From: Collinsella sp. AF02-46-1
GTDB lineage: Bacteria; Actinomycetota; Coriobacteriia; Coriobacteriales; Coriobacteriaceae
Assembly: GCF_003465825.1 (NCBI RefSeq)
Contig: NZ_QSBV01000006.1
Span: 1-64,000, forward strand
Direction of reading: 5' to 3'
DNA length: 64,000 bases
Shown: piece by piece, positions 1 through 64,000 of the stretch
Layout: each line of letters opens with the position of its first letter
Position numbering within the stretch: the first letter of the stretch is position 1
Notes under the pieces: generated by a model
Told to the model about the DNA's origin: nothing
What the model saw: the letters and a program-made list of their open reading frames with translations, nothing else
Database searches by the model: none
Program-made: the position numbers and the translations under genes

Positions 1-76
1 ATATGTCTCAGGCCCGCCCCCTCCGCCGCACACTGGGAACGCCACGTTGATGTCTGCTAAACCTTGCTCGCTCAGG

Positions 77-703
77 CTAATGACTTTGTTGGGGGTCCAC
101 TATTTGCTGGAGGGTGAACTTACATTGATGAGGCTCGCCTTCTGCTTGTAGCTTTGCCTCATCGAAATTGAAGATCATGATGGCGCAGTTGGGGAGTTTT
201 GTTGGGAGTTCGAAGTCCTCTGGGGCTGCAGCCTTGATGAATTGGCGGCTGGCGCTGCCATGGCTTACTGCTAGAAGGGTTTCGATACCATCGACGTCCA
301 TGATATTGGTGAGGGTGTCTATCATGCGCCCTTGCAGTGCCTGGCTTCCTTCTCCTCCGAATGGGATTAAGTCCTCGCCTGGATCCCAGACGTCGGTGGG
401 TAGCGCGTCGTGCGGGCCCTCTTCGAAGGTGCCGTAGCAGCGCTCGATAATGCCTTCGCAGGGCTCAACGTCAGCGTCTGCGCCGAGAAGCTCGGTTGCG
501 ACGAGCTGAGCTGTGTCCATGGCTCGGTCTAGAGGCGAAGAGACCACTTTATCGGGGACGACGCCGTGGCCCTTGAGCCATGCGGCTGCCATTCCCGCTT
601 GTTTGCGGCCCAGGTCGGTCAACGGTGAATCGCAGCGGCCCTGGACCAGCTTTTTGACGTTGAACTCCGTCTGACCGTGGCGGAGTAGGTATAGGCGCTT
701 CAT
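77..703 (-). CDS. Histidine phosphatase family protein
   Basis: A 208-residue protein of the phosphoglycerate-mutase-like histidine phosphatase superfamily, predicted to remove phosphate from a small metabolite or protein through a phosphohistidine intermediate. The N-terminal LRHGQTEFN motif gives the nucleophile His9 with Arg8. Arg60 (SSPLDRA), Glu87 (IIERCYG) and His148 (VSHGS) complete the usual catalytic pocket. It has no signal peptide, so it is cytosolic. The start is supported by GGGGAGAGC just before ATG. It lies 39 bp downstream of the cation transporter gene on the same strand. The substrate cannot be told from sequence; a cofactor-dependent mutase is less likely than a broad phosphatase. 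Confidence 0.9.
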   Translation of the reverse strand: MKRLYLLRHGQTEFNVKKLVQGRCDSPLTDLGRKQAGMAAAWLKGHGVVPDKVVSSPLDRAMDTAQLVATELLGADADVEPCEGIIERCYGTFEEGPHDALPTDVWDPGEDLIPFGGEGSQALQGRMIDTLTNIMDVDGIETLLAVSHGSASRQFIKAAAPEDFELPTKLPNCAIMIFNFDEAKLQAEGEPHQCKFTLQQIVDPQQSH

Positions 704-742
704 GCTCTCCCCTTCTGCATCAGTTGCTTTATCGGCTCGGCC

Positions 743-1897
743 CTACTCGTGGGTATGGCCGACATAGTCTTCGTCGATCGTGATCTTGGCAATCGACTTG
801 GGATATTCGGATTCGACACGTTTCGCCAACGCGTGCTTTAGGTCCTCGGCGCTCATCGCCAAATCCGAGGGACGTACGCAGTCAAAGATCACGTTGGTAT
901 GCGTGGGACCCGGAACACAGCGCAGGTCGTGAATCGAAAGGCGGCTATCGATCTCTTGAGCCATAGCGTTGATGCGCAGACGCATGCTCGCCACTTTGGG
1001 GTCGTCGGTCACGATGGGATCGTAATGGAGCGTGACGATCATTCCGTCTTCGTTTCTAAACGACTGCTCGATGTTATCGAGCGTGTCGTGACATTCCAGC
1101 GGGCTGGCCTCGGCTGCCATCTCGGCATGCGCGCTTGCGAACTTCCTGCCCGGGCCGTAGTCGTGAACCATCAGGTCGTGGACGCCCAAAACGCCGGGGT
1201 AGCTCATGATCTTGTCTCGAATGTGCTTGACCAGCTTAGGATCGGGCGCCTGGCCCAAAAGCGGGCTCACCGTATCCTGGATGAGTTCAAAGCCGCTCCA
1301 GCCAATATAGGCGCCAACGGCAAGGCCGACCCATGCATCAAGATTGATGTGCGTCACCTGCGAAACAATTGCGCACGCCAGCACAGCACCCGTGGCTAGG
1401 ACATCGTTCTTTGAGTCCTGAGCGGTCGCATGCAGCGTCTCGGACTCAATACGATCGCCGAGCTTTTGGTTGAGGGCCGCCATCCACAGCTTAACGACCA
1501 TCGAAAGCACAAGGACTGCCACCAGGGCAAGCGAGAACTCGACAGGTTCGGGGTGGATGATGCGCTCCACCGAGGACTTTACCAGTTCGAGGCCAATGAG
1601 CAGCACGAGCGCCGCCACGACTAGACCAGAGAGGTACTCGTAGCGACCGTGGCCGTAAGGATGCTCGGGGTCGGCGGGCTTACTCGCCAGCTTAAAGCCC
1701 AGCACGCTCACGATGTTTGAGCTTGCGTCGGATAAGTTGTTCATAGCGTCCGCCACGATCGAAACCAATCCCGACAGCACGCCAATTGCACCCTTCGCAG
1801 CACATAGCGCCACATTGGCGAGAATACACACCACGCCCGTCAACGTGCCCACGCGCGCACGGTCGCCCTGCGCACGCTTAACAATCCACTCGACCAT
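743..1897 (-). CDS. Cation diffusion facilitator (CDF) family transporter
   Basis: A 384-residue membrane protein that should export divalent metal ions (Zn, Fe, Mn or Co) by proton antiport. About six transmembrane helices fill the first 210 residues. Metal-site acidic residues appear as D50 and D57 (DAMNNLSDASSN), followed by the family signature HPYGHGRYEYL at 79-89. A second HxxxD site lies in HATAQDSKND near residue 160. The cytoplasmic C-terminal domain (about 215-384) ends in a second, partly duplicated CTD-like segment, so the protein is longer than the usual 290-310 residues. The metal is not predictable here. Confidence 0.93.
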   Translation of the reverse strand: MVEWIVKRAQGDRARVGTLTGVVCILANVALCAAKGAIGVLSGLVSIVADAMNNLSDASSNIVSVLGFKLASKPADPEHPYGHGRYEYLSGLVVAALVLLIGLELVKSSVERIIHPEPVEFSLALVAVLVLSMVVKLWMAALNQKLGDRIESETLHATAQDSKNDVLATGAVLACAIVSQVTHINLDAWVGLAVGAYIGWSGFELIQDTVSPLLGQAPDPKLVKHIRDKIMSYPGVLGVHDLMVHDYGPGRKFASAHAEMAAEASPLECHDTLDNIEQSFRNEDGMIVTLHYDPIVTDDPKVASMRLRINAMAQEIDSRLSIHDLRCVPGPTHTNVIFDCVRPSDLAMSAEDLKHALAKRVESEYPKSIAKITIDEDYVGHTHE

Positions 1898-1976
1898 CTA
1901 TATCCGCCCCCACGGTACTACCTATATATCTATTGCTCAAACGGATTGTAGTGTAGCCACTTTGTCCTCCAGATAC

Positions 1977-2009
1977 AAAAAGGCCGCAGCCCACACGGAC
2001 CACGGCCTT
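1977..2009 (-). terminator. Intrinsic terminator after the PTS EIIC gene
   Basis: On the minus strand a hairpin with AAGGCCG and CGGCCTT arms is followed by a run of T (AAAAA on the plus strand at 1977-1981). It lies 39 bp past the stop of the EIIC gene. Confidence 0.75.
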
Positions 2010-2047
2010 GGAATGTGGCAAAGGAATCGTCCTTGTGTCGCACAGGT

Positions 2048-3262
2048 TTATGCGTTTGCCTCGGCCACGCTCTTCGAGGTTTCGGGCAAATCGGCTCCGT
2101 CCCCCGTCACCTGCTCCTTCGCCGGCACCACGCCAAAGCAGTAGCTCAGCGCCGCAGACACCGCAAATGCCGTGCCACCGGCAGCGCAGCACCACAGCAG
2201 GTTCGAAATGCCGCCCGTGGCAAAGCCAATGACCATAAGGACATTCGTCATGCCGATGGTATAGGCCGTAACGTAGCCCACGGCCGCAACAAGGCCTCCG
2301 ACGGCGCCGCCAATGGCCATGCATGTCAGACACCTGCCATATTTAAAGCCGCAGCCGTACAGCGCCGGCTCGCTTACGCCGCCAAGCACGCCCGAGATCG
2401 AATAGCCCAGCATGAGCGCCTTCTCGTCCTTATCCGCAACGCGGAGCGACGCGCCAAAGGGCATACCCCAAACGGCGAACGTTGCCATCGTCGCGGCGAT
2501 CAGGATGCACGAATCCGTTCCCACACTCATAAACTGCGCATAGGCGAGCGATAGGACAACGTTGCTGACACCCGCGATCTTAAGAAACTCCCAGCCCGCG
2601 GCAAGCCCCATGAGCGTGAGCAGCGACACGATGCCACCGGAATTGCCAAGCATAAACATAAGCTGTCCCAACAGCATGCCCAGATAGCTGCCTGCCGGCG
2701 CCGTAACACACAGCGACACCGGAACCATGACAAGCATGGTTGCAAACGGTACAAAAGAAAACGCCACAGCCTGAGGGATAGTGCGCTTAAAGAAACGCTC
2801 CACCTGCCATAGCACGGGCACCGAGATGAGAACCGGAATAACAGTCGTCGTGTAATCGTTGACCGGCGCGGGAAGTAGACCATACACGAAAGTCATCGAT
2901 GCCCCCGTCGTCGATGCGGCATCAACGAGCTTAAGCAGATCGGGCACAATCAATACGCCGCCCAGCATCATGCCCAGCTGCTCCGAGCAACCGAGCTGGC
3001 GGGCAGCGGCCCAACCAAGATAGATGGGCAAAAAGTAATAGCCGGCGTTATACAGCCAGCTGTAAAACAGGCGATAGATTTCGGAATCGGCAGGCCATAG
3101 ACCAAGCATGCCTTCGCCCATAATGACGGCAACGGTGCGGAACAGCGCCGCGCAGACAATAAACGGCAACGCCGACATCATGCTTTTGGACAGATAGTCC
3201 ACCACGGCCATGGCGTTTGATGAAACCGTCGTTGTAAACGAGGTGTTAGAAACTTGTGACAT
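2048..3262 (-). CDS. PTS transporter subunit EIIC, stand-alone
   Basis: A 404-residue sugar permease domain of the glucose/beta-glucoside EIIC superfamily. It has about ten hydrophobic helices and the substrate-loop motif GGVSEPALYG, equivalent to GITEPAIYG in BglF-type permeases. It has no attached EIIB (no phosphorylatable Cys domain) or EIIA, and neither is encoded next to it, so it must use partners encoded elsewhere or has another role. The start at MSQVSNTS is chosen because GGAAAGGCG precedes this ATG and the upstream in-frame extension overlaps accDA. It starts 40 bp after the accDA stop, so read-through from the fatty-acid operon is possible, through the palindrome at 3278-3308. Confidence 0.85.
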   Translation of the reverse strand: MSQVSNTSFTTTVSSNAMAVVDYLSKSMMSALPFIVCAALFRTVAVIMGEGMLGLWPADSEIYRLFYSWLYNAGYYFLPIYLGWAAARQLGCSEQLGMMLGGVLIVPDLLKLVDAASTTGASMTFVYGLLPAPVNDYTTTVIPVLISVPVLWQVERFFKRTIPQAVAFSFVPFATMLVMVPVSLCVTAPAGSYLGMLLGQLMFMLGNSGGIVSLLTLMGLAAGWEFLKIAGVSNVVLSLAYAQFMSVGTDSCILIAATMATFAVWGMPFGASLRVADKDEKALMLGYSISGVLGGVSEPALYGCGFKYGRCLTCMAIGGAVGGLVAAVGYVTAYTIGMTNVLMVIGFATGGISNLLWCCAAGGTAFAVSAALSYCFGVVPAKEQVTGDGADLPETSKSVAEANA

Positions 3263-3277
3263 GGAACGCCTTTCCCA

Positions 3278-3308
3278 ATGTGACATGCGGACTGTCCCTT
3301 TGTCACAT
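3278..3308. repeat. Short palindrome overlapping the accDA stop codon
   Basis: ATGTGACA (3278-3285) and TGTCACAT (3301-3308) form a perfect 8-bp inverted repeat. The loop contains GGGACAG, a heptamer that recurs in the loops of other intergenic hairpins here. The TGA stop of accDA is part of the palindrome. Confidence 0.55.
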
Positions 3309-5027
3309 CGTGCGGTACTGACCGATTGCGCGGTACTTTTCGTAGCGGAGGTTTGTGAGGGTCGCGGCGTCGAGCTGCCCAAGCGTATCGAAGGCATCAA
3401 ATGCCGAGGACATGACGACACCGGCGATCTCCTCATGCGACAGGCCCCTATCGTCAACAATGCCGTCGATGATGCCGAGCGCCAACAGATCGGGGGCCGT
3501 GAGCTTAAGCGCCTCAGCGGCCTCATTCGCGCGCTCGGTATCCTTCCACAGGATCGACGCACAGGCCTCGGGGCTCACGACCGAATAGGCCGAGCTCGAG
3601 AGCATCAGGATGCGGTCGGCCACGGACAGCGCCAGCGCGCCACCAGAGCCGCCCTCGCCTGTCACCACCGAGACAATCGGCGTCTTAAGGCCGCTCATCT
3701 CCATGAGATTCTGGGCAATCGCCTCGCCCTGGCCGCGCTCCTCGGCACCGATGCCGCAAAACGCGCCCGAAGTATCAACCAGGCACAGAACCGGCCGACC
3801 AAATTTCTCGGCTTGGTGCATCAGGCGACGTGCCTTGCGGTAGCCCTCGGGATGTGCCATACCAAAGTTGCGACGCATGCGCTCTTTGGTCGTGGTACCG
3901 CGCTCGATGGCGATAACCGTCACGGGTCGCCCGTCTTTCCAGCCGATGCCGCCCACCACGGCAGCATCGTCGCCAAAGTAGCGGTCGCCGTGCAGCTCTA
4001 CGAATCCGTCGAGACCCAACGAGATCATCTCGCCTGCCGTGGCGCGGTTCGCCGAGCGAGTCTGTTTGACGATTTCGAGCGCGCTTTTTGGTGCGGCCGA
4101 GCGCTTAAACAAGTGTCCCAGCTTTTTGTCGCGACGACCCGTATGCACGATCTCATGCGGTGCCCCCAGGCCGGGCGCGTGCCCTTCGTGCAGCGCCAGC
4201 AGCTCGCCTACCGTGAGCGCAATCTCACCACGCGGAACAACGGCATCGCAAAAGCCGTGCTCCAGCAAAAACTCGGAACGCTGGAATCCCTTGGGCAGAC
4301 GCTTGTGCATGTTCTGCTCGATCACGCGCGGGCCGGCAAATGCTGTCAGGGCATCGGGCTCGGCCAGGATAATGTCGCCCTCCATGGCAAAGCTCGCGGT
4401 TACGCCTCCGGTCGTGGGGTCGGTGAGCACCGTGATGTACAGGCCGCCCGCCTCGCTGTGGCGCCTAACCGCCGCAGAAATCTTGGCCATCTGCATGAGC
4501 GAGGTCACGCCCTCCTGCATGCGGGCGCCGCCCGATACGGTAAAGCCAACGACCGGCAGCCCCAACTCGGCCGCGCGCTCAAAGACACGACAGATCTTCT
4601 CGCCCACCACGGAGCCCATTGAGCCCATCATAAAGTTGGCATCCATAAAGAAGAGCGCGGTATCGCAGCCGCAGATTTTGCCCCTGCCGCACACAACGGC
4701 ATCGCGCTCGCCCGAACGCTCGCTCACGCTCTTAAGCTTGTCGGCATAACCGGGAAACGAGAGGAAGTCCTTCGACGCCAGATTGGCATCCCATTCCTCA
4801 AAGGTACCCGCGTCGACCGTCATGCGCATGCGCGCGCGACCGCTCACGCGAAAGTGTTTGCCGCAACGAGGGCAGACCTCGAGGTTGTCGTGCAGGCGCG
4901 CCTCATCGATCACACGGCGGCACTCCGGGCATTTGACAAACACGTGGCGCGCGGGGAACTCGGCGCACGACTCGGTTATCGGCCCCTCAAGGACATTGAC
5001 CGTCTTCGCTTTTCTATTCATCAGCAT
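3303..5027 (-). CDS. accDA: Acetyl-CoA carboxylase carboxyltransferase, fused beta-alpha subunits
   Basis: A 574-residue fusion of the two carboxyltransferase subunits, which transfers CO2 from carboxybiotin on AccB to acetyl-CoA to give malonyl-CoA. Residues 1-285 are AccD-like with a four-cysteine zinc finger (C33, C36, C52, C55). Residues 300-574 are AccA-like (DTSGAFCGIGAEERGQGEAI and the GEGGSGGALAL oxyanion region). In E. coli these are separate proteins; the fusion is a known variant in some actinobacteria and archaea. Its start overlaps the end of accC by 14 bp, implying translational coupling. It is the last acc/fab gene of the operon. Confidence 0.95.
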   Translation of the reverse strand: MLMNRKAKTVNVLEGPITESCAEFPARHVFVKCPECRRVIDEARLHDNLEVCPRCGKHFRVSGRARMRMTVDAGTFEEWDANLASKDFLSFPGYADKLKSVSERSGERDAVVCGRGKICGCDTALFFMDANFMMGSMGSVVGEKICRVFERAAELGLPVVGFTVSGGARMQEGVTSLMQMAKISAAVRRHSEAGGLYITVLTDPTTGGVTASFAMEGDIILAEPDALTAFAGPRVIEQNMHKRLPKGFQRSEFLLEHGFCDAVVPRGEIALTVGELLALHEGHAPGLGAPHEIVHTGRRDKKLGHLFKRSAAPKSALEIVKQTRSANRATAGEMISLGLDGFVELHGDRYFGDDAAVVGGIGWKDGRPVTVIAIERGTTTKERMRRNFGMAHPEGYRKARRLMHQAEKFGRPVLCLVDTSGAFCGIGAEERGQGEAIAQNLMEMSGLKTPIVSVVTGEGGSGGALALSVADRILMLSSSAYSVVSPEACASILWKDTERANEAAEALKLTAPDLLALGIIDGIVDDRGLSHEEIAGVVMSSAFDAFDTLGQLDAATLTNLRYEKYRAIGQYRTM

Positions 5028-6357
5028 AGAGATGCCCCATCAGATCGGTGTGATACATGCCCGACAAAAACTCGTCGTTTGCCAGCACGTCGAGCTGAAG
5101 CTCGCTATTTTCGCTCACGCCCTCAATCACGAGCTCGCCCAGGGCCGAGCGCATCTTGCGAATGGCACCGTCACGCGTGGGCGCGCACACGATGAGCTTG
5201 CCGAGCATGGAGTCGTAGTACGGCGGAACTTTCGCTCCGGTAAACATGGCGGAATCCCAGCGCACGCGCGGACCACCCGGCACACGCAACGCGGTGACCG
5301 TTCCACATGACGGTAGAAAGTCCGGCGTTTCGGCATTGATGCGGCACTCCATGGCGTGGTTGCGGACCGGTACGTCCTCCTGCTCAAAGGGCAGAGGCTG
5401 GCCGGCAGCCACGCGCAGCTGCCACTTAACCAGGTCGGTATCGGTCACAAACTCCGTAACCGGATGCTCCACCTGCAAGCGCGTGTTCATTTCCATAAAG
5501 TAGAAATTGCCGTCATCTGAGTACAAAAACTCGATGGTGCCAGCGCCCTCATAGCCAACGGCACGAGCCAGGTCGCGCGCGGCCTTGTGCATGCGCGCGC
5601 GAATATCATCGCGTCCGTCGAGGCACGGCGCGGGGCTCTCCTCGATCAGCTTTTGGTTGCGGCGCTGCACCGAGCACTCGCGCTCGCCGAGCGAAAACAC
5701 ATGGCCCTGCTTATCGGCCATAATCTGTACCTCAACGTGATGCGCCGGCGCAACGAACTTCTCCATGTAGCACTCGCCGTCGCCAAAAACGGCCTCACCC
5801 TCGGCACGCGCCTCGCTGAACGCCTTTGCCGCATCTTCCACGCGCTCGACCTTGCGAATACCGCGACCGCCGCCGCCCGCGCGCGCCTTAATAAGCACGG
5901 GGCAGCCGATGCGCTCGGCCTCGGCCGTTGCTTCCTCGGGGCTTTTGAGCAAATCGCAGCCCGGCACGATGGGCACGCCCGCAGCAGCGGCCGTTCGGCG
6001 TGCGGCGTCCTTGTCGCCCATGCTGTCGATCACCTCGGCCGAAGGACCGACAAACGCCAGACCGAACTTGTCGCAGTCGCGCACGAAGCTCGACTTCTCG
6101 GAAAAGAAGCCATAGCCGGGATGAATTGCCTTAGCTCCCGACTTTACGGCACAGGTGAGCACGGCATCGTCGTTGAGGTAGCTCTCGGCAAGACGCGGGC
6201 CGCCGATGCAATACGCCTCGTCGGCAAGCTGCACGTGTAGCGCGTCCGCATCGGCCGTGGAATAAACGGCGACGGTCTTGATGCCCATATCGCGGCACGC
6301 GCGGATAACACGGACCGCGACTTCGCCGCGGTTGGCGATGAGCACTTTGTCGAACAT
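5014..6357 (-). CDS. accC: Acetyl-CoA carboxylase, biotin carboxylase subunit
   Basis: A 447-residue ATP-grasp enzyme that carboxylates the biotin on AccB using ATP and bicarbonate. The N-terminal MFDKVLIANRGEVAVRVIRA is diagnostic. The glycine-rich ATP loop (KARAGGGGRGIRKV) and the catalytic segment EMNTRLQVEHPVTE are intact. The ATG at 6357 is chosen because the family always begins MFxKVLIANRGE and an AAGGAAGG-type ribosome site precedes it; a longer upstream reading would run into fabZ. It lies 10 bp after fabZ and overlaps accDA. Confidence 0.97.
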   Translation of the reverse strand: MFDKVLIANRGEVAVRVIRACRDMGIKTVAVYSTADADALHVQLADEAYCIGGPRLAESYLNDDAVLTCAVKSGAKAIHPGYGFFSEKSSFVRDCDKFGLAFVGPSAEVIDSMGDKDAARRTAAAAGVPIVPGCDLLKSPEEATAEAERIGCPVLIKARAGGGGRGIRKVERVEDAAKAFSEARAEGEAVFGDGECYMEKFVAPAHHVEVQIMADKQGHVFSLGERECSVQRRNQKLIEESPAPCLDGRDDIRARMHKAARDLARAVGYEGAGTIEFLYSDDGNFYFMEMNTRLQVEHPVTEFVTDTDLVKWQLRVAAGQPLPFEQEDVPVRNHAMECRINAETPDFLPSCGTVTALRVPGGPRVRWDSAMFTGAKVPPYYDSMLGKLIVCAPTRDGAIRKMRSALGELVIEGVSENSELQLDVLANDEFLSGMYHTDLMGHLYADE

Positions 6358-6367
6358 GGAGCCTTCC

Positions 6368-6790
6368 TTAACTTTCGTGCATGAGTGCAAAAGACATATC
6401 GGCGCGGCAGCAAACCTCACCGTTGACGCTCGCAGTACCCGTCGCAAAGCGGAACGGCCCGCGCGCACGCGTGATGGAGCACACTAGATCCACCGTGTCG
6501 CCCGGGCGCACCGGACGCTTAAAGCGCACCTTGTCCAGACTCGTGTAGAACGGCGTCGCGCCGCGCGCCTCCTCATCGCCCATCAGCAGTACGCAGCAGT
6601 TCTGGGCGAGCATCTCGCACTGAATCACGCCGGGAACGACCGGGTTTCCCGGAAAATGTCCCTGCAAAAAGTACTCGTCGCCTGTAATCGTGATCTTGCC
6701 GTGGGCCTCGTCGCCCACCAGCTCGGCTTCGTCGAGCAAAAGCATCGGCTCGCGATGCGGTAACAGCTTCTTGAGCTCTTCTTTGTTCAT
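6368..6790 (-). CDS. fabZ: 3-hydroxyacyl-ACP dehydratase FabZ
   Basis: A 140-residue single hot-dog-fold dehydratase removing water from 3-hydroxyacyl-ACP in the elongation cycle. The motif GHFPGNPVVPGVIQCEMLAQ holds the catalytic His and Glu. The ATG at 6790 is preferred because TAGGTG lies at good distance; a GTG three codons upstream is an alternative. It is placed between accB and accC, 9 bp from accB, so the carboxylase and elongation genes are interleaved in one transcript. Confidence 0.95.
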   Translation of the reverse strand: MNKEELKKLLPHREPMLLLDEAELVGDEAHGKITITGDEYFLQGHFPGNPVVPGVIQCEMLAQNCCVLLMGDEEARGATPFYTSLDKVRFKRPVRPGDTVDLVCSITRARGPFRFATGTASVNGEVCCRADMSFALMHES

Positions 6791-6799
6791 GGATATCAC

Positions 6800-7273
6800 C
6801 TATCCGATCCTCATGAGGCAGCTGCCAAACTCCACGAGGTCGCCGTCGGCCACGCAGATCTCGAGCACCTCACCGTCTGCCTCGGCCGTCACCTCGTTGA
6901 GAACCTTCATGGCCTCGATGATGCAGAGGGTCTCGCCGGCCTTGACCTTGGAGCCCACGCGCACAAATGGCTCGTCGCCCGGCGCAGGGGCAGCATAGAA
7001 GACGCCCACCATGGGAGCAGTCACCTCGGTGCCCTTGGGCTCCGGCGCGGCGGCAGGTGTCTGCGTGGCGGGTTCCGGTGCGGCAGGCGCGACTGTGGGA
7101 GCTGCAACTTGAGCGGCCATGGCGCTCGGCATAGGCATGGGCACGGCAACCGGCTGCGCCACACTCGCGCGCTCGAGTTCGACCGCGGTGCCATCGGGCT
7201 CCTCAACACGTACGCGCGTGAGGCCGCGGTCCTCCATCACATCGGCTATCTCGGCAAGTCTTTTGGAATCCAT
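6800..7273 (-). CDS. accB: Biotin carboxyl carrier protein of acetyl-CoA carboxylase
   Basis: A 157-residue carrier protein. After a short N-terminal helix region comes an Ala/Pro-rich flexible linker (about 40-82), then the biotinyl domain with EAMKV, where Lys123 is the expected biotinylation site. It shuttles carboxybiotin between AccC and AccDA. The ligase that attaches biotin is probably encoded by birA at 12654-13430, divergent from the same operon. Confidence 0.96.
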   Translation of the reverse strand: MDSKRLAEIADVMEDRGLTRVRVEEPDGTAVELERASVAQPVAVPMPMPSAMAAQVAAPTVAPAAPEPATQTPAAAPEPKGTEVTAPMVGVFYAAPAPGDEPFVRVGSKVKAGETLCIIEAMKVLNEVTAEADGEVLEICVADGDLVEFGSCLMRIG

Positions 7274-7276
7274 GCT

Positions 7277-8524
7277 CTAGCTCCTCGTATATCTACGCAG
7301 CGCGATGGCGGCGTTGTGCCCGCCAAAGCCCAGGTTGGTCGAAAGCGCCCAGGTAAGGTCGGCGCGAACCGCTCGATTGGGCGTGTAATCAAGATCGCAG
7401 GCGGAATCGGGCGTGTGGTAGTTAATGGTCGGCGGCACCACGCCCTGCTCGAGTGCCATGGCGCAGGCCATGACCTCGATGGCCCCCGTGGCACCGATCA
7501 TGTGCCCCGTCATCGACTTGGTCGACGAGACATGTGCGGCGCGCGCCGCGTCCTCGCCGAGCGCTCGCTTAATGCCCGCCGTCTCGGACGAATCATTAAG
7601 CTTGGTCGAGGTGCCGTGGGCATTGATGTAGAGGCCCTCGGAAGGCTTGACGTCGCCCTCGGCCACCGCCAGCGATATCGCGCGGGCAATGCCGGCAGCC
7701 TCGGGATCGGGACTCGTGATGTGATAAGCATCATCGGTGTTGCCGTAGCCCACGACCTCGGCATAAATGTGCGCACCGCGCGCCTGCGCATGTTCCATGC
7801 TCTCGAGTACCAGCACGCAAGCGCCCTCGCCCATCACAAAGCCGTCGCGGTCTGCATCGAACGGGCGGCAAGCCGTCGCAGGATCGGGGTTGGTGGTCAA
7901 TGCGCGGCAGGACGTAAAGCCCGCAACGGCATCGGGGATAATTGCGGCCTCGGCGCCGCCCGCGAGGATCGCGTCGGCATAGCCGTGCTTGATGGCGCGG
8001 AACGCCTCACCCACCGCATGGGCAGAAGTCGCGCAGGCAGTCACGACGGGTAGGGTCGGGCCCTTTGCCTTATGGCGAATCGCGATGTTGCCCGAAGCCA
8101 TGTTGGGAATCATCATCGCGATCATGTAAGGCGATGCGCGACGAGGCCCCCGATCGGCGATCGCGTGGACGTTGTCGACGAGTGTCTGCATGCCGCCCAC
8201 ACCCGAGCCCACGTAGACGCCCAGGCGCTCTCGATCGATGGCGCCTTCGACATCAAAGCCCGCATCGTGCATGGCCTCGTCCGAAGCCGCCATCGCAAAC
8301 TGAACGCAGGGGTCGAGATGCTTGGCGTCGCGCTTGCCAAAGTACTCGTTGCCGTCAAAGCCCTTGACCTCGGCCGCCACCTTGACAGCAAACGCATCCG
8401 TATCGAAGTGCGTGATCGGGCCGATACCGCACGTGCCGGCGCACATAGCCGCCCAGGTGGCAAGCGCGGTGTTGCCGAGCGGCGATACGGCACCGATGCC
8501 GGTGATTGCAACTCTCTGTTCCAT
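7277..8524 (-). CDS. fabF: Beta-ketoacyl-ACP synthase II
   Basis: A 415-residue condensing enzyme that elongates acyl-ACP with malonyl-ACP. The Cys-His-His triad is seen: Cys in VTACATSAHAVGEA, His in NAHGTSTKLND, His in SMTGHMIGATG. The N-terminal RVAITGIGAVSPLG is typical. The ATG before EQRVAITG is chosen because GAGGAG lies 7 nt upstream; a TTG six codons earlier is possible. It is separated by only 3 bp from accB. FabF together with FabH appears to be the only condensing set here. Confidence 0.96.
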   Translation of the reverse strand: MEQRVAITGIGAVSPLGNTALATWAAMCAGTCGIGPITHFDTDAFAVKVAAEVKGFDGNEYFGKRDAKHLDPCVQFAMAASDEAMHDAGFDVEGAIDRERLGVYVGSGVGGMQTLVDNVHAIADRGPRRASPYMIAMMIPNMASGNIAIRHKAKGPTLPVVTACATSAHAVGEAFRAIKHGYADAILAGGAEAAIIPDAVAGFTSCRALTTNPDPATACRPFDADRDGFVMGEGACVLVLESMEHAQARGAHIYAEVVGYGNTDDAYHITSPDPEAAGIARAISLAVAEGDVKPSEGLYINAHGTSTKLNDSSETAGIKRALGEDAARAAHVSSTKSMTGHMIGATGAIEVMACAMALEQGVVPPTINYHTPDSACDLDYTPNRAVRADLTWALSTNLGFGGHNAAIALRRYTRS

Positions 8525-8563
8525 CATGGTCTCCTCATCCAAGCCGTTCTTCGGCCCTGATTT

Positions 8564-9337
8564 CTACATCGCCATTCCGCCGTCGACGCGTATGACTTCA
8601 CCCGTAATGTAGGCAGCCGCATCGCTCGCCAAAAAGCGCACCACGCCGGCCACTTCCTCGGGGCGCGCCATGCGCTTAAGGGGAATCTGCTCCTCGGTTG
8701 CCGCGCGAACCTTCTCCGAGAGCTTTGACGTCATATCCGTCTCGACAAACCCCGGGGCGACCGCGTTCACTCGTACGCCGCGGGGTGCAAGCTCGCGCGC
8801 TACCGCCTTGGTCAGGCCAATCACGCCCGCCTTGGAGGCAGCGTAATTAGCCTGTCCGGCGTTGCCCATCAGGCCCACAACCGAGCTCATGTTGACGACG
8901 CAGCCGCCACGCTGGCGCATAAAGGTCTTAGTGAGCGCGCGCGTCATGTTAAACGTTCCTTTAAGATTGACATCGAGCACGCGATCGAAGGCGTCATCGC
9001 CCATGCGCATGAGCAGGCCATCGCGGGTGATGCCAGCGTTGTTGACAAGCGCCCAAATGGACCCAAAGTCGTTGAGGACCGCTTCCACGCACGCGTTGAC
9101 GGCAGCGGGATCGGCCACGTCGCATTGATATGCGCGCACCGTGGCGCCAGACGCCTCGCAGGCTTCGCACGTCTCGCGCGCCGCATCGACGCTGCCGGCA
9201 TAGACGACGGCGATATCAAAGCCGTCCTCCGCCAGACCGACAGCGCAGGCGCGGCCGATACCCCGCGAGCCGCCCGTGACCAGTGCCACGCGACGTGAGT
9301 CGTTGCGCTCGAGCGCGCCGTTGTTCAAGTTGCCCAT
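8564..9337 (-). CDS. fabG: 3-oxoacyl-ACP reductase
   Basis: A 257-residue short-chain dehydrogenase reducing 3-oxoacyl-ACP with NADPH. The cofactor motif TGGSRGIGRA is near residue 21, NNAG near 99, and the catalytic Ser-Tyr-Lys is in NMSSVVG and YAASKAG. The C-terminal VDGGMAM ending is typical of FabG. The N-terminal extension of about 15 residues before RRVALVTGG is longer than usual, but AAAGGA sits correctly upstream of this ATG. It is part of the fab operon, downstream of fabD. Confidence 0.95.
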   Translation of the reverse strand: MGNLNNGALERNDSRRVALVTGGSRGIGRACAVGLAEDGFDIAVVYAGSVDAARETCEACEASGATVRAYQCDVADPAAVNACVEAVLNDFGSIWALVNNAGITRDGLLMRMGDDAFDRVLDVNLKGTFNMTRALTKTFMRQRGGCVVNMSSVVGLMGNAGQANYAASKAGVIGLTKAVARELAPRGVRVNAVAPGFVETDMTSKLSEKVRAATEEQIPLKRMARPEEVAGVVRFLASDAAAYITGEVIRVDGGMAM

Positions 9338-9367
9338 GTCATTCCTTTCGGGTTTCAGCCCTATGGA

Positions 9368-10294
9368 CTATGCGAGCTCGTCGGCAATAGCTGCGACCTG
9401 CTCGGCCGTTTCGCACGAATACACGCGAACGTCGCTCAGCGTACGCTTGACCAGGCCCGACAGCGTTTTGCCGGGGCCGACCTCAATAAACGTGTCGATG
9501 CCTTGATCCTGCAGAGCATGCAGCGCGTCGACCCAGCGCACGGCATGACTCACCTGGTTGGCCAGCACCTCCGATGCCGTCTGCGGGTCGGCCGGATAGG
9601 GCGCCGCCGTCATATTTGCCATGACCGGAATCAGCAAAGGGGACGGGGCGTGCCCGGCTTGGATATACGTCGCCAGTCCCTCAGTCGCCTCGGCCATATA
9701 GGGGCTATGGAATGCACCCGACACTGCGACCTTCATGGCGCGACCGCCAGCCTCTTTCACTAGAACGTCGAGCTCCTGCAGCGCCTCGGGCGCTCCGGCC
9801 ACAACCGTCTGCTGGGGGCTGTTGTAGTTGACCGGCCAGCAGTCCTCGCCGGCCTGTTTTGCCAAGCCCTCGACCTGCGCCGCATCGAGTTTGATGACGG
9901 CGCGCATGCCGCCGGGGTGACGCTCGGCCGCCGTGGCCATCAATGCCGCGCGCTCACATACGAGCTCAAAACCCGCTCGCGTATCGAATGCCCCCGCAAA
10001 GGTGAGTGCAGCGACCTCGCCCAGCGAGAATCCCGCACAGGCGGCAGGCACCACGCCGCGCTCGCGCAGGGCGACGGCGACAGCCAAGTCGTGCACGAAC
10101 ACGCAAGGCTGCGTGTTCTCGGTCTGCGAGAGCTCCTCCTTGGAGGCGCTCCGGCACTGCTCGCTGGTCCCCGGGCGCACCTCGTCGGCAATGGCGAACA
10201 CCTCGGCAGCCGCCGGCGATGCTTCGATGAGGTCGACGCCCATCGCGGGGTGCTGGGCACCCTGACCGGCAAACAGAAACGCTACGCTACCCAT
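9368..10294 (-). CDS. fabD: Malonyl-CoA:ACP transacylase
   Basis: A 308-residue acyltransferase loading malonate onto ACP. It shows GQGAQHPAMG near the N-terminus, the nucleophile elbow AGFSLGEVAAL and the His of GAFHSPYM. In most FabD proteins the residue before the nucleophilic Ser is His (GHSLGE); here it is Phe, a mild oddity. The start at MGSVAFLFAGQG is taken because all FabD proteins begin this way. It overlaps the end of fabK by 13 bp. Confidence 0.93.
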   Translation of the reverse strand: MGSVAFLFAGQGAQHPAMGVDLIEASPAAAEVFAIADEVRPGTSEQCRSASKEELSQTENTQPCVFVHDLAVAVALRERGVVPAACAGFSLGEVAALTFAGAFDTRAGFELVCERAALMATAAERHPGGMRAVIKLDAAQVEGLAKQAGEDCWPVNYNSPQQTVVAGAPEALQELDVLVKEAGGRAMKVAVSGAFHSPYMAEATEGLATYIQAGHAPSPLLIPVMANMTAAPYPADPQTASEVLANQVSHAVRWVDALHALQDQGIDTFIEVGPGKTLSGLVKRTLSDVRVYSCETAEQVAAIADELA

Positions 10295-11226
10295 GCGGAC
10301 GCACCCTTCAGGACATGCTCGGCGCCGCCGACCAGATCGTCGACGATTTCGCGAGCGCTCTGGCGCTCGTTGACCATGCCGGCAATCTGTCCGCACAAAT
10401 ACGAACCCTCTTCGTAATTACCGTCCTTTGCCGCCTTGCGAAGCGCACCCGTGCCCATGGCCCCGAGCTCCTCGGGACTTGCGCCCGCCGCCTCGTTCTT
10501 GGCATACGCGTTGGTGAAGGGGCTCTTGAGGGCACGAACCGGATGTCCCGTCGAGCGACCGGTCGCGCGCGTCGACGTGTCGCCTGCCTTGAGCACCAGC
10601 TCTTTGTACTGTTCGGATACGGTGCACTCGTTTGCGACCAGAAAGCGTGTTCCCACCTGGACGCCGGCAGCGCCGAGCATAAAGGCGGCCGCCACACCGC
10701 GGCCATCGGCGATACCGCCAGCCGCGACCACGGGAATATCGACCGCATCGACAACCTGCGGCACCAGTGCCATCGTCGAGGTCTCGCCAATATGGCCGCC
10801 TGATTCGGTGCCTTCGGCAACCACGGCGGTGGCCCCGCGACGCGCCACGAGACGCGCCAGCGCCACCGAGGCAACGACCGGGATGACCTTGATGCCCGCC
10901 TCGTTCCACGCCTTCATGTACTTGGTGGGATTGCCGGCGCCGGTCACCACAACGGGCACCCGTTCATCAATCACCACTTGTGCGACCTCGTCGACAAACG
11001 GGCTCATGAGCATAACGTTGACGCCAAAGGGCTTATCCGTCTTGGCGCGCAGCTCGTGAATCTGATCGCGCAGCCAGTTGGCATCGGCATTCATGGCCGC
11101 GATAATGCCTAAGCCGCCTGCCTCGGACACGGCCGATGCCAGCGAGGCGTCAGCAATCCAGGCCATGCCGCCCTGGAACACAGGCTTTTCGATGCCGAGC
11201 AGATCGCAGAGAGGAGACTTGAGCAT
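10282..11226 (-). CDS. fabK: Enoyl-ACP reductase II (FMN-dependent)
   Basis: A 314-residue TIM-barrel flavoprotein of the nitronate-monooxygenase/FabK family, performing the last reductive step of the elongation cycle. Visible signatures are the N-terminal PVFQGGMAWIADASLA, the FMN-binding GTESGGHIG and the AGGIADGRG phosphate loop. Location inside the fab operon between acpP and fabD separates it from nitronate monooxygenases. No fabI is seen in the window. FabK enzymes elsewhere are naturally insensitive to triclosan. The acpP stop overlaps its start region (TAGTGATG). Confidence 0.93.
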   Translation of the reverse strand: MLKSPLCDLLGIEKPVFQGGMAWIADASLASAVSEAGGLGIIAAMNADANWLRDQIHELRAKTDKPFGVNVMLMSPFVDEVAQVVIDERVPVVVTGAGNPTKYMKAWNEAGIKVIPVVASVALARLVARRGATAVVAEGTESGGHIGETSTMALVPQVVDAVDIPVVAAGGIADGRGVAAAFMLGAAGVQVGTRFLVANECTVSEQYKELVLKAGDTSTRATGRSTGHPVRALKSPFTNAYAKNEAAGASPEELGAMGTGALRKAAKDGNYEEGSYLCGQIAGMVNERQSAREIVDDLVGGAEHVLKGASAWVA

Positions 11227-11228
11227 CA

Positions 11229-11465
11229 CTACTTCTCCAATGCCGCCTCGACCGTATCGACGAACTCGCCGACCGTCTTGGGGTTCTCCTCGGTATCGAG
11301 CTCAATGCCAAACTCGTCCTCGACGGCAACGAGGATCTCGACGGTACCCAGGCTGTCGAGGCCAATCTCCTCGAGCGTGGACTCGGGCTTCATCTCGACA
11401 TCGTCAAGGCCGGCGGTCTCGCGGATAACGTCGCAAACGCGCTCGAAGGTCTTCTGATCTGCCAT
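11229..11465 (-). CDS. acpP: Acyl carrier protein
   Basis: A 78-residue acidic four-helix carrier with the phosphopantetheine motif LDSLG; Ser38 is the attachment site. It carries growing acyl chains for all Fab enzymes encoded around it. The start MADQKTFERV is supported by AAGGAGAAC upstream; a longer in-frame reading has basic residues atypical of ACP. It is the second gene of the operon, 52 bp after fabH. Confidence 0.96.
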   Translation of the reverse strand: MADQKTFERVCDVIRETAGLDDVEMKPESTLEEIGLDSLGTVEILVAVEDEFGIELDTEENPKTVGEFVDTVEAALEK

Positions 11466-11517
11466 GGTAGTTCTCCTTTGTTTGTGCCCCAGGGGCGTTT
11501 TCATTTCCTATGTGCAG

Positions 11518-12477
11518 CTACTTCCAGCGAAGTAGATAGCCACCTACATCCAAGCCGGCGCCAAATCCAACGAGGGCGATGGTGTCGCCCGCATTCAGTG
11601 CGTTGGTGCGCGCCAGCCGATCAAGCGCAAAGGGAATGCAGGCGCTCGAAATATTGCCGGTTTCACGCAACGTTCGGACCACACAGTCGTCCGGCACACC
11701 TAAGCGCTTGACCGCCTGGCTCAGGATTCGTTCGTTAGCCTGATGGAATACAAAATGATCGATGTCTTCGACCGCAATGCTCGCATCGCTCGCAAGCTTA
11801 TGGACCATGTCGCAGATGGCATTGACGCCGAACTTGAACACACGACGACCGTTCATGGACAGCACGCTTTCGCGGTCCTGCGCTGTCTTATACGGCGAGG
11901 AGCCCGCCAATCCGGGGACGCGCAGTGTTTCGGCGTCAGGCGACGTCGAAAGCTCAACGGCGAGGGGATTCTCTCCCCCAGCCTCTATGACCGCAGCACC
12001 CGCGCCATCACCAAAGAGCACGCACGTGGCACGGTCGGTCCAGTCGAGCGCGCGCGTCATCTGCTCGGCAGCAACGATAAGCACGCGCCTGGCACGACCG
12101 CGGGCGATATAGCCCTCGGCGACATCGAGCGCAAATACGAAGCCGGCACAAGCCGCCGAAACGTCGAAGGCAGGACATGTGGCACCCAGGCGCTCAGCAA
12201 CGGCGCACGCTTCGGCGGGAACGAGATGATCGCCCGTCGTCGTCGAACAGACGATAAGATCCAGCTGACTCGCATCGACTCCGGACGTCTGGAGCGCTTG
12301 CTCGCTCGCTGCCACGGCAAGGTCGTCGAGCGACTCGGTGGTGCACACATGGCGGCTCTTGATGCCCGTGCGGGTAAAAATCCACTCATCCGAGGTATCG
12401 AGGAACTCGGACAGCTCGTCATTGGAAACTCTGCGCTTGGGAAGCGCCGAGCCTGTTCCAAGAATCGTGAAACCCAT
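11518..12477 (-). CDS. fabH: Beta-ketoacyl-ACP synthase III
   Basis: A 319-residue initiating condensing enzyme joining acyl-CoA and malonyl-ACP. The Cys-His-Asn triad is intact: Cys110 (DVSAACAGF), His in FHQAN near 246, and Asn in ETGNIS near 276. It is the promoter-proximal gene of the fab/acc operon, so it sees the regulation written in the 12478-12653 spacer. ATG is preceded by AAGGAGGTTAGTG. Confidence 0.96.
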   Translation of the reverse strand: MGFTILGTGSALPKRRVSNDELSEFLDTSDEWIFTRTGIKSRHVCTTESLDDLAVAASEQALQTSGVDASQLDLIVCSTTTGDHLVPAEACAVAERLGATCPAFDVSAACAGFVFALDVAEGYIARGRARRVLIVAAEQMTRALDWTDRATCVLFGDGAGAAVIEAGGENPLAVELSTSPDAETLRVPGLAGSSPYKTAQDRESVLSMNGRRVFKFGVNAICDMVHKLASDASIAVEDIDHFVFHQANERILSQAVKRLGVPDDCVVRTLRETGNISSACIPFALDRLARTNALNAGDTIALVGFGAGLDVGGYLLRWK

Positions 12478-12495
12478 CACTAACCTCCTTTGAGT

Positions 12496-12559
12496 TGTTG
12501 ACGTGTTTACATCGACCAAGAGAGGATAGCGCATTCTTCGCTTTGTTGACGTGTTAACA
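12496..12559. promoter_or_regulatory. Paired direct-repeat operators before the fab operon
   Basis: Two 16-bp sites, TGTTGACGTGTTTACA (12496-12511) and TGTTGACGTGTTAACA (12544-12559), differ at one base and start 48 bp apart. Each is itself a tandem of TGTTrACr octamers. On the minus strand a weak -10 (TATCCT, near 12525) lies between them, so a bound regulator would cover the fabH promoter. They also precede birA on the plus strand. The regulator is unknown: the BirA encoded here has no DNA-binding domain. A FabT/TetR-type lipid regulator is a guess. Confidence 0.5.
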
Positions 12560-12653
12560 TTAAATTGTCCAAATGCGACAAAGGCTTCACATTGTGTCTA
12601 TCTCTCGACACCATTGCGTCATTCACTTATTCATTAAGGAGGTAGCAGCCGCT

Positions 12654-13430
12654 ATGGATGCCCAATTAACGATAGTCGACGTAACCGGATCGACCAACGA
12701 TGACCTGCTCGAGGCAGGAAAACAGGGAGCGCCGCACGGCACGGGGCTTGCCGCCCGCGCGCAAACGGCAGGACGCGGCCGACGCGGCCACAAGTGGGAT
12801 TCAACCGCCGGCAACCTGTTGCTCTCGATTGTCCTACGTCCTCGTGTTAATCCCGCCAAGTACTCTGGCCTTGCCGCCGTCAGCGGCCTAGCGGTGCTCG
12901 AGGCGCTCGAGGCGCAAGGTCTTGCTAACGAGATCGGCCTCAAATGGCCCAACGACCTCGTCGCACGAGGACATAAGCTCGGCGGCATCTTGGTCGAGGC
13001 GGCTCGTGACAACGAGGGCAAGCCCTTTGCCGTCTGCGGCATTGGCGTCAATGTGAACTATGTGCCCTCGGAGGTTCCCGATGGCGGCCTGCCGGCAATC
13101 GGTCTGTCAGACCTCAACGAGAATGTTCCCACCGTCGATGTCCTACTCAAGGAGGTCTATCACACCGTCGTAAACGCTGTGGACGCGTGGGCAGATCTGC
13201 TCAACGCCATGGAAGAAGACGCTGGTCCGATCGCGCCCGTCCACGATGATTATGTCGCTCATCTCAATTGGATTGGGGAGCAAGTTATCGCCCGTTCCCC
13301 TGCCGGTGACGAGCTGGCACGTGGCATCTTTCAAACGGTCGATACCTTTGGTCGCGCGTGCATCGAGACGGAAGACGGCTTGCGATCCTTCCATTTTGAG
13401 GAGGCATCGCTGCGTTCCATGGGTAAATAA
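12654..13430 (+). CDS. birA: Biotin--[acetyl-CoA-carboxylase] ligase
   Basis: A 258-residue biotin protein ligase that activates biotin as biotinyl-AMP and attaches it to AccB. It shows GRGRRGHKWDS (biotinyl-AMP binding loop), KWPNDL and KLGGILVE, then a small C-terminal SH3-like domain. The N-terminal winged helix of bifunctional BirA is missing, so this is a monofunctional ligase and probably not a repressor. ATG at 12654 follows AAGGAGGT. It is divergent from the fab operon, sharing a 176-bp spacer that contains the repeat operators. Confidence 0.93.
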   Translation: MDAQLTIVDVTGSTNDDLLEAGKQGAPHGTGLAARAQTAGRGRRGHKWDSTAGNLLLSIVLRPRVNPAKYSGLAAVSGLAVLEALEAQGLANEIGLKWPNDLVARGHKLGGILVEAARDNEGKPFAVCGIGVNVNYVPSEVPDGGLPAIGLSDLNENVPTVDVLLKEVYHTVVNAVDAWADLLNAMEEDAGPIAPVHDDYVAHLNWIGEQVIARSPAGDELARGIFQTVDTFGRACIETEDGLRSFHFEEASLRSMGK

Positions 13431-13492
13431 GGCGCCACAGCCACCCGCTCGACAGCATTACCCGGTCCCCCAAGGCCATCATGCAAAACAAA

Positions 13493-13525
13493 AGAGCCCC
13501 GCTACCGTAATGGCAGCGGGGCTCT
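13493..13525. terminator. Bidirectional terminator between birA and rpsJ
   Basis: AGAGCCCCGCTACC pairs with GGCAGCGGGGCTCT around a short loop. On the minus strand a TTTTGTTTTG tract follows, serving the rpsL-rpsG-fusA-rpsJ operon. The stem also lies downstream of birA. Confidence 0.85.
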
Positions 13526-13546
13526 GTAAGCTATGAGCGATATCGC

Positions 13547-13855
13547 TTAGAGCTTGATGTCGATGTCGACGCCAGCGGGGAGGTCGAGACGCATGAGCGA
13601 ATCAACGGTGCCCGAGGTGGGGTCGAGGATGTCGATGAGGCGCTTGTGGGTGCGCATCTCGAACTGCTCACGGGAGTCCTTGTTCACGTGCGGCGAGCGG
13701 ATAACCGTGTACAGGTTACGCTCGGTGGGCAGGGGGACAGGACCGGAAACGCGAGCACCGGTCTTCTGAGCGGTCTCGACGATGAGCTTCGCGGACTGAT
13801 CGACGACCTCGTGATCATAGCCCTTGAGGCGAATGCGGATCTTCTGGGTAGCCAA
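13547..13855 (-). CDS. rpsJ: 30S ribosomal protein S10
   Basis: A 102-residue S10 ([20 protein letters not shown]), which also serves as NusE in antitermination. Usual length. It follows fusA by 60 bp and is followed at once by a strong terminator, so it is cut off from the rest of the S10 operon (rplC, rplD and so on), which is not in the window. EF-Tu, often found between fusA and rpsJ, is absent. Confidence 0.97.
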
Positions 13856-13915
13856 CTTAAACCTCCAAAGAGTGCGAGAGATGCTCTCGCGGATTACGTA
13901 ACAGGGAGCTCGAAC

Positions 13916-16015
13916 TTAGGCGTTCTTGCTCATGACCTCGTCCACGATGGACTTGGGCGCGGGCTCATAAGAGTCGAACTGCATCGTGTAGGATGCACGG
14001 CCCTGGGTCTGGGAGCGAAGGTCGGTAGCGTAACCGAACATCTCGCCCAGCGGCACCTTGGCACGGATGAGCTTGCTGTTCTTGCGATCCTCCATGCCCT
14101 CGATCTTGCCGCGGCGACCGGAGAGGTTGCCCATAACGTCGCCCATGTACTGCTCGGGGGTCTCGACCTCGACAGCCATGATCGGCTCGAGCAGCTGCGG
14201 ATCGGACTTCTTGAGAGCGTCCTTGATAGCCATGGAACCGGCGATCTTGAAGGCGGCCTCGGAGGAGTCGACCTCGTGGTAAGAACCGTCGAACAGGGTG
14301 ACCTTAACGTCGAGGACCGGGAAGCCGGCGATAACACCGGTGTTCAGGGCCTCCTGGATGCCCTTGTCGATGGACGGGATGTACTCCTTGGGCACGACGC
14401 CGCCGACGATAGCGTTGACGAACTCGTAGCCGAAGCCCTCCTCCATCTTCTCGAGCTTGATGACGGCGTGGCCGTACTGACCGCGACCGCCGGACTGACG
14501 GACGAACTTGCCCTCAGCCTTCTCGACGTCGTGACCGGCGGTCTCGCGGTAGGCAACCTGGGGCTTACCGACGTTAGCGTCAACCTTGAACTCGCGGAGC
14601 AGACGGTCGACGATGATCTCGAGGTGCAGCTCGCCCATGCCGGCGATGATGGTCTGGCCGGTCTCGTGGTTGGTGGACACCTGGAAGGTCGGGTCCTCCT
14701 CGGCGAGCTTGGTCAGAGCCAGGGACATCTTGTCCTGCTCGGCCTTGGTCTTGGGCTCGATGGCAACGTCAATAACGGGCTTAGCGAACTCAATCTTCTC
14801 GAGGACGATCTCCTTGCCCTCGGCGCACAGGGTGTCACCGGTGGTGGAGTTCTTGAAGCCGACGCAAGCGACGATGTCGCCGGCGGCAGCGTCGTCACGG
14901 TCGATACGCTCGGCGGCATTCATCTCGAGGATGCGGCCGAGGCGCTCGCGCTGACCGTTGGAAGCGTTGACAACGTAGGAGCCGGACTCGGCGCGGCCGG
15001 AGTAAACGCGGACGTAGGTGAGCTTACCGACGAACGGGTCGGTCATGATCTTGAAGACCAGGCCGGAGAAGGGCTCGTCGAAGGAAGGATGACGCTGGAT
15101 CTCCTCGCCGGTGTCCGGATCGGTACCGGTGACGGCCTCAACGTCGAGCGGGCTGGGCAGGTAGTCGACGACAGCGTCGAGCAGCTCCTGAACGCCCTTG
15201 TTCTTGTAGGCGGAGCCCACGAAGACGAGGTTGAGCTCGTTGGCCAGAACGCCCTTGCGCAGAGCAGCCTTGAGCTCCTCGACGGTGAAGTCCTCCTCCA
15301 TGAGGATCTTCTCCATGAGCTCGTCATCAAAGCTGGCAGCAGCGTCGAGGAGCTCCTCGCGCTTGGTGGCAGCGATGTCGGCAAACTCAGCCGGGATCTC
15401 GTCCATCGGCTCGGGGTAGGTCATGCCCTTCTCGTCGGCCTTGAAGTCCCATGCAGTCATGGTAACGAGGTCGATGACGCCCCAGAAGTTGTCCTCGGCG
15501 CCCATCGGGACCTGAGCGGCCACGGCGTTGGCGTCGAGACGATCCTTCATGGTCTCGATAGCGTTGAAGAAGTCAGCGCCCACGCGGTCATACTTGTTGA
15601 TGAAGGCGATGCGGGGAACGTTGAAGGTAGAAGCCTGACGCCAAACGGTCTCAGACTGGGGCTGGACGCCGGCAACGGCGTCGAAGACGGCGACAGCGCC
15701 ATCGAGGACGCGCAGGCAGCGCTCGACCTCGGCGGTGAAGTCAACGTGGCCCGGGGTGTCGATGATCTGGATGCGGTAGTCCTTACCGTCCTTGTTCCAG
15801 AAGCACGTAGTGGCAGCGGAGGTAATGGTTACGCCGCGCTCCTGCTCCTGAACCATCCAGTCCATGGTGGCAGCGCCCTCATGGACCTCACCGATCTTGT
15901 GGGTCTTACCGGTGTAGTAAAGAATACGCTCGGTCGTGGTGGTCTTACCGGCATCGATGTGAGCCATGATGCCGATGTTACGGGTATCGGAAAGCTTGTA
16001 CTTAGGCTTAGCCAT
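13916..16015 (-). CDS. fusA: Elongation factor G
   Basis: A 699-residue translocation GTPase. G1 [10 protein letters not shown]2 region [12 protein letters not shown]3 DTPGHVDF and G4 [10 protein letters not shown] are all intact, followed by domains II-V ([11 protein letters not shown] in domain IV). It catalyses ribosome translocation and, with RRF, recycling. It lies 20 bp after rpsG in the str operon. Confidence 0.98.
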
Positions 16016-16035
16016 GTTAGTTCCTTACCTTAAAC

Positions 16036-16509
16036 TTACCAACGATAGTGAGAGAACGCGCGGTTGGCCTCGGCCATCTTGAAGACGTCCTCACGCTTCT
16101 TGACGGAAGCGCCAAGACCGTTGGAGGCGTCGAGGATCTCGTTAGCGAGACGCTCGGCCATGGTCTTCTCCTTGCGAGCGCGGGAGAAGTTGACGATCCA
16201 GCGGATGCCCAGAGCGGTGGAACGACGGGAGTTGACCTCCATCGGGACCTGATAGGTAGCGCCACCGACACGCTTGGGCTTAACCTCGAGCGTGGGCTTG
16301 ACGTTGTCCATAGCCTTCTTGAAGGTAGCGAGAGCGTCGCTACCCTCGGACTTCTCGGCAACGATCTCGAAAGCGGTGTAAACGATGCGCTCAGCGGTGG
16401 CCTTCTTGCCGTCAAGAAGGACCTTGTTGATGAGCTGAGTCACCAGGCGGTTGTTGTAAACGGCGTCAGGCTGAACCTCACGACGATTAGCTGCTGCACG
16501 ACGCGGCAT
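16036..16509 (-). CDS. rpsG: 30S ribosomal protein S7
   Basis: A 157-residue S7 ([20 protein letters not shown]), the primary 16S 3'-domain binder that nucleates assembly of the small-subunit head. Full length, ending FSHYRW. It lies in the str operon, 73 bp downstream of rpsL. Confidence 0.97.
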
Positions 16510-16582
16510 GTGAAATCTCCTTAAGTGTCAACCGTGCGGCGCTTAGGCGGCACACGGCGAAAGTATCAAAACGTTATCTGGC

Positions 16583-16960
16583 TTATTTGGCCTTGGGGCG
16601 CTTAGCACCGTACTTGGAGCGGGCCTGCATACGGTTCTGGACCGGAGCAGCGTCGTAGGCGCCACGGATGACGTGATAACGGACACCAGGGAGGTCACGG
16701 ACACGACCGCCGCGGACGAGCACGATGGAGTGCTCCTGCAGGTTGTGGCCCTCACCCGGGATGTAAGCAGTAACTTCGATGCCGTTGACAAGGCGAACAC
16801 GGGCAACCTTACGAAGAGCCGAGTTCGGCTTCTTGGGGCTCGTGGTGAAGACGCGGGTGCACACGCCGCGCTTCTGGGAGTTGTGCTGCAGAGCAGCGTT
16901 CTTGGACTTCTTGGGCACGGAACGACGGCCCTGGCGAACCAGCTGGTTAATAGTAGGCAA
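16583..16960 (-). CDS. rpsL: 30S ribosomal protein S12
   Basis: A 125-residue S12 of the decoding centre. The [13 protein letters not shown] loop keeps both lysines of the Lys42/Lys43 region, but the second streptomycin loop reads [13 protein letters not shown]. Arg (codon CGT on the coding strand) occupies the place of Lys in GGRVKDLPG. K88R is a classic streptomycin-resistance substitution in other bacteria. It is the first gene of the str operon, with a good promoter about 100 bp upstream. Confidence 0.97.
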
Positions 16961-17053
16961 AGCGTACTCCTTCTCGAATGATTCCAGCTTTCTGTAAAGT
17001 GCAACGGCTTGAATCGAGGGGTCAGCATCCCCCTACGAAACACGCAGTTCGAT

Positions 17054-17082
17054 AGGATACGTGCCGTTAGCTGTGCCGTCAA
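17054..17082 (-). promoter_or_regulatory. Housekeeping promoter of rpsL-rpsG-fusA-rpsJ
   Basis: Reading the minus strand, TTGACG (17077-17082) and TATCCT (17054-17059) are separated by 17 nt, near the sigma-70 consensus. Transcription would start near 17047, leaving a leader of about 85 nt before rpsL. Confidence 0.75.
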
Positions 17083-17166
17083 CAGACCACGCCGCCGGGC
17101 GTATCCCAAAATAGCTATATTTCCGCAAAGCCTCCATAAAAGGAATCTCCTCCTGCGCATAAGGGC

Positions 17167-17303
17167 GGATTCCCGGGCCGGGCGGCCCTGGCTTAAGTTT
17201 GCTGCTCTACAGTCCTGGCTCGCACGGAGAGCACATTAAGTGCTCTCCGGCTCGTGCGGAACTCGCGACAAACTTAACCCCGCGCCGCCCGGGCCGGGGA
17301 TCC
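17167..17303. repeat. Large nested palindrome, copy 1
   Basis: Outer arms of 34 nt (17167-17200 and 17270-17303) are mostly complementary, with a few mismatches. They enclose a conserved centre with AGTCCTGGCTCGCACG and a perfect inner hairpin GGAGAGCAC-ATTAA-GTGCTCTCC. A small hairpin (CCGACG/CGTCGG) follows the right arm. It lies between the rpsL promoter and the DUF4179-type gene. Copies 2 and 3 share the centre but have different, compensating arms. Confidence 0.85.
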
Positions 17304-17326
17304 GACGCGCTCGTCGGGGCAACGTT

Positions 17327-17361
17327 ACCTGCCAAAACGGGACAGGTTTGTTTTGGCAGGT
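17327..17361. repeat. CCTGCCA-type hairpin with GGGACAGG loop (B1)
   Basis: ACCTGCCAAAAC and GTTTTGGCAGGT are perfectly complementary 12-mers around GGGACAGGTTT. TTTTATCTG follows on the plus strand. Near-identical elements lie at 19047-19084 (inverted) and 55233-55273. Confidence 0.8.
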
Positions 17362-17374
17362 TTTATCTGGGAAA

Positions 17375-17403
17375 AGGCCGCTTCCCCTAGTGGGAAGCGG
17401 CCT
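17375..17403 (-). terminator. Terminator of the first sigma/DUF4179 pair
   Basis: AGGCCGCTTCCC and GGGAAGCGGCCT pair perfectly around a 5-nt loop. The minus strand continues with TTTTCCC. It is 7 bp past the stop of the upstream gene. Confidence 0.85.
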
Positions 17404-17409
17404 CAAGCC

Positions 17410-18486
17410 TTACGAGTAGACGATGGTAAAGGGTTCTTCCGTTTGAGTCTCCCCTGTTGATGTGCACCTCGTTCCCTCAAGGGTTACCGATACAACCTGA
17501 TCGACATTGATGAGCCTTGTCGGAACCCAGATGTTCTCTCCGCTATTGCGTGCCATCGAAACATAGAAGTTGTACGCCCCTGCGTCGTCATCTTCGATAA
17601 TCTGCTCCGATCCATCCTTGTAGCTGACGGTCAGTTTATGATCAACTGCTTCATAGCCCAGATCATCGATGTGCGTCTGGATGGAAAACGGGCTGATCTC
17701 GAGAGGCGAGTCGTCGGAGCGGAGCTCCTTTGTATCGACGTGCGCTCCGACGTTAAACTCTGGCGTCGATACCTCGATCACCTTCGCATCCTCACCTTTG
17801 CCCTCCGTCCAACTGATATTCCAGGTGACCGCATGTCGTAAATCTCGATCGCGATTCCAAGATGCAAAGTACATCGTGCCGTTAATGACCGTGTCGCTTG
17901 ATGTGTCTTTATCAATGGTGCAGCGTGTATCAGCCCATTCCTCGCCGAAGTTCATGCTGGGTGTACTGACGCCCCCTTCTTCTTCACCATAGAGAACAAG
18001 TTCGCCAAGCTCTGCCGCCGGCTTGTAGTAGTTAACGCCATTCGGATTGGACAATGTAAACGTCACAGCACCGCAACCGTTCTCGTCGATTGCCATCTCA
18101 TGAATGTCGAGCGTATAGCCGTTGCCCTCGACGGACAGATTGACCTTCTGGACTGCACCCTCCAGGCTTTGGGGCGCGATACCATCACCAAACTCTCTGG
18201 TGTAGGTATATTTCGTCCCCGACGAGCCGCCATTTGTCCAGGTAACGGACTCTCCGTTGCCATGGTTTCCCCAGGCAGAGGCAAAATAACTGGAATTGAC
18301 AACAGCGTAGGCGACCCCTCCGGTCGCCAGCACTCCGGCAAGGCATCCGATTACGGCAACATAGAGAGGCTTCGCGTGGCCCTTTCGATGAAGCGGCTCA
18401 CCCGCAGCAGCATCAATAACACGGTCGGCAAGATCGCTATCGGCTTGGATGGACTCGAAGGCCTGCTTGATTTGATTGGATTTCAC
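17410..18486 (-). CDS. DUF4179-like membrane protein, probable anti-sigma factor
   Basis: A 358-residue protein with a cytoplasmic N-terminal segment (about 1-40), one transmembrane helix (about 41-64, LYVAVIGCLAGVLATGGVAY) and a large extracytoplasmic beta-rich domain. The layout matches DUF4179-type proteins encoded next to ECF sigma factors, in which the short inner segment is thought to hold the sigma factor. The start is GTG at 18486 after AGAGGAGGGC, and it overlaps the sigma gene by 50 bp, implying co-translation. Family assignment is by layout and motif feel; anti-sigma activity is inferred from context. Confidence 0.75.
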   Translation of the reverse strand: MKSNQIKQAFESIQADSDLADRVIDAAAGEPLHRKGHAKPLYVAVIGCLAGVLATGGVAYAVVNSSYFASAWGNHGNGESVTWTNGGSSGTKYTYTREFGDGIAPQSLEGAVQKVNLSVEGNGYTLDIHEMAIDENGCGAVTFTLSNPNGVNYYKPAAELGELVLYGEEEGGVSTPSMNFGEEWADTRCTIDKDTSSDTVINGTMYFASWNRDRDLRHAVTWNISWTEGKGEDAKVIEVSTPEFNVGAHVDTKELRSDDSPLEISPFSIQTHIDDLGYEAVDHKLTVSYKDGSEQIIEDDDAGAYNFYVSMARNSGENIWVPTRLINVDQVVSVTLEGTRCTSTGETQTEEPFTIVYS

Positions 18487-18955
18487 GGCCGCCCTCCTCT
18501 AGGATGAATTTGAGCTTCGATCTACCGCGAGCTAAACGCGTTCTAACGGTCGCGGCTGGCACATGCAATAACTCGGCAATCTCTGAAGTCGAGAAGCCCA
18601 GATAGTAATAGAGCACGATGGGGATACGGAATCGTTCCGGAAGCCGCATGACGTCCGACAGGACGGCCTTAGTCTCGTCCTGCGCCGCCAAGAGCGAATC
18701 GGTCAGATTCTCGATATCCTCCACGCGCCTCCACGGTTTTCGAAAGAGAGACTTGCATTCATTGATCGTGACCCGGATAAGCCAGCGGCGAAGATGTTCC
18801 CAACTTTCAAAGTGTCCATCGCTTTTAAGCAACTTAAGAAAGACATCTTGGGCAATATCGTCGGCATCGGCGCGATCGCGCAGGTACGTCAAGGCGATCC
18901 GAAACACGACATCACGGTGGTCTTCAACCGCCTGTCTAAAAGCTTGTTCTTCCAT
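18437..18955 (-). CDS. ECF-type RNA polymerase sigma factor
   Basis: A 172-residue extracytoplasmic-function sigma factor. Region 2 includes DRADADDIAQDVFLKLL (about 28-44) and the WLIRVTINECKS segment; region 4 includes LPERFRIPIVLYYYLGFSTSEIAELL with the HTH ending VRTRLARGRSKLK. It should direct RNA polymerase to a small stress regulon. The ATG at 18955 is chosen because GGGAGGTG precedes it. A TGAAAC-N17-CGTATC promoter upstream suggests autoregulation. The pair interrupts the usual rpoC-rpsL neighbourhood and is flanked by large palindromes. Confidence 0.92.
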   Translation of the reverse strand: MEEQAFRQAVEDHRDVVFRIALTYLRDRADADDIAQDVFLKLLKSDGHFESWEHLRRWLIRVTINECKSLFRKPWRRVEDIENLTDSLLAAQDETKAVLSDVMRLPERFRIPIVLYYYLGFSTSEIAELLHVPAATVRTRLARGRSKLKFILEEGGREIQSNQAGLRVHPSR

Positions 18956-19003
18956 AATCACCTCCCGGTGACGCTGATGGTTCTTGATGAGGTCCTCACC
19001 ATA

Positions 19004-19032
19004 GATACGCTTTGGCCGAACGAAATGTTTCA
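19004..19032 (-). promoter_or_regulatory. ECF-type promoter, probable autoregulation
   Basis: On the minus strand TGAAAC (19027-19032) and CGTATC (19004-19009) are spaced by 17 nt. This matches the TGAAAC/CGTmTA class used by Bacillus ECF factors such as SigW and SigM. It lies about 50 bp before the sigma gene start. Confidence 0.65.
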
Positions 19033-19046
19033 AATCCAAGCAGGAA

Positions 19047-19084
19047 AAACCTACCAAAATAAACCTGTCCCTTATTGGCAAAAG
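19047..19084. repeat. CCTGCCA-type hairpin, inverted copy (B3)
   Basis: On the minus strand the element reads GCCAATAAGGGACAGGTTTA followed by TTTTGGTAGG, nearly identical to the element at 55233-55273. Pairing of the arms is weaker than in the other two copies because one arm has a base change. Confidence 0.7.
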
Positions 19085-19108
19085 GAATCCCCTTCTGTGC
19101 GCGGGGGC

Positions 19109-19247
19109 GGATTCCCGGAACGGGCGGCCCGCTGTTTAAGTTTGCTGCTCTACAGTCCTGCACAAGACGGAAAGCACATTAAGTGCTTTCCTTTGCGTGC
19201 GGAACTCGCGACAAACTTTAACAGCGGGCCGCCCGTTCCGGGAATCC
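19109..19247. repeat. Large nested palindrome, copy 2
   Basis: Arms of 36 nt (19109-19144 and 19212-19247) are complementary with a single mismatch. The centre holds TACAGTCCTGCACAAGACGG, the inner hairpin GGAAAGCAC-ATTAA-GTGCTTTCC and TGCGGAACTCGCGAC, as in copy 1. The same small CCGACG/CGTCGG hairpin and GGGGCAACGTT follow. It lies between the ECF sigma gene and the end of rpoC. Confidence 0.88.
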
Positions 19248-19280
19248 GACGTGCTCGTCGGGGCAACGTTCCTCACCAAA

Positions 19281-19314
19281 AAAGACCCGCTCCCCTGTTG
19301 GGAAGCGGGTCTTT
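19281..19314 (-). terminator. Terminator of rpoB-rpoC
   Basis: AAGACCCGCT and AGCGGGTCTT arms form the stem. On the minus strand a T-rich tract follows (complement of 19277-19283). It is 27 bp beyond the rpoC stop. Confidence 0.85.
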
Positions 19315-19340
19315 GGAAGGGCGGTTAACGTACTAGGAAA

Positions 19341-23816
<4,476 letters not shown>

Positions 23817-23822
23817 AGTCAA

Positions 23823-27314
<3,492 letters not shown>

Positions 27315-27387
27315 CAGGTTTTTCCTCCTTCACGGAAATGCTCGGTGGGTTGGCGAGGCATAGCTTCGCCAGTTATCGCAACCTAAT

Positions 27388-27415
27388 AGTTTATCAGGTA
27401 CCGACCGTTGAGCAA
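27388..27415 (-). promoter_or_regulatory. Promoter of rpoB-rpoC
   Basis: On the minus strand TTGCTC (27410-27415) and TAAACT (27388-27393) are 16 nt apart, giving a leader of roughly 67 nt before rpoB. It means rpoBC has its own promoter. Confidence 0.55.
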
Positions 27416-27576
27416 GAAAAGCCTTGACGCGATTGAGTTTTTGGAGTAGCAAAGTTTTTCGACAGAAAAGATGCAGGTAGATAGGTATGTATCGAACACC
27501 TGTTCATATATTTTATGTGAACGAGACCGCTGGTGCGAGCCGCTGAACGGCGAAATGACGGCGAGGGTTGGTCAGG

Positions 27577-27749
27577 CGGAAAGTGCGTCCCGTTTTGAGG
27601 CCTCAAACTGGGTCGCAGTTTCCGGTTGAGCACTGTTTGGGAAAGCATATCCCGTTCTGAGCCGAAATTCCGGGTCGCAGTTTCCGCTAGGGGTTCCAAC
27701 CGGAAAGCGCGTCCCAGAATTCGACCAAATTGTGGGTCGCACTTTCCGG
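27577..27749. repeat. Three tandem hairpin units upstream of rpoB
   Basis: Units at 27577-27624, 27640-27686 and 27701-27748 repeat with a period of 61-63 bp. Each begins GGAAAG, has a CGTCCC-like (ATCCC in unit 2) left arm, an AT-containing middle that differs between units, and a right arm GGGTCGCA followed by a TTTCCG end. So each unit folds on itself (for example CGGAAAGTGCGTCCC with GGGTCGCAGTTTCCG, two mismatches). The array sits between the galU terminator and the rpoB promoter. Function is unknown. Confidence 0.8.
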
Positions 27750-27775
27750 AGCCAAGCTGTAGCTCGAATAAAAAA

Positions 27776-27803
27776 ACGGGTGCAGACCGAAGTCCGCACC
27801 CGT
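27776..27803 (-). terminator. Terminator of galU
   Basis: ACGGGTGCAGAC and GTCCGCACCCGT pair around a 4-nt loop with one mismatch. The minus strand continues with a run of seven T. It starts 20 bp beyond the galU stop. Confidence 0.88.
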
Positions 27804-27823
27804 AAATGTCGATGCCCGAAGGC

Positions 27824-28732
27824 TTACTTGCGCATCAATCCGCCGCGCTCGTCGATGGCGTCCCAGAAGGCATCGGCAAAGCGGGGGTCGTTTGCAGCCA
27901 TGAGGGCGTTAGTGGCCATCCAACCAGAGGGAGTGCCAGTGTCGTAGCCCGACAGCGGGTCGATGACGACGGCGTACATGGCCTCGCGGTCGAGCGAACG
28001 GGCCATGGCGTCGGTGAGCTGGATCTCGCCGCCCTTGCCGGCCTGCTGATCTGCCAGCAAGTCCATGACCAGCGGGCTCAGCAGGTAGCGACCGACGATG
28101 TACAGGTTGGACGGAGCAGCCTCGGGAGCGGGCTTCTCAACCAGACCGCCGATACGCCAGACAGCGCCCGGCTCGGCATCGGCAACGTCCTCGGCGCCCT
28201 CGAGCGAACCGACGCGCTCGCCGGCGATAACACCGTAGCGGCTGACTTCCTCGGGCGAGCAAGCAGCGACGGCGATAACCGAAGCGCCACCGTGCTCCTT
28301 GGAAACGGCGAGCATCTTGTCGCAGATGTCGCGGTTAGGCACAACGTAGTCGCCCAGAAGAACCAGGAAGTTCTCCCCTGCCACGGCGTCGGCAGCAGAG
28401 CGAATGGCATGGCCGAGGCCCTTGGGCTCGTACTGATAACGGAAGTCGACCGGCATACCGCCAGCGTGGGCGACGGCATCGGCATAGGCGTTCTTGCCGC
28501 GCTCGCGCAGCAGGTTCTCGAGCGAACGGTCGGGCTGGAAGTAGTTCAGCAGCTCGGGCTTGCCGGGCGAGGTAACGATGATGGCGTCGTCGACCTCCTC
28601 GGGGTCGAGTGCCTCCTCGACGACATACTGGATGACCGGCTTGTCGAGCACCGGCAGCATCTCTTTGGGCGTGCACTTGGTGCCAGGCAGAAAACGCGTG
28701 CCAAGACCGGCGGCGGGGATGATTGCCTTCAT
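27824..28732 (-). CDS. galU: UTP--glucose-1-phosphate uridylyltransferase
   Basis: A 302-residue nucleotidyltransferase making UDP-glucose for cell-surface glycans and galactose use. The N-terminal MKAIIPAAGLGTRFLPGTK nucleotide loop, KEMLPVLDKP, and GLVEKP are diagnostic of GalU. Start chosen at MKAIIPAAG, the universal beginning, with AAAGGATC upstream. It stands alone between rplL and rpoB with its own promoter and terminator, an unusual position for the gene. Confidence 0.95.
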   Translation of the reverse strand: MKAIIPAAGLGTRFLPGTKCTPKEMLPVLDKPVIQYVVEEALDPEEVDDAIIVTSPGKPELLNYFQPDRSLENLLRERGKNAYADAVAHAGGMPVDFRYQYEPKGLGHAIRSAADAVAGENFLVLLGDYVVPNRDICDKMLAVSKEHGGASVIAVAACSPEEVSRYGVIAGERVGSLEGAEDVADAEPGAVWRIGGLVEKPAPEAAPSNLYIVGRYLLSPLVMDLLADQQAGKGGEIQLTDAMARSLDREAMYAVVIDPLSGYDTGTPSGWMATNALMAANDPRFADAFWDAIDERGGLMRK

Positions 28733-28828
28733 GTTATTCAAAGATCCTTTCGCAGGCGCAAAAGCGCCCCGTGCGTGCGGCGCACAGCCGCAGACCAAAT
28801 TGCGATACCCAAGCATCTTACCGCTGGA

Positions 28829-28856
28829 ACTATATGTCGCTACAAGGCAGAGACAA
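28829..28856 (-). promoter_or_regulatory. Promoter of galU
   Basis: On the minus strand TTGTCT (28851-28856) and TATAGT (28829-28834) are spaced by 16 nt. The predicted leader is about 90 nt. I see nothing else in the galU-rplL spacer apart from this promoter and the rplL terminator. Confidence 0.65.
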
Positions 28857-28990
28857 TTCTTCAGCAGGTCAACGCAAATTATTGCTCGAATGGTGCAATT
28901 TTATTGCCCAACGGCAGGGCACCCGATGCGACGCAAATCACAGAACATGGCAGTTTGAGCAACCGATGTCGGGGAACCGAAAAACAAAAA

Positions 28991-29019
28991 AGACGGGGCT
29001 CGCAATGCGAACCCCGTCT
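28991..29019 (-). terminator. Terminator of rplJ-rplL
   Basis: AGACGGGG and CCCCGTCT arms with an inner TCGC/GCGA pairing form the stem. The minus strand continues TTTTTTGTTTT. It ends rplJL transcription before galU, so rpoBC is not fed from rplJL. Confidence 0.88.
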
Positions 29020-29046
29020 GCAAAGGAATCTGGCGAGAAAGCCTGA

Positions 29047-29424
29047 TTACTTGAGGGTGACAGCAGCGCCAGCAGCCTCGAGCTTCTCCTTGGCAGCCTC
29101 GGCGTCCTCCTTCTTGGCACCCTCGAGAACAGCCTTGGGAGCGCCCTCGACGACCTCCTTGGCCTCCTTCAGGCCAAGGTTGGTGAGCTCACGGACGGCC
29201 TTGATGACCTGGATCTTGTTGTCGCCGAAGCCCTCGAGCACGACGTCAAACTCGGTCTTCTCCTCGGCCTCAGCAGCGCCAGCAGCGGGAGCGGCGACAA
29301 CAGCGGCAGGAGCAGCGGCGGAAACGCCGAAGGTGTCCTCGATAGCCTTAACGAGCTCGGAAGCCTCGAGAAGGGTCATTTCCTTAAGAGCATCGATGAT
29401 CTCATCGGTGGTAAGCTTAGCCAT
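29047..29424 (-). CDS. rplL: 50S ribosomal protein L7/L12
   Basis: A 125-residue stalk protein with an N-terminal dimerisation domain ([20 protein letters not shown]), an Ala-rich hinge (about 36-53) and the C-terminal factor-binding domain ending AAGAAVTLK. It recruits translational GTPases such as EF-G. The start MAKLTTDEI follows AAAGGACTTAGAA. It is 102 bp downstream of rplJ. Confidence 0.97.
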
Positions 29425-29526
29425 TTCTAAGTCCTTTCGGTTTCCGTGCGGATGCACGGAGATCAGTTAAAACACGGCGCGAATGCGCCAGGGGTGCGGC
29501 GTTGCCGCCGCGGGTGAAAACAGCAA

Positions 29527-30048
29527 CTAGGCTGCCTTCTGCTCGGAGACCTGCTGGATCGAACGAGCGAGACCAGAGGAAACGCCGTTGACGCAGACAG
29601 CGATGTCGCGAGCGAAACCGGAGATGAGACCGGCGATCTGGCCGAGAAGCTGATCCTTGGTGGGCAGCTCGGCGATAGCCTTAACATCATCAGCGGAAAC
29701 GGCCTTGCCGTCGGAGATACCGCCCTTGATCTCAAGGACGCCCTTGGACTTAGCGGAGAAGTCCTTAAGGGCCTTAGCGGCCTCGACCGGCTCGGACTCG
29801 TAGAACACATAAGCGACGGGGCCGGCGAGGATCTCGTCGAGCTCGGGCTGCTCCTGGTTCTTGAGAGCGATCTTGACCAGGTTGTTCTTGTAGACCTTCA
29901 TCTCGGCGCCGCACTCGCGAAGCTGATGACGCAGCTCCTGAGCCTGCTTAACCGTCAGACCGTTGTAGTTGACGACGAACAGACCGGCGTTCTCGGCGAT
30001 ACGGGACTCGATCTCTGCAACCTTGTCGATTTTGTACTGCTGGGGCAT
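29527..30048 (-). CDS. rplJ: 50S ribosomal protein L10
   Basis: A 173-residue L10, the base of the ribosomal stalk that binds L7/L12 dimers through its C-terminal helix. The N-terminal PQQYKIDKVAEIESRIAENAG and VVNYNGLTVKQAQELR match the family. In other bacteria L10 with L7/L12 represses its own mRNA through a structured leader; the upstream spacer here has a matching attenuator-like hairpin. The ATG follows GAGGAGGTGTAATTC. Confidence 0.97.
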   Translation of the reverse strand: MPQQYKIDKVAEIESRIAENAGLFVVNYNGLTVKQAQELRHQLRECGAEMKVYKNNLVKIALKNQEQPELDEILAGPVAYVFYESEPVEAAKALKDFSAKSKGVLEIKGGISDGKAVSADDVKAIAELPTKDQLLGQIAGLISGFARDIAVCVNGVSSGLARSIQQVSEQKAA

Positions 30049-30054
30049 GAATTA

Positions 30055-30260
30055 CACCTCCTCGAATTCTTTCCGGGCACGGTCCGCCACAAGGACGTGA
30101 CGGGGGCATGTCCAAAAAGAAAGCCCCCGCGCTGCATGAGCGACGGGGGCGAGAAGACATATCTACTCGACCACCTCGGCTGGCGGGATATCCCATTAAG
30201 CTCGCGGGCGATGCCCGTTTGCACCGGCTGTCTCTGGCAGCGGATTCGTGCATGAACCGA
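30055..30260 (-). promoter_or_regulatory. Probable ribosomal L10 leader with attenuator hairpin
   Basis: About 200 nt precede rplJ. At 30123-30150 the minus strand forms GCCCCCG...CGGGGGC followed by TTTCTTTTT (complement of 30114-30122), a classic intrinsic terminator placed before the gene rather than after it. A second GCCCCCG copy lies at 30100-30106 (as CGGGGGC on the plus strand) and could pair alternatively. This fits an L10-leader attenuator; the exact L10-binding fold was not verified. Confidence 0.6.
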
Positions 30261-30327
30261 AAGTATTATGGCGGGGACCCCGGCGTCGGTCAACGGGCGC
30301 GAGGATTCGTACACAAACCCTGCATAC

Positions 30328-30456
30328 GCTCCGGTCCGAGGGGCCGGGTTGAGATTTTCGCTCGGTCAAGTCCTGGCTCGCACGAAGAGCACATTAAGTG
30401 CTCTTCGGCTCGTGCGGAATCTACGAAAATCTCAACCCGGCCCCTCGGACCGGAGC
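30328..30456. repeat. Large nested palindrome, copy 3
   Basis: Arms of 33 nt (30328-30360 and 30424-30456) are perfectly complementary, yet their sequence is unrelated to copies 1 and 2. The centre again has AAGTCCTGGCTCGCACG, the inner hairpin CGAAGAGCAC-ATTAA-GTGCTCTTCG and CGTGCGGAA. It lies between the rplJ leader and the end of the aminotransferase gene. No coding signal is seen across it. Confidence 0.9.
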
Positions 30457-30551
30457 TGCGGTAACTTTGCTGCGAATCCTCGTGTCCGTTGAGCGACGTG
30501 CCCCACTCATAATGCTTGGGTCGGTGGGCTGATGTGTTGCATCCCTGAGGG

Positions 30552-31688
30552 CTAAAAGGTTGAAATGAAGGTGGACAGGCGGTGGAGGCCTTCGTCTAGG
30601 TCTTTGTCGGAGACGCAGTAGCTTAGGCGGATATGACCTTCGGTGCCGAAGCAGTCGCCCGGGACTAGGGCTACGTTTGCCTCTTCGATGGCTTTGATGC
30701 AGAAGGCTTCGCTGGTTAGGCCAAACTTTTTGATGCTCGGGAAGGCGTAGAAGGCGCCTGCCGGTTCCACTACGTCGAGGCCCATGGCGTCTAAGGCTGC
30801 GAGTACGCGTTCGCGGCGGGCTCGGTAGACTTTGAGCATGGGGGTTGGGTCGACAGTCAGGGCTCGGGCTGCGGCGTCCATCTCGAAGGAGACGGCGCTC
30901 GATACTAGGTATTGGTGAGCTTTTGCGATCTCGGCGATGACGGGTGCCGCTGCCGCGAGCCAACCCAGGCGCCAGCCGGTCATGGCCCAGGGCTTGGAGA
31001 AGCTCTCGATGACGACCGTCTGCTCGCGCAGCTCCGGGCGTCGCTGGGCGAAGCGCTCGTAGCCGTCCACATAGACGAGGCGGTTGTATACGTCGTCGCA
31101 GACTACGTAGATGCCCGCCTGGTCTGCCACGCGCGCCACGGCGTCGAGCGACGCCGTATTGAGGATGCAACCCGTAGGATTGTTGGGCGAGCAGATGACG
31201 ATGGCCTTGGTCGCCGGCGTAACGCAAGCGCGCAGCGCTTCCTCATCGATCTGGAATTGCGCAGGCTCCGTATCCAAAAAGACCGCCTTGGCGTGGTTGG
31301 CCACGACGATGCTTTCGTACAGGCCAAAGGCCGGCGTGGGGATAATGACCTCGTCGCCGGGGTTGAGCATAGCCATGAATGTTGCCGACAGGGCCTCGGT
31401 CGCGCCATCAGTCAGGATGACCTCGTCGGCCGAAAACGCAAGGCCCGCGTCCCCCATGTAGGCAGATAACGCCTCGCGCAGGGCGGGGCGACCGTTGTTC
31501 GGCGGATAGTGCGTGTCACCGCGGTCCAGTGCGGCGGTCACCTCGGCGCTAATCACATCGGGCGTGGGAAAATCGGGCTCGCCGAGCGCGAGCGCGATGC
31601 ACCCCGGATGCTGGGCGGCGAGCGCGTTGATCCGGCGGATACCGGAGGGCTTGAGCGTGGCAAGCGAGGTATTCATGGGCAGACGCAT
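30552..31688 (-). CDS. Pyridoxal-phosphate aminotransferase, class I/II
   Basis: A 378-residue fold-type I aminotransferase of the aspartate/aromatic group. Substrate-binding LALGEPDFPTP, PLP-contacting DGATEALSA, SPNNPTG, the Asp of VCDDVY and the Schiff-base Lys in ESFSKPWAMTGWRLGW (near 229) are all visible. It is complete and cytosolic. It is divergent from the unknown gene at 31782. The amino donor and acceptor are not predictable; similarity in layout is to PatA or AspC-like enzymes. Confidence 0.92.
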   Translation of the reverse strand: MRLPMNTSLATLKPSGIRRINALAAQHPGCIALALGEPDFPTPDVISAEVTAALDRGDTHYPPNNGRPALREALSAYMGDAGLAFSADEVILTDGATEALSATFMAMLNPGDEVIIPTPAFGLYESIVVANHAKAVFLDTEPAQFQIDEEALRACVTPATKAIVICSPNNPTGCILNTASLDAVARVADQAGIYVVCDDVYNRLVYVDGYERFAQRRPELREQTVVIESFSKPWAMTGWRLGWLAAAAPVIAEIAKAHQYLVSSAVSFEMDAAARALTVDPTPMLKVYRARRERVLAALDAMGLDVVEPAGAFYAFPSIKKFGLTSEAFCIKAIEEANVALVPGDCFGTEGHIRLSYCVSDKDLDEGLHRLSTFISTF

Positions 31689-31781
31689 GGCGTTCCTTTC
31701 GTAAGGGTTGCACTAGGATAGCGCGGCGAGGCGCCGTCAGACGGTGTAACCTAAACGGAAACGAGCCGGAAAGGAGATGGC

Positions 31782-32444
31782 ATGGAGACGACCGCGCGCG
31801 GCGATGTACCAAAAACGCTGCAAACCATTGCGTATATCAGCATTCCCAATAGCGCCGATCTTGAGTTTTTGCTTTGGGACCTGCAGGATGCCATCGCCGC
31901 CTATGCACAGCTTTCCGGCACTACACTCCCCCTCCCAGTCGACTTGAAGGCAAATGACGCCGGCAGCGTTGCCGATGGCATCGTGCTGGCCATTGAAGAT
32001 GTGGCTGACGATGAGACGTTGACAGCTATCGAGCAGACGCTTGAGCGCTTTGGCGGTACGGGAACGCGCGTCTATGCCGCGATTCGAGCCGCACAAGAGG
32101 GCACTGAGCAGGCGCGTGGGGCCGCCGTTCGCCTGCACAAGGCATGTGAGCGCCATGACCAATTGTGGTGTGGCGGCGTTGCCATCTGCGCCGGCAGCGG
32201 CATTGCGGCGCTTCGTCGCTCCCCGCGCATGGGACTCTTGCGGCGACCGTTTTCGGAGGCCATGGACAAGCTCGTGGGCGCCGTGCGCATGGGCTGCTCC
32301 GTCGAGCATGCACAGCGACTTGGCGGCGGCAATGCCGCCAACGTCGACGCCGACGGCATGGTTTGCGCCGAGCCAGCCGTGCCCGCGCCGATCTGGCGAG
32401 GCGTTCTGAAACGTCTGGGCGCCCACGCTCAAACAAAAATCTAA
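31782..32444 (+). CDS. Conserved unknown protein, possibly flavodoxin-like
   Basis: A 220-residue protein preceded by a very good ribosome site (AAAGGAGATGGC-ATG), which decides the strand against an overlapping minus-strand reading frame. It has no signal or membrane segment. The middle segment DGIVLAIEDV and the later LWCGGVAICAGSG and SPRMGLLRRPFSEAMDKL distantly recall NAD(P)H-dependent FMN-reductase-like proteins, but key flavin residues are not obvious. I do not assign a function. It is convergent with the glycosylase gene, whose stop is 1 bp away. Confidence 0.65.
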   Translation: METTARGDVPKTLQTIAYISIPNSADLEFLLWDLQDAIAAYAQLSGTTLPLPVDLKANDAGSVADGIVLAIEDVADDETLTAIEQTLERFGGTGTRVYAAIRAAQEGTEQARGAAVRLHKACERHDQLWCGGVAICAGSGIAALRRSPRMGLLRRPFSEAMDKLVGAVRMGCSVEHAQRLGGGNAANVDADGMVCAEPAVPAPIWRGVLKRLGAHAQTKI

Positions 32445-32445
32445 A

Positions 32446-33009
32446 TTAAATAACAGCCCAGTCAACGGCTTCGTGCCAACGCTCGACAAGACGCTCCAGT
32501 CGCCAGGCGGCATTGGCAGGACTTGTCGAGGGTAGGACGACGGCGGGCAACCCCGTCCGATCTTGCAAGTAGCGTTTGTAGAGTCGCCCTGCCGTACCGC
32601 CGTTACAGACAACGACCTCGATCGGCGCGGCATCGGTAATGCGCTCGATATGTGCCGGCACAACGTTGCGAATGCTCGCGTCGCTCGAGCCCTTAATGTC
32701 GCAACTCTCGATCACATCCCACAGGCCCACGCCGCCGTTCAGCAGCATAGATCGCTTGGCAGCAATGGAGGCATCGAGCGTCGCGGGCTCACCGCTTGCC
32801 AAAGGATCGCCCTCGTTGGGCGGCACAGGCACACCGAGGCACGCAGCCATCACACGCCAAAAGCGATTCTGAGGGTTGCCGTAATAAAAGGCATTTGCAC
32901 GCGAGAGCACCGAGGGAAACGACCCCAGCACCAAAACGCGCGAGCGCTGGTCGAACACAGGCTCAAACCCATGCTCAATATGTTGATAGTCCTCGTCAGA
33001 CACGGCCAT
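32446..33009 (-). CDS. DNA-deoxyinosine glycosylase, uracil-DNA glycosylase superfamily
   Basis: A 187-residue base-excision repair enzyme of the UDG superfamily, family 6 (hypoxanthine-DNA glycosylase). Motif 1 GSFPSVLSRANAFYYGNPQN is the hallmark, followed by FWRVM, and motif 2 is LPSTSPANA. It should remove deaminated adenine from DNA. The length fits the family. It is 3 bp downstream of the GH13 gene stop, so probably cotranscribed. Confidence 0.88.
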   Translation of the reverse strand: MAVSDEDYQHIEHGFEPVFDQRSRVLVLGSFPSVLSRANAFYYGNPQNRFWRVMAACLGVPVPPNEGDPLASGEPATLDASIAAKRSMLLNGGVGLWDVIESCDIKGSSDASIRNVVPAHIERITDAAPIEVVVCNGGTAGRLYKRYLQDRTGLPAVVLPSTSPANAAWRLERLVERWHEAVDWAVI

Positions 33010-33012
33010 GGG

Positions 33013-34389
33013 CTAGGCTCTCAACAGATAGCGCACCTCGTAGGGTGCAAGCTCAAGGGTACCCGTCAGCTCGACCGTGGGCGCATCGTCGGCAAGCAGG
33101 TCGACAAAGGACCCGTTGAGCTCGCCGGCGCCAAAGGTGTAAGGCTCGCCCACGGCGTTCACCGCCACGAGCACCGTCGCGTCATCACAGGCGCGCTCGA
33201 ACAGCAGCTGCTTGTTCTGGATCACCACGTTGCGATAGGCACCGTAGTTGAGAGCACAGGCCGCCGCGTCATCGGCCGAGCGAAGGTGCGCAAGCTGCGT
33301 GATGAACGCCGTCAGCTCGTTGGGCGCAGGCTCATCGAGCGCAGGTCGCAGCGCCCAGTCACCATCGGGGCCGCCCTTTTCGCCGGCAATCCCCCACTCG
33401 CTGCCATAGTAGACGCACGGAATGCCCGGCATGCCAAAGAGCATGCCATAGACGGGACGCAGGCACGACTTGTCGGTGAGGATGCTTGCCAGGCGCGGCA
33501 CGTCGTGGTTGTCGACAAACGACAGCAGGTGCTTGCCGCGGTAGATGCACCACGGATCGCCGCCAAACTGGCGATGCAGCGAATGCGCGATCTCGAACAT
33601 ATTGACCGAGTTAAAGCTGGAGTACAGGCCCTTGTAGCACTCGTAGTTGGTGCAGGAGTCGAGCATCTCGTCGTTGACGATCTGGTTGTAGTCACCGTGA
33701 AGCGTCTCGCCGATCAGCACAAAGTCGGGCTTGAGCTCACGGGTAAAGGCGTGCAGGCGACGCATAAAGTCGCGGTCGAGCATATAGGCAACGTCCAGGC
33801 GCAGGCCGTCGACGCCAAAGACCTCGGCCCAGCGGCGCACGGACTCGAGCAGGTAATCGACCACGGCGGGGTTTTGCAGGTTGAGCTTCACGAGCTCAAA
33901 ATGGCCTTCCCAGCCCTCGTACCAAAAGCCGTCGCCATAGCAGGAATCGCCGTCAAAGCTGATGTGGAACCAATCCTTGTACGGCGAGTCCCACTTACGC
34001 TCCTGCACATCGCGGAAGGCCCAAAAGCCACGGCCCACATGGTTGAAGACGGCATCGAGCACCACGCGGATGCCATGGGCGTGCAGCGTCTCGCATACGG
34101 CGGCAAAATCGGCATCCCCGCCCAGGCGGCGGTCGATATGGCGCAGGCTGCGCGTATCGTAGCCGTGGCTATCAGACTCGAGCGGCGGGTTAATCAGCAC
34201 AGCGCCAATACCGAGTTTTTGCAGGTAGTCGGCCCATTGGGCGATCTTCATGATGGGCGCATCGGGGTTGGGCGCAGCGTTGGCAGCCTGGGCGAGCTCA
34301 TCCTCGGCAACGGGCGCGGCGTTTTCGCGCGGAGCTCCGCAAAAGCCCAGCGGATAGATCTGATAGAACGTCGTCTCGTATGCCCACAT
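33013..34389 (-). CDS. Glycoside hydrolase family 13 protein, alpha-amylase/cyclomaltodextrinase type
   Basis: A 458-residue TIM-barrel glycosidase acting on alpha-glucans or maltodextrins. Conserved regions are DAVFNHVG (about 112), GLRLDVAYML with the nucleophile Asp near 198, GETLHG with the acid/base Glu near 228, and FVDNHD with the transition-state Asp near 292. There is no signal peptide, so it works on imported oligosaccharides. It is smaller than neopullulanases (about 580 residues) because it lacks the N-terminal domain. Confidence 0.92.
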   Translation of the reverse strand: MWAYETTFYQIYPLGFCGAPRENAAPVAEDELAQAANAAPNPDAPIMKIAQWADYLQKLGIGAVLINPPLESDSHGYDTRSLRHIDRRLGGDADFAAVCETLHAHGIRVVLDAVFNHVGRGFWAFRDVQERKWDSPYKDWFHISFDGDSCYGDGFWYEGWEGHFELVKLNLQNPAVVDYLLESVRRWAEVFGVDGLRLDVAYMLDRDFMRRLHAFTRELKPDFVLIGETLHGDYNQIVNDEMLDSCTNYECYKGLYSSFNSVNMFEIAHSLHRQFGGDPWCIYRGKHLLSFVDNHDVPRLASILTDKSCLRPVYGMLFGMPGIPCVYYGSEWGIAGEKGGPDGDWALRPALDEPAPNELTAFITQLAHLRSADDAAACALNYGAYRNVVIQNKQLLFERACDDATVLVAVNAVGEPYTFGAGELNGSFVDLLADDAPTVELTGTLELAPYEVRYLLRA

Positions 34390-34489
34390 AGCAACCTCCC
34401 GGCAAGCTCAACACAACGACATCCATTGTATGCCCAGCAGGGTAGCTATTTTGGGACGGGGCTCTTTTAGCTACCCCAGCCCCTTTCTA

Positions 34490-34556
34490 AGTTGCGGTGA
34501 AATACGGACTGTTTGCCGGGTTTATTGGGCTCAGCAGTCCGTATTTCACCGCAACT
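34490..34556. repeat. GTTGCGGTG-type long hairpin (C1)
   Basis: AGTTGCGGTGAAATACGGAC plus TG at 34490-34511 is perfectly complementary to 34535-34556 (22 bp) with a 23-nt loop. It is immediately downstream of the MFS gene. A second element with the same outer arm but a different inner arm is at 44248-44312. Confidence 0.85.
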
Positions 34557-34571
34557 GATGAGGAGACGTGA

Positions 34572-35768
34572 TTAGGCGACAGGCTTTGCGCGGTGTATGG
34601 CCGGGAATAGCACCGTGATAGCGAGAATGACACCCACGACGGCAATCGCCCCGCCCGCACAACCGATCCAGGCGATGCCGGGACCCGACACCACGGCGCC
34701 GCCGACCGCGGTGCCCGTGCCGATACCGAGGTTAAACAGGCCCGAGAAGATCGACATGGCGACGGCCGACGAGTCTGCCGGCGTGTACTTGATGAGCTCG
34801 GCCTGGAACGCCACGTTAAAGGCCGTGGAGCAGCAGCCCCATAGCGCGCAGACGGCAAGCACTGCTACGAGCGACGATGCGACCGGACCCATAAGCAGCA
34901 GAGCCACCGGCACGCCGGAGAGCGTGATAGCCAAGAACGGGAAGCGATGCCCATCGAACAGGCGGCCAAACAGCCAGCTTCCGAGCAGACCAGAACAGCC
35001 AAACGCCGTCAGCGTCATGGTGATGGCACCCGCATCGACGTGCGCGACCTGCGCCAGGAAGGGCTCGATATAGCTGTAGCTTGCGTAATAGCCGGTCGCC
35101 ATAAAGACCGTGACCGCGTAGAGCGCGATCAGGAACGGGTTCTTGAGCAGCTCGGGCAGCTGCTTAACGGTAAAGCGCTCACCCGCCGGCATGGCCGGGA
35201 ACACCGCTGCCTGGTACACCACCGCGGCGGCAGAGAAGACCCCGACCACGGCAAACGTCATGCGCCAGCCCACGGCCAGGCCGATGGCACGACCGAGGGG
35301 CAGGCCGAAAATCTGCGCGATAGACGAGCCCGTGGCGATCATGCTGATGGCGAGCGCCCCGTGGCGGGCGTCAACCAGGCGCGAGGCCATAATCGAGGCG
35401 ACCGACCAGAACACGGCATGTGCGCAAGCGACCACCAGGCGCGCACAGACCAGGATGGGATATGTCGGTGCCACAGCGGACAGGAACTGACCCAGAGAAA
35501 ACACGGCGAGCACGCCGAGCAGCATCCACTTGAACTCAAAGCGCGAGGCAAACACCATGAGTGGCAGCGACAGCAGCATGACGCCCCAAGCATAGACCGA
35601 GATCATGATGCCTGCCTGGGCCTCGGTGAGCGAGAACGATGCGGCGATATCAGTCAGAAGGCCGATGGGCATAAACTCCGACGTGTTGAACACGAACGCG
35701 CAGCAGGCGAGCCCGATAAGCGGGAGCCACTGACTGAGTGCGATACCACCTTGCTTTGTTTGAGCCAT
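34572..35768 (-). CDS. MFS transporter, sugar/drug efflux type
   Basis: A 398-residue 12-helix major facilitator of the DHA1 family, like SotB/YdeA and AraJ exporters (N-terminal FNTSEFMPIGLLTDIAASFSLTEAQAGIMISVYAW). It probably exports sugars or small toxic compounds by proton antiport. The hydrophobic pattern is complete, with a break after helix 6 near residue 195. It is a single gene with a long hairpin after its stop. The substrate is unknown. Confidence 0.9.
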   Translation of the reverse strand: MAQTKQGGIALSQWLPLIGLACCAFVFNTSEFMPIGLLTDIAASFSLTEAQAGIMISVYAWGVMLLSLPLMVFASRFEFKWMLLGVLAVFSLGQFLSAVAPTYPILVCARLVVACAHAVFWSVASIMASRLVDARHGALAISMIATGSSIAQIFGLPLGRAIGLAVGWRMTFAVVGVFSAAAVVYQAAVFPAMPAGERFTVKQLPELLKNPFLIALYAVTVFMATGYYASYSYIEPFLAQVAHVDAGAITMTLTAFGCSGLLGSWLFGRLFDGHRFPFLAITLSGVPVALLLMGPVASSLVAVLAVCALWGCCSTAFNVAFQAELIKYTPADSSAVAMSIFSGLFNLGIGTGTAVGGAVVSGPGIAWIGCAGGAIAVVGVILAITVLFPAIHRAKPVA

Positions 35769-35943
35769 ATAGGAAAACCTCTCCGATCATCTAGAGCGGT
35801 GGGCGATTATAGCAATGAGAAGTCTATAAAATGAGCAACAAAAGAATTCTTGGAAAACGATCGTTAACAGATGGCGCGCCAATTCTGCTTAGAAAGCAAG
35901 GTACGCAGAAACTCAATGTCGAAAACGCGGCTTCATCTTCGGG

Positions 35944-36771
35944 CTATCGCGCCTGCTCGGATACGCACAAGGACACCCCCATGAGCACGTCAATTTCGAG
36001 CCAACTCGCAACCGCACAATGAACTAGCAAAAGCAGCATATAAGCAAACGCCCCATAATAAAGTCCCTCATGTACAAGCGCCGTCACTGAAAGTGCCGAC
36101 GGCAGCGCCGCACTCGAAACTACCCATCCAACAAGAACCTGGATAGCGCAACTTGCAACCAGGTTCCATGCCACCAGCAGCGTTGCGGGACGCGCGATTT
36201 CCCTGCAGGAGGAACGAAGCACCGTGACCGAACGCATGATGTAGCGTGGTGCAAACCGAATGCCTCGTAGTCCCCTCTGCTCCACGTCCGCATCTTCAAT
36301 TAACACGAATACGAACGACGCGGAAAGAAGCGTCACGATTACTGCCACCACAAGCGAGCACAACACCCCGAGCTGGCTGCTCGCAAGCGAGGCAAAGACT
36401 ACAATTGCCGATAAAATCAAGTGAACCAAATAAATTAGCAGCGCCCCAGAAATCTGGAGGGGAACCGTCGAGGCCAAGAGATAAACCGGAGGGGTTCGAG
36501 CAGGTTGCACCGTCTCTTTGGACCGGTCGACGGCAAATAATGAAAAAGCCACATTCGATAGAAGCAGGTTTAAAAAGGCCGCGACCACAGTGCAAATAAG
36601 CGTAATGGACGGATTGATATAGGCGAGCTCAGTTGCAACGTTTGATACACCAATTTGAAGCGCGCTCATAACAAACAAGGGGATATATAACGCCATCGTG
36701 CAGCCACTCCGGCATCCCTTCGCCCGATCGCCCGATTCCAGAAAGACATTGAAGTTCTCTCGCAAGTTCAC
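35944..36771 (-). CDS. Unknown polytopic membrane protein
   Basis: Up to 275 residues with about six hydrophobic segments and no domain I recognise. The GTG start at 36771 lacks a clear ribosome site; an ATG at 36696 (before ALYIPLFVMS) has GGAG about ten bases upstream and would give 250 residues. Base composition looks more AT-rich than the neighbours, as is the upstream spacer 35769-35943, a possible sign of recent gain. It lies between the MFS gene and the GH4 gene without obvious partners. Confidence 0.6.
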   Translation of the reverse strand: MNLRENFNVFLESGDRAKGCRSGCTMALYIPLFVMSALQIGVSNVATELAYINPSITLICTVVAAFLNLLLSNVAFSLFAVDRSKETVQPARTPPVYLLASTVPLQISGALLIYLVHLILSAIVVFASLASSQLGVLCSLVVAVIVTLLSASFVFVLIEDADVEQRGLRGIRFAPRYIMRSVTVLRSSCREIARPATLLVAWNLVASCAIQVLVGWVVSSAALPSALSVTALVHEGLYYGAFAYMLLLLVHCAVASWLEIDVLMGVSLCVSEQAR

Positions 36772-36861
36772 TCTATACCCGTTTTCTTACTAGGCAGGGC
36801 GAACGAGCGCCAATATAAACGCCGGTCCGCCCATCCATGATTTCTAGTTTTAACGTCCAGA

Positions 36862-38235
36862 CTAGTCTGTCCAGCCGTCGATGTAGTCGCGGTTAAGCTC
36901 AAAGTACTGCGCGGCGATGTCTTTCGCCAAGGAGTACGAATTAACGAGCGGGTGCATCGCGAGGCTCTCGACAATGTCGCGCTTCGATCGGTTAACGATG
37001 CCACGCGCCACGGTGCGCTCGTAGTACTTGACGCGACGAATCAATTCGAGGTTTCCCGCGGGCACAGAATCGGCTTCGACGCGATGCGGTACACAGCCAT
37101 CGGTGGAGATATCGCACGTTGACTCGATGACATCTGTATCGAGAAGGCCGGGGATGGCGCCATTGTTGGGGGTGCACAGGATCATCTGCTGCGTCTTGCC
37201 AGAGCGAGCAATATCCATGAAACGGAGCGCAACACCTGCGTATCCGCCAGCATCTTTGCCGTACACGTCAAACGTCCACGGCTTGTCGCGGTGAATACCT
37301 GTCTCGGCCGCCATGTAGTTGTTTTCGCGCATTCCATACCACTTCTCAAAGCACGCGAGGCCCTTTTCGAAGTCGTTCTCAATATCGATAGATGCAAGCT
37401 CGCTCGTCATTTCTCGATTAATTTCTTCGATTAGTTCGCCGCGCGTCTGGGGCGAAGAGAGAACGTTGGCAACGGCGCGCTCGCGATAGTAGAAATAGTA
37501 TAGGTACTCATTTGGCACGCATCCGCGATTTAGAACGAGATCCTTCTCGAAGAACCTAAGATCCGTATGAGCATATGCCCCGTCGTCGTGGATCAAGTCG
37601 GGCATGATGTCCTCGCCGTCAACCGTCACATTGCGGAAGAACGAGAGGTGGTTGAGTCCATAGCACTCGCCCTGAACCGATGCGGGATCAACGCCTTTAT
37701 ACTCGGCAAACTGATGCAACATGCCCGAGGGGGCATCGCAAATGCCATAAGTAAAATCGTAGCCCATATCGCGTAAGGCCTGAGATACGACGCCAGCGGG
37801 ATTAGTAAAGTTAAACACCTTGACGCCCGGCTTTGCGTACTTCTTGATTAACTCGCAATACGAAGCAAGCGCAGGGACGGAGCGCATGGCAAAAGACACG
37901 CCGGCTGCGCCAGTCGTCTCTTGGCCAAGAACCCCATGTGAGAGAGCAATGCGCTCATCGCGAACGCGCATATGGTCCCCACCGACGCGAATCGTCGTGA
38001 TCACGTAATCGGCGTCCTTAACGGCCTCGACTGCATCGCCCGTCAATGAAAAATTAAGCGTGGGGCAAAGCATGCCCGAGACATGGGCGGCAAGGCCACC
38101 GTAGATGCGCAGCTTCTCGGGATCATTGTCCATAAACACAAGTTCATCGATTCCAAGCGATGACGCCTGCTGGGCTATGCTCTTTGCCAAAAACATGGAG
38201 CGGACGCCACCGCCGCCTATGACCGTAAGTTTCAT
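36862..38235 (-). CDS. 6-phospho-beta-glucosidase, glycoside hydrolase family 4
   Basis: A 457-residue NAD- and metal-dependent GH4 enzyme hydrolysing phosphorylated disaccharides imported by the PTS. The N-terminal VIGGGGVRS binds NAD. Metal ligands are Cys166 (GICDAPSG) and His196 (GLNHLSFF). CDxP rather than CNxP favours beta- over alpha-glucosides. The start at MKLTVIGGGG is the usual one; a longer reading extends into the spacer. It is divergent from the RpiR regulator and near the EIICB gene, forming one uptake and hydrolysis module. Confidence 0.93.
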   Translation of the reverse strand: MKLTVIGGGGVRSMFLAKSIAQQASSLGIDELVFMDNDPEKLRIYGGLAAHVSGMLCPTLNFSLTGDAVEAVKDADYVITTIRVGGDHMRVRDERIALSHGVLGQETTGAAGVSFAMRSVPALASYCELIKKYAKPGVKVFNFTNPAGVVSQALRDMGYDFTYGICDAPSGMLHQFAEYKGVDPASVQGECYGLNHLSFFRNVTVDGEDIMPDLIHDDGAYAHTDLRFFEKDLVLNRGCVPNEYLYYFYYRERAVANVLSSPQTRGELIEEINREMTSELASIDIENDFEKGLACFEKWYGMRENNYMAAETGIHRDKPWTFDVYGKDAGGYAGVALRFMDIARSGKTQQMILCTPNNGAIPGLLDTDVIESTCDISTDGCVPHRVEADSVPAGNLELIRRVKYYERTVARGIVNRSKRDIVESLAMHPLVNSYSLAKDIAAQYFELNRDYIDGWTD

Positions 38236-38284
38236 ATCGAAACCCCCAATTAGCACATTCAATATTGCATGGTTCGCCTGTGTA

Positions 38285-38299
38285 TGGATATTGTATCCA
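38285..38299. promoter_or_regulatory. Candidate operator between GH4 and RpiR genes
   Basis: TGGATATTGTATCCA is a perfect 6-bp inverted repeat with a 3-bp spacer in the divergent spacer. It is a plausible binding site for the RpiR regulator encoded next to it. Confidence 0.45.
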
Positions 38300-38307
38300 G
38301 CATGGAG

Positions 38308-38382
38308 GGCCGCTTCCCGCCCCGGCTGCAAGGCGGGAAAGGAATTCCCCAAGGAGTTATTATTTACGCAACGGAAGCGGCC
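38308..38382. repeat. Nested inverted repeats in the RpiR leader
   Basis: GGCCGCTTCC (38308-38317) pairs with GGAAGCGGCC (38373-38382). Inside it TTCCCGCC pairs with GGCGGGAA near 38314-38339. The fold lies just upstream of the RpiR start and could affect its expression. Confidence 0.5.
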
Positions 38383-38410
38383 ACACACGTCCGGCGGGAA
38401 GGGAGCACCG

Positions 38411-39163
38411 ATGGTTGATAAAAAGCAGATTTCCAAGCTCTACTCAGCCGCAAAGCTATCCGAAACCGAGCAAAGCGTACTCGAATACCTGCTCAACAAT
38501 ATCGACACCCTCGATGATATTGGCATAAAACCCGTCGCCATGGCATGCTTTACCAGCATGACGACAGTCATCAGGCTTTCGAAAAAGCTCGGCTACCGTG
38601 GCTACCGCGAAATGATGTACGATCTCAAGCACCTTCAGCATGTCTCCCGCGAAATGAATCAATCACTCAAAGACAGTAGCGTCCACTTCGTATGCCACAC
38701 CGGAGATGTAGACGTATTCATCGCCGCACTGCATCGCAACAGAATGATCGGAGTAAACGGAGAGGGCTTCTCACGCATCGTTGCGCAGTACATGGCGACC
38801 AAGCTCGTTGGACTTGGCTTTTTGGCCGTCATACAGGACTTCCTAGAAACCGATCAGTTTGTCGAATCCAACCGAAATACGCTCAGCTGCATGATGCTCA
38901 TATCCAAATCGGGCCAGACAGAAGCCATCCTGGAAACCGCAAGGGCATGCCACGACGCGGGCATTACGACCCTCGCGTTTACCGGCAACGAAGACAGCGA
39001 GCTCGCCAAGACGGCAGACGCGATCTTTACGATACATGACGATCACCCAATGGATCTTAAGAACGTTAAGCCTAACTGCTTTACCGGAAGTTGTATTCTC
39101 GCATTCGAAGAACTATTGAGTATCTGCCTTGACAATCTAAAACAAGAAGGCTTGGCTCCCTAA
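38411..39163 (+). CDS. MurR/RpiR family transcriptional regulator
   Basis: A 250-residue regulator with an N-terminal RpiR helix-turn-helix domain (about 1-75; CFTSMTTVIRLSKKLGYRGYRE is the recognition part) and a C-terminal SIS sugar-phosphate-binding domain (about 100-235; ISKSGQTEAILETARACHDAG). It likely senses the phosphorylated sugar made by the PTS permease and controls the GH4 and EIICB genes. ATG at 38411 follows GGGAAGGGAGC. Confidence 0.92.
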   Translation: MVDKKQISKLYSAAKLSETEQSVLEYLLNNIDTLDDIGIKPVAMACFTSMTTVIRLSKKLGYRGYREMMYDLKHLQHVSREMNQSLKDSSVHFVCHTGDVDVFIAALHRNRMIGVNGEGFSRIVAQYMATKLVGLGFLAVIQDFLETDQFVESNRNTLSCMMLISKSGQTEAILETARACHDAGITTLAFTGNEDSELAKTADAIFTIHDDHPMDLKNVKPNCFTGSCILAFEELLSICLDNLKQEGLAP

Positions 39164-39186
39164 ATCATGCGATAGGAAGCCAAGCC
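39149..39186. terminator. Bidirectional terminator between RpiR and EIICB genes
   Basis: GGCTTGGCT and AGCCAAGCC arms form a hairpin overlapping the end of the RpiR gene. The two flanking genes converge here. Confidence 0.7.
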
Positions 39187-39225
39187 CTGGAATTGCGCTA
39201 TGCAATTGAAAGCCACTTGCGCGTT

Positions 39226-40890
39226 TTACTCGTCACCGAGAACTTCGTGCACCTCAGAAGCGACTTCGCCGACACGAGGACCGTAAATGACCTGGATTGC
39301 CTTGTCGCTCAGGCGGATAACGCCCATAGCTTCAAGATTCTTGGTGAACACCTCGTCGTCTGCAACCTTAGAACCATCCTTGACAATCACGCGAAGACGT
39401 GAGATGCAGTTGTCAAGATCATCAATGTTGTCGGCTCCACCAAGCGCTTCGACAATGCCAACAGCAAGCGCGCTGTCCTTGGTCGCACGGCCCTGGACTG
39501 CCTTCTCGGGAGTGCTATCAGACTCGCCCTTTGCCTCAGCGGCCTTTGCCTCGAACTCGGCTCTGCTGTTGATCAACTCAATATCGTCACCATCGTCTCG
39601 ACCGGGCGTCTTGATATCGAACTTAGTAATAAAGAACCGGAAGAGGAAGAAAGCTGCCAGGAAAAAGGCGGGGAGCAGAATAAGGTACGGAAGCAGATTA
39701 AGCTTCTCGGGGCGGAATAAGAATGGGATCAGGTCCTTGATATTTCCCTGGTACACCGAAACGCCCATTGCCTCCGAGAGAACTTCACCCAGTCCGGAAA
39801 GCGGAGCGTAAACGCCAAAGTAGAGCCAGGGGGCGGCAAACAGGAACGTAAAGAGAATAGGCTCCGTAACGCCAAAGAAAACAGTCGAAATCACTGTGGG
39901 GATTAAAAGACCAGCAACCTTCTTGCGGTTCTGGGGCTTGGCACAAGACCACATAGCAAGGGCGATGCCCGGGAACAACGCGTAATCGTTAATGCCATAG
40001 CCAGCCATGAAGGCCCTAACCAAGAGCTTGTCGCTACTGGGAGAAGCGAGCTGTGCAAGCTGAATAGCGCTATTGCCCACCACGCGCGTTCCGTCGACGA
40101 CCATGGAGCCGCCAAGCTCAGTCCAATACATGGGCGTCTCGAGCAGCGGATGCAAGCCAAACGGCACAAGGCTCTCGAGCACCCAGCGATAGACAAACGT
40201 ACCGACCAGACCGGAGCCTTTCACGAACGTCGCAATACCCGAGAAGCATCCACCGATGACGGGCCAAACGAAGTACATGATGCCGCCCAGGACGCCACCG
40301 GCGACCAGCGATACAATGGGAACCGTTCGACTGCCCGCAAAAAACGCCAGCGCCGTTGGAAGCTTGGTCTTGTAAAAACGGCCGGTGATCCAGGCGACCA
40401 GGCAGCCCACGATAATGCCGCCAAAGACACCAGAGCTGTAGCCAAAAAAGCCGAGCGAGGTAGTGTAGAGTGCGGACTGCTCACTCGCCTGAATGGACGT
40501 AAGGCCGACCTTCTGAAGAGCTTCCACCGTTGTATTGTCGGCAGCCAAGCCAGCTGCTCCAAGCAGAATCTCAACCGTCTTGAGCATGGTGAGATAGCAG
40601 ACAAGGGCAGAAAAGGCAGCCCAGCCCTTCTCTTTGCGAGACAAGGAGAAGGCGCAGCCGACGGCAAACAAAACACCGAGGTTTCCAATGATTACCTCGC
40701 CGAGACCCTTAAATACCGAGAAGAACGTAAAGAGCGGCGAAGCGGCATACCAGTCCCAATTAACGCCAAGGGACACAAGGGTCAGTTCGGTCGTAAAAAC
40801 GCTACCGATACCCAAAAAGAGACCGGAAATGGCAATGAGCGTAATCGGAACGAGCATTGCCTTTCCGAACGATTGGAATTTTTCTTTCAT
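39226..40890 (-). CDS. PTS transporter subunit EIICB, glucose/alpha-glucoside family
   Basis: A 554-residue fusion: EIIC permease (about 1-405, ten or so helices, with GVTEPILFTFLF as the substrate loop), a charged linker (about 415-465) and an EIIB domain whose phosphorylated Cys is in LDNCISRLR near 493. It imports and phosphorylates a sugar, probably the substrate of the GH4 enzyme. No EIIA domain is attached; the EIIA-Glc protein at 48986-49549 could serve it. ATG at 40890 follows GAGGAGGG. Confidence 0.92.
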   Translation of the reverse strand: MKEKFQSFGKAMLVPITLIAISGLFLGIGSVFTTELTLVSLGVNWDWYAASPLFTFFSVFKGLGEVIIGNLGVLFAVGCAFSLSRKEKGWAAFSALVCYLTMLKTVEILLGAAGLAADNTTVEALQKVGLTSIQASEQSALYTTSLGFFGYSSGVFGGIIVGCLVAWITGRFYKTKLPTALAFFAGSRTVPIVSLVAGGVLGGIMYFVWPVIGGCFSGIATFVKGSGLVGTFVYRWVLESLVPFGLHPLLETPMYWTELGGSMVVDGTRVVGNSAIQLAQLASPSSDKLLVRAFMAGYGINDYALFPGIALAMWSCAKPQNRKKVAGLLIPTVISTVFFGVTEPILFTFLFAAPWLYFGVYAPLSGLGEVLSEAMGVSVYQGNIKDLIPFLFRPEKLNLLPYLILLPAFFLAAFFLFRFFITKFDIKTPGRDDGDDIELINSRAEFEAKAAEAKGESDSTPEKAVQGRATKDSALAVGIVEALGGADNIDDLDNCISRLRVIVKDGSKVADDEVFTKNLEAMGVIRLSDKAIQVIYGPRVGEVASEVHEVLGDE

Positions 40891-41204
40891 CAATTCCCTC
40901 CTCAATGAGCCTCTACAAACGACTATTGCACCCCACGTCCCCACACAGGCGAAACGGAAGACATGTTCGGCAATAGACACAAAGTGATTGTAGAAAGGGG
41001 CACACAAAATGCGCATCGGCATCGCGTAATGCGGTTAAATCGACCGACGATTGCAAGTATTTACGAATCCGTAAACGGCAGCAAATAGGCAGCGAACGGC
41101 AACCTGCAGCGTAGGACAGTCCCCGCAGGCCGACAATTACCGGTATTTTGGCTCATATTTATTGAATTGTTGCTCGCCCAAAAGCGCGGAGCATCAACGC
41201 GCCC
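40891..41204. other. Spacer upstream of the EIICB gene
   Basis: No gene is seen. A perfect 6-bp inverted repeat TTTACG/CGTAAA (41060-41075) is the only clear motif, a possible regulator site about 170 bp before the EIICB start. The stretch is more AT-rich toward 41160, after the feoAB stop. Confidence 0.4.
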
Positions 41205-43565
41205 CTAAGCCAACCCCAGCAATATGCCCGCCGAATGCACGACAAACGCCACGATCCAGGCGACCGTCACCTGAAACGCGAATACGGCCACGGCATAGCG
41301 CGCGCCCAACTCGCTCTTGACGGCGCCGATGGACGCCACGCAAGGCGGGTACAGCAGCGTAAAGACCAAGAACACGTAGGCGGTAAACGGCGAAAACATG
41401 GCTGACAGTGCCGCGGGAGAGGTTGCGCCCAAAAGCACCGTGAGCGTCGAGATGACGCTCTCCTTGGCAATAAGTCCCGTGACGAGTGCCGTCGAGGCGC
41501 GCCAGTCGCCAAAACCGAGCGGGGCCAACACCGGTGCGATGATGCTACCTAGACCGGCAAGCAGGCTTTGCGACTGGTCGGCGACCACGTTAAAGCGGAT
41601 ATCGAACGTCTGCAGGAACCAGATGACCACCGTAGCGGCAAAGATAATGGTAAAGGCCTTGGTAATAAAGTCCTTGGCCTTATCCCATGCCAGCATCACC
41701 GTCGTCTTGACGCTCGGCAGGCGGTAATTGGGGAGCTCCATGATAAACGGCACCGGGTCGCCCTTAAATGCCGTACGGTTGAGCACCAGAGCCGCAATGC
41801 AACCAACCGCAATACCAATCAGATAGAGCGAGACCATGGCGGGAACCGTCGCCTGTGGGAAAAACGCCCCGCACAGCAAGCCGTAAACCGGCAGCTTGGC
41901 CGAGCAGCTCATGAACGGTGTGAGCATGACCGTCATCTTGCGGTCGTGCTCGGATGGGAGCGTACGGGTCGACATGATAGCCGGCACGGTGCAGCCAAAA
42001 CCGACGAGCATGGGCACAAAGCTGCGGCCCGACAGGCCAAAGCGACGCAGCACCTTATCCATGACAAAGGCCACGCGTGCCATGTATCCGGAGTCTTCCA
42101 GAATGGAGAGGAACAAGAAGAGCACGACGATAATCGGCAGGAAGGTCAGCACGCTACCCACGCCCGTAAGCACGCCGTCGACAGCCAGCGAGCGCACCAC
42201 GTCGTTGGTTCCGAACGCCTTGAGGCCCGCATCGGCCGAGGCGATGATGGCAGCGATACCGTCCTCCATGAGTCCCTGCAACGCCGCGCCGATCACGCCA
42301 AACGTCAGCCAAAATACGAGGCCCATGATCACCAGGAACGCCGGAATGGCCGTGTAGCGACCCGTCAGGATGCGGTCGATCTTGACGGAGCGCACGTGCT
42401 CGCGGCTCTCGTGCGGCTTGACAACACAACGCCCGCACATGTCGCCGATAAAGGTAAAGCGCATGTCGGCCAGTGCGGACAGGCGGTCGGTGCCGGCTTC
42501 GCCCTCCATCTGGGTAATGATGTGCTCGATGGCGTCGAGCTCGTTACGGTCCAGATGAAGTGCCTCGGTCACCAGCTCATCGCTCTCAACCAACTTGGTC
42601 GCCGCAAAGCGCACCGGGATGTGGGCCGTCGCGGCATGGTCCTCGATAAGGTTGGCGATGCCGTGAATGCAGCGATGCAGCGCGCCGCCGTCTGGACCAT
42701 CGGGCGCGCAGAAGTCCAGGCGACCGGGGCGCTCGCGGAACCGCGCCACGTGCAGAGCATGTTCCACCAGCTCGCCGATACCCTCGTTGCGGGCAGCGCT
42801 AATGGGGACAACGGGCACGCCCAACAGGCTCTCGAGCAGGTTGACGTCCACGGCGCCGCCGTTGGCCGTCACCTCGTCCATCATGTTGAGCGCGATAACC
42901 ATAGGGCGATCGAGCTCCATAAGCTGCAGCGTCAGGTACAGGTTACGCTCGATGTTGGTGGCGTCGATGATATCGATGATGGCGTCGGGGTGCTCATCCA
43001 GGATAAACTGGCGGCTTACGATCTCCTCGCCCGTGTACGGCGACAGAGAGTAAATGCCGGGCAGGTCGGTAACGCTTGCCTCGGGGTGGTTGCGGATGGC
43101 GCCATCTTTGCGGTCGACCGTCACGCCAGGAAAGTTACCGACATGCTGGTTGGAGCCCGTCAGCTGGTTGAACAGCGTGGTCTTGCCGCAGTTTTGGTTG
43201 CCGGCGAGGGCGAAATGCAGCGGCGCACCCTCGGGCACGGCCGTCTTGGCCGCGCGGGGCGAATACGTGCCCTCGCCCAGTGCCGGGTGCTCCGTCGTGC
43301 CGATTGCGGCGTTAGCGCGCGGACCCGTATCGGTGTCGTGGATACCCACGAGCTCGATGCGAGCGGCATCGTCCTTGCGCAGCGTCAACTCGTAGCCACG
43401 CAGGCGAATCTCGAGTGGATCGCCCATAGGGGCGTACTTCATCATGGTGACTTCGGTGCCCGGTGTTAGGCCCATGTCCAAAATATGCTGTCGGAGTGCC
43501 TGATCGTCCGATGCCACCGATGCGACAACGGCGTCCTTTCCAATCTCGAGCGTATCGAGCTTCAC
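41205..43565 (-). CDS. feoB: Ferrous iron transporter, fused FeoA-FeoB
   Basis: A 786-residue fusion. Residues 1-75 are an SH3-like FeoA domain (LRQHILDMGLTPGTEV). About 115-290 is the G domain with G1 AGNQNCGKTTLF, G2 NFPGVTV, G3 DLPGIYS and G4 NMMDE. From about 400 on come the Gate and membrane helices, with the conserved Cys in FGCTVPAIMSTR. It imports Fe(II) under anaerobic conditions. FeoA is normally a separate gene. No Fur box was confirmed in the 43566-43686 spacer. Confidence 0.95.
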   Translation of the reverse strand: MKLDTLEIGKDAVVASVASDDQALRQHILDMGLTPGTEVTMMKYAPMGDPLEIRLRGYELTLRKDDAARIELVGIHDTDTGPRANAAIGTTEHPALGEGTYSPRAAKTAVPEGAPLHFALAGNQNCGKTTLFNQLTGSNQHVGNFPGVTVDRKDGAIRNHPEASVTDLPGIYSLSPYTGEEIVSRQFILDEHPDAIIDIIDATNIERNLYLTLQLMELDRPMVIALNMMDEVTANGGAVDVNLLESLLGVPVVPISAARNEGIGELVEHALHVARFRERPGRLDFCAPDGPDGGALHRCIHGIANLIEDHAATAHIPVRFAATKLVESDELVTEALHLDRNELDAIEHIITQMEGEAGTDRLSALADMRFTFIGDMCGRCVVKPHESREHVRSVKIDRILTGRYTAIPAFLVIMGLVFWLTFGVIGAALQGLMEDGIAAIIASADAGLKAFGTNDVVRSLAVDGVLTGVGSVLTFLPIIVVLFLFLSILEDSGYMARVAFVMDKVLRRFGLSGRSFVPMLVGFGCTVPAIMSTRTLPSEHDRKMTVMLTPFMSCSAKLPVYGLLCGAFFPQATVPAMVSLYLIGIAVGCIAALVLNRTAFKGDPVPFIMELPNYRLPSVKTTVMLAWDKAKDFITKAFTIIFAATVVIWFLQTFDIRFNVVADQSQSLLAGLGSIIAPVLAPLGFGDWRASTALVTGLIAKESVISTLTVLLGATSPAALSAMFSPFTAYVFLVFTLLYPPCVASIGAVKSELGARYAVAVFAFQVTVAWIVAFVVHSAGILLGLA

Positions 43566-43686
43566 GCGCTCATCCTTTCGTTAGACGCGGCTAACCGTTT
43601 ACCGGGGCTAACCAACTCGTAACGCCAAATGATAGCGCTCTGAACTATTTTATAAAGTCAAATACCGATGTTTACCTGCGCAAACT

Positions 43687-44007
43687 TTATGCCGTGCGCC
43701 CCGAAAGCTCTTTGCGCATACCGCTCAGCGAGATCGAAACGGAACCCGACCGCGCGGTAGCGGTGAGTCGATCACCCTCGACCGACCCCGTGCATGTAAA
43801 GGGCACCTTGCCCATCAAGACGTGGGAGATAGTACCCGAGAGCTCAAAGAAATCGCACTCAGCGCGGGCACCCGAGAGAGCGATATTGAGACCCCTGACG
43901 TTTAGCACTGCCCTGAACGCGCCGTTCACCCCATGCGAAAACGTCACCTCGCCGCGTCTACTCCCCACCGGCGTCTGGGCCGAAACCACATACGTACCCT
44001 CAAGCAT
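43687..44007 (-). CDS. Small beta-rich protein of unknown function
   Basis: 106 residues (MLEGTYVVSAQTPVGSRRGE) with alternating hydrophobic and Gly-rich segments suggesting a compact beta-barrel. It has no signal peptide, cysteine cluster or helix-rich part. ATG at 44007 follows TAGAGGAGGAGCC, a strong ribosome site that rules out the longer reading. Similar short proteins are, to my memory, common in Clostridia and Coriobacteriia, but I cannot assign a role. Confidence 0.7.
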   Translation of the reverse strand: MLEGTYVVSAQTPVGSRRGEVTFSHGVNGAFRAVLNVRGLNIALSGARAECDFFELSGTISHVLMGKVPFTCTGSVEGDRLTATARSGSVSISLSGMRKELSGRTA

Positions 44008-44247
44008 GGCTCCTCCTCTAAGCAGACTTTTTGAAATGGCCATCTAGTCTACTTTGCTGCGAGACGGCTTGCCCAGAAACCGTGAACACGCAACGACGTT
44101 CAATCAACAGATTGGTGCAAGGGGGACAAGCGTGCAAGGGGGACAGGTTACATTTGGCACCACTTGCGCCAACGGACGGGATGCGGAGCGACTGTGCAGG
44201 TGGATTCCGGATCGCCGCTTCCTCCGTCCCCCAGCGAATCAAAACAA

Positions 44248-44312
44248 GTTGCGGTGGAATAGTTCCTGTTTGATGCTTTAACCAGCAAAAACAGGAACTA
44301 TTTCGCCGCAAC
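44248..44312. repeat. GTTGCGGTG-type long hairpin (C2)
   Basis: The 24-nt arms 44248-44271 and 44289-44312 pair fully if two G-U pairs are allowed, so the structure is intact at RNA level. The outer part (GTTGCGGTGGAATA) matches C1 at 34490, while the inner part (GTTCCTGTTT) differs. The rest of the 44008-44247 spacer has no gene; it contains two GGGGGACA copies near 44125-44145. Confidence 0.8.
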
Positions 44313-44317
44313 AGCAA

Positions 44318-44355
44318 AAGCCCGCGCTGGCAACAAATGTCACCTGCGCGGGCTT
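44318..44355 (-). terminator. Terminator downstream of the amino-acid permease gene
   Basis: AAGCCCGCGC and GCGCGGGCTT form a 10-bp stem; the minus strand continues TTTTGCTG. It lies about 115 bp past the permease stop. Confidence 0.75.
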
Positions 44356-44468
44356 GGTGGGCGCTCACAAAGGCACGTTACAGAGGCCCACGTCAGTTAT
44401 GGATTACCGAACGGCACCGGCACGCGACGCCTCCGTCGGCTTACCAAGCGATGAAGCTTGCCGCAGTC

Positions 44469-45932
44469 TTAGACTATCGGCGCAATGCCGGCAAAGTGCA
44501 GATACAGCGAGATGACCGCCACGACAATGACCACCGCTGCGATCAGCTTGTCGTGCAGGTGCGGAAGTACCGGCTTACCGCGACCTCGCTCGCCCAGCAT
44601 ATAAACGGGAATGGCCGGAGCAAAAAGGATCGTCGTGATCATGACGCCCTGGAGGCCCGTCGACCACACAAGGAACAATGTGTAAATGAAGCCGAGCGTG
44701 CCGAAGAATCGCGCCTTGCCGACGCTTGGCGCATGCGGTCCGTCCAGATGCTCCTTCTTCCAACCAATCACCATGTAATAGGCAGCCGAGCAGACATACG
44801 GAACCAGAATCGTGTTGACTGCGCAGCTATAGAAGAACTGGTAGGTGCTCGCCGCCACATACGACACGATCAAGAAGAGCTGCGTAATGCCAGAGCTCAC
44901 GAGAACCGTTACCACCGGGGCGTCGTGCTTGTTCGTCTTGGCAAACGCCAGAGGGAAGGATCCCTGGCGCGCCGCCTCGAACGGCGTCTCGGACGCAATG
45001 ATGACATAGCCCAGCAGTGCGCCGACCAACGAAAGGATAACGCCAAGGTTTACGATGGCAGCACCAACCGGACCGATTGCGCACTCGAGAATTCCCGCCA
45101 TGGAGGGCGTTGCAAGCTGTGCCATCTCCTCGCGCGGCATAATGCCGAGCGACAGCATCGAGATGATCAGATACAGCGTGAATACAGCCGCAAATCCGAG
45201 CGCCGTCGAACGGCCGACGTCACGCACGTACTTAGCACGGCCCGAGATAACGACAGCGCCCTCGATGCCCGTGAAGACCCAGACAAGGGCAATCATGGTC
45301 GAGACAACCTGCTCGCCAAAGCCAGGACCAGCCGGCTCTCCCCAGAAGTTGTCCATAAAGATATCGACGTTGAACTTACCCAGGAGCACGATACTCAGCA
45401 CAAAGAGCCCCAACGGCACCAGCTTCGCCAACGTGACGATTGTGTTAATGCCCGCAGCCTCCTTAACGCCACGAAGCACAAGGGCGGTAAGGAACCACAA
45501 AAACACGCTGGCGCAGACGATAGAAAGCAGGTTGTTACCCGCGCCAAACGCGGGGAAGAAATAGCCCAGCGCGCTAAACAGCAAGAGCGCAAAGCTCACG
45601 TTGGAAAGACATGCGCTGATCCAGTAGCCCCAAGCGGAGTTGAATCCAATGTAATCGCCAAAACCGGCCGCAGCGTATGCATAGATGCCGCCGGTCAGGT
45701 CGGGACGGGCCTGAGACAAACCGTTGAACACCATCATCAGCGCAAAGACGCCAATAAAGCAAATTCCCCACGAGACGATAACCGCACCGGTATTTGCCCC
45801 GCCTGCTGCCATATCGCCGGCAAGCGAAAAGATGCCGCCACAAATACTGGCGGTAATAACCATCATGGTCAGACGAAAGAGATCGAGGCCATTAGGGTCG
45901 ATAATCTCTTCATTTTGAGCTTTAGAGGCCAT
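44469..45932 (-). CDS. APC family amino-acid permease, arginine/ornithine antiporter-like
   Basis: A 487-residue, roughly 12-helix transporter of the basic amino acid/polyamine antiporter group (SICGGIFSLAGDMAAGGANT, then GGIYAYAAAGFGDYIGFNSAWGYW split by a loop). It resembles ArcD/YjeM-type exchangers, usually moving arginine in and ornithine or a related product out. It lies 109 bp downstream of the DDAH-like gene with a hairpin between, and both are probably under the divergent GntR regulator. Substrate is inferred from this context. Confidence 0.85.
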   Translation of the reverse strand: MASKAQNEEIIDPNGLDLFRLTMMVITASICGGIFSLAGDMAAGGANTGAVIVSWGICFIGVFALMMVFNGLSQARPDLTGGIYAYAAAGFGDYIGFNSAWGYWISACLSNVSFALLLFSALGYFFPAFGAGNNLLSIVCASVFLWFLTALVLRGVKEAAGINTIVTLAKLVPLGLFVLSIVLLGKFNVDIFMDNFWGEPAGPGFGEQVVSTMIALVWVFTGIEGAVVISGRAKYVRDVGRSTALGFAAVFTLYLIISMLSLGIMPREEMAQLATPSMAGILECAIGPVGAAIVNLGVILSLVGALLGYVIIASETPFEAARQGSFPLAFAKTNKHDAPVVTVLVSSGITQLFLIVSYVAASTYQFFYSCAVNTILVPYVCSAAYYMVIGWKKEHLDGPHAPSVGKARFFGTLGFIYTLFLVWSTGLQGVMITTILFAPAIPVYMLGERGRGKPVLPHLHDKLIAAVVIVVAVISLYLHFAGIAPIV

Positions 45933-45971
45933 TGTATGTGCACCCCCTTCATCATGTGATCGAACGAAAGA

Positions 45972-46004
45972 TGGCCCGGACGTCCCGAATCGGGTGCCGG
46001 GCCA
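45972..46004 (-). terminator. Hairpin between the DDAH-like and permease genes
   Basis: TGGCCCGG and CCGGGCCA form the stem with a further CCCGA/TCGGG pairing inside; the minus strand continues TCTTTC. It may be a partial terminator that lowers permease expression. Confidence 0.65.
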
Positions 46005-46041
46005 TCGGTCAAGCGATCATCAGACTGTTACAGCTATCGCG

Positions 46042-46818
46042 TTAGAAGCGCAGCGACAGGCAAGAAAGGCCGCCGTCGACCTTGCGATACTCGGAGGTGT
46101 CAACGACGAGTGTCTTGTAGCCCAGATCCTGCACGGCCTTGAGCACAGTCGGATAGCCCTCGGCAACGATGACCGTACCGTTGACCCAGATGCAGTTTGC
46201 GCCGTACGCCTCGTCCTCGGGCACGACGATCTTGTTGTACTGGGCAAAGTCGGGCTTATCGATGAACTCACCAGAGACGAGCATGTTGTTGTCCTCGATG
46301 TAGTTGACGCCCGTCTTGAGGTGCAGGACCTCCTCCAGCGGAACCTCAGAACCCTCGAGGCCCCAGCCCTCGAGAATCTCGCAGAACTGGCGAATGCCCT
46401 CTTCGTTGGTACGAGCGGAGCGACCGACGTAGAAATGGTCACCGACCATCATGACGTCGCCGCCGTCAAGCGTGCCCGGAGAAACGATGTGCTTGACATG
46501 CTCGTCGTCAAAGAAGCGACGGACGGCCGGCTCAATCTCGTCCTTCTCGCCGTTGCGGCTATCGGCGCCGGGGTTGGTAATGATGGCGCCGCAGCGAGTG
46601 ATAACGGCCGGATCTTCGACGAAGCAGCTGTCGGGAAACTGCTCGAGTGCCGGCAGCACCGACACGTCAACGCCGCACTGCTCGAGTGCGTGCTCGTAAT
46701 CGTAATGCTCCTCGATAGCGCGCTCGTAGATGGGCTGGCCAAGCTCGGGAGCGCTCGTGATGCCATTGCTCAGGGACTTGCCGGGACGACGGATGATGAC
46801 GTGGCTGAACTTGGTCAT
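46042..46818 (-). CDS. Amidinohydrolase, dimethylarginine dimethylaminohydrolase/arginine deiminase type
   Basis: A 258-residue pentein-fold enzyme. The nucleophilic Cys253 lies in GGLSCLSLRF near the C-terminus, the catalytic His in VLHLKTGVNY near 165, and the substrate-binding FPDSCFVEDPAV near 62 and LDGGDV near 117. The length fits DDAH rather than the 400-residue ArcA. It hydrolyses a guanidino group, giving citrulline from arginine or a methylarginine. The permease next to it would supply substrate. Confidence 0.88.
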   Translation of the reverse strand: MTKFSHVIIRRPGKSLSNGITSAPELGQPIYERAIEEHYDYEHALEQCGVDVSVLPALEQFPDSCFVEDPAVITRCGAIITNPGADSRNGEKDEIEPAVRRFFDDEHVKHIVSPGTLDGGDVMMVGDHFYVGRSARTNEEGIRQFCEILEGWGLEGSEVPLEEVLHLKTGVNYIEDNNMLVSGEFIDKPDFAQYNKIVVPEDEAYGANCIWVNGTVIVAEGYPTVLKAVQDLGYKTLVVDTSEYRKVDGGLSCLSLRF

Positions 46819-46909
46819 GATGATCCTCCTTGGATCTCATAGTACTGAGCGGACTTCCTTGCGTCCGCCTTCCTTCCGATGGCTTTATCTTAGGGTGTCT
46901 TTGCTGTTT

Positions 46910-46924
46910 TGTATATTGTATACA
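46910..46924. promoter_or_regulatory. Candidate GntR operator
   Basis: TGTATATTGTATACA is an inverted repeat (TGTATA/TATACA, 3-bp spacer) between the divergent DDAH-like and GntR genes. FCD-type GntR proteins typically bind short palindromes of this kind. Confidence 0.55.
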
Positions 46925-47072
46925 GTCCCGAACGGTAGATAATCCTCGGTAAGCGTATTCCTGCTTATCGGCGCAAAGTAGCACGATTTAGCTGGTCGTT
47001 CTATAATTCGACTGAGCTATTCAAGCGAAACGTATTTAATTTTAGAAATATACCGTTAAGGAACACAAGCTC

Positions 47073-47723
47073 ATGGAAACGCTCAGAAGGCCCCTGAAGG
47101 ACCACGTATACGACTATATTTCGAGCCGTATTGACGCCGGCGAGTTGTCCGCCGGCGACCGGCTGAGCGAGCAAGCGATCTGCGATGCCATGGGCGTGTC
47201 GCGCACGCCGGTCCGCGAGGCGCTCATCCAGCTGGCAAGCGATGGCTACCTGGACAATCTCCCCCGCCGCGGATTCCGCGTCCGTGGGTTCGATCAGCAA
47301 AACGCCGTTGAAGTCTTTGAGATTATGGGGCCGCTCGACGGGCAGGCCGCATATCTCGCCTGTCCGAATCTAACTGACGACGATATTACGCAGCTGAAAT
47401 TTCTCGTCGGCTCCATGGACCTCGCGATCCAAGGCGGTCTCATCCGTAAGTATGACGACATTCAGCGAGACTTTCACCTTACGTACTTCAACCGCTGTGG
47501 CAACGACCGTCTGCGCGATATGATCTCGCAGCTCGAGCGTTGCTTTATCAAGCGCGATTACGAGACTGTTGACCAGGAGACGGCGTGTAAGCTGCTCAAT
47601 AAAGCCAACAACGAACATGCTCATATTCTTGAGTTGTTCGAAGCACGAGATGCGACGGGCGTGCGCGACTACGTTCGCGATGTCCATTGGAACACGGAAA
47701 ACGCCCAGTTCACCGTCTGGTAG
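47073..47723 (+). CDS. GntR family transcriptional regulator with FCD domain
   Basis: 216 residues: winged helix-turn-helix at about 5-70 (LSEQAICDAMGVSRTPVREA is the signature) and a C-terminal all-helical FCD ligand domain (about 80-205) with metal-ligand-like His and Asp residues (DDIQRDFHLTYF and NNEHAHILE). It is divergent from the amidinohydrolase and permease genes and is their likely regulator. ATG follows AAGGAACACAAGCTC. Confidence 0.93.
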   Translation: METLRRPLKDHVYDYISSRIDAGELSAGDRLSEQAICDAMGVSRTPVREALIQLASDGYLDNLPRRGFRVRGFDQQNAVEVFEIMGPLDGQAAYLACPNLTDDDITQLKFLVGSMDLAIQGGLIRKYDDIQRDFHLTYFNRCGNDRLRDMISQLERCFIKRDYETVDQETACKLLNKANNEHAHILELFEARDATGVRDYVRDVHWNTENAQFTVW

Positions 47724-47757
47724 AAATACAACAAGGAAAGCTATCAGACGCCCATCT

Positions 47758-47827
47758 CACGAGAGTGGATAATCCCCCTTTTTTGTCGAAAAGCAGACCA
47801 AAAAATGGGAGATTATCCGCTCTCGTG
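47758..47827. repeat. GAGAGTGGATAATC-type long hairpin (D)
   Basis: CACGAGAGTGGATAATC pairs with GATTATCCGCTCTCGTG with one G-U pair, and the stem continues through CCC and T/A-rich segments for about 28 bp. It sits exactly between two convergent genes (GntR and esterase), so it could end both transcripts. Confidence 0.8.
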
Positions 47828-47836
47828 CTGCGCGGT

Positions 47837-48739
47837 CTAGAAACCGTGGCGCTCCAGGAAGCGGAAGGCTAGGCGAATCCAAGGGCGGACCGCCACCTGC
47901 TTGTCCTCGTTATCGACCGCGGTATTGGCGTTGCCGAGCGAAAGGCCGTGGCCACCCTGGTCAAAGACGTGCATCTCGCATGCAACACCCTCCTCGGCCA
48001 TGCGCCGCGCAAACGGGTAGACCTGCGCGACCGGCGCCGTCTTATCGTCCGAAACGCCCCACACAAAGGTCGGGGGCATCTGGCGCGAAACGTGCGTGGT
48101 AGGGCAAATGTCGGTCAGGTGCTCATCGGTCGCCTCGCCGCCCGTCACCATCGACAGATAGTCGTTGAGCAAATCGCGCCCTGTCTTGCCACCCGTCTTG
48201 GGCACGCGCAGGTCGATGCGCGGGTCGCGCGTCTGCATATCGCGCACATAGGCAAGGTCGAGCAACGGATAGCCCAGCACCACGGCGTCGGGACGAATAT
48301 CCTCCGGACGGGCCCCGGCAAGTGCCGCGAAGGGGCCGGTCTTCCACTGCGTTGCCAGCGAGGCGCAAATCATGCCGCCAGCAGAAAAGCCCACGACGCA
48401 CACGCGCTTGGGATCGACATGCCACTCGTCGGCATTCGCACGCACCGTGGCGACCATCTTGGCAAGATCTGCCTGGGGGTGCGGAAAGCTCACGTCGCCC
48501 GTGGCGCTCGTCACATAGTTGAGCACAAAGGCCTGGTAGCCGCGGTCCAAAAACGCAAACGCCACCGGGTCCTGCTCGTGCGGAGCGATATGCGTAAACC
48601 CGCCTCCGCCGCAGATGATCACCGCGGGGCGGCGGCCATTGGGCTTGTCGGGCAGCGGCTCGGCACCCAGATACGTAAACGTCGCCGGATAATCCTCGGT
48701 CGGCTCCTCGCCCCACAGCGCATGGTTCTCAATAATCAT
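47837..48739 (-). CDS. Alpha/beta hydrolase, acetyl-esterase/xylanase-like
   Basis: A 300-residue cytosolic esterase. The oxyanion segment IICGGGGF is near residue 45, the nucleophile elbow GFSAGG (Ser near 119) and the catalytic His in GGHGLS near 265; an Asp before it (WGVSDDKTAP) completes the triad. The family usually deacetylates sugars or short esters. ATG at 48739 follows GGAGGGAGCACC; a longer reading on this strand would cover the EIIA gene and is rejected. Confidence 0.9.
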   Translation of the reverse strand: MIIENHALWGEEPTEDYPATFTYLGAEPLPDKPNGRRPAVIICGGGGFTHIAPHEQDPVAFAFLDRGYQAFVLNYVTSATGDVSFPHPQADLAKMVATVRANADEWHVDPKRVCVVGFSAGGMICASLATQWKTGPFAALAGARPEDIRPDAVVLGYPLLDLAYVRDMQTRDPRIDLRVPKTGGKTGRDLLNDYLSMVTGGEATDEHLTDICPTTHVSRQMPPTFVWGVSDDKTAPVAQVYPFARRMAEEGVACEMHVFDQGGHGLSLGNANTAVDNEDKQVAVRPWIRLAFRFLERHGF

Positions 48740-48985
48740 AGGTGCTCCCTCCGTGCGATTCGTGCGCACTCGTTTTTCGCACCTTAGCGTACCCCACTTG
48801 AGCCCGCGGCGCAGAAACACCCCCGCAATAAGTTGGCCTTCAACTGATATATCACAAAATCGCTGTTCAGAGGCATCGTTAAGCAGCGTAAAATAGGAGC
48901 GCTGACCGTGCTGGGAAACACGTACGAAACGTTTCCGGCAAACCACACGCGTGCAACATGCACGCCTGATACGTTGGAGGCATCT

Positions 48986-49549
48986 ATGGGTCTGCTCGAT
49001 TCGCTCAAGTCCACGTTCACTTCGTCGGGCGAGGCGTCCGTTCCGCCCGCAGCAAGCTTCGCCACCCGCGAAGGCGTCATCTACGCTCCCGTCAACGGCG
49101 TGCTCGTCAATCTGAGTGAGGTTCCCGACGAGACCATCGCCTCGGGCATGCTCGGCCAGGGCTACGGCATCGAGCCCATTACCGACACCATTTACGCCCC
49201 CGCCAACGGTCGCATCGGCGCCACCACCGTCACCAACCACTCCATCGGCATGATTACCGAGGACGGTCTTCGCGTGTTCATCCATGTTGGCCTGGGCACC
49301 GTGGAAATGAACGGCAAGGGTTTTGCCCGCTTTGTCGAGATGGGCGACACGGTCAAGGCCGGCCAGCCGCTCATCAGCTTCGATCGCGAGGCCATCAAGG
49401 CCGCCGGTCACGAGGACATCGTGACCGTCATCATCTCTGAGCTCGACCGCCTCAAGAGCATCGACCACGTCGGCGAGTCTGGCACGCTTATCGGCGGCAA
49501 TCCGCTCGTCAAGCTTGGCGATCCGCTGCTGGTTGCCAAGACCAAGTAG
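48986..49549 (+). CDS. crr: PTS glucose-type EIIA protein
   Basis: A 187-residue EIIA-Glc-like protein. His85 (TNHSIGM) and His100 ([10 protein letters not shown]) correspond to the two active-site His residues of E. coli Crr; His100 would be phosphorylated by HPr. A 25-residue N-terminal tail precedes the domain. As a separate EIIA it can serve EIICB proteins lacking EIIA, such as that at 39226-40890. ATG at 48986 follows TTGGAGGCATCT. Confidence 0.9.
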
Positions 49550-49588
49550 CCAGGCCCCGCGCCACACAGCCAAAAGGCACCTCGTCAA

Positions 49589-49620
49589 GCGCCCGCGACC
49601 ATTTGGCCGCGGGCGCTTTT
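49589..49620 (+). terminator. Terminator of the EIIA gene
   Basis: GCGCCCGCGACC and GGCCGCGGGCGC form the stem around ATTT with one mismatch, followed by TTTT. Confidence 0.85.
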
Positions 49621-49730
49621 CGTTTGAAAAACCATCCCGCCAATGCCTTATCTGTATAGCCCAAATGAGCCGAGCTGCTAGAATATCGAACTGTATGGAT
49701 AACTATCATTCAACCGTTATGGGAGGATAC

Positions 49731-51134
49731 GTGAACCGCACCAAAATCGCGCAGCTCTATGCCGATGCCGAGTCGCTCGGCGGCCAGACCGTCACCGTCG
49801 CCGGCTGGGTCAAGTCCATCCGCGACATGAAGAACTTTGGCTTTGTTACGCTCAACGACGGCAGCTGCTTCCGCGACCTGCAGGTCGTCATGAACCGCGA
49901 GGCACTCGACAACTACGACGAGATCGCCCATCAAAACGTCTCGGCCGCACTCATTTGCACCGGCACCGTCAAGCTGACCCCCGATGCGCCCCAGCCCTTC
50001 GAGCTTTCTGCCACCTCCATCGAGGTCGAGGGCGTCAGCGCCCCGGATTACCCGCTGCAGAAGAAGCGCGCAACCGTCGAGTTCCTGCGCACCCAGCAGC
50101 ACCTGCGCCCGCGCACCAACCTGTTCCGCGCCGTGTTCCGCATCCGTTCTGTCGCGGCTGCCGCCATCCACCGCTTCTTCCAGGAGCAGGGCTTTGTCTA
50201 CGTCAACACCCCCATCATCACCACGAGTGACTGCGAGGGCGCCGGCGAGATGTTCCGCGTGACCACGCTCGACCCCAAAAATCCGCCCCTCACCGAGTCC
50301 GGCGAGGTTGACTGGAGCCAGGACTTCTTTGGAAAGCACGCGAGCCTTACCGTATCCGGCCAGCTCAATGCCGAGAACTTTGCCATGGCCTTTGGCGACG
50401 TGTACACCTTTGGCCCCACCTTCCGCGCCGAAAACTCCAACACCACGCGCCACGCCGCCGAGTTTTGGATGATCGAGCCCGAGATGGCCTTTGCCGACCT
50501 TAACGACTACATGGATAACGCCGAGGCCATGCTCAAGTACGTCCTTAAGGACGTTATGGCCACCTGCCCCGACGAGCTCAACATGCTCAACAAGTTTGTG
50601 GACAAGGGCTTGATCGAGCGCCTGGACCACGTGGCAAACTCCGACTTTGCCCGCGTTACCTACACCGAGGCCGTCGAGATCCTGGAGCAGGCAGTCGCTG
50701 CTGGCCACCAGTTTGATTACCCCGTCAGCTGGGGCATCGACCTGCAGACCGAGCACGAGCGCTTCCTGACCGAGGAGCACTTTAAGCGCCCGACCTTCGT
50801 GACCGACTACCCGGCTGAGATCAAGGCGTTCTACATGCGCATGAACGAGGACGGCAAGACCGTCGCCGCCGCCGACTGCCTGGTTCCCGGTATCGGCGAG
50901 ATTATCGGCGGCTCCCAGCGCGAGGAGCGCCTGGATCTGCTCGAGGCCCGCATCAAGGACCTGGGCATGAATCCCGAGCAGTACAAGTACTACCTTGACC
51001 TGCGCCGCTACGGTTCCTGCAAGCACGCCGGCTACGGTCTGGGCTTCGAGCGCTTGGTCATGTATCTGACCGGCGTGGGCAACATCCGCGACGTCCTGCC
51101 GCACCCGCGCACCGTGGGCAACGCCGACTTCTAA
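49731..51134 (+). CDS. asnS: Asparagine--tRNA ligase
   Basis: A 467-residue class II aminoacyl-tRNA synthetase. It has an N-terminal OB-fold anticodon domain (about 20-105), then motif 2 ([21 protein letters not shown]) and motif 3 ([13 protein letters not shown]) of the class II core. The absence of DxxxD-type AspRS features and the FRAENSNT motif favour asparagine. The GTG at 49731 follows GGGAGG at short spacing; an in-frame ATG four codons upstream is the alternative. Confidence 0.95.
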
Positions 51135-51181
51135 TCGTCGGACGCTAGCTCGCGTCGCCACACGCCAACGCTCATCGCATA

Positions 51182-51216
51182 AGCGTCTCTCGACATCGGT
51201 CGAGAGACGCTTTTTT
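51182..51216 (+). terminator. Terminator of asnS
   Basis: AGCGTCTCTCGAC and GTCGAGAGACGCT are perfectly complementary around ATCG, followed by TTTTTT. Confidence 0.93.
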
Positions 51217-51392
51217 CAACAACATCCGTCAAGCTTTTGGCAAGTTTTTGGTCAGTTGACCAGGGCTGTTGAAAACTCGACCCGCCGCTTGCCGACGGCT
51301 ACCGACCGCCCGGAGTGTCCTGCACCCCTGGGAAAGCCCCGCGCCCTAGGCTCCATACCGTCGCCACCCAAAACGGAAAGGACGTGGACGCC

Positions 51393-52178
51393 ATGACCGA
51401 AACCGCTGTTGAAACTTACGAGACCACGACGAGGGGCGCCGCCTCGATGGCAGCCTATCGCGCCGTTCGCATCCTGCAATTATTAAGCGAAAACACCGGC
51501 GAGGACAAGGCCATGCTTTCCGATGAGTTGATCCGGCGTCTCGCCCATCCCGACGACCCCGCCCGCATGCCCATCTCGGCGGCGCGGCGCAGCATCTACA
51601 CCGCCATCTCCGCACTTCGCCATGCCGGATACGAAATTGAATACAAGCGCGGCGTGGGGTATCGGCTCTTGACCCGTCCGCTCACCGACGAAGAGATCAT
51701 CCGGCTCCACGGCATGGTCATGCGCAACCGCTCTACGCCCATCGCCATTCGAAAAAGCATGGCGCAGCACCTGGTCGCCATGGCGAGTGCCGACGTTCGC
51801 GGCTACCTCGATGCACCCGAGCCTGCTCCAAGCGCAGGCGACAAATCCACCAAGGCCATACGCACGCCCGTCAAGCGCATCGATGCCTGCGAGCTCATCG
51901 AGCAGGCCATCGACCACGGAACCACGGTGAGTTTTGATATTTCGAGTGTCACGGCACGCGGAGAGGTCGAAGTGGCGCGGATGACACTCCGGCCCTTTGC
52001 CATCAAGCAACGAGACGGCATCTCGTATTTGCTGGGAACGGTCTATGACGCGCGAGGCGCCGACGACACGCTGCGTACCGTTGAGATCGGCCGCATGAGA
52101 AACGTCACCACACGTCTCCTCGACGGCAAGAAGCTCTTCGCCGTCCTGGACGAGGACGATGCCTCCTCCGCCGCATAA
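51393..52178 (+). CDS. WYL-domain-like transcriptional regulator
   Basis: A 261-residue protein with an N-terminal winged-helix part (about 20-95; ISAARRSIYTAISALRHAGYEIEY split across the helix and wing, GVGYRLL) and a C-terminal WYL-like sensor (about 165-255; MTLRPFAIKQRDGISYLLGTVYDA). Such proteins respond to small ligands or nucleic acid fragments. It is directly upstream of, and may regulate, the ABC operon that begins at 52339. ATG at 51393 follows AAAGGACGTGG. Confidence 0.75.
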   Translation: MTETAVETYETTTRGAASMAAYRAVRILQLLSENTGEDKAMLSDELIRRLAHPDDPARMPISAARRSIYTAISALRHAGYEIEYKRGVGYRLLTRPLTDEEIIRLHGMVMRNRSTPIAIRKSMAQHLVAMASADVRGYLDAPEPAPSAGDKSTKAIRTPVKRIDACELIEQAIDHGTTVSFDISSVTARGEVEVARMTLRPFAIKQRDGISYLLGTVYDARGADDTLRTVEIGRMRNVTTRLLDGKKLFAVLDEDDASSAA

Positions 52179-52245
52179 GACCCTCCGCCGCCCATTCGAC
52201 TACCCGTACCGCCCATCCGATTCTGTATTAAAAAACCCGCCAGGC

Positions 52246-52303
52246 TGTTGTAAAAATGGACATCAGCGCTACTATAGTTCCACTTGCACTTTGTCCCAGT
52301 GCA
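52246..52303 (+). promoter_or_regulatory. Promoter and leader hairpin of the ABC operon
   Basis: TTGTAA and TACTAT separated by 16 nt (about 52248-52275) resemble a sigma-70 promoter. Just downstream TGCACT (52285-52290) pairs with AGTGCA (52298-52303), a small hairpin that might be an operator or leader element. Confidence 0.5.
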
Positions 52304-52338
52304 GTGTTTCCAGCCATTTTTATACTGGGGGTAATGAT

Positions 52339-53319
52339 ATGAAGGACATCACCATCAGCCGCAGGAGCCTTCTGGTCTCCGCCGGTCTGCTCGCGCTCGC
52401 CCCGCTCGCCGGATGCGGCGGCAACTCTGGTTCCGGCTCTGCTGCCGCCGGTTCCGACTACACCATCGGCGTTCTGCAACTCACCGAGCACTCCGCACTC
52501 GATGCCGCCAACGACGGCTTTGTCAAGGCCATCAAGGAGAGCGGCCTTAAGGTCAAGATCGACCAGAAGAACGCCCAGAACGACCAGTCCACGTGTAAGT
52601 CCATTGCCGACAAGTTTGTGGGCGACAACGTCAACCTGATTTATGCCATCGCCACGCCCGCCGCGCAGGCTGCCGCCGGCGCCACGGCCGATATCCCCAT
52701 CGTGGGCTGTGCCATCACCGACTACGCCGCCTCCGGCCTGGTCCAGGACAACGACAAGCCCGGCACCAACGTCACGGGCGCTTCCGACCTCACCCCAGTC
52801 GCCGAGCAGCTCGAGATGATGCAGAAGGTCCTGCCCGACGTTAAAAAGGTCGGCCTGCTCTACTGCACCGCCGAGTCCAACTCCGACGTCCAGATCAAAG
52901 CCGCCAAGAAGGAGCTCAACAAGCTGGGCCTCGAGTACACCGATTTCACCGTCTCGAGCTCCAACGAGATTCAGTCCGTCGTCGAGTCCTCCGTGGGCAA
53001 GGTCGACGCGCTGTACTCCCCCACTGACAACACCATCGCCGCGGGCGCTTCGCAGGTCGGCCAGATCTGCAAGGAGAATAAGCTCCCCTTCGTGACCGGC
53101 GAGGAGGGTATGTGCATGGCCGGCGGCCTGTTCACCCTCTCCATCAACTATAAGGACCTGGGCTACGCCGCGGGCGAGATGGCCGTTAAGATCCTGAAGG
53201 GCGAGGCCAAGCCCGAGGATATGCCGATCAAGCACCTCTCGAGCAAGGACCTGGTCGTCGTCAAGAACGACGAGATGGCCGAGGCTCTGGGTATCGACCT
53301 TTCCGCTCTGGACGAGTAG
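52339..53319 (+). CDS. ABC transporter substrate-binding lipoprotein, TrpX-like
   Basis: A 326-residue binding protein of the ABC_sub_bind type. The N-terminus ISRRSLLVSAGLLALAPLAG ends in a lipobox (LAGC, Cys26) and has a twin-Arg, so it is a lipoprotein possibly exported by Tat. Residues 40-320 form a two-lobed periplasmic-binding fold (YTIGVLQLTEHSALD). Relatives bind tryptophan, other aromatic amino acids or purines. A hairpin after the gene suggests higher expression than the membrane parts. Confidence 0.9.
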   Translation: MKDITISRRSLLVSAGLLALAPLAGCGGNSGSGSAAAGSDYTIGVLQLTEHSALDAANDGFVKAIKESGLKVKIDQKNAQNDQSTCKSIADKFVGDNVNLIYAIATPAAQAAAGATADIPIVGCAITDYAASGLVQDNDKPGTNVTGASDLTPVAEQLEMMQKVLPDVKKVGLLYCTAESNSDVQIKAAKKELNKLGLEYTDFTVSSSNEIQSVVESSVGKVDALYSPTDNTIAAGASQVGQICKENKLPFVTGEEGMCMAGGLFTLSINYKDLGYAAGEMAVKILKGEAKPEDMPIKHLSSKDLVVVKNDEMAEALGIDLSALDE

Positions 53320-53390
53320 CGCCATGCGCGGTAACGCGTCTAGGGCCCGCACGCGCGCCACAGCCGCGTTATTCAATATCTGAGTCCTTG

Positions 53391-53419
53391 GGGCGAACGC
53401 TAAAGACCGGCGTTCGCCC
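53391..53419 (+). terminator. Hairpin between the binding-protein and permease genes
   Basis: GGGCGAACGC and GCGTTCGCCC form a perfect 10-bp stem, followed by TGCTTGTTT. It probably acts as a partial terminator. Confidence 0.75.
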
Positions 53420-53523
53420 TGCTTGTTTCGGATGAGACAAAACATCCGTCCGCAGCTCTTTTATGCATTGGTACCGCTATTATGGAAAATCACGTGTCCA
53501 CCCTATCCTAGGAGGTATGAAGC

Positions 53524-54447
53524 ATGCTCATTGCATTGCAGGGCGCCGTTTCGCAGGGCGTCCTCTGGGGCATTATGGTGCTTGGCGTGTTTATCACGTT
53601 CCGCCTGCTCGACATCCCCGATATGACCTGCGACGGCAGCTTTGCCCTCGGCGGCTGTGTCTGCGCCGTACTCATCGTCAACAATAACGTCGACCCCTTG
53701 CTCGCCGTGCTGGCCGGCATGTGCGCCGGCGCCATCGCGGGCGCCGTCACGGGCATCTTGACCACCGTCTTTGAGATTCCCGCAATCCTCGCCGGAATCC
53801 TTACGCAGATCAGTCTGTGGTCCATCAACCTGCGCATCATGGGCAAGTCCAACACGCCCATCCTTGCCAAGGGCACTATCTTCTCATCCGTCAGCAACAT
53901 GACGGGCCTGCCGCAGTCCACTGTTGCCATTATCCTAGGCATTGTGCTGGCCGTGGCCATCGTCGCCATCCTGTACTGGTTCTTTGGCACCGAGATCGGC
54001 TCGGCGCTGCGTGCCACCGGCAACAACGAGTACATGATCCGCGCCCTAGGCGTCAACACCAACTCCACCAAAATGATCGCCCTCGTGCTCTCCAACGCCC
54101 TCATTGGCCTTTCGGGTGCGCTCATCTGCCAGAGCCAGAAGTATGCCGACATTGGCATGGGTACCGGCGCCATCGTTATCGGTCTTGCCGCCATCGTCAT
54201 CGGCGAGGTGCTCGGCCGCCTGCTGCCCGGCGGTCTCACGCAGTTCTCCGTCCGTCTGGCCTCCGCCGTCTTTGGCTCCGTGGTGTACTTCCTCATCCGC
54301 GCCATCGTGCTGCAACTGGGCATGGACGCCAACGACATGAAGCTGCTCTCCGCCGTGATCGTCGCCGTGGCCCTGTGCGTTCCCGTGGTTTGGGAGCGCT
54401 ATAAGCTCCGCAGCTCCTACACGAAGGGAGATGAGGCAGATGCTTAA
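53524..54447 (+). CDS. ABC transporter permease
   Basis: A 307-residue inner-membrane permease with eight to nine helices, of the group paired with ABC_sub_bind lipoproteins (N-terminal VSQGVLWGIMVLGVFITFRL, DIPDMTCDGSFALGG; EAA-like loop GSALRATGNNEYMIRALGVN split). It forms the channel for the substrate captured by the lipoprotein. ATG follows TAGGAGGTATGAAGC. It overlaps the ATPase gene by 8 bp. Confidence 0.93.
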   Translation: MLIALQGAVSQGVLWGIMVLGVFITFRLLDIPDMTCDGSFALGGCVCAVLIVNNNVDPLLAVLAGMCAGAIAGAVTGILTTVFEIPAILAGILTQISLWSINLRIMGKSNTPILAKGTIFSSVSNMTGLPQSTVAIILGIVLAVAIVAILYWFFGTEIGSALRATGNNEYMIRALGVNTNSTKMIALVLSNALIGLSGALICQSQKYADIGMGTGAIVIGLAAIVIGEVLGRLLPGGLTQFSVRLASAVFGSVVYFLIRAIVLQLGMDANDMKLLSAVIVAVALCVPVVWERYKLRSSYTKGDEADA

Positions 54448-55234
54448 GCTCTCGCACGTCAAGAAGACCTTTAACAAGGGCACCGTCACCGAGAAGCGCG
54501 CGCTCACCGGCGTCGACCTTACCCTCAACGACGGCGACTTTGTAACTGTGATCGGCGGCAACGGCGCCGGCAAATCCACGCTGCTCAACATGATTGCCGG
54601 CGTATATCCGCTCGATTCGGGCGTTATCGAGCTCGACGGCACCGACATCTCGCGCCTGAGCGAGTCGCAGCGCGCCAAGTACCTGGGCCGCGTGTTCCAG
54701 GATCCCATGCGCGGCACCGCAGCCGACATGCAGATTGCCGAGAACTTGGCCCTCGCCAAGCGTCGCGGCCAGCGTCGCGGCCTTTCGTGGGGCGTCACCA
54801 AGGCCGAGAAGGACGAGTACGTTGAGTTGCTCAAGCGCCTGGACCTTGGCCTGGACACGCGCCTCAACGCCAAGGTCGGCCTGCTTTCGGGTGGCCAGCG
54901 CCAGGCACTCACGCTGCTCATGGCCACGCTCACCAAGCCGCGCTTGCTGCTGCTCGACGAGCACACCGCGGCACTCGACCCCAAGACCGCCTCTAAGGTG
55001 CTCAATCTGACCGAGGAGATTGTCGACGAGAACCACCTGACCACGCTCATGGTCACGCACAACATGAATGACGCCATCCGTCTGGGCAATCGCCTGATCA
55101 TGATGCACGAGGGCCACGTTATCTACGACGTGGCGGGCGACGAGAAGAAGTCGCTCACCGTCGCCGACCTGCTGCAGAAGTTCGAGGAGGTCTCGGGCGG
55201 CGAGCTCGCCAACGACCGCATGCTGCTGAGCTAA
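54440..55234 (+). CDS. ABC transporter ATP-binding protein
   Basis: A 264-residue ABC ATPase powering the permease. Walker A GGNGAGKST (about 38-46), signature LSGGQRQ (about 150), Walker B LLLLDEH and the switch His in VTHNMNDA are intact. MLKLSHVKK is taken as start because GGAG lies 8-10 nt upstream. It is the last gene of the three-gene operon. Confidence 0.95.
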   Translation: MLKLSHVKKTFNKGTVTEKRALTGVDLTLNDGDFVTVIGGNGAGKSTLLNMIAGVYPLDSGVIELDGTDISRLSESQRAKYLGRVFQDPMRGTAADMQIAENLALAKRRGQRRGLSWGVTKAEKDEYVELLKRLDLGLDTRLNAKVGLLSGGQRQALTLLMATLTKPRLLLLDEHTAALDPKTASKVLNLTEEIVDENHLTTLMVTHNMNDAIRLGNRLIMMHEGHVIYDVAGDEKKSLTVADLLQKFEEVSGGELANDRMLLS

Positions 55235-55273
55235 AACCTGCCAATAAGGGACAGGTTTATTTTGGCAGGTTTT
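55233..55273. repeat. CCTGCCA-type hairpin with GGGACAGG loop (B2)
   Basis: AAAACCTGCCA and TGGCAGGTTTT form a perfect 11-bp stem. The loop carries AAGGGACAGGTTTATTT. The TAA stop of the ATPase gene is at its edge (the element begins in the stop codon). Confidence 0.85.
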
Positions 55274-55288
55274 ATCTGCGCAAACGTC

Positions 55289-55328
55289 AAAACCGCCGCA
55301 AAGGAACAGACGCCCTTGCGGCGGTTTT
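55289..55328 (+). terminator. Terminator of the ABC operon
   Basis: AAAACCGCCGCAA and TTGCGGCGGTTTT form a perfect 13-bp stem followed by CGC. Together with B2 it gives two successive hairpins after the operon. Confidence 0.8.
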
Positions 55329-55426
55329 CGCTAACCCCCATATCGAGCACAGAAGCCCGTACGATGTGATCGGACGGGCTTCTTGATGGGTATCATGGTT
55401 GGACGATCATTAGGAGGTTTCTCTAC

Positions 55427-56194
55427 ATGGAATTGTTTGAGCCGATTCTTCATTTCTTTGCACAACGATGGGTCCACAACATCATCTGGGCAGGTATCTT
55501 GGCCATCGGCACCGCCGTTGCCGCCAAGGTCGCGTCCAAGACCCTGTACCACCTGCTCAACCGCGACGATAACCCACTCCCTTCATCAAGCATCTTCATC
55601 AACATCGCGCGCGCCGTCATTTGGATGATCGGCGGCAGCTTTATCCTCGACAACTGCTTTGGCATTAACGCAAACGCCCTCGTCGCCGCTCTTGGCGTCG
55701 GCGGCATCGCCATCTCGCTCGGCTTTCAGGACACGCTGTCAAACCTTATCGGTGGCATGCAGGTGACCTTTATGGGCATCATCAAACCCGGCGACAATAT
55801 CGAGGTCGGCGGCGTGACGGGCGTGGTCCAAGATATCACCTGGCGCCATACGACCATCGAGGACGCCTGCGGGCAGACCATCATCGTCCCCAACTCAAAT
55901 ATCTCCAAGAACACGCTCGTGCACCTCATGCCCTTTGGGCGCGTTGCCGTGCCCGTTGCCGTAAAGGACACGTCCAAGTGGGCCTCGTTGGACGCGCTGG
56001 CAGATGAGCTTACCGACGCCACCAAGGCCGCGGTGCTTCCCATCTCTGGCTTTGACAAGGAGCCGTACGTGCTCTTTAGCGAGATCGGCGACTTTGGCGT
56101 CAAGGGCAAAATCATCTTTATCGTCAGCGACGACAGCACCACTTTCACGGCAGCCGACGCTTGCATCCGCGCCATCGCCCCCATCATCGCCTAA
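55427..56194 (+). CDS. Small-conductance mechanosensitive channel MscS family
   Basis: A 255-residue channel with two or three N-terminal helices, the pore-lining TM3 (ANALVAALGVGGIAISLGFQ, Gly/Ala-rich) and the cytoplasmic MscS vestibule (GDNIEVGGVTGVVQDITWRH). It opens on membrane tension to release solutes during hypo-osmotic shock. Slightly shorter than E. coli MscS (286). ATG follows AGGAGGTTTCTCTAC. It is a single gene. Confidence 0.93.
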   Translation: MELFEPILHFFAQRWVHNIIWAGILAIGTAVAAKVASKTLYHLLNRDDNPLPSSSIFINIARAVIWMIGGSFILDNCFGINANALVAALGVGGIAISLGFQDTLSNLIGGMQVTFMGIIKPGDNIEVGGVTGVVQDITWRHTTIEDACGQTIIVPNSNISKNTLVHLMPFGRVAVPVAVKDTSKWASLDALADELTDATKAAVLPISGFDKEPYVLFSEIGDFGVKGKIIFIVSDDSTTFTAADACIRAIAPIIA

Positions 56195-56232
56195 AACAAC
56201 CGCAAAGGGGACAGGCACCATTGTGGTGGTTT
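56193..56232. repeat. CCACCA-type hairpin with GGGGACAGG loop (A1)
   Basis: Imperfect arms (ACAACCGCAA against TTGTGGTGGTTT) around AAGGGGACAGGCACCA. It directly follows the MscS stop. Other copies lie at 58921, 60935 and 62564. Confidence 0.65.
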
Positions 56233-56288
56233 CGCATCGTGGTACCATGGTTCATATCGTTGTTTAAACGACTAAGGGAGTAGACACC

Positions 56289-58205
56289 ATGGAAGAGGCC
56301 TATCGTCAAGCACGCAAGCGCGGCGAGCAAGGACGCCGTCGCGCCATCAGCCAAAGCGAGCACCCGTACCTCACGGACCTCGACAGCTTGGTTGCCCAGC
56401 TCCCCTTAGGTCAGCGAGAGAGCGTCGGCCTGCGGGATATTCCGCTCGAAATGGTCGTCGGCACGGTTACTAAGGGCCGTCAGTCTGCCTTTTCGTGCAA
56501 CTTTATGCCCCTGCTGCCGTTTAACACCGAGTTCGCCCGCAAGTGGTCCAACCTCTACGACATTCAGGTGACCGAGGGCTATCGCGACCCCATCATCGTC
56601 ACCGAGTTCATGCATCGGTTTTACGTCCAAGAGGGCAACAAGCGCGTCAGTGTCCTCAAATTCCTGGACGCCCCGACGGTTTCGGCCAAGGTCACCCGCC
56701 TCTATCCCGGAAAATGGGATTCCGTCGAAAGCCGCCTGTACGGTGAGTTCTGCGCGTTTTGGCGCGTCTGCCCCCTATACGAGATCGAGTTCTCGCGTGA
56801 GGGAAGCTACGAAACGCTCGCCAAGATGCTCGGTCAGAACCTTATCGAAAAATGGCCGCAGAAAAAGGTCGACTACCTGCGCCATACCTTCCTACTCTTT
56901 AAGCGCGCCTACCTGCGCGCGGGCGGCGACCACCTGGACATTACGCCCGCCGACGCCATGCTCGTCTACCTCAATGTGTACAACCAGGACCGTCTGCTGG
57001 ATACGCCGACGGATATCGTCGTAAACCGCCTGTGCAAGATCTGGCGCGAGCTGGTCATTGCCGGCAAAAATGACGAGGACAAGGTCGATCTTGTCGAAGC
57101 GCCGAGCGTCGATGAGGAAGAGGCGCTCGCCAAGTCCACCTCCGGCGTGCTCAACTTCTTTATGGGCAAGACCGTCTACTCGGCGGCCAACCCCCTGCGC
57201 ATCGCCTTTATCCATGAGTTCCCCTGTGCGACGTCGAGCTGGGACAGCCTGCACGACCAAGGGCGTCAGTATCTCGATGAGCACTTTGGCGGTATCGTGC
57301 GCACCGAGGCGTTCGAGGACTGTCACAATCCGGACGTGTTCTACGCCGCCGTGGAAACGGCTGTCAAACATGGAGCTAACGTCATCTTCTCGACCTCGCA
57401 CCGCCTGATGGAATACACGCTCAGAGCTGCCGTTGAGTATCCCCAGGTGCGGTTCCTTAACTGCTCTATCGGCCTTCCCCACCAAAGCGTCCGTTCGTAC
57501 TTTGGCAAGATGTACGAGGCCAAGTTCCTCCTGGGCGCCCTTGCCGCCAGTATGGCGGACAACCACCGTATCGGCTACCACGCGTCGGTCTTCGCCTCGG
57601 GCGCGCTTAGCGAGATCAACGCCTTTGCGATTGGCGCCTCGCTGCTCGACCCCCGCGCGCAAATTATCCTGACCTGGGGCGATGTGCCCGCCGGCGGTCT
57701 TGCCGAGGCCATGTGCCGCGAAGGCGTGAGCGTCATGACCGGCGCTGACATGTCAAAGTCGCTCGAAGACCCTACGGCCTACGGACTCCACCGCCTGGTC
57801 GATGGCAAGGTTTCCGGCATCGCCATGCCGGTATGGAACTGGGGCCGTTACTACGAGCTCATCGTTCGCAGCCTTCTGCACGGCACGTGGGACGAAACCA
57901 GCGATGACAACCAAGTGCGCGCCGTCAACTACTGGTACGGCATGAGCTCCGGCGTTATCGACATCCGTTACGCTCCGGGCCTACCCTACCAGACGCGCAA
58001 ACTCGTGCAGTTGCTCCGCAACGGCATTGTCGAGGGATCCATCAACCCCTTTGGCGGCGAGCTCCACAGCCAGAACGGCGTGGTACAGATCGAAGGCTTC
58101 CCTCCGCTGCCGAGCACGCAGATTGTCGAGATGAATTGGCTGGCGGATAACGTGGTAGGCACCATTCCGCAGCTCGACGATGAGCCGAAAGTCCCTGCCC
58201 TATGA
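56289..58205 (+). CDS. Cytosolic fusion of ParB-like domain and BMP-type ligand-binding domain
   Basis: A 638-residue protein without signal peptide or membrane helix. Residues about 45-140 look like a ParB/sulfiredoxin-like fold: YRDPIIVTEFMHRFYVQEGN then KRVSVLKFLDAPTVSAKVTR, equivalent to the GxxR core. A helical middle (about 150-300) follows. Residues about 305-600 match the BMP/PnrA (Med-like) nucleoside-binding fold (RIAFIHEFPCATSSWDSLHD, then NCSIGLPHQ, MADNHRIGYHASVFA). BMP proteins are normally secreted lipoproteins; here the domain must sense something inside the cell. The next gene overlaps by 4 bp and encodes a metallophosphoesterase. Function is inferred only. Confidence 0.8.
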   Translation: MEEAYRQARKRGEQGRRRAISQSEHPYLTDLDSLVAQLPLGQRESVGLRDIPLEMVVGTVTKGRQSAFSCNFMPLLPFNTEFARKWSNLYDIQVTEGYRDPIIVTEFMHRFYVQEGNKRVSVLKFLDAPTVSAKVTRLYPGKWDSVESRLYGEFCAFWRVCPLYEIEFSREGSYETLAKMLGQNLIEKWPQKKVDYLRHTFLLFKRAYLRAGGDHLDITPADAMLVYLNVYNQDRLLDTPTDIVVNRLCKIWRELVIAGKNDEDKVDLVEAPSVDEEEALAKSTSGVLNFFMGKTVYSAANPLRIAFIHEFPCATSSWDSLHDQGRQYLDEHFGGIVRTEAFEDCHNPDVFYAAVETAVKHGANVIFSTSHRLMEYTLRAAVEYPQVRFLNCSIGLPHQSVRSYFGKMYEAKFLLGALAASMADNHRIGYHASVFASGALSEINAFAIGASLLDPRAQIILTWGDVPAGGLAEAMCREGVSVMTGADMSKSLEDPTAYGLHRLVDGKVSGIAMPVWNWGRYYELIVRSLLHGTWDETSDDNQVRAVNYWYGMSSGVIDIRYAPGLPYQTRKLVQLLRNGIVEGSINPFGGELHSQNGVVQIEGFPPLPSTQIVEMNWLADNVVGTIPQLDDEPKVPAL

Positions 58206-58912
58206 AAATCCTTGCCATAGCCGATACCGAAGAACGATGCCTTTGGGAGTGCTTTCGCAAGGAACGCTTTGAGGGCGTCGACCTGATTTTGTCCGCCGGC
58301 GATCTGGACCCGGACTATCTTGAGTTTTTGGTTACGGTCATCAACAAACCGCTCATCTACGTACGCGGCAATCACGATGACCGCTACGCACGTCATGCAC
58401 CGGGCGGATGTATCTGCGTGGAAGACAGCGTGTACACGTACCGAGGGATTCGCATTGCGGGCCTTGGCGGGTCCATGCGTTATCGCGACGGCGCCAACAT
58501 GTACACCGAACGCGAGATGTCCAAGCGCATGCGCAAGCTGTCGCGTAAGGTTAGGATGGTCGGCGGGTGCGACATTCTGCTTACCCATGCACCCGCCGCC
58601 GGTATGGGTGATCTGGACGATCTGCCGCATCGAGGGTTTGAGTGCTTTAACACAGCGCTTGAGTCCTGGGGGGCCGACTACATGGTGCACGGGCATGTGC
58701 ACCAATGCTATGGTCGCGACTTTCAGCGTGAGCGCCAGCATGCATGCGGGACAACAATCATCAACGCGTGCGGCTATACGCAGTTTGAGCTGGATGAAGC
58801 GCGCTACCCCATCCGTGGCTGGCAGGCAGCCTGGCTCAACTCGCAAACCATGCGCCGCGAGCTCAAACGCCACGAAGCAATCGAGTCTTCAACCGCCAGA
58901 ACCCCCTGGTAA
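58202..58912 (+). CDS. Metallophosphoesterase, calcineurin-like
   Basis: A 236-residue phosphoesterase. Metal-binding motifs are D in IADTEER, GDLD (about 33), GNHD (about 58), LTHAP (about 129) and GHVHQCYG (about 164-171). The first motif is DTE rather than the usual DxH, so one metal ligand may differ. Members cleave phosphomonoesters or cyclic nucleotides. The ATGA overlap with the ParB-BMP fusion gene implies coupled translation and a joint function. Confidence 0.9.
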   Translation: MKILAIADTEERCLWECFRKERFEGVDLILSAGDLDPDYLEFLVTVINKPLIYVRGNHDDRYARHAPGGCICVEDSVYTYRGIRIAGLGGSMRYRDGANMYTEREMSKRMRKLSRKVRMVGGCDILLTHAPAAGMGDLDDLPHRGFECFNTALESWGADYMVHGHVHQCYGRDFQRERQHACGTTIINACGYTQFELDEARYPIRGWQAAWLNSQTMRRELKRHEAIESSTARTPW

Positions 58913-58920
58913 CTGCCAAC

Positions 58921-58959
58921 AACCACCACGAAGGGGATAGGCACCTTTATGGTGGTTTT
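58921..58959. repeat. CCACCA-type hairpin (A2)
   Basis: AACCACCA and TGGTGGTT arms around CGAAGGGGATAGGCACCTTTA. The following GCTGACTCGTCCGACCTGTC is shared exactly with A3 at 60935, so about 60 bp are duplicated. Confidence 0.8.
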
Positions 58960-59026
58960 GCTGACTCGTCCGACCTGTCCATCACGGTGCTTGTGTAATT
59001 AACGAGAACACTCATTGTTTTGTAAG

Positions 59027-59053
59027 GACGGCGCTCACATGCCGTCTTTTTTT
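59027..59053 (+). terminator. Terminator of the ParB-BMP/phosphoesterase operon
   Basis: GACGGC and GCCGTC arms with an 8-nt loop, followed by seven T. Confidence 0.85.
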
Positions 59054-59080
59054 GTCAACTTATGCAGTCTCGACCGTGTT
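59053..59080 (+). promoter_or_regulatory. Possible ECF-type promoter before the second sigma gene
   Basis: TGTCAAC (59053-59059) and CGTGTT (59075-59080), 15 nt apart, loosely resemble an ECF promoter. It would allow autoregulation, but the match is weak. Confidence 0.3.
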
Positions 59081-59144
59081 GTATGTAGAGGGATCTCGCG
59101 AGACGCCTTCCCTATATCCACCACGACCAATTGGAGGTGACACT

Positions 59145-59705
59145 ATGCCTGCACGCCGTAACCGCAATAGCACGCTCCGATGCGATGCCGATCAGATCGA
59201 GCGGGAAGCAAAGCGCTTGGTCGACACGTATTCCGACCTCATCCTTCGATTGTGCTATTCGGCCCTTGGATCCGCTGACGACGCTCAAGACATCTGCCAG
59301 GACACGCTGATCAAGATTCTCCAACGCACTCAACCGTTCGACTCGCTCGAACACGAACGTGCTTGGGTGATCCGAGTCGCACTGAACGCATGTCGCGATA
59401 TCGGCCGTACGCACGCGAATCACCCGGTTGTCGACCTCGATTCGCTCCCCGATTTCTGCGCACCCGTAACACATACCGAGCAAGAATTCGCGCAACGCGA
59501 CTGCGCCATTCTTTCCGCTGTCACGGCCCTGCCTCAAGCACAGCGCATCGCCATCTTTTTGCACTACTACGCAGGCATGAGCATCAGGGAAATCGCAGAC
59601 GCCGTTCACGCGACGCCAGCTGCAACCGCCCAGCACCTTAGCCGCGGACGTGCGTCACTTCGGCTTTCCTTGAAAGGAGACCACAATGACTACGAATTCG
59701 AATGA
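59145..59705 (+). CDS. ECF-type RNA polymerase sigma factor (second copy)
   Basis: A 186-residue ECF sigma factor. Region 2 has SADDAQDICQDTLIKILQ and WVIRVALNACRDI; region 4 has LPQAQRIAIFLHYYAGMSIR then EIADAVHATPAATAQHLSRG. It differs strongly in sequence from the sigma factor at 18437-18955, so it is not a recent duplicate. ATG follows TTGGAGGTGACACT. Its end overlaps the next gene by 20 bp. Confidence 0.92.
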   Translation: MPARRNRNSTLRCDADQIEREAKRLVDTYSDLILRLCYSALGSADDAQDICQDTLIKILQRTQPFDSLEHERAWVIRVALNACRDIGRTHANHPVVDLDSLPDFCAPVTHTEQEFAQRDCAILSAVTALPQAQRIAIFLHYYAGMSIREIADAVHATPAATAQHLSRGRASLRLSLKGDHNDYEFE

Positions 59706-60816
59706 CTATCGCCACGCCCTGGAGCACATTTCGTTTACCGATAATGCGAAGCAGCACATGGCAAACTCGATTGCTCAGTCCGTCGCCTCGAGCGATGCGG
59801 CGACCGCTCAAAGCAACTTTAATGGCACGCGACGCAAGCCGCGCATCGCCCGCCATCCCGTAAGAACAGTCGCTCGCATTGCCGCTGTAACGGCAGTCCT
59901 CGCTATCGTCATTGGAGGCGCTGGCACGGCTATGGCAACAGGCGTCCTGCCGCTTCCTTCTGACATGCTTTCCGACATCTTTGACGGACCTGCTTCTCAA
60001 ACCGAGATCATCGACCGTATTGGCCGGCCCGTCGGTGCTAGCTGCTCCAACAACGGAGTCACCGTGACCGCCGACGCCATCATGGGCGACAAGGATATGG
60101 TTACCATCGCCTATACGCTTACGTTCGACGATCCCGCTGCCCTGAAAAAGCTTTCCGAGCCGGGCGAGAACGGAACTATCACCGGAAGTGTCGATGGAAA
60201 CGTATACGTTGATGGCGAGCATGGCGGCCAAGGCCAATCATGGCTCATTGACAAGAACCCCAATGACTCCAGCATTCAATACTTTGCACAGTTCAGCGTT
60301 GAATCACCCGGCCTTATGGGCAGGACCGTCCGCACGCATATCAACTCTCTCGTTGTGCCACGTGCTGGCAAAGAGCTTCCCGAGTATAAGAAAATACTTA
60401 CGGGCCCATGGGATCTTAAGTTCCAGCTGAATTACGAAGATACATCCGTTACGATTCCCGCGCCCAAATCGGTCAACTTTAACGGCACCAAGGCGACGAT
60501 TCAAGAGGCCACCGTATCCTGCGTTGGCGTTTCAGTCCGCTACAACATAGATCGTTCCATCGAACACGACAACAACAGCGGCAAGATGTCTCAAAACATG
60601 GAGGAGTCTATGGATGCCGTTGGCAACATACCCCTCATCGTGACGTTCAAAGACGGTCATGTTGAGGACGCAACCAGCCACAGCGGCTATTTCGCAAATA
60701 AACTGGATAACGGCACCACTGATGTCCACAAGACCTGGCCGTTCTCGCAAGTTTGTGACACAGACAAGATTGCAAGCGTACAAATTGGCGATACGGTCAT
60801 TCCCATGAATTCGTAA
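59686..60816 (+). CDS. DUF4179-like membrane protein, probable anti-sigma factor (second copy)
   Basis: A 376-residue protein: cytosolic N-terminus (about 1-60), one transmembrane helix (about 63-86, IAAVTAVLAIVIGGAGTAMA) and an extracytoplasmic domain of beta-strand character. It is organised like the 17410-18486 protein, and each is cotranscribed with an ECF sigma gene. It should hold the sigma factor at the membrane until a surface signal arrives. ATG follows AAAGGAGACCACA. Confidence 0.8.
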   Translation: MTTNSNDYRHALEHISFTDNAKQHMANSIAQSVASSDAATAQSNFNGTRRKPRIARHPVRTVARIAAVTAVLAIVIGGAGTAMATGVLPLPSDMLSDIFDGPASQTEIIDRIGRPVGASCSNNGVTVTADAIMGDKDMVTIAYTLTFDDPAALKKLSEPGENGTITGSVDGNVYVDGEHGGQGQSWLIDKNPNDSSIQYFAQFSVESPGLMGRTVRTHINSLVVPRAGKELPEYKKILTGPWDLKFQLNYEDTSVTIPAPKSVNFNGTKATIQEATVSCVGVSVRYNIDRSIEHDNNSGKMSQNMEESMDAVGNIPLIVTFKDGHVEDATSHSGYFANKLDNGTTDVHKTWPFSQVCDTDKIASVQIGDTVIPMNS

Positions 60817-60934
60817 CGCTACGCGGCTCGTATATGCACCCGGTTCCACACTTCGCGTCTAAAGATGCGCTGTCATCGAGCAGCGTGAGCGCAAGGCCGC
60901 CCGTATGGTCGGCTGGGAACACCTCGTTGCGCTA

Positions 60935-60975
60935 AAAACCACCACGAAGGGGACCGGCACCTTTGTGGTGGTTTT
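60935..60975. repeat. CCACCA-type hairpin (A3)
   Basis: AAAACCACCA and TGGTGGTTTT arms form a perfect 10-bp stem around CGAAGGGGACCGGCACCTTTG. The flank GCTGACTCGTCCGACCTGTC is shared with A2. Confidence 0.85.
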
Positions 60976-61006
60976 GCTGACTCGTCCGACCTGTCCCAAC
61001 GGTTTG

Positions 61007-61061
61007 TCTCAATCTGTAACAGGTAGGAACGATTTTGCCCCTTAGATGTTACAGATTGAGA
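61007..61061. repeat. Long hairpin TCTCAATCTGTAACA (E)
   Basis: TCTCAATCTGTAACA (61007-61021) and its exact complement (61047-61061) form a 15-bp stem with a 25-nt loop. It lies between the convergent anti-sigma gene and the leuB remnant. Confidence 0.8.
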
Positions 61062-61087
61062 TATTTGACAGCTTGAATCGGCATCGC

Positions 61088-61724
61088 CTACAGCGCGGCG
61101 ACGACCTTGTCGCCCATCGTCGTGGTGCCGAGGATCTTATCTGCCGGGGTGTTGACATCGGCGATGTCACGGGTGCGCCAGCCCTCGTCGAGCACGCGCG
61201 CCACGGCGCTCTCGATCCACGCGGCTTGCTCGCCCATGTCGAGCGCGTAGGTCAGCAGCATCGCCACCGACAAGATTTGAGCCAGCGGATTGGCCACGCC
61301 GAGCCCCGCGATGTCAGGAGCGCTGCCAGCGCTCGGCCCAAACAGCGATACGCCATCATCCAGCGAGGCAGAGGCAAGCATACCGAGCGATCCGGTAATC
61401 TGAGCCGCCTCATCGGACAGGATGTCGCCGAACATGTTCTCCGTCACCACGACGTCAAAGTCTGCCGGTCGACTGATGAGCTGCATGGCGGCGTTGTCGA
61501 CGAGCAGGTCCTCAAGCTCCACGTCGGAGTACTCCTCGTCTTGCACGCGATGCACGATCTCGCGCCACATGCGGCTCGTCTCCAGCACGTTGCGCTTATC
61601 AACGCTCGTCACTTTGCCGCGACGTTTGCACGCCGCCTCAAATGCCTGGCGCGCAATGCGCTCAATCTCGTACTCGCGATACTCCATCACGTCGACCGCA
61701 CGCTGACCGGCCGCACCCGCAGCG
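61088..61724 (-). pseudogene. leuB: 3-isopropylmalate dehydrogenase, C-terminal remnant
   Basis: About 205 residues matching only the C-terminal 55-60 percent of Leu[40 protein letters not shown], then [20 protein letters not shown] and the ending [12 protein letters not shown]. The N-terminal half with the NAD-binding part is absent. There is no ribosome site at the break, and the frame differs from that of the leuA remnant upstream, so a working protein is not expected. Full LeuB is about 350 residues. Confidence 0.85.
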
Positions 61725-62294
61725 CCCGCGCAGGTCACGGATGCGGACGCCAAAGTCCCACGGCATGTTGTGGCCCATCGTATCGGGGATGTTCACGACC
61801 GTGGCACCGGCCTTTACGGCCGCCTCGATAATGCGCACCAGAAACTCCTGATCGGAGCGGCCGGCATCCTCGGCATAAAACTCAACATCGTCAACGAACT
61901 TGCGAGCATGTTTGACGGCATGGATCGCTCACTCAATTGCCCTTTCCTCAGTCATATGGAGCTTGTCGCGCAGGTGACTGGTGCTCACACCCAGCCCTGT
62001 ATGGATACGGGGCCTCTGGGCCGTTTTGAGCGCCTCTGCAGCCACTTCGATATCCCTGTCGACAGCGCGCGTCAGGCCGCATACCGTGCATCGGTCGCCC
62101 GCAATCTTGCCAATCTCCTGTACGGAGCGAAAGTCACCAGGACTCGAGATGGGAAAGCCCGCCTCGATAACGTCCACGTTCATGCGCACCAGCTGGCGGG
62201 CGATGAAGAGCTTTTCCTCGGTATTCATGCTGGCGCCCGGCGACTGCTCACCGTCGCACAGGGTGGCGTCAAAGATTGTGATTTTGCGGCTTAT
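61725..62294 (-). pseudogene. leuA: 2-isopropylmalate synthase, N-terminal remnant
   Basis: About 190 codons matching the start of LeuA ([20 protein letters not shown], then [14 protein letters not shown], then [17 protein letters not shown]). Damage is multiple. The codon after the ribosome site AGGAGGAACAT is ATA instead of ATG (62292-62294). The catalytic LRDGEQ motif reads LCDGEQ. A TGA stop interrupts the frame at 61929-61931, after which homology continues in the same frame ([20 protein letters not shown]) to about RIRDLR. There it breaks into leuB. The rest of leuA, leuC, leuD and half of leuB are gone. Confidence 0.85.
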
Positions 62295-62351
62295 ATGTTC
62301 CTCCTGATTGACCGTTTTATGACAGATGGCTTTCAGGAGAGAGAGAAGGCC

Positions 62352-62420
62352 TAGAGATAGAAAAATACCCGTGTCGCTCATCACGCCTGAAAGCGGCAGA
62401 CGATAGCGCACCCGGGTACA
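62352..62420 (-). terminator. Putative attenuator of the leucine operon
   Basis: On the minus strand ACCCG...CGGGT arms with inner GCC/GGC pairing are followed by TATTTTTCT, between the leader peptide and the leuA remnant. The stem has bulges, so the fold is less certain than that of the leader peptide. Confidence 0.5.
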
Positions 62421-62447
62421 ACAAATCGTTATAGCGAGATTACAACC

Positions 62448-62507
62448 CTAGCGCGCTATCCAATCTAGTAGCGCTAGGCCTAGGAGCTGTTGCGTGTTCT
62501 TAAACAT
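62448..62507 (-). CDS. leuL: leu operon leader peptide
   Basis: A 19-residue reading frame, MFKNTQQLLGLALLDWIAR, preceded by AAGGGAGCCCAAC. Five of seven residues from position 8 to 14 are Leu, four of them encoded by the rare codon CTA (CTC CTA GGC CTA GCG CTA CTA). This is the classic pattern of transcription attenuation by charged leucyl-tRNA. It precedes the attenuator and the decayed leuA by 154 bp. The leader survives though the operon it controlled is broken. Confidence 0.85.
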   Translation of the reverse strand: MFKNTQQLLGLALLDWIAR

Positions 62508-62563
62508 GTTGGGCTCCCTTCGGCCTCGGGTAGTACTACATCGCGCTAAAGTACAACACAAGT

Positions 62564-62603
62564 AAAACCACCACAAGGGTGCCTGTCCCCTTCGTGGTGG
62601 TTT
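62564..62603. repeat. CCACCA-type hairpin, inverted (A4)
   Basis: AAAACCACCA and TGGTGGTTT arms around CAAGGGTGCCTGTCCCCTTCG; reversed relative to A1-A3. It lies between the rplA terminator and the leu leader. Confidence 0.8.
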
Positions 62604-62618
62604 CGTTGACTCAAAAGC

Positions 62619-62657
62619 AAGAGACCCGGTCCTGCACGAGGCAGAACCGGGTCTCTT
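62619..62657 (-). terminator. Terminator of rplK-rplA
   Basis: AAGAGACCCGGT and ACCGGGTCTCTT arms with inner CTGC/GCAG pairing form a strong stem; the minus strand continues GCTTTTGAG. It is 37 bp past the rplA stop. Confidence 0.85.
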
Positions 62658-62693
62658 TAGCAATGCTTGCTTTGCTCAGGCAGTAACTGTTAG

Positions 62694-63401
62694 TTACTCA
62701 GCCAGGAAGTCGCGCTGGATAGCGGGATCGACCTTGACGCCAGGGCCCATGGTGGAAGACACGGAGATGGACTTGACGTACTTGCCCTTAGCAGAAGAGG
62801 GCTTGACGCGCAGGATCTCGGTGTACAGGGCAGCGTAGTTCTCGACGAGCTGCTGCTCAGAGAAGGACTTCTTGCCCAGGGGCACGTGGCAGATGCCGTA
62901 GCGGTCGGCGCGGTACTCAACGCGGCCAGCCTTGAGCTCGGAGACCATCTTGGCGACGTCCATGGTCACGGTGCCGAGCTTGGGGTTCGGCATGAGGCCA
63001 CGGGGACCAAGGATCTTACCGATGCGGCCAACCTTGGCCATCATGTTCGGCGTAGCGATAGCGGCGTCGAAGTTGATCTCGCCCTTCTGAATCTGGGCGA
63101 CAAGCTCGTCGGAACCGATGATGTCGGCGCCAGCAGCCTCAGCCTCGCGGGCCTTCTCGCCCTCGGCGAAGACGGCAACACGAACGGTCTTGCCGGTGCC
63201 GTGGGGCAGGGAGATGGAACCACGGATGTTCTGGTCAGCCTTACGAGTATCGATGCCCAGACGGAAGTGGGCCTCGACGGTCTCGTCGAACTTGGCGGTG
63301 TCGAGCTCCTTAATGAGCTTGGCAGCCTGAAGGGGGGTGTAGAGCGTGGCGCGATCGATCTTCTCGGCAGCGGCGTTATAGCTCTTACCATGCTTAGCCA
63401 T
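62694..63401 (-). CDS. rplA: 50S ribosomal protein L1
   Basis: A 235-residue L1 of the ribosomal E-site stalk, binding 23S rRNA and in many bacteria repressing its own operon. Diagnostic segments: [19 protein letters not shown] and [20 protein letters not shown]. The start MAKHGKS is preferred to an ATG two codons upstream because AGGAGG then lies at 8 nt. It is 117 bp after rplK. Confidence 0.97.
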
Positions 63402-63518
63402 GTGCATTACCTCCTGTGGTTAAACGGGCGTGAGCCCTCCCACATCGTATCGTGTGCCCTATTGCACACATTTAACGGGCGCCCAGGTCGGAGCACCCGT
63501 CGTTACCATAAGAAATCG

Positions 63519-63947
63519 CTACTCAGCGATGGTGACGCCCATGGAACGGGCGGTACCGGCGATGATCTTCTTGGCGGCGTCAATGTCGTTGGCATTGAGG
63601 TCCGGCATCTTGATCTCGGCGATCTTGGTGAGCTGCTCCTGGGAGAGCTGACCAACCTTGTCGGCCTGGGGCTTAGCGGAACCAGACTTGAGGTTCAGCT
63701 CCTTCTTGATGAGGTGAGCCGCCGGCGGGGTCTTGGTGATGAAGGAGAAGGACTTATCCTCGTAGACAGAGATCTCAACGGGGATGATGTCGCCCTTCTT
63801 GTCCTGCGTCTCGGCGTTAAAGGCCTGGCAGAACTGCATGATGTTCACGCCAGCAGCGCCCAGAGCGGGGCCGACGGGAGGAGCGGGGTTAGCTGCACCA
63901 GCAGGAATCTGGAGCTTAATGACGTTGGCAACCTTCTTCTCAGCCAT
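63519..63947 (-). CDS. rplK: 50S ribosomal protein L11
   Basis: A 142-residue L11, part of the GTPase-associated centre and needed for the stringent response. N-terminal [20 protein letters not shown] and C-terminal [12 protein letters not shown] are typical. The start MAEKKVANV follows AAAGGAATGACC. The upstream neighbour (normally nusG) would lie beyond the window end. rplK-rplA is not next to rplJ-rplL here. Confidence 0.97.
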
Positions 63948-64000
63948 GGTCATTCCTTTCGAATCACGAGTGTGAAGTACTTGCTATATCGTAAGCACGC

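Follow-up and report, generated by a model that had tools for sequence, protein, structure and literature searches.

What are the three large palindromes in the window, that is, the whole stretch of 64,000 nucleotides of Collinsella DNA analysed here, and why do their long arms match within each copy when the arm sequences differ? An earlier note had described them as nested palindromes with common core words inside long arms, and had offered a structured RNA, a cruciform protein-binding site, or a non-autonomous element moved by a recombinase as possible readings.

The three palindromes and their family

Both the coordinates and the repeat family were recovered, and all three copies lie on the minus strand. 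Copy 1 (17166..17304) has arms at 17166-17201 and 17269-17304 around a 67-nt head with its core at 17212-17262, and is located 5' of rpsL, past a DUF4179-like gene. Copy 2 (19108..19248; arms 19108-19144 and 19212-19248, 67-nt head, head core 19155-19205) is flanked by rpoC on one side and a sigma-factor gene on the other. Copy 3 (30328..30456; arms 30328-30360 and 30424-30456, 63-nt head, head core 30370-30420) lies between an aminotransferase gene and rplJ and has an additional outer arm pair, P0 (30284..30498, unstranded), in which 30284-30309 is 88% complementary to 30473-30498. The proposed self-complementarity of the arms was measured as 86% over 36 nt in copy 1, 97% over 37 nt in copy 2, and 100% over 33 nt in copy 3, and renewed inspection of the sequence found the core words, and the apical-stem variants with their matching partners, as claimed. 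The cores at 17193, 19136, and 30351 form one 83-nt direct-repeat family, with 86% and 75% identity to copy 1. Copies 1 and 2 have about 200 bp in common, flanks included (unstranded, 17138..17337 and 19080..19281, each the direct-repeat match of the other), and thus represent one duplicated unit, which the earlier reading had missed.

These palindromes are copies of a repeat that is spread across the class Coriobacteriia. Members of the family have a 63-67-nt head (GTTCCGCAC...apical stem...AGGACTG) enclosed by self-complementary arms. The tip is near-identical across sites and the arm sequence is locus-specific. In 163 elements the arms have a median length of 29 bp, reach up to 49 bp, and are 96% Watson-Crick paired over 4404 pairs. 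Further copies are plentiful in related genomes. A search with AGCACATTAAGTGCT, allowing at most one mismatch, gave 15-17 matches per genome in four related genomes, and the reversed control gave none; a chance origin of the palindromes' likeness is excluded. An exact, Collinsella-like pattern found 16-27 copies per genome in 13 Collinsella genomes and very uneven numbers, from 0 to 27, inside this one genus; its reversed control matched seven times in 39 genomes, so that counts of one or two may be due to chance. The same pattern missed copies in other genera that a covariance model detected (as in genome G036), and the model matched in 120 of 246 Coriobacteriia genomes.

The phage and viral collections contained no match to the element, and the single matching record in the plasmid search was an 899,693-bp (0.9-Mb) Collinsella replicon. 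Within the collections searched, the element is chromosomal only. Scanning the window against Rfam at the gathering threshold returned nothing at the element, and with lax E-values copies 1 and 2 and 12 other loci gave only sub-threshold matches there. Full-text searches of open papers did not find the repeat.

Occupied, empty and rearranged sites

Comparison of orthologous loci revealed both stable and variable positions. Copy 1 is present in 13 of the 14 orthologous loci shown (L132 lacks it), and copy 2 occurs in L138 and L142 and is missing from 10 loci of the same gene order. The orthologues of copy 3 have different arms, and its outer P0 arms, inspected by eye, vary between orthologues as well. 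An apparently empty copy-3 site in genome G003 was rejected as such, being by eye a deletion that kept one arm and has GCCAGG at both ends. At one chromosomal site, whole arm sets have been replaced: behind a near-identical left flank, the arms of different strains are unrelated to each other but match within each set. The same-site comparison, whose pattern covers 32 of 34 rows and failed on the element-bearing L415 and L420, showed paired substitutions with no intermediates among the strains seen.

For genome G014, 22 of 25 positions have an occupied orthologous locus among the loci fetched. Positions are largely shared in the C. aerofaciens group, and those in Collinsella are old; movement in the group would therefore be slow or past. 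Outside Collinsella, copies lie in frame inside four genes, encoding HisH, TsaB, an OPT transporter, and an unnamed protein, in mixed orientation and with the T strand of the element antisense in three. Congeners without the respective copy were found for hisH (two of three), L322 (two of three), L321 (three of three), and L319 and L326 (three of three). A target duplication was seen in one case, the 7-bp ATCATTC at L321, and a general test for flank duplication gave a slight excess (5.26 against a control of 4.80, sd 0.17, and 4.79 against 4.49, sd 0.21).

Because copies are dispersed, some of them in frame inside genes, and several are lacking in congeners, the non-autonomous element is the best supported of the three earlier readings. 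Most likely, the palindromes are a mobile DNA element whose form the present searches did not turn up. More specifically, we assign a probability of about one half to the view that they are small, non-coding, non-autonomous palindromic mobile elements of an old family spread over the Coriobacteriia, that they are recognised via the hairpin head, and that their arms are homogenised by template switching during replication.

RNA, binding site or terminator

The main rival to the mobile element is a structured RNA transcribed from the T strand as a leader, 3'-UTR element, or small RNA, in which the head would bind a protein or ligand and the long P1 stem would provide stability or serve RNase III processing. 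Strong covariation speaks for it. The covariation proposed in the earlier note lies far above the controls, with 301 cells changed on both sides in 42 sequences (shuffles 80.8, sd 7.3; slid structures 43-82) and 872 such cells class-wide in 95 rows fitted to the covariance model (shuffles 251.8, sd 15.0). By two weaker measures the family is unremarkable. The number of pairs showing double changes was 21 in the 42 sequences (19.0 shuffled; 39 of 500 shuffles as high) and 24 class-wide (20.6 shuffled; 0 of 500), and further pair types numbered 54 (56.7 shuffled; 449 of 500) and 81 (77.8 shuffled; 61 of 500), respectively. An RNA would also fit the class-wide conservation of the head letters, unpaired bases included, the exchange of inner modules between copies as matched pairs, and the position of several copies that, read on the T strand, immediately precede a start codon. 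However, G-U pairs are few, and their excess on the T strand over its mirror (74 versus 40) is not significant after clustering (51 versus 36, p=0.13); the arms thus appear to keep DNA complementarity and not clearly RNA pairing. Copies occur in all orientations relative to genes, the T-3' neighbour is a convergent gene end in 12 of the 25 G014 copies, and three of the four in-frame copies are antisense on the T strand. Sigma-70 promoters are not enriched in the T-5' flanks (mean score 4.3 versus 4.47 shuffled; 49 flanks, orthologues included). A role in aminoacyl-tRNA synthetase leaders, specifically that of valS, was rejected: outside the C. aerofaciens group, strict finders, which could miss diverged copies, located the element at only one of the 29 valS loci. 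A structured RNA is possible but rather doubtful.

The element might instead be bound, as a cruciform or as a duplex, by a protein of the nucleoid, of repair, or of replication, and have spread by duplication without itself being mobile. By sequence alone, such a binding site cannot be separated from a mobile element. Its confinement to chromosomes in the collections searched and its intergenic positions, common between genomes, would agree with a binding site, but the in-frame insertions, the copies missing from congeners, and the range of 0-27 copies within one genus make this explanation quite unlikely.

Proximity to gene boundaries raises the question of a special transcription terminator or insulator. 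According to a custom gene caller, also used for the gene orientations, start codons and in-frame copies given above, whose gene positions are approximate and some of whose "inside gene" calls are spurious frames, 14 of 25 G014 copies lie 47-70 nt from the next T-3' gene boundary, start or stop alike, and only one of 25 lies between divergent genes. However, by eye the flanks have no T-run after the arms and many contain ordinary hairpin-plus-T terminators upstream, and a terminator would have no need of the conserved tip. We regard this function as very improbable.

The flanks of Collinsella copies contain no boxes with positional information, and no flank position exceeds 0.38 bits. Among Eggerthellaceae-type copies, 17 of 34 have a GCAGGT box no more than 8 nt beyond the T-3' arm (18 of 34 within 60 nt), compared with 8 of 34 on the opposite side and 1 of 47 in the Collinsella set.

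Possible mode of spread and related elements

If the mobile element reading is correct, a protein that binds the element or moves it would recognise the head, with its fixed-sequence internal loops and short apical stem, most likely in the form of a DNA hairpin or cruciform, and an enzyme would presumably act in trans. The arms would need complementarity only. This may be maintained mainly by template switching or hairpin repair during replication, which would copy changes from one arm to the other; the two arms would then change in step and eventually lose all likeness to those at other sites. A variant that we consider unlikely is that only the head is mobile and recognised, and builds inverted arms from adjacent DNA by template switching at or soon after insertion.

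The recombinase invoked earlier did not emerge, as no moving enzyme was found in a transposase search that covered Y1 only. Of 29 genomes of the genus, 26 have Y1 transposase matches. A Y1/RAYT partnership was nevertheless rejected: copy number does not track Y1 presence, the core was absent within about 1.5 kb of all 30 fetched Y1 loci (a subset of the Y1 matches), and genome G006 has no Y1 match, yet 12 covariance-model matches. An autonomous version with the head split around a gene was not seen among the fetched loci; the 15 matches of a split-head search were mostly whole elements missed by the strict pattern.

Compared by description only, the Rickettsia palindromic elements are similar in being about 150 bp long, palindromic, dispersed, and located in frame inside protein genes, as are the four cases outside Collinsella; they are described as carrying a conserved peptide-coding sequence (PMC10969869). 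In Coriobacteriia, by contrast, it is the tip that is conserved, with free arms, and most of the copies examined are intergenic. REPs and REPINs with their RAYT (Y1) partners are likewise chromosomal, mostly intergenic, multi-copy hairpins, but REPs measure 20-40 bp and carry a terminal tag on one side, whereas the Coriobacteriia element has 100-150 bp and a conserved head, and does not adjoin the fetched Y1 genes. The defining features of MITEs are conserved terminal inverted repeats and a parent transposase. The Coriobacteriia element has a fixed centre but variable ends, with outer arms and flanks differing by locus; MITEs such as Correia elements, BOX, and ERIC are likewise small, non-autonomous, palindromic, and dispersed (PMC10969869). 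Hairpins made by template switching resemble the arms in that single copying events keep or make perfect stems and cause paired changes without intermediates; the cases studied there are RNA genes, whereas the Coriobacteriia arms have no common sequence and reach 49 bp (PMC8794818). The nearest kind would be the Rickettsia palindromic elements together with the REPs, with the opposite architecture of a conserved tip and free arms.

This repeat, found across a class of common human gut bacteria, is absent from Rfam. Because its stems covary as strongly as those of RNAs, with few of the one-sided steps expected from RNA evolution, it is well suited to testing whether template switching by itself is able to mimic the covariation of an RNA. 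If the head alone is mobile, each copy of this hairpin would gain site-specific matched arms that are replaceable as a unit at the same site. The element also points to a putative hairpin-recognising protein in Coriobacteriia.

A hairpin repeat with a conserved head

The three large nested palindromes of the window (copies 1 to 3, at 17166-17304, 19108-19248 and 30328-30456) belong to a class-wide hairpin repeat of the Coriobacteriia, in which a conserved head is enclosed by locus-specific, self-complementary arms. The arm and core positions that an earlier note had assigned to them were borne out when the window was re-examined. The T strand is defined as the one on which GTTCCGCAC...AGGACTG is read; within the window it corresponds to the minus strand, which also carries the adjoining genes. 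P1 denotes the long variable arm pair and the head everything inside it. A further outer pair, P0, surrounds copy 3, and copies 1 and 2 represent one duplicated unit of ~200 bp. The class-wide head consensus is GC.G.AG.TTCC.GCA.CGagccG[apical stem]CGtgcGaG.CA.GGAC.TG.ccG.AGC. Its inner modules are of three kinds, each a matched pair (GAGCC+GCGAGC, GCAAA+UUGCGC and GAACA+CGUGAGC), and the module varies among strains at single loci (L103 vs L130; L091 vs L119; L-numbers denote fetched loci, G-numbers the genomes compared). P1 reaches the cut-off of >=12 bp in 163 of 166 distinct elements (median 29, longest 49), and 4229 of its 4404 internal pairs are Watson-Crick. So are all 1609 of the 1609 apical pairs scored, an outcome favored by picking the best-scoring stem. 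Heads of a variant form, GTTCCGCAGC...GCGAGGACTG, lacking the apical stem or having a different one, were seen at L341 (hisH of G171), L279, L287, L288 and L289.

A 211-bp query with copy 1 matched 20 of 39 relatives, all of one genus. By its named RpoC neighbors, the window falls within the Collinsella aerofaciens group. The exact pattern TTCCGCACG-N14..44-AGGACT was searched in 39 genomes (24 same-genus, 15 of other genera) and occurs 16-27 times per genome in 13 of the 24 same-genus genomes and 0-8 times in the remaining 11. The 15 other-genus genomes gave a single match, which lacks the element's stem; the reversed control gave 7 matches across the 39 genomes. A covariance model built from 42 copies (E<=1e-3) matched 120 of 246 Coriobacteriia genomes and 46 of 110 genera. 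These include 34 same-genus genomes, with at least one (G041) lacking a match among the genomes listed. The other-genus loci examined individually, which are a minority of the class-level matches, carry these head letters too and are therefore not arbitrary hairpins.

No Rfam family matched the window at gathering scores, and in lax scans of copies 1 and 2 plus 12 other loci all hits at the element fell below threshold. RF01700, the older Collinsella-1 motif (PMC2864571), matched neither the window (gathering) nor copies 1 and 2 (lax scan). No paper on such a repeat was found in open full texts, subscription literature being outside the scope, and term searches within PMC3733652 and PMC12306157, both on palindromic repeats, returned no mention of Collinsella or Coriobacteria in the text covered. 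The element head may overlap with HMP2_254, a 51-bp Collinsella candidate described upstream of L7/L12 (PMC8040213); the head core is likewise 51 nt.

Arm replacement and the nature of pairing

At orthologous loci, paired substitutions occur whose intermediate is absent among the strains examined (L105 site, GAGAGT/GAGAGC; L104 site, GGACTG/GGACCG; copy-3 site, GGCCGGG/GGCCAGG); mismatches in one arm alone are also found (L405, L062, L064, L066, L070, L072). The L104 site carries three unrelated arm sets among strains (31-33 bp, 0-1 mismatch) beside a nearly identical left flank, and in G010 and G012 the L105 site holds an entirely different hairpin. By eye, the arms of copy-1 orthologues fall into blocks, and recombinants whose arms mismatch are seen as well. 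Cells changed on both sides number 301 in the 42-sequence alignment, compared with 80.8 (sd 7.3) in shuffles and 43-82 with slid structures; the class-wide alignment, fitted to the model, gave 872 vs 251.8 (sd 15.0) in shuffles. Doubly changed pairs (21 vs 19.0 shuffled; class-wide, 24 vs 20.6) and pair types (54 vs 56.7; class-wide, 81 vs 77.8) show little or no excess. One-sided steps are rare. G-U pairs on the T strand exceed those on its mirror by 74 to 40 unclustered and by 51 to 36 (p=0.13) across 59 arm-similarity groups; evidence that RNA pairing, and not DNA complementarity, is maintained is therefore at most weak. A structured RNA made from the element is still a live, if rather unlikely, explanation, because the unpaired head bases are very well conserved and several copies make up most of a 5' leader.

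The reading we prefer, at about even odds (roughly 0.5), is that the element is mobile DNA whose hairpin head would be read by a protein; the arm sequence would be under no constraint, both arms being kept matched through template switching, an established process (PMC8794818). At L425 of G011 (~1315-1500) the element is broken at the apical loop and the other half is unrelated DNA with its own hairpin; this one case would fit cleavage at the hairpin tip. No association with Y1 genes was found at 30 loci, and neither viral contigs (searched with a single exact pattern) nor phage records contained a match.

Promoter enrichment was not found upstream of the element. Neighboring genes are oriented '> >' 12, '> <' 8, '< <' 4 and '< >' 1 times in G014 (n=25), and 9, 5, 6 and 1 times, respectively, in G007 (n=21). 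In other genera leuS and thrB were seen directly after the element (by eye, uncounted). A role as valS leader was rejected: beyond the C. aerofaciens group, only 1 of the 29 valS loci has the element within ~1.5 kb.

Occupied and empty sites outside Collinsella

Open frames continue across the element in four genes of Eggerthellaceae-type genomes and Enorma, those for hisH (L306), tsaB (L308), an OPT transporter (L337) and the L319 protein, which has no NCBIfam match. Family profiles match both sides of the element in hisH and the OPT transporter, and the in-frame copies are mixed in orientation, one pointing the same way as its gene and three the opposite way. Six G108 sites were compared with three congeners (G222, G093, G171), with outcomes for all except L320. 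The hisH site is empty in G222 and G093 and has a shortened head and different arms in G171; at the empty sites, which have diverged, neither arm was found by eye. The L321 site is empty in all three congeners, at L322 G171 carries a different subtype and the other two congeners have an empty site, and the element is absent from the L319 and L326 sites in all three. The L321 copy is flanked by a 7-bp direct repeat (ATCATTC); over copies in general, the flank test gave a small excess, which is no proof.

A GCAGGT box lies 1-8 nt past the arm in the T-3' flank of 17 of 34 Eggerthellaceae-type copies (L298-L333), and not in Collinsella. A separate repeat, GGATCCTTCGACTC...CTCAGGATGACA (query 687-760), has many copies in the three G108 congeners.

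Occupancy in the C. aerofaciens group

Other repeats were also noted. A second palindromic type, GGAAAGTGCGTCCC...GGGTCGCAGTTTCCG, forms three direct copies spaced 62 bp apart at 27569-27748, and similar units occur in the L106 flank. The ACCTACCAAAATAAACCTGTCCC type forms an inverted pair at 17330-17369 and 19041-19080 (85% complementary) and recurs beside other elements, for example at L116, L126 and L133. In a C. aerofaciens strain (L398, from NZ_OY725717.1; locus positions 12835-14127), an IS30-family transposase gene lies between a uridylyltransferase gene and rplL; the window has no transposase gene at the matching position.

Copy 2 is present in the window, L138 and L142 and absent despite identical gene order at ten loci (L133, L135, L136, L137, L139, L141, L143, L144, L145, L148); the other loci compared have a different intergenic region (L131, L132), lack the gene pair (L134, L146, L147) or are cut off (L140). 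Of 14 loci set against the window, 13 have copy 1, if the one element of L146 is included, and L132 lacks it. A sigma-factor and DUF4179-like gene pair (17410-19081) lies between copies 1 and 2 in the window and is absent in L146, L134 and L147, where the rpoC-rpsL distance is smaller. In L146 a lone element directly separates rpoC from rpsL; the pair in the window thus stands between two direct copies, and it may have entered between them.

In G003, copy 3 was lost through a deletion that left one arm. An occupied orthologous locus exists for 22 of 25 G014 positions, a count that gives no rate, as the fetched loci were element-bearing by choice. For the other three positions, 12 genomes were searched for the L104 and L106 sites, and alignment extends across the element in 11 of them for L104 and in 3 for L106; the L105 site is occupied in most genomes and rearranged in G011. 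The element positions are therefore old in the C. aerofaciens group.
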